Source: Patescibacteria group bacterium
GTDB lineage: Bacteria; Patescibacteriota; Minisyncoccia; Minisyncoccales; S141-161
NCBI GenBank assembly: GCA_015491015.1
Contig: WFWQ01000007.1
Location: forward strand, 1-10,645
DNA: 10,645 nucleotides
Reading direction: 5' to 3'
Below the pieces are notes generated by a model. It ran no database searches and had not been told where the DNA came from. It saw only the letters and a list, made by a program, of their open reading frames with translations. The stretch's first letter is position 1. Every line of letters begins with the position of its first letter. The position numbers and the translations under genes are program-made. Below, piece by piece: positions 1 through 10,645 of this stretch.

Positions 1-78
1 AAGTTAAAACTTCCGACTTTCTTTAAAGCTTGAACAAATTTTCATCTCTTCTCTTTAAGAACTTTCTAAATTTTAACT

Positions 79-918
79 TCAATAGCTTAAGACATCAATA
101 ATCCTTCCTTTAGAGTTGATTAAATAAGCTGTATCTCCATTATTGTTCCAAATAGCATACTTTCTTGGAGGGCATTGCCAATAAAGCTCTTTATCTGTAT
201 CTTTACCACAGCCAGAGTAAATTTTAACTTTAGCTAAAGGTTTTAAAACAAAGTTTTTGAAATAATACCTATTGACTGAAGTTCGATCTCTGATTTGCCA
301 TCCAGAAAGATCAACAGATATTTCACATACATTTTTTAACTCTATCCATTCTCCATTTAAGTTTTGATTATCTGGACCTGGAGCTTGATAGTTGATTTTA
401 GAAATTTTCACACATTTATCTTTTTCTTCTTTAGCCATTTTACAAAAAGTTTCCCATAAACCTAAACAGTTATCTTTTGCAAACTGCTGAGCTTTTAATA
501 ACCTTTCTTGATATTTTAAGTTTGGAGGCAAAGTATAAGTTAAAGCTAAACCCTTCCTTAAAATTTCTTCTTGCACTAAATTATCTTTAACCCAAACATA
601 AGCTAAAATCCTCTGATATTGATCTTTCTTTTGCAGATCGAACTCTAAATTTACCATTTTCCCTTCCACTAATTTTTGATTCAAAGCTTTAGCCTCCTGA
701 TAACCTGGTTCTCCAAATTCTGGAGCATTAATTCCAATGTATCTAACTTTAAATCCCTCTTGAGTCATCACCGTATCCCCATCTACAACCTCCACTATTC
801 TAGTTTGATAGAACTTAGCTGAGCTCAATCTCTCTTTTTCTAAACTTTGAAAATAGAAAAACAAAGAACTTACTAAACTAGCTGAAATGAACAAGGGAAA
901 GATAACTCCTTTCTTCAT
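79..918 (-). CDS. Thermonuclease (SNase-like) with C-terminal lamin-tail domain, membrane-anchored or exported
   Basis: This 279-residue protein should cleave DNA and/or RNA outside the membrane. Residues 5-23 form a hydrophobic signal or anchor segment after MKKG. The SNase fold spans about residues 38-156: VVDGDT (D46, D48), R59 in VRYIG, NAPE ending in E67, and R103 in YQRILAYVW match the calcium-binding and catalytic positions of staphylococcal nuclease; the residue matching its D40 appears to be N64, as in some bacterial homologues. From about 168 to the end the pattern GEWIELKN...VDLSGWQIRD...NNNGDTAYL is a lamin-tail domain, a beta-sandwich found on secreted bacterial nucleases and possibly used for DNA or surface binding. 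The ATG lies 1 nt after the permease stop, so it is the last gene of the operon. There is no SD motif. A role in breaking down scavenged DNA is inference. Confidence 0.88.
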   Translation of the reverse strand: MKKGVIFPLFISASLVSSLFFYFQSLEKERLSSAKFYQTRIVEVVDGDTVMTQEGFKVRYIGINAPEFGEPGYQEAKALNQKLVEGKMVNLEFDLQKKDQYQRILAYVWVKDNLVQEEILRKGLALTYTLPPNLKYQERLLKAQQFAKDNCLGLWETFCKMAKEEKDKCVKISKINYQAPGPDNQNLNGEWIELKNVCEISVDLSGWQIRDRTSVNRYYFKNFVLKPLAKVKIYSGCGKDTDKELYWQCPPRKYAIWNNNGDTAYLINSKGRIIDVLSY

Positions 919-919
919 C

Positions 920-1705
920 TTAAGCTGGCTTTAAATGCTTAGGGCTTAAAATAAATACCATCATAAAAATTAAAGAGAAAGTTAAAATTATTAAAGAAGT
1001 AGAAGAAAGATTCAGCCATAAAGAAAGAATGGATCCTAAAGTAGAGTTAAAAAATCCTAAACTCACAGAAAAAATTAAATATTGTTTTAAGCTATGAGCT
1101 AAAATTTTAGCTGTAGCTGAAGGGATAGCAATTAAAGCTACAGTTAAAAGTCCACCTACTATTTTGGTAGACAAAGCTACAGCTAAAGCAATGGCTAAAA
1201 GATAAATTAAATTTAAAAATCCAACTTTAATACCTTCAGCCTTAGCTAAACTCTCATCTAAAGCTGAAAATACTAACTTTTTAATATTAGGTAAGGTTAA
1301 GGCTAAAACGATCGCAGAAAAAACTAAAGTTAAAATTAAATCTTCAAACTTCAAGCTCAAAACATTTCCAAATAAAGCTTCGTGTAAATGTTCTTCGGAC
1401 AAAAACAGAAAAGCTAAAGCTAAACCAGAGGCAAACACTAAAGCAGTTAAAGCTTCAATTGGAATTAAAGTTCTCTCAGCTAAATACCAAATAACTAAAC
1501 TTCCTAATAAAACTAAAGCCAAAGCTCCCCAAAAAACATCTATTCCCAAAATTAAAGAAACAGCAGCACCAGGTAAAGCTAAATGCCCCAACGGCCCTGC
1601 AACCAAGCTCATCTTTCTACCTAACATTAAAGATCCAATTAAAGAAGCTAAAGCTGAAATTAAACCTACAGTTAAAATTTTCATTAAAAATGAAACTTCT
1701 ATCAT
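920..1705 (-). CDS. Metal ABC transporter permease (ABC-3 family, ZnuB/TroC-like)
   Basis: The 261-residue protein is almost wholly hydrophobic with about seven or eight membrane helices. The features LMLGRKMSLVAGPLGHLALPGAA near residues 27-49 and VGGLLTVALIAIPSATAKILA near 183-203 are the conserved signatures of the ABC-3 permeases that import Zn2+, Mn2+ or Fe2+. It would form the channel partner of the ATPase encoded just upstream: that gene's TAG is followed directly by this ATG, a zero-length gap that suggests translational coupling. A second in-frame ATG at codon 8 is a possible alternative start. No substrate-binding protein gene (ZnuA type) is visible in the window, so the metal cannot be assigned from context. 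Confidence 0.87.
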   Translation of the reverse strand: MIEVSFLMKILTVGLISALASLIGSLMLGRKMSLVAGPLGHLALPGAAVSLILGIDVFWGALALVLLGSLVIWYLAERTLIPIEALTALVFASGLALAFLFLSEEHLHEALFGNVLSLKFEDLILTLVFSAIVLALTLPNIKKLVFSALDESLAKAEGIKVGFLNLIYLLAIALAVALSTKIVGGLLTVALIAIPSATAKILAHSLKQYLIFSVSLGFFNSTLGSILSLWLNLSSTSLIILTFSLIFMMVFILSPKHLKPA

Positions 1706-2401
1706 CTAAAAGTGATTATGTTTATAAAACTTAACTTCAGTTTGGTAAAGCTCAGAAAGCTTCTCTGGAGTTAAAACTTCAAAAGGAGGACCCAAACAAA
1801 TTCTCTCTCGGTTAAGACATAAGCAAGTATCTGCAAACTTAAAAACTATGTTTAAATCGTGAGAAACCATAATTAAAGTAGCTTTCTTTTCTTCTTTAAA
1901 CTTCATTAAATACTCATAAATCTCTATCTGTCCTTTTTGATCTATGCCTGTCATCGGTTCATCAAACAATAAAACTTGAGGGTCTCCAACTAAAGCTAAT
2001 CCAACTAAAACTCTTTGAAACTGCCCCGCTGACAACTCAAACAAAAGTTTTTTAAAAACTTCTTCTTTTAGGCCTAAATCCTTTAAGATAGAAATAGCTT
2101 TCTCTTTATCGATTCCTTTGAGCTCGAAAAGCTCTAAAACTTGAACCGGATAATCTGGAGTAGGTTTAACTCTTTGAGGTACATAACCTATTTTAACTTT
2201 TTTGAACCAAGTAATCTTTCCTTGATAAGGATAAATTCCTAATAAAGTTTTCAATAACACACTTTTACCAGCTCCATTGGGACCTAAAATTAAAAAGGTT
2301 TCTCCTTCTTTCACCTCAAAAGATAAATCTTTAAGGATCGCTTCTTTTTCTAAGCTGACATTTAAATTTTCAACTTTCAAGATCAAATCCTGGTTTGGCA
2401 T
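1706..2401 (-). CDS. ABC transporter ATP-binding protein, metal-uptake (ZnuC-like) type
   Basis: This 231-residue nucleotide-binding subunit powers the permease downstream. All core motifs are present: Walker A GPNGAGKS (residues 40-47), Q-loop in GYVPQR (about 72-77), signature LSAGQ (123-127), Walker B LLFDEP (144-149) and the switch histidine in MVSHDL (H181). YVPQR and the pairing with an ABC-3 permease place it in the zinc/manganese/iron import group (ZnuC, TroB, MntB). It starts 9 nt after the Clp ATPase stop and abuts the permease, so the genes are likely cotranscribed. No SD motif precedes the ATG. Substrate identity is unresolved because no binding protein or metal regulator is seen. 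Confidence 0.88.
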   Translation of the reverse strand: MPNQDLILKVENLNVSLEKEAILKDLSFEVKEGETFLILGPNGAGKSVLLKTLLGIYPYQGKITWFKKVKIGYVPQRVKPTPDYPVQVLELFELKGIDKEKAISILKDLGLKEEVFKKLLFELSAGQFQRVLVGLALVGDPQVLLFDEPMTGIDQKGQIEIYEYLMKFKEEKKATLIMVSHDLNIVFKFADTCLCLNRERICLGPPFEVLTPEKLSELYQTEVKFYKHNHF

Positions 2402-2410
2402 TTAAAGGCT

Positions 2411-5047
2411 TTAGGCTTTGGTTATTTGAATTTTGTTAGCTTTAGAATTAAACTTAACTTTCACTTTATCTCCTGGAGAAAACTTTCCTTCGATTAAAGC
2501 TTCAGCTATCTTAGAAGCTACTTTATTTTTGATCGCTCGGTTAAGCTCTCTGGCCCCAAACTCTGAGCTAAATCCTTCTTTAACTAAATAGTTAATTAAA
2601 GATTTATCAAAAACCAATTTTACTCCTTTAGATTCAGCTAACTCTTGAAGCTCAGCAAGTCTCAGCTTTACAATCTTTTCCATCTTTTCTTGAGTAATTG
2701 GCTCAAAAACTACAATTTCATCAATCCTATTTAGAAACTCTGGCCTAAAATGAGTTTTCAAGATAGGCAAAATATCTTTTTTAATCTCTTCGATAGCCCT
2801 ACCTGCTTCAAACTCTTTTTGAATGAGCTCTGAACCTAAATTAGAAGTAGCTATGATGATAGTGTTGGTGAAATCTATAGTCCTTCCTTTAGAATCAGTA
2901 AGCCTTCCTTCATCAAAAAGTTGAAGCAAGAGATTGTAAACTTCAGGATGGGCTTTTTCTATTTCATCCAATAAGATCACCGTATAAGGCCTTCTTCTCA
3001 CAGCTTCAGTTAGATGTCCTCCTTCCTCATAACCCACGTATCCTGGAGGAGCTCCAATTAGCTTAGCTACAGAATGTCTTTCTGAATACTCTGACATATC
3101 TAACCTTACTAAAGCCTTATCTGAACCAAATAAAGCTTTAGCTAAAGCCTTAGCTAACTCAGTTTTCCCTACTCCAGTTGGCCCTAAAAACATAAAAACA
3201 GCTAAAGGTCTGTTCTTACCCACTAAGCCAGCTCTGGAAACTCTAACCGCTTCAGCTACAGCTTTCACTGCATGATCTTGCCCTATGACTCTTTCTTTTA
3301 GCTTTTCTTCTAAATTTAAAAGCTTTTCTTTCTCTTCTAATTTGATGTCTCCCACAGGAATTCCAGTTAACTTTGAAACTATTTCAAAAATATCTTCTTT
3401 TTTAACTTCAGGAACTTCGGTTCCCCTTTTTCTTTCCCATTCTTTTTCTAACTTTTCTTTTTCTTCAGTTAACTTTTCAATTTCAGCTTCTATTTCTTTA
3501 GCTCTAGTATAATCTTTTCTGGATTCTGCAAAGGCTAACTCTCTTTTTAAAGCTAAAATCTTATCTTCTAACTCTTGGAGCTCGGGAGGAGGGAGCAAAG
3601 CTCTCATCCTTACTCTAGCTGCAGCTTGGTCAATTAAATCTATAGCTTTATCTGGCAAAAATCTTCCGGTAATGTACTTTTGAGATAGCTCAGCTGCAGC
3701 AAAAATAGCTTCATCTGAAATCTTAACTTTATGATGAGCCTCGTATCTATCTCTCAAACCCCTTAAGATTTCTACTGTTTCTTCTACGGTAGGCTCTGCA
3801 ACAAAGATAGGTTGAAATCTCCTTTCTAAAGCTTGATCTTTTTCTATATACTTTTGGTACTCTTTTAAGGTTGTAGCTCCAATTAAATGCAACTCTCCCC
3901 GAGCTAAATAGGGCTTGATGATATTAGAGATATCTAAACCTCCTTCTGAAGCTCCTGCACCAACTAAAGTGTGAACTTCATCTACAAATAAGATTAAGTT
4001 TTCTTTGTTAGCTAAAATTTCATCTAAAATTCTCTTGATTCTCTCTTCTAATTCTCCTCGGTATTTAGTGCCTGCAATTAAAGCATTTAAGTTAAGCTCT
4101 ACTAACCTTTTATTTTGCAGAGATTCGGGAACTTCTTTGTTGACTATTCTTTGAGCTAAACCTTCTACAATTGCGGTTTTCCCTACTCCTGGTTCTCCAA
4201 TCAAAACTGGATTGTTTTTAGTTCTTCTTAGCAAGACTTCAATTAAAGTTTCAATTTCTTTAGTTCTGCCAATTACAGGATCCAACTTTCCTTCTTTAGC
4301 TAAGTGAGTTAAATCTCGAGAGAACTGATCTAAATAAGGAGTAGTGCTTTCTTTTAACTCTTCAACTTTTCCTCTGCCAATTTTCTTTAATACCAAACTT
4401 CTTAAAGTATCAGAATCTAACTTAAACTTATTTAAAACCTGAAAAGCTAAGCTATCCTCTTCTTCGGCTAAAGCAATTAAAATGTGTTCTGGCCCAATGT
4501 AGCTGTGGCCAAACTCTCTGGAGATGGAAAAAGATCTTTCTAAAACATTTTTAACTCTGGGGGAAACTGAAAGCTCAACCTCCTCACCCTCTTTTATCTT
4601 TTTAGCTTTCTTGCGAGGAGAAATTAACTCTACCTCCTTTTTAATGGGTTGAAGATCTTTGTCTAAAAGAGATTGAACTCCAGGAGAATCAAGCAAAGCT
4701 AAAAGCAAATGTTCAGTATCTACTACTTCTCTACCAAACTCTAAAGCTTTTTCGCCTGCTTTTTGCAAAACTTCTTTAGTATGCTCTGAAAAGAACTTTT
4801 CTATTTCCACAGCCTCTCTGTGCCGAGGCAAAGGCTCGCCTAACCTTGAAATTAAATCTTCAAAATCTTCAAAGCCCAAAAAACTCTCAAAAGGATCCTC
4901 AAAAAAGAAACTTTCAAAAGGGCTACGCCTACCTGAAAACTTTTTATAGTCTTTCTCGCATAAGTTCAAAACTCTCTTTTTTCCTCTTTCTATAGTAGTA
5001 ATCTTAGCTACAGCTGGATTTTTTTTACATATATCACAAAGTTGCAT
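2411..5047 (-). CDS. clpC: Clp/Hsp100 AAA+ unfoldase, ClpC/ClpE-like, with N-terminal zinc finger
   Basis: An 878-residue protein from ATG at 5047; an in-frame TTG six bases earlier is a less likely start. Order of parts: a zinc-finger-like segment CDIC...LCEKD (C4, C7, C30, with D33 where a fourth Cys is usual), a Clp_N double repeat (about 80-225), AAA-1 with GEPGVGKT (284-291) and VDEVHTL, a short coiled-coil middle domain with a UVR-like piece (about 487-543), and AAA-2 with GPTGVGKT (622-629), ILLDE (691-695) and FLNRIDE. The short middle domain argues for ClpC/ClpE over ClpB. The zinc finger is a ClpE trait, while a full Clp_N is ClpC-like. Between NLGS and FRPEF (about 736-768) the segment is short, and I see no [LIV]GF tripeptide of the kind that docks ClpP. 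It uses ATP to unfold or disaggregate proteins; whether it feeds ClpP is doubtful from this loop. Confidence 0.92.
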
Positions 5048-5073
5048 TGTCAAAAATTTTATTTTTCAAGCTA

Positions 5074-5102
5074 ATTTTAACTTAACCTGAACTTAACTTC
5101 AA
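5074..5102 (-). promoter_or_regulatory. Sigma70-type promoter for the clp-ABC-nuclease operon
   Basis: On the minus strand TTGAAG (5102-5097), a 17-nt spacer and TAAAAT (5079-5074) give a good -35/-10 pair. Transcription would start near 5066, leaving a leader of about 20 nt with no SD motif. The spacer carries a tandem GTTAAGTT pair (the copies about 3 nt apart), a possible regulator site. I see no CIRCE or CtsR-type operator. Confidence 0.5.
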
Positions 5103-5107
5103 TAATT

Positions 5108-5138
5108 AAAAAACCCTCCTCCTTTTAAAGGAGGAGGG
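5108..5138 (-). terminator. Strong rho-independent terminator
   Basis: Positions 5114-5138 form a near-perfect hairpin (CCCTCCTCC pairing with GGAGGAGGG, plus inner A-T pairs). On the minus strand it is followed at once by six T residues (5113-5108). It lies about 20 nt after the stop of the 5158-6207 gene and separates that gene from the clp promoter. On the plus strand the tail is weaker, so minus-strand termination is the main reading. Confidence 0.85.
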
Positions 5139-5157
5139 AAATTAAAATCAAGAATCC

Positions 5158-6207
5158 TTACTTAGAGAATCCCTCAACTCCTTCCATAGAGCCTGGAGGG
5201 ACAAAACTACCTTCTTTCATAAAGAGATTCATTAACACATCTTGAAGAATCTTATCTAAATCAATATAGTTAGTGGGTTTATCTATTTCCGACAATTTTT
5301 GAGGAAATCTAAAGATTAGCTCTACTGAAAATTGTTCATTCTTTTTGTCATCTTTGAAAGATATTCTAATCAACTTTAAGATCTTATCTGTAGGAGAAAA
5401 TCCAACTTTGACAGCTTCCATCTTATTGAGTAAAGCTAAAGCATTTTTAAGATCTAATTTTTCTCCTTCAGTTAGGCTCTCAGCGTTCCCACAACCAAAC
5501 TCTTCTAACTTCTTTTGCAACTTTTCTACCTGAGCTACAAATTTTTCTGGATTTATTTCTACAGGATATATTACTACTTTTTCCCCTCTTATATCTTCAA
5601 CTTTTAATCTCTGCTTGAATTTCACTATTCCTTCGTCTAACTTTAAAAGTTCTTTGCTTTTTACCTGAATGTTTTTAATACACTCATCTATCTTCAAATT
5701 CTGATCCACTTGAGAAGCCAATAAAGTTTGATCTCCAGGAGTGATCCGGATCCATTGATTTAGGTACTTAGAAAATATTGGGGATAAAAAACTAAGATTC
5801 TCTCTCCCACTTCTTTGCAATCCTTCCATATTCAACTTAGAAACCTTCAAATAAACCTCCCCTTTACCTTCTTTTCCTTCAAAACTTCTCCCTTCTACTT
5901 CTAAATTAAAAGTTTCAAGGTCCTCATTGATTTGAAAGCTAAATAAGGATTTGGAAGCATTGTTTTTTCCTGGTAAAGTTTTCAACTTAATGTCTAAGTT
6001 AGTTTCACCTTTTGCTTGAACTAAAGCTTCGATCTCTAATTTTGCTCCGCTGGTAATCTTCTGGTAAAAGTTAGCTAAACCTTGATTTGGCAAGTTATCG
6101 CTAAGTACTCCTCCTTTCTTAGAAAAGCCAATAAAAATCCCAATGCCAATTAAGACTAATACACCTAAACCTATTGCTAAACCTAAAATTTGTTTTCCTC
6201 CAAACAT
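5158..6207 (-). CDS. Membrane-anchored extracytoplasmic protein of unknown function
   Basis: I do not recognise this 349-residue protein. Residues 7-28 are one clear hydrophobic helix (AIGLGVLVLIGIGIFIGF core) after a short MFGGKQ start and followed by KK, so a single-pass anchor with the bulk outside the membrane is likely. The rest is polar and reads as alternating beta strands with a central Lys/Glu-rich helical stretch (about 182-237). It has just two cysteines (C176 and C239) that could pair. The segment YLNQWIRITPGDQ and the lengths of strands loosely recall membrane-attached lipoproteins of the LppX/LolA-like kind, but there is no lipobox, so this is only a shape comparison. It is a single-gene unit: its own promoter lies upstream and a strong terminator downstream. 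No SD motif precedes the ATG. Confidence 0.75.
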   Translation of the reverse strand: MFGGKQILGLAIGLGVLVLIGIGIFIGFSKKGGVLSDNLPNQGLANFYQKITSGAKLEIEALVQAKGETNLDIKLKTLPGKNNASKSLFSFQINEDLETFNLEVEGRSFEGKEGKGEVYLKVSKLNMEGLQRSGRENLSFLSPIFSKYLNQWIRITPGDQTLLASQVDQNLKIDECIKNIQVKSKELLKLDEGIVKFKQRLKVEDIRGEKVVIYPVEINPEKFVAQVEKLQKKLEEFGCGNAESLTEGEKLDLKNALALLNKMEAVKVGFSPTDKILKLIRISFKDDKKNEQFSVELIFRFPQKLSEIDKPTNYIDLDKILQDVLMNLFMKEGSFVPPGSMEGVEGFSK

Positions 6208-6270
6208 AAGTTAAATTTCTAAGATTATTTGCTTTTTTAGCAGACCTTTAGTCAGTATCTTTTATGTTTT

Positions 6271-6299
6271 ATCTTAGCTTTCTTTCTTATCAAAAGCAA
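6271..6299 (-). promoter_or_regulatory. Probable promoter of the 5158-6207 gene
   Basis: On the minus strand TTGCTT (6299-6294), a 17-nt spacer and TAAGAT (6276-6271) fit a sigma70-type promoter. It would give a leader of about 55-60 nt before the ATG at 6207. The leader is A-rich with no clear SD site. Confidence 0.45.
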
Positions 6300-6304
6300 C
6301 CTTA

Positions 6305-6332
6305 TTGACTTTTAATCGCTAAGGTATAAAAT
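6305..6332 (+). promoter_or_regulatory. Probable promoter of tRNA-Asn
   Basis: TTGACT (6305-6310), a 16-nt spacer and TAAAAT (6327-6332) lie about 40 nt before the tRNA. An overlapping TATAAA at 6325 is an alternative -10. This promoter and the minus-strand one at 6271-6299 are back to back and diverge. Confidence 0.55.
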
Positions 6333-6374
6333 AATACTAATAACTAACCACTAACAACTAAAAACTCCCCAAAT

Positions 6375-6449
6375 TCCGGGGTAGCTCAGCGGTAGAGCGG
6401 GGCCCTGTTAAGGCCACGGTCGCAGGTTCGAATCCTGCCCCCGGAGCCA
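6375..6449 (+). tRNA. tRNA-Asn (anticodon GTT), CCA encoded
   Basis: All four arms can be drawn by hand: acceptor TCCGGGG/CCCCGGA, D stem GCTC/GAGC with a 7-nt loop, anticodon stem GGGCC/GGCCA (first pair mismatched) with loop CTGTTAA, 5-nt variable loop, and T stem GCAGG/CCTGC with loop TTCGAAT. The anticodon GTT is at 6407-6409, reading AAC/AAU codons. Discriminator G is followed by a genomic CCA (6447-6449). The tRNA marks the border between core genes and the accessory island, and tRNA 3' ends are common integration sites. Confidence 0.96.
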
Positions 6450-6460
6450 TTTTGATGGCT
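6445..6460. repeat. Perfect 6-bp inverted repeat spanning the tRNA 3' end
   Basis: AGCCAT-TTTG-ATGGCT begins in the tRNA acceptor end and includes CCA. No T-run follows, so it is a poor terminator. It could be part of an integrase attachment site or a processing hairpin; both readings are inference. Confidence 0.4.
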
Positions 6461-6689
6461 GTTCTAAACTCATTCAAGGTGCCCTTCCGACTCATCCATA
6501 CAAGAGAAAAGACAGAAACAACAAAACTTTCTCTTTCCTCTGTGTTAAATTCAAGATAATAAAGCCCATTCGAATCCACCTCTAAAAGGAATTTTACTTT
6601 TTGCTTTTCTTTTATATACAATATGTTATTATGTAATACTGGACGGCGATAAACTCTCGAATGCTCAAAAGAACTTAAAACTATGATTA
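6450..6689. other. Gene-poor stretch between tRNA-Asn and the HTH/HARP gene
   Basis: No gene is confidently supported here. The minus strand stays open across the whole stretch and on into the tRNA, and its protein-like part (residues such as KVKFLLEVDSNGLYYLEF) could be the tail of an older integrated gene, for example the lost 3' end of the recombinase found at 10078-10272. I cannot match it to a family. AT-rich sequence at 6601-6640 (TTTATA, then TAATAC at 17-nt spacing) could drive the plus-strand gene at 6690. Confidence 0.35.
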
Positions 6690-7094
6690 ATGGAAGGTTT
6701 TGTAGAAATAATGACCCTTGAGGGAACTGCAAAATATTTAAAAATAGGAAAATCTACTCTTTATAAAATGCCAATGAAAGGCAAAATCCCTGCTGTTAAA
6801 ATAGAACTTGGAAAGGATAAGAAGATTATAATTCGTGTTCCTTATGATCAGGAATTGATAAACAAAATAGAAACAATTCCTGGAAGGAGGTGGAATCCAA
6901 AAGGAAAACTTTTACAAAGTGAAGGAGGAAGGAATATGACTTCACCCAGAGTGATGTATATACGCAATACTGCGGATATCATTCCGAAATTAGAGCATAT
7001 CCGCAATGCAGATATAAAAGAGTTAGCAGAAATTCCGCACGCCGCCTTTAACACTAAAAGGAAAAAGGAGGTTGAAATATGGCAAAGAAACTAA
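6690..7094 (+). CDS. HTH (excisionase-type) plus HARP-like fragment, tail replaced by repeat sequence
   Basis: The 134-codon frame has three parts. Residues 8-40 (MTLEGTAKYLKIGKSTLYK...GKIPAVK) form a MerR/excisionase-type helix-turn-helix. Residues 46-74 (VPYDQELINKI..IPGRRWNPKGK) match the HARP-like module seen at the front of some phage-type tyrosine recombinases and SMARCAL1-type proteins. From about residue 82 the frame runs into the left inverted repeat and then into the start of the nuclease gene, ending 16 nt inside it. The family resemblance stops just after WNPKGK, so the gene looks like the truncated front of a longer protein, probably an integrase or its directionality factor. ATG at 6690 or 6711 could be the start. 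A strong AAGGAGG (6922-6928) sits 7 nt before the in-frame ATG at 6936, which could start a separate 52-residue peptide. A regulatory role for the R-M genes is possible. Confidence 0.55.
   Translation: MEGFVEIMTLEGTAKYLKIGKSTLYKMPMKGKIPAVKIELGKDKKIIIRVPYDQELINKIETIPGRRWNPKGKLLQSEGGRNMTSPRVMYIRNTADIIPKLEHIRNADIKELAEIPHAAFNTKRKKEVEIWQRN
6935..7046 (+). repeat. Left copy of inverted repeat flanking the R-M operon
   Basis: Read on plus, outside to inside, the blocks are TATGACTTCAC (6935-6945), GATG (6953-6956), TGCGGA (6971-6976), CATATCCGC (6996-7004), GTTAGCAGA (7022-7030) and TTCCGCACGCCGCC (7033-7046). The same blocks occur in the same order on the minus strand at 9941-10075. The last block matches at 13 of 14 positions, two others at 9 of 9. 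Spacers differ in length. G+C is about 43 percent by hand count. Confidence 0.72.
7065..7071 (+). promoter_or_regulatory. Strong Shine-Dalgarno site of the restriction endonuclease gene
   Basis: AAGGAGG lies 7 nt before the ATG at 7079 and fixes the start. The core genes in the window lack such sites, so this is a mark of different ancestry. Confidence 0.8.
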
Positions 7095-7846
7095 CACAAA
7101 TAGAAATAGAAAAATTGGAATTTGTGCATTTTGAGAGAATAAGATATTATTTCTTAGATAACCTACAAGACATATTAAAAGGGTTGCATTCTAGACTAGA
7201 AATAAAAAATGATTGGTATCCGCAATTTATCTCAACCAAAAGTAATGTAGCCTCTGATTTAGAAATGGGAGCAGAAAGAATTTTTCACTATGTTTTTTCT
7301 CAAGGTATGAAGCATCCAAATTCATCTCCTATAGGTGCCGATTTAATGTATGAGACTTTTGATTCGTTTATACACATAGATATCAAAACTATTTCGGAGT
7401 CGAATTGGGGAGATTATAAAGGCAAAATAGCAGTCCAACCTAACCAAACATCCTATCCTTTATCAAAATACGGGTTATCGCCTAATCTACCTACATATTA
7501 CTCTAAAATTTTTGAAAAACACGGGAAAAAATACAATAAACCAACACTTACGTACTTTATTTATGCTTTGCATAAACACGCATCAAAGGAGATATATAGT
7601 ATGCTGCTTGTTTGTATGCCTAATGGTGAACTGTATAATGTATATGGAGATAAAATATTACATGCTGGTAAAACGAAAAATAGCGTAAGATATGCTTTTA
7701 AAGAAGAACCAAGATTTGTCTTACTTTCCAGTGAAAGAGAAGTGTTTAGAGTAGAATTTTTAATTAAAAGTAAAAATTATACGCAAAGGGAATTAATTGG
7801 GGTACCCGAAGAAAAACATAAAATACCTGTGTGGGTAGAAATATGA
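7079..7846 (+). CDS. Type II restriction endonuclease, PD-(D/E)xK fold
   Basis: This 255-residue protein is best read as the DNA-cutting partner of the methyltransferase that follows. A PD-(D/E)xK core can be seen: E66 in the helix GAERIFHYVF, D88 in IGADL, then D101 and K103 in HIDIKT. QPNQTSY (120-126) after it is a polar strand often found at this place in type II enzymes. The length is usual for a homodimeric type II nuclease. I cannot name the subfamily or the recognition site. The last four bases overlap the methyltransferase start (ATGA), so the two are translationally coupled with the nuclease first, an order that usually needs some delay or control of nuclease expression. No C-protein gene is seen; the truncated HTH gene upstream is the only candidate. 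A TATAAA at 7013-7018 in the left repeat could be a -10 element, but no good -35 pairs with it. Confidence 0.8.
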   Translation: MAKKLTQIEIEKLEFVHFERIRYYFLDNLQDILKGLHSRLEIKNDWYPQFISTKSNVASDLEMGAERIFHYVFSQGMKHPNSSPIGADLMYETFDSFIHIDIKTISESNWGDYKGKIAVQPNQTSYPLSKYGLSPNLPTYYSKIFEKHGKKYNKPTLTYFIYALHKHASKEIYSMLLVCMPNGELYNVYGDKILHAGKTKNSVRYAFKEEPRFVLLSSEREVFRVEFLIKSKNYTQRELIGVPEEKHKIPVWVEI

Positions 7847-9933
7847 AAAAAGATATTTTAATATTCGGGGATGTATATGCTGGTTTGGAATACCTTGATG
7901 ATAATTCAATCGCTGTTACTATTACATCCCCTCCTTACTGGAAACAAAGAGATTATAAATTCAAAAGTCAGATTGGGCAGGAAAAAACACCTGAGGAATA
8001 TATTGGTAGGCTAGTAAAAATATATAATAAACTCCGCCAAAAGCTTAGAGAAGATGGTATTTTTTTTCTAAATGTTGGGGATAAATATCTAAACCAATAT
8101 GGAAAATCTCATCTTTTACAAATTCCATATAGATTGGCATACCATATGGTAAAAGATGGTTGGTATTTAGAAGACATAATCATTTGGTATAAACCAAATC
8201 ACATGCCATCTTCGGTTAAAGACAGATTTACAAATACTTATGAACCAATACTTGTCTTTGCAAAAAGTAAAAATAATATTTATCAAAATAAATATCCAAA
8301 GGTAGTAGAAATACCTTTGCAACAGACCCCATGGAAACACACAGCGGTATATCCTGAAAAATTAGTATGGGAAATGTTAGAACGTGTAGAATTAAAAAAT
8401 GGAGATTTAATATTAGATCCTTTTGCAGGGACTGGAACGACTGCTGTAGTTGTGAATAAAATAAGGAATAGTCTCTACGCTAAAAAGATTTATTCAATTA
8501 TGATTGAAAAAGGATATGAATTTGTAGATATAATCAAGGAGAGAGCAAAAATAAAAGAAGTTATCAAGGTTAAGGATATTAGTTATGAGTGGGGACCTGT
8601 TGAGGAAACTGATTTATCAATGGATATAGAGCCTAAGCCTATACTCAAAGATAAACATGGAGAGGTTTATATTGCTAAAGATCAAAGAGAATTTTTATCC
8701 GCATTAAAAGGAATTACAATGGAGGAATTTAAGAAATTTCATAGAGAAGATGCACTTTACTTTTTTGGAGTAAAGGAATGGGATTTAAACTCATTGTATT
8801 ATGCTCATACGATATATCAATATGGATATGTTCTGAGGAATATGCTGATCGTGTCCGATGGAAACAGCTGGTATCCCATTTTCATGTTTGCACGAGATAG
8901 CACACGAGTTGCATATAAATTCTATCTTGATAGGGTTAGGATAAAACCAAAAACAAAAGAAAAAATAGAGTGGCGAGAAGAAGAATTTATTGGTATGAAA
9001 GTAAGAGACATTTCAGGGAAAGAATCGATAGAAGGCTACATAGTAAAAGTTTTAGAGAAATATGATGATGGCTTTCCAAAGCTGGTGGTAGTTCGATGGG
9101 ACGGAAAGGCATCAATAGAATTTGTTATTCATCCTAAGAAAGATGAGATTTTGATGGAGGGTGTAAAATTCTTTTGTCCGAAATGTTATTCTAAGTTAAC
9201 AGAGCCTTATGACCCAATAGGAGACAACCTATGCCCTTCTTGTGGTCAAAAATTGTGGATAAATTTGGAAACTATTCCTATCATACAGGAACCTCAAGAA
9301 ATATCTGAAATCGCAAAGGAATTAGAAAACAATGAATATTCCATAGGTCAGATTTTAAACATCAAAGACTTAAAAATAAAAAAGGTTTCATCATCAAGTA
9401 AATTTTCATCTTTAGAAAGGATTAACTGGGGAGCATCCCCTGGAGCAAGAAAACTTATGCTTGGTGAATATTTTACAAAAATGCGTCTTTACAGAATAGA
9501 CCAGTCTCTTGTCGCACAATATTTAACTCTATTGAGAAAATCTAAGAATATGGGTATTAAAGATGTGATAAATAAACTTCCAAAAGAATATCATCATACT
9601 GTTGGTCATTGGTTTAGAAAAGATTTTGGCGGGTCTATTCCAATACCTCAAGATGTTGAATTAATAAAAGCCATTTTTGATGTTCAAGATGGATTATTGG
9701 GAATATTAAAAAGAACAGCTTTAAAGTTCCAAACTGTTAAAGCTTCAATTAAAGGTAAGAATCCGGGAGATTATATTAAAAACAAAAACGACAAGGATAT
9801 AATTAAATTTCTTAGGTTATTGTATATTCCGTCAAAAGAATATATAACCATGTTTGCTCAAATGAAAAAATCGAAAAATAAAAACGTTGCAAATAAAAAC
9901 GAAATCATAATTGGAGAGATGAAACATGATTAA
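7843..9933 (+). CDS. DNA methyltransferase (N4-cytosine or N6-adenine, TSPPY class) with zinc ribbon and C-terminal HTH-like module
   Basis: The 696-residue protein would methylate the target site of the paired nuclease and so protect the host. Motif IV TSPPYW is at residues 28-33 and the AdoMet-binding motif I DPFAGTGTT at 192-200, the permuted beta-class order; TSPPY leans toward N4-cytosine but does not settle it. The catalytic part ends near 240, so about 450 residues are extra: an unrecognised region (250-440), a zinc ribbon CPKC...CPSC (C445, C448, C464, C467), and a tail with RINWGASPGARK (526-537) and HHTVGHWFRKDFGGSIPIP (584-602), a pattern I know from other stand-alone methyltransferases and probably a recognition module. 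I chose ATG 7843, giving the ATGA overlap, over the in-frame GTG at 7831. No T-tailed terminator follows; the gene ends 7 nt before the right repeat. Confidence 0.88.
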   Translation: MKKDILIFGDVYAGLEYLDDNSIAVTITSPPYWKQRDYKFKSQIGQEKTPEEYIGRLVKIYNKLRQKLREDGIFFLNVGDKYLNQYGKSHLLQIPYRLAYHMVKDGWYLEDIIIWYKPNHMPSSVKDRFTNTYEPILVFAKSKNNIYQNKYPKVVEIPLQQTPWKHTAVYPEKLVWEMLERVELKNGDLILDPFAGTGTTAVVVNKIRNSLYAKKIYSIMIEKGYEFVDIIKERAKIKEVIKVKDISYEWGPVEETDLSMDIEPKPILKDKHGEVYIAKDQREFLSALKGITMEEFKKFHREDALYFFGVKEWDLNSLYYAHTIYQYGYVLRNMLIVSDGNSWYPIFMFARDSTRVAYKFYLDRVRIKPKTKEKIEWREEEFIGMKVRDISGKESIEGYIVKVLEKYDDGFPKLVVVRWDGKASIEFVIHPKKDEILMEGVKFFCPKCYSKLTEPYDPIGDNLCPSCGQKLWINLETIPIIQEPQEISEIAKELENNEYSIGQILNIKDLKIKKVSSSSKFSSLERINWGASPGARKLMLGEYFTKMRLYRIDQSLVAQYLTLLRKSKNMGIKDVINKLPKEYHHTVGHWFRKDFGGSIPIPQDVELIKAIFDVQDGLLGILKRTALKFQTVKASIKGKNPGDYIKNKNDKDIIKFLRLLYIPSKEYITMFAQMKKSKNKNVANKNEIIIGEMKHD

Positions 9934-9940
9934 CAATTTC

Positions 9941-10075
9941 GGCGGCGTCCGGAACTCTTCGCCTGCTTTCGCAGGCTCACCCTTCGGGTCTGCTAACAAG
10001 CGGATATGTTGTTCGCTTCGCTCACCCAAACCCTTACGGGCTCCGCATACCCGCATCCCGTTAAGTGAAATAATA
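9941..10075 (-). repeat. Right copy of inverted repeat, GC-rich and hairpin-rich
   Basis: Read on minus, outside to inside, the blocks are TATTATTTCAC (10075-10065), GATG (10057-10054), TGCGGA (10047-10042), CATATCCGC (10008-10000), GTTAGCAGA (9997-9989) and TTCCGGACGCCGCC (9954-9941), matching 6935-7046 in order. G+C is about 56 percent by hand count, far above the surroundings. Extra hairpins sit in the spacers: GCCTGC-TTTC-GCAGGC (9961-9976), ACCC-TTC-GGGT (9979-9989) and CCC-TTAC-GGG (10031-10040). A longer stem pairs GCGGATATG (10000-10008) with CATACCCGC (10046-10054) and TAAC with GTTA at its base. It behaves as non-coding sequence: the shared blocks are not in one reading frame between the copies. 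Confidence 0.75.
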
Positions 10076-10077
10076 GC

Positions 10078-10272
10078 GGCGGAGAAGCCCGCATCTTCAT
10101 AAATACCAAAAAGTTCCCAACCCTCAAACTTTCGGCTTTTTATAAAATTCAAAATATGCTCTTTCTGGGATTCAAGGGAACTATGATCCTTTTCAGCCTG
10201 ATTTTCAGTTGATACTCTTGTATAGACCGCGCACCTCAAAACTTCCGTTTTCTTATTCTTTTTCATCTTCAT
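10078..10272 (-). pseudogene. Large serine recombinase, N-terminal 65 residues only
   Basis: From ATG 10272 (or 10266) the protein shows the start of a resolvase-type catalytic domain: VYTRVSTENQ with the nucleophile serine at residue 21, then SSLESQKEHI and GIYEDAGFSA. Family members continue with more of the catalytic domain and several hundred residues of DNA-binding and coiled-coil sequence; here the resemblance stops at A65 and the frame enters the right repeat and then the antisense of the methyltransferase. It therefore lacks most of the enzyme and should be inactive. Its start overlaps the PIN gene stop by 20 nt, suggesting the two were once cotranscribed. The enzyme class integrates mobile DNA, often at tRNA genes, so the fragment is probably a relic of an element that used the nearby tRNA-Asn. 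Confidence 0.82.
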
Positions 10273-10639
10273 AAAGTTTTACGCCTTTGATCTTTTTAAC
10301 TTCTTTATTTTTAGTCAAGATTTTTAAGTTTTTCCTTTTGCTTAAAGCACAAAGTAAACCTAACTCAAGGGATAGTCCCTTAACCTCAAAAACAAGTTTA
10401 CTTGCTTTTATCCAGTCTTCTTTTTCTATTTCTACATAAGGTAAGGCAAGAAAACCTTTTAAAAGTTTCTCAAAGATTTCTTTGTCTTTAACATCACTGA
10501 GAACCTTGGCAATAGTGTATCCCGTAACCACTATATTGTTCTCCTTCAATAAAGTTTCTAAGATCATCGTTTCATTTGTATGTTTTCCCTCAAAATAATC
10601 TTTCCAAGTTTTTATATCAGTTAGTATCATCTTATTCAT
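10253..10639 (-). CDS. Degenerate PIN-domain (VapC-like) protein
   Basis: This 128-residue protein has the length and layout of a VapC-type toxin nuclease: ILTDIKTWKDYFEGK at the front, LPYVEIEKEDWIKASKLVFEVKGLSLELGLL in the middle and LKILTKNKEV near the end. PIN nucleases need about four acidic residues to hold metal. Here D8 is kept, but the usual E in the second motif looks like K45 (TIAKVL), the D of the third motif looks like L93, and the D of the T-x-D motif is N111. By this alignment the catalytic site is lost, so it may be a non-cutting binding protein or a decaying toxin. The start ATGA at 10639-10636 could overlap the stop of an unseen upstream antitoxin gene beyond the window. Alternative start at 10630. 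Confidence 0.62.
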   Translation of the reverse strand: MNKMILTDIKTWKDYFEGKHTNETMILETLLKENNIVVTGYTIAKVLSDVKDKEIFEKLLKGFLALPYVEIEKEDWIKASKLVFEVKGLSLELGLLCALSKRKNLKILTKNKEVKKIKGVKLYEDEKE

Positions 10640-10645
10640 TTCCCG

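Follow-up and report, generated by a model that had tools for sequence, protein, structure and literature searches.

A restriction–modification operon as a probable gene cassette at the attI-like site of a decayed integron in a patescibacterial genome

The restriction–modification locus

The window, by which we mean the whole 10,645-nucleotide stretch of a Patescibacteria group bacterium contig analysed here, holds a type II restriction–modification (R-M) operon between a remnant of a tyrosine recombinase gene and a truncated serine recombinase gene (Table 1). Both R-M genes are open: the methyltransferase matches PDLC03303 over positions 1–666 of 668, the nuclease matches PDLC03522 at 40 bits, and the best nuclease homologues align with 100% coverage. 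Thermodesulfobacterium sp. TA1 carries a nuclease 83% identical to this one. The preliminary description had seen the operon as bracketed by an inverted pair of one undescribed repeat made of six blocks, with only the nuclease and methyltransferase genes in between, and reading the sequence bears out both the blocks and the gene content. On the left, on the plus strand, these are TTCAC (6941–6945), GATG 7 nt further, TGCGGA, CATATCCGC (6996–7004), GTTAGCAGA (7022–7030) and TTCCGCACGCCGCC (7033–7046); the minus strand of 10075–9941 has all six in the left-side order, the last as TTCCGGACGCCGCC (13/14).

Table 1. Features of the R-M locus, in window coordinates
Feature	Position	Strand	Remarks
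N-terminal remnant, HTH_17 plus tyrosine recombinase (integron-integrase/XerA-like)	6690–6911	+	homology stops at codon 74
Putative attI-like primary insertion site	6936–7022	+	crossover G7022^T7023; motif match and P0142 upstream peptide
Predicted gene cassette with 5′ end TTAGCAGAAAT, the nuclease and methyltransferase genes and attC	7023–10060	+	
5′ half of the attC R box as carried by the cassette (G + TTAGCAGA)	7022–7030	+	exact complement of R″ 9989–9997
Left outer arm (O′), extended attC hairpin; a terminal inverted repeat of the cassette	7033–7046	+	13/14 with 9941–9954
Type II restriction endonuclease	7079–7846	+	PF27366 in homologues; PADLOC REase_II
Type II DNA methyltransferase	7843–9933	+	matches PDLC03303 over its full length (840 bits)
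Right outer arm (O″), extended attC hairpin	9941–9954	+	
attC tail bearing a hairpin	9955–9988	+	common to closest relatives
Predicted attC core: R″ 9989–9997, L″ 10000–10008, loop, L′ 10046–10054, R′ 10060–10066	9989–10066	+	
Beginning of either a further cassette or the former target	10061–10081	+	TTAAGTGAAAT fits cassette-start consensus
Serine recombinase N-terminus	10082–10272	-	truncated about where attC-related DNA begins

The claim that chance is a very unlikely source of this arrangement turned out weaker than stated. The collinear-block score is indeed rarely equalled, by one of 6000 Markov tiles and by three of 2101 real tiles, the three lying in loci fetched with a two-block pattern that two of them contain; a gapped local alignment of the pair is matched by 4.5% of shuffles (90 of 2000 shuffled pairs). 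Nor are the two elements copies of one repeat. A covariance model that combines the right element with four relatives scores the right copy at 114 bits but reports nothing for the left element at E<=10; run with filters off on 301 bases, it gives the left element 5.5 bits. What stands of the proposed terminal inverted repeats is two of the six blocks, GTTAGCAGA and TTCCG-N-ACGCCGCC, which form the halves of one long attC-type hairpin. The other four, TTCAC, GATG, TGCGGA and CATATCCGC, belong to the attI-like region, and what they have in common with the attC may be due to chance.

The flanking elements and the proposed cassette ends

The right element (9941–10066) is most likely an integron attC site. 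Its R″–L″–L′–R′ order runs in the direction of the R-M genes, and it lies 3′ of the methyltransferase gene in cassette orientation, the outer arm beginning 8 nt and R″ 56 nt past the stop codon. R′ (GTTAAGT) conforms to GTTRRRY and R″ (TGCTAAC) does not strictly fit RYYYAAC; in the family the strict R-box consensus is found in 20/73 and 14/54, with AAC and GTT nearly invariant. Covariance model R1, at E<=0.01 per genome, finds family members in 45 of 379 genomes of the same phylum (the organism's own included), of which about four could match by chance, the E-values being rough, and in five of 19 genomes of the Diapherotrites phylum; the highest-scoring relative of the window's site is in a Diapherotrites metagenome-assembled genome (MAG). 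Stem covariation is 0.556, compared to 0.129 in shuffles, none of 500 being as high; the model itself guided the alignment used. Family members often stand in same-strand cassette arrays: where a locus has more than one site, all are on one strand (18/18), and the nearest 5′ open reading frame (ORF) points toward the site in 63 of 73 cases (71 of the sites are distinct) and away in six, with no ORF within 400 nt 5′ in the remaining four.

With regard to further copies of the repeat, the preliminary description fared differently in relatives, where there are many, and in the organism's own genome, which yielded only a 10-bit chance match. Matches in G151, G134 and G418 were judged from their surroundings to be chance, and among 13 contig loci with CATATCCGC...GTTAGCAGA only L008 is a true relative; by eye, nothing but the pattern is common to the remaining 12. 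Searches with the repeat in viral contigs and with the two repeats in plasmids gave no confirmed relative, and Rfam families in window positions 6200–10645 were limited to a tRNA and three matches below their cut-offs. Phage DNA matches 25 bases of the right element at an E-value of 0.2.

The left element is most likely an attI-like site, with the crossover at G7022^T7023, followed by the 5′ end of the cassette. A 27-nt motif derived from ten other attI-like loci has its best score in the window, 19.05, at 7007–7033 (next best 6.7), and only one of 602,950 other positions scores as high, just upstream of the recombinase of a related array (L082). This score of 19 falls short of the 29.8–39.6 seen among the ten sites used for training; five of these had been selected only for their motif score, no adjacent recombinase having been seen. 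When the motif was shortened to 19 nt, position 8698 of the window outscored the left site. P0142 has the same upstream peptide followed by a different continuation, and P0030, picked by eye from 60 hits, has a similar peptide after an integrase remnant (4/5000 shuffles as good). Reading the left repeat as leftover integrase coding sequence found no support in a profile test (241/3000 shuffles as good). In viral contigs the attI peptide had no confirmed relative, and the matches listed there for the short attI pattern are probably due to chance.

With an attC on the right, and an attI-like site and a cassette 5′ end on the left, the nuclease and methyltransferase genes most likely make up a single cassette of 3,038 bp (7023–10060) next to the integrase remnant. 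Its two ends are complementary. When they are joined, the extended fold reaches -39.5 kcal/mol (z -5.96, none of 300 shuffles as good) and the core fold, with R and L boxes paired, z -2.62, compared to -24.4 kcal/mol (z -0.92) for the extended fold of the integrated form; the integrated attC is no better folded than shuffles (z -0.46, -1.34, -1.29, -0.92). The long attC hairpin is thus most likely complete only in the excised circle.

Related cassettes often show the same property. The R″ trinucleotide matches the cassette's own start at 3/3 in 24 of 37 cassettes and that of the next cassette in two of 37; in the window all nine bases of R″ match the cassette's own start. In a second set, from which 15 of 38 sites were dropped for want of a clear stem, the match is 3/3 in four of 12 cassettes and the outer arms score at least 12 in five of 12. 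Outer arms score at least 11 in 19 of 30 own pairs compared to four of 148 mismatched ones, at thresholds set after a first look and with no canonical integron as yardstick for terminal repeats; the window's own arms reach 11 rather than 12. In two Diapherotrites cassettes both the own-end match and the outer arms are missing.

The integrase remnant and the recombinases of related arrays

An intact integron integrase was not found in the organism's own genome (87% complete), which holds the N-terminal remnant and a single Phage_integrase match, closest to XerC/D models. A continuation of the integrase frame on the right side was dropped because that DNA codes for the serine recombinase N-terminus in antisense. 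The remnant runs in the same direction as the cassette, whereas the array recombinases of relatives are divergent: among 17 regions picked for attC alone (L081–L087, L209–L218), eight hold a tyrosine recombinase of one family, in every case divergent and at the proximal end.

Alignment of the L080 recombinase with 2a3v breaks into two segments that omit chain residues 204–240, and the same gap recurs in L082, L083 and L085, the IntI-specific insertion being absent from all four; for five more array recombinases the alignment lengths leave no room for it. Four array recombinases score 188–226 bits on NCBIfam TIGR02249, under its 265-bit cut-off, and 213–242 bits on NF040815 (site-specific tyrosine recombinase/integron integrase), where one of the four reaches the cut-off of 220. 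None of the 379 genomes exceeds the TIGR02249 cut-off, and at E<=1e-40 six have matches, a search that missed array recombinases found later and is therefore not evidence of absence. If these enzymes work on the sites described here, the insertion, treated as a mark of integron integrases, would be dispensable. Confirmed relatives were found neither for the methyltransferase, nuclease and integrase in viral contigs nor for the nuclease and integrase in phages.

A probable gene cassette and its alternatives

In known integrons a circular cassette is inserted when the integrase recombines its folded, single-stranded attC with attI, the joint lying between G and TT. Taking the flanking elements as two recombination sites of an integron would make the operon a mobile gene cassette, and we consider it very probable, from sequence comparison, that this cassette is the first one at attI in an integron that has decayed in this small-genome bacterium. 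An integrase acting in trans would insert the folded attC of the circular R-M cassette at attI, at G^TT. The attC hairpin of this family is of unusual length, extending past the R boxes into complementary arms at the cassette 5′ end and in the 3′ tail. As only excision into a circle would bring these arms together, the circular form should serve better as a substrate for insertion and the integrated form be less prone to leave. The preliminary suggestion of a cassette lacking its own transposase and moved by an enzyme coded elsewhere is thereby supported, the proposed mover being an integron integrase, from a known kind of system. It had also held that homologous operons without these flanks would speak against it, and distant nuclease homologues on two plasmids do lack them; taken with the copies described above, the outcome is mixed.

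The alternative closest to the cassette lies in how it arrived: it is unlikely, but conceivable, that an attC cassette entered at a chance GTT (a secondary site) or was rearranged next to the left element, which would then not be attI. The same-direction layout of the integrase remnant and a motif score below those of the training sites would fit; against this stand the window-best motif score, equalled at one other position that lies just upstream of a recombinase, P0142, with the same upstream sequence before another continuation, and the similar peptide after an integrase remnant in P0030. The six inverted blocks and complementary cassette ends could also be read as a non-autonomous transposon, cut and pasted by a transposase in trans, which we regard as quite improbable given that the left copy fails the family model, that in relatives each gene has one site and the sites line up on the same strand rather than in inverted pairs, and that the enzyme encoded next to the arrays is a tyrosine recombinase. 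A left element similar by chance, combined with a right element that is just a hairpin-rich repeat or a terminator, would account for the frequency of equally good gapped alignments among shuffles and for the unremarkable fold of the right element as it stands, but hardly for the family model matches, the covariation, the arrays, the attI motif and the joined-end fold, and is highly improbable.

If the operon is an integron cassette, it offers a concrete route for a complete R-M system into a tiny-genome bacterium, and one that belongs to widespread integron-like arrays, of which we found no description in the literature searched. Beyond the locus we lean, by a modest measure, towards a distinct patescibacterial integron lineage with a small, insertion-less integrase, an attI that reads AAACGAG^TTAnnnGAAAT, cassettes ending in inverted repeats whose attC hairpin would be completed only in the circle (efficient capture, rare loss), R-M operons reaching ultra-small genomes, and attC families common with DPANN archaea. 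The terminal repeats raise a general question for integrons: does a circle-only attC bias recombination toward capture over loss?

Vaisvila et al. (2001) reportedly described R-M systems in super-integrons, and XbaI and HphI are reported examples; the likeness would lie in a complete R-M system as cassette cargo and the difference in host, attC family and attI. Bacterial integron cassettes and CALINs (IntegronFinder 2.0, PMC9024848) are alike in placing attC downstream of the gene, in arrays that keep to one strand, in the G^TT crossover and in an R″–L″–L′–R′ hairpin; the window's relatives also resemble them in having, proximally, attI and a divergent integrase. The window differs in its lone cassette, its integrase remnant and complementary arms well beyond the R boxes. 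We found no mention of Patescibacteria in the text of that paper, nor of Diapherotrites or CPR in the main text on archaeal integrons (Ghaly et al. 2022, PMC9668308), which describes attC arrays in DPANN and other archaea. These fit with the Diapherotrites MAG holding the top relative of the window's attC, whereas archaeal IntI, according to the same paper, have the IntI-specific extra domain that the array recombinases examined here lack. Canonical attC sites, according to Bouvier et al. 2009 (PMC2727003), self-pair beyond the 7-nt R boxes over 9–11 consecutive nt in total, whereas here extra arms of up to 21 bp lie past an internal loop or hairpin-bearing tail.

The right element and its attC family

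The window very probably holds an integron gene cassette whose cargo is a Type II R-M operon and which occupies the first place at the attI site of a decayed integron, our confidence being tempered by the fact that half of the attI training sites were chosen by motif score alone. Its genome comprises 456,593 bp in 74 contigs, the window being one entire contig of 10,645 bp. This genome size and the reduced genomes of relatives suggest a member of the Patescibacteria. The preliminary description saw the operon as bracketed by two inverted copies of one repeat, and all six blocks on which this relied were found at the positions given. Chance is less excluded than was claimed, in that 90 of 2000 shuffled pairs equal the gapped alignment of the two regions. 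As for the collinear-block score, among 6000 Markov tiles one equals it, and among 2101 real tiles three do (these three in loci fetched by a two-block pattern, which two of the tiles hold).

Of the 13 loci that a pattern scan returned, a single one is a true relative (L008, from the MAG of a Diapherotrites archaeon, with three elements on the same strand and genes in between), and a DNA search across 196 relatives added genome G037 (L017); two further weak hits of that search were judged to be chance. The covariance model R1, built from five sequences (the right element and four relatives), gives 114 bits on the right element. The left element is not a second copy: R1 lists no match for it at E<=10, and an unfiltered run on 301 bases gives it 5.5 bits. 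As for further copies, the window's own genome gave just one 10-bit hit besides the right element, and it is relatives that hold them: at E<=0.01, 45 of 379 same-phylum genomes match, the window's included (about 4 could match by chance at this limit), as do 5 of 19 from the Diapherotrites phylum.

The alignment of the family (73 sites, 71 distinct) has, in gene direction, a consensus of roughly nnnTAAC - stem - loop - stem - CG^TTAnnnGAAAT. AAC and GTT are almost invariant, with strict RYYYAAC in 20 of 73 sites and strict GTTRRRY in 14 of 54. With the alignment fitted to the model, standard pairs fill 96.2% of pair cells, and neither any of the 500 shuffles nor any slid control has a covariation score as high. 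Every site lies on one strand in 18/18 multi-site loci, and the nearest 5'-side ORF is oriented toward the site in 63 of 73 cases (away in 6, absent within 400 nt in 4), which is the layout of a gene-cassette array.

Recombinases and the attI-like site

Among 17 regions fetched for attC alone (L081-L087, L209-L218), eight carry one recombinase family (L082, L083, L085, L211, L212, L214, L217, L218); with L080 and L028 added, the gene is divergent and at the proximal end of the array in 10/10 loci. These ten integron layouts belong to small-genome bacteria of the window's phylum. The other nine regions have no such recombinase within the stretch examined, L087 having a distant one (31 bits); in L081, L084 and L216 the contig breaks off on the side expected for it. 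A query with an integrase fragment (P0027) gave three matches in 247 genomes of the order, one being in G049, where a tyrosine recombinase adjoins R1 sites. Scored with NF040815, the recombinases of L080, L082, L083 and L085 range over 213-242 bits, and that of L080 alone reaches the cut-off of 220; their TIGR02249 scores are 188-226 bits, below the cut-off of 265. The best solved relative of the L080 protein is V. cholerae IntI4 (2a3v), and since their alignment falls into two pieces that omit chain residues 204-240, the L080 protein lacks the IntI-specific insertion; the other three show the same gap. An IntI-like integrase in L088 (genome G336) has an insertion at this gap; its TIGR02249 score of 240 bits stays below the cut-off, and the surrounding 9 kb contain no R1 site at E<=0.1.

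Directly upstream of the recombinase in L028, L080, L083, L085 and L075 lies TTCGTATAnAAACGAG^TTAnnnGAAAT or a close variant, and the window has ATATAAAAGAG^TTAGCAGAAAT. A 27-nt motif was made from ten attI-like sites, these five and five more (L035, L040, L047, L052, L086) picked solely by their score with a motif from the first four. The window's site scores 19.05 and the runner-up in the window 6.7. In other loci, once training loci and copies of the window are set aside, a single one of 602,950 positions scores as high; it is directly upstream of the L082 recombinase. Training sites score 29.8-39.6, and the window's is therefore a divergent member. The upstream 19 nt were a weaker test, another window position outscoring the site.

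The sole relative at E<=10, among about 5.8 billion proteins, of the peptide starting at 6936 is P0142 (28/44 identical). Across the predicted crossover P0142 reads E-L-S-E-I and the window E-L-A-E-I, and the proteins diverge directly after, as two different cassettes sharing their start would. In P0030, picked by eye among 60 hits, an integrase remnant is joined to a similar peptide (4/5000 shuffles as good). Upstream, the window encodes the N-terminus of a tyrosine recombinase with an HTH_17 domain, whose homology ends at codon 74; in a scan of ten relatives, NF040815 matched nine and TIGR02249 seven. Several of its metagenomic relatives (P0013, P0015, P0016, P0018, P0022, P0024, P0025, P0026, P0030) resemble internal deletions, the N-terminus being fused to a C-terminal piece, which reflects either frequent decay or assembly artefacts. 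The tRNA-Asn(GTT) gene upstream of the remnant is a possible older integration site.

Coordinates of features in the window and in other loci
Feature	Position	Strand
tRNA-Asn(GTT)	6375-6449	+
Integrase remnant	6690-6911	
Block series, left	6935-7046	+
Sequence around the predicted crossover	7012-7033	
Block series, right	10075-9941	-
Serine recombinase N-terminus	10082-10272	-
PIN/VapC-like gene	10253-10639	-
IntI-like integrase	L088:2393-3304	
HNH nuclease or Fic	L085:5324-6469	-
HNH nuclease or Fic	L083:7771-8682	+
HNH nuclease or Fic	L082:6191-7258	-

Terminal inverted repeats and the circle fold

The window's GTTAGCAGA complements the R'' box TCTGCTAAC exactly, and TTCCGCACGCCGCC pairs with the tail at 13/14. 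The joined ends fold at -39.5 kcal/mol (z -5.96, 0/300 shuffles) and the integrated site at -24.4 kcal/mol (z -0.92). Thus two of the blocks read as inverted repeats together make up one attC hairpin, each forming a half. The remaining four fall in the attI-like part, and shared integrase-binding boxes or chance may explain why they resemble attC boxes.

Seven array loci supplied 37 cassettes. In 24 of them the variable part of R'', a trinucleotide, fully matches the 5' end of its own cassette, and in 2 that of the next one; the bottom-strand fold with the own end is better in 30 and worse in 5. Outer arms (5' end against 3' tail) score at least 11 in 19/30 own pairs, compared to 4/148 mismatched same-genome and 5/782 other-genome pairs, and at least 12 in 16/30, 2/148 and 2/782; the window's score 11, and the longest perfect arms measure 21 bp. 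Folding with the tail favours the circle in 27 of 28 cassettes, including the window's. In a second set some cassettes may span a missed site, because 15 of 38 sites without a clear stem were dropped; arms score at least 12 in 5/12 own pairs vs 0/14 and 0/118, the trinucleotide rule is fully obeyed for 4/12 own and 0/12 next cassettes, and 9/12 fold better as circles. Two Diapherotrites cassettes obey neither the rule nor the arms. Most likely, many cassettes in this integron's lineage have long terminal inverted repeats. PMC2727003 puts pairing past the R boxes at 9-11 nt, and PMC8352920 states it in general terms.

Cargo, precedents and neighbours

R-M systems are reportedly found in super-integrons (Vaisvila 2001). 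The methyltransferase matches PDLC03303 at full length (840 bits); a Type II REase profile scores 40 bits on the nuclease. Nuclease relatives reach 94% identity and include proteins whose names place them in a Thermoplasmata archaeon (85%) or in Thermodesulfobacterium sp. TA1 (83%). Homologues lacking the flanks, which as R-M operons in unrelated places the preliminary description would count against a mobile cassette, occur at a distance: on two plasmids, distant nuclease relatives are convergent with methyltransferase genes and have no R1 attC beside them, and the nuclease family is therefore not tied to integrons. A scan of ten larger array ORFs turned up some that resemble defence genes, among them HNH nucleases and a Fic protein that matches SoFic (363 bits).

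Archaeal integrons are already published (PMC9668308), in a paper whose main text mentions neither Diapherotrites nor CPR. No paper describing integrons of Patescibacteria, Parcubacteria or the candidate phyla radiation was among the matches listed by a search that excluded preprints and covered few subscription journals.

Beyond the right element, the N-terminus of a serine recombinase (a weak CcrB-like match, its 3' part not seen in the window) ends about where attC-related DNA starts. The PIN/VapC-like gene at the contig end matches NF047959 with 38 bits, below cut-off.
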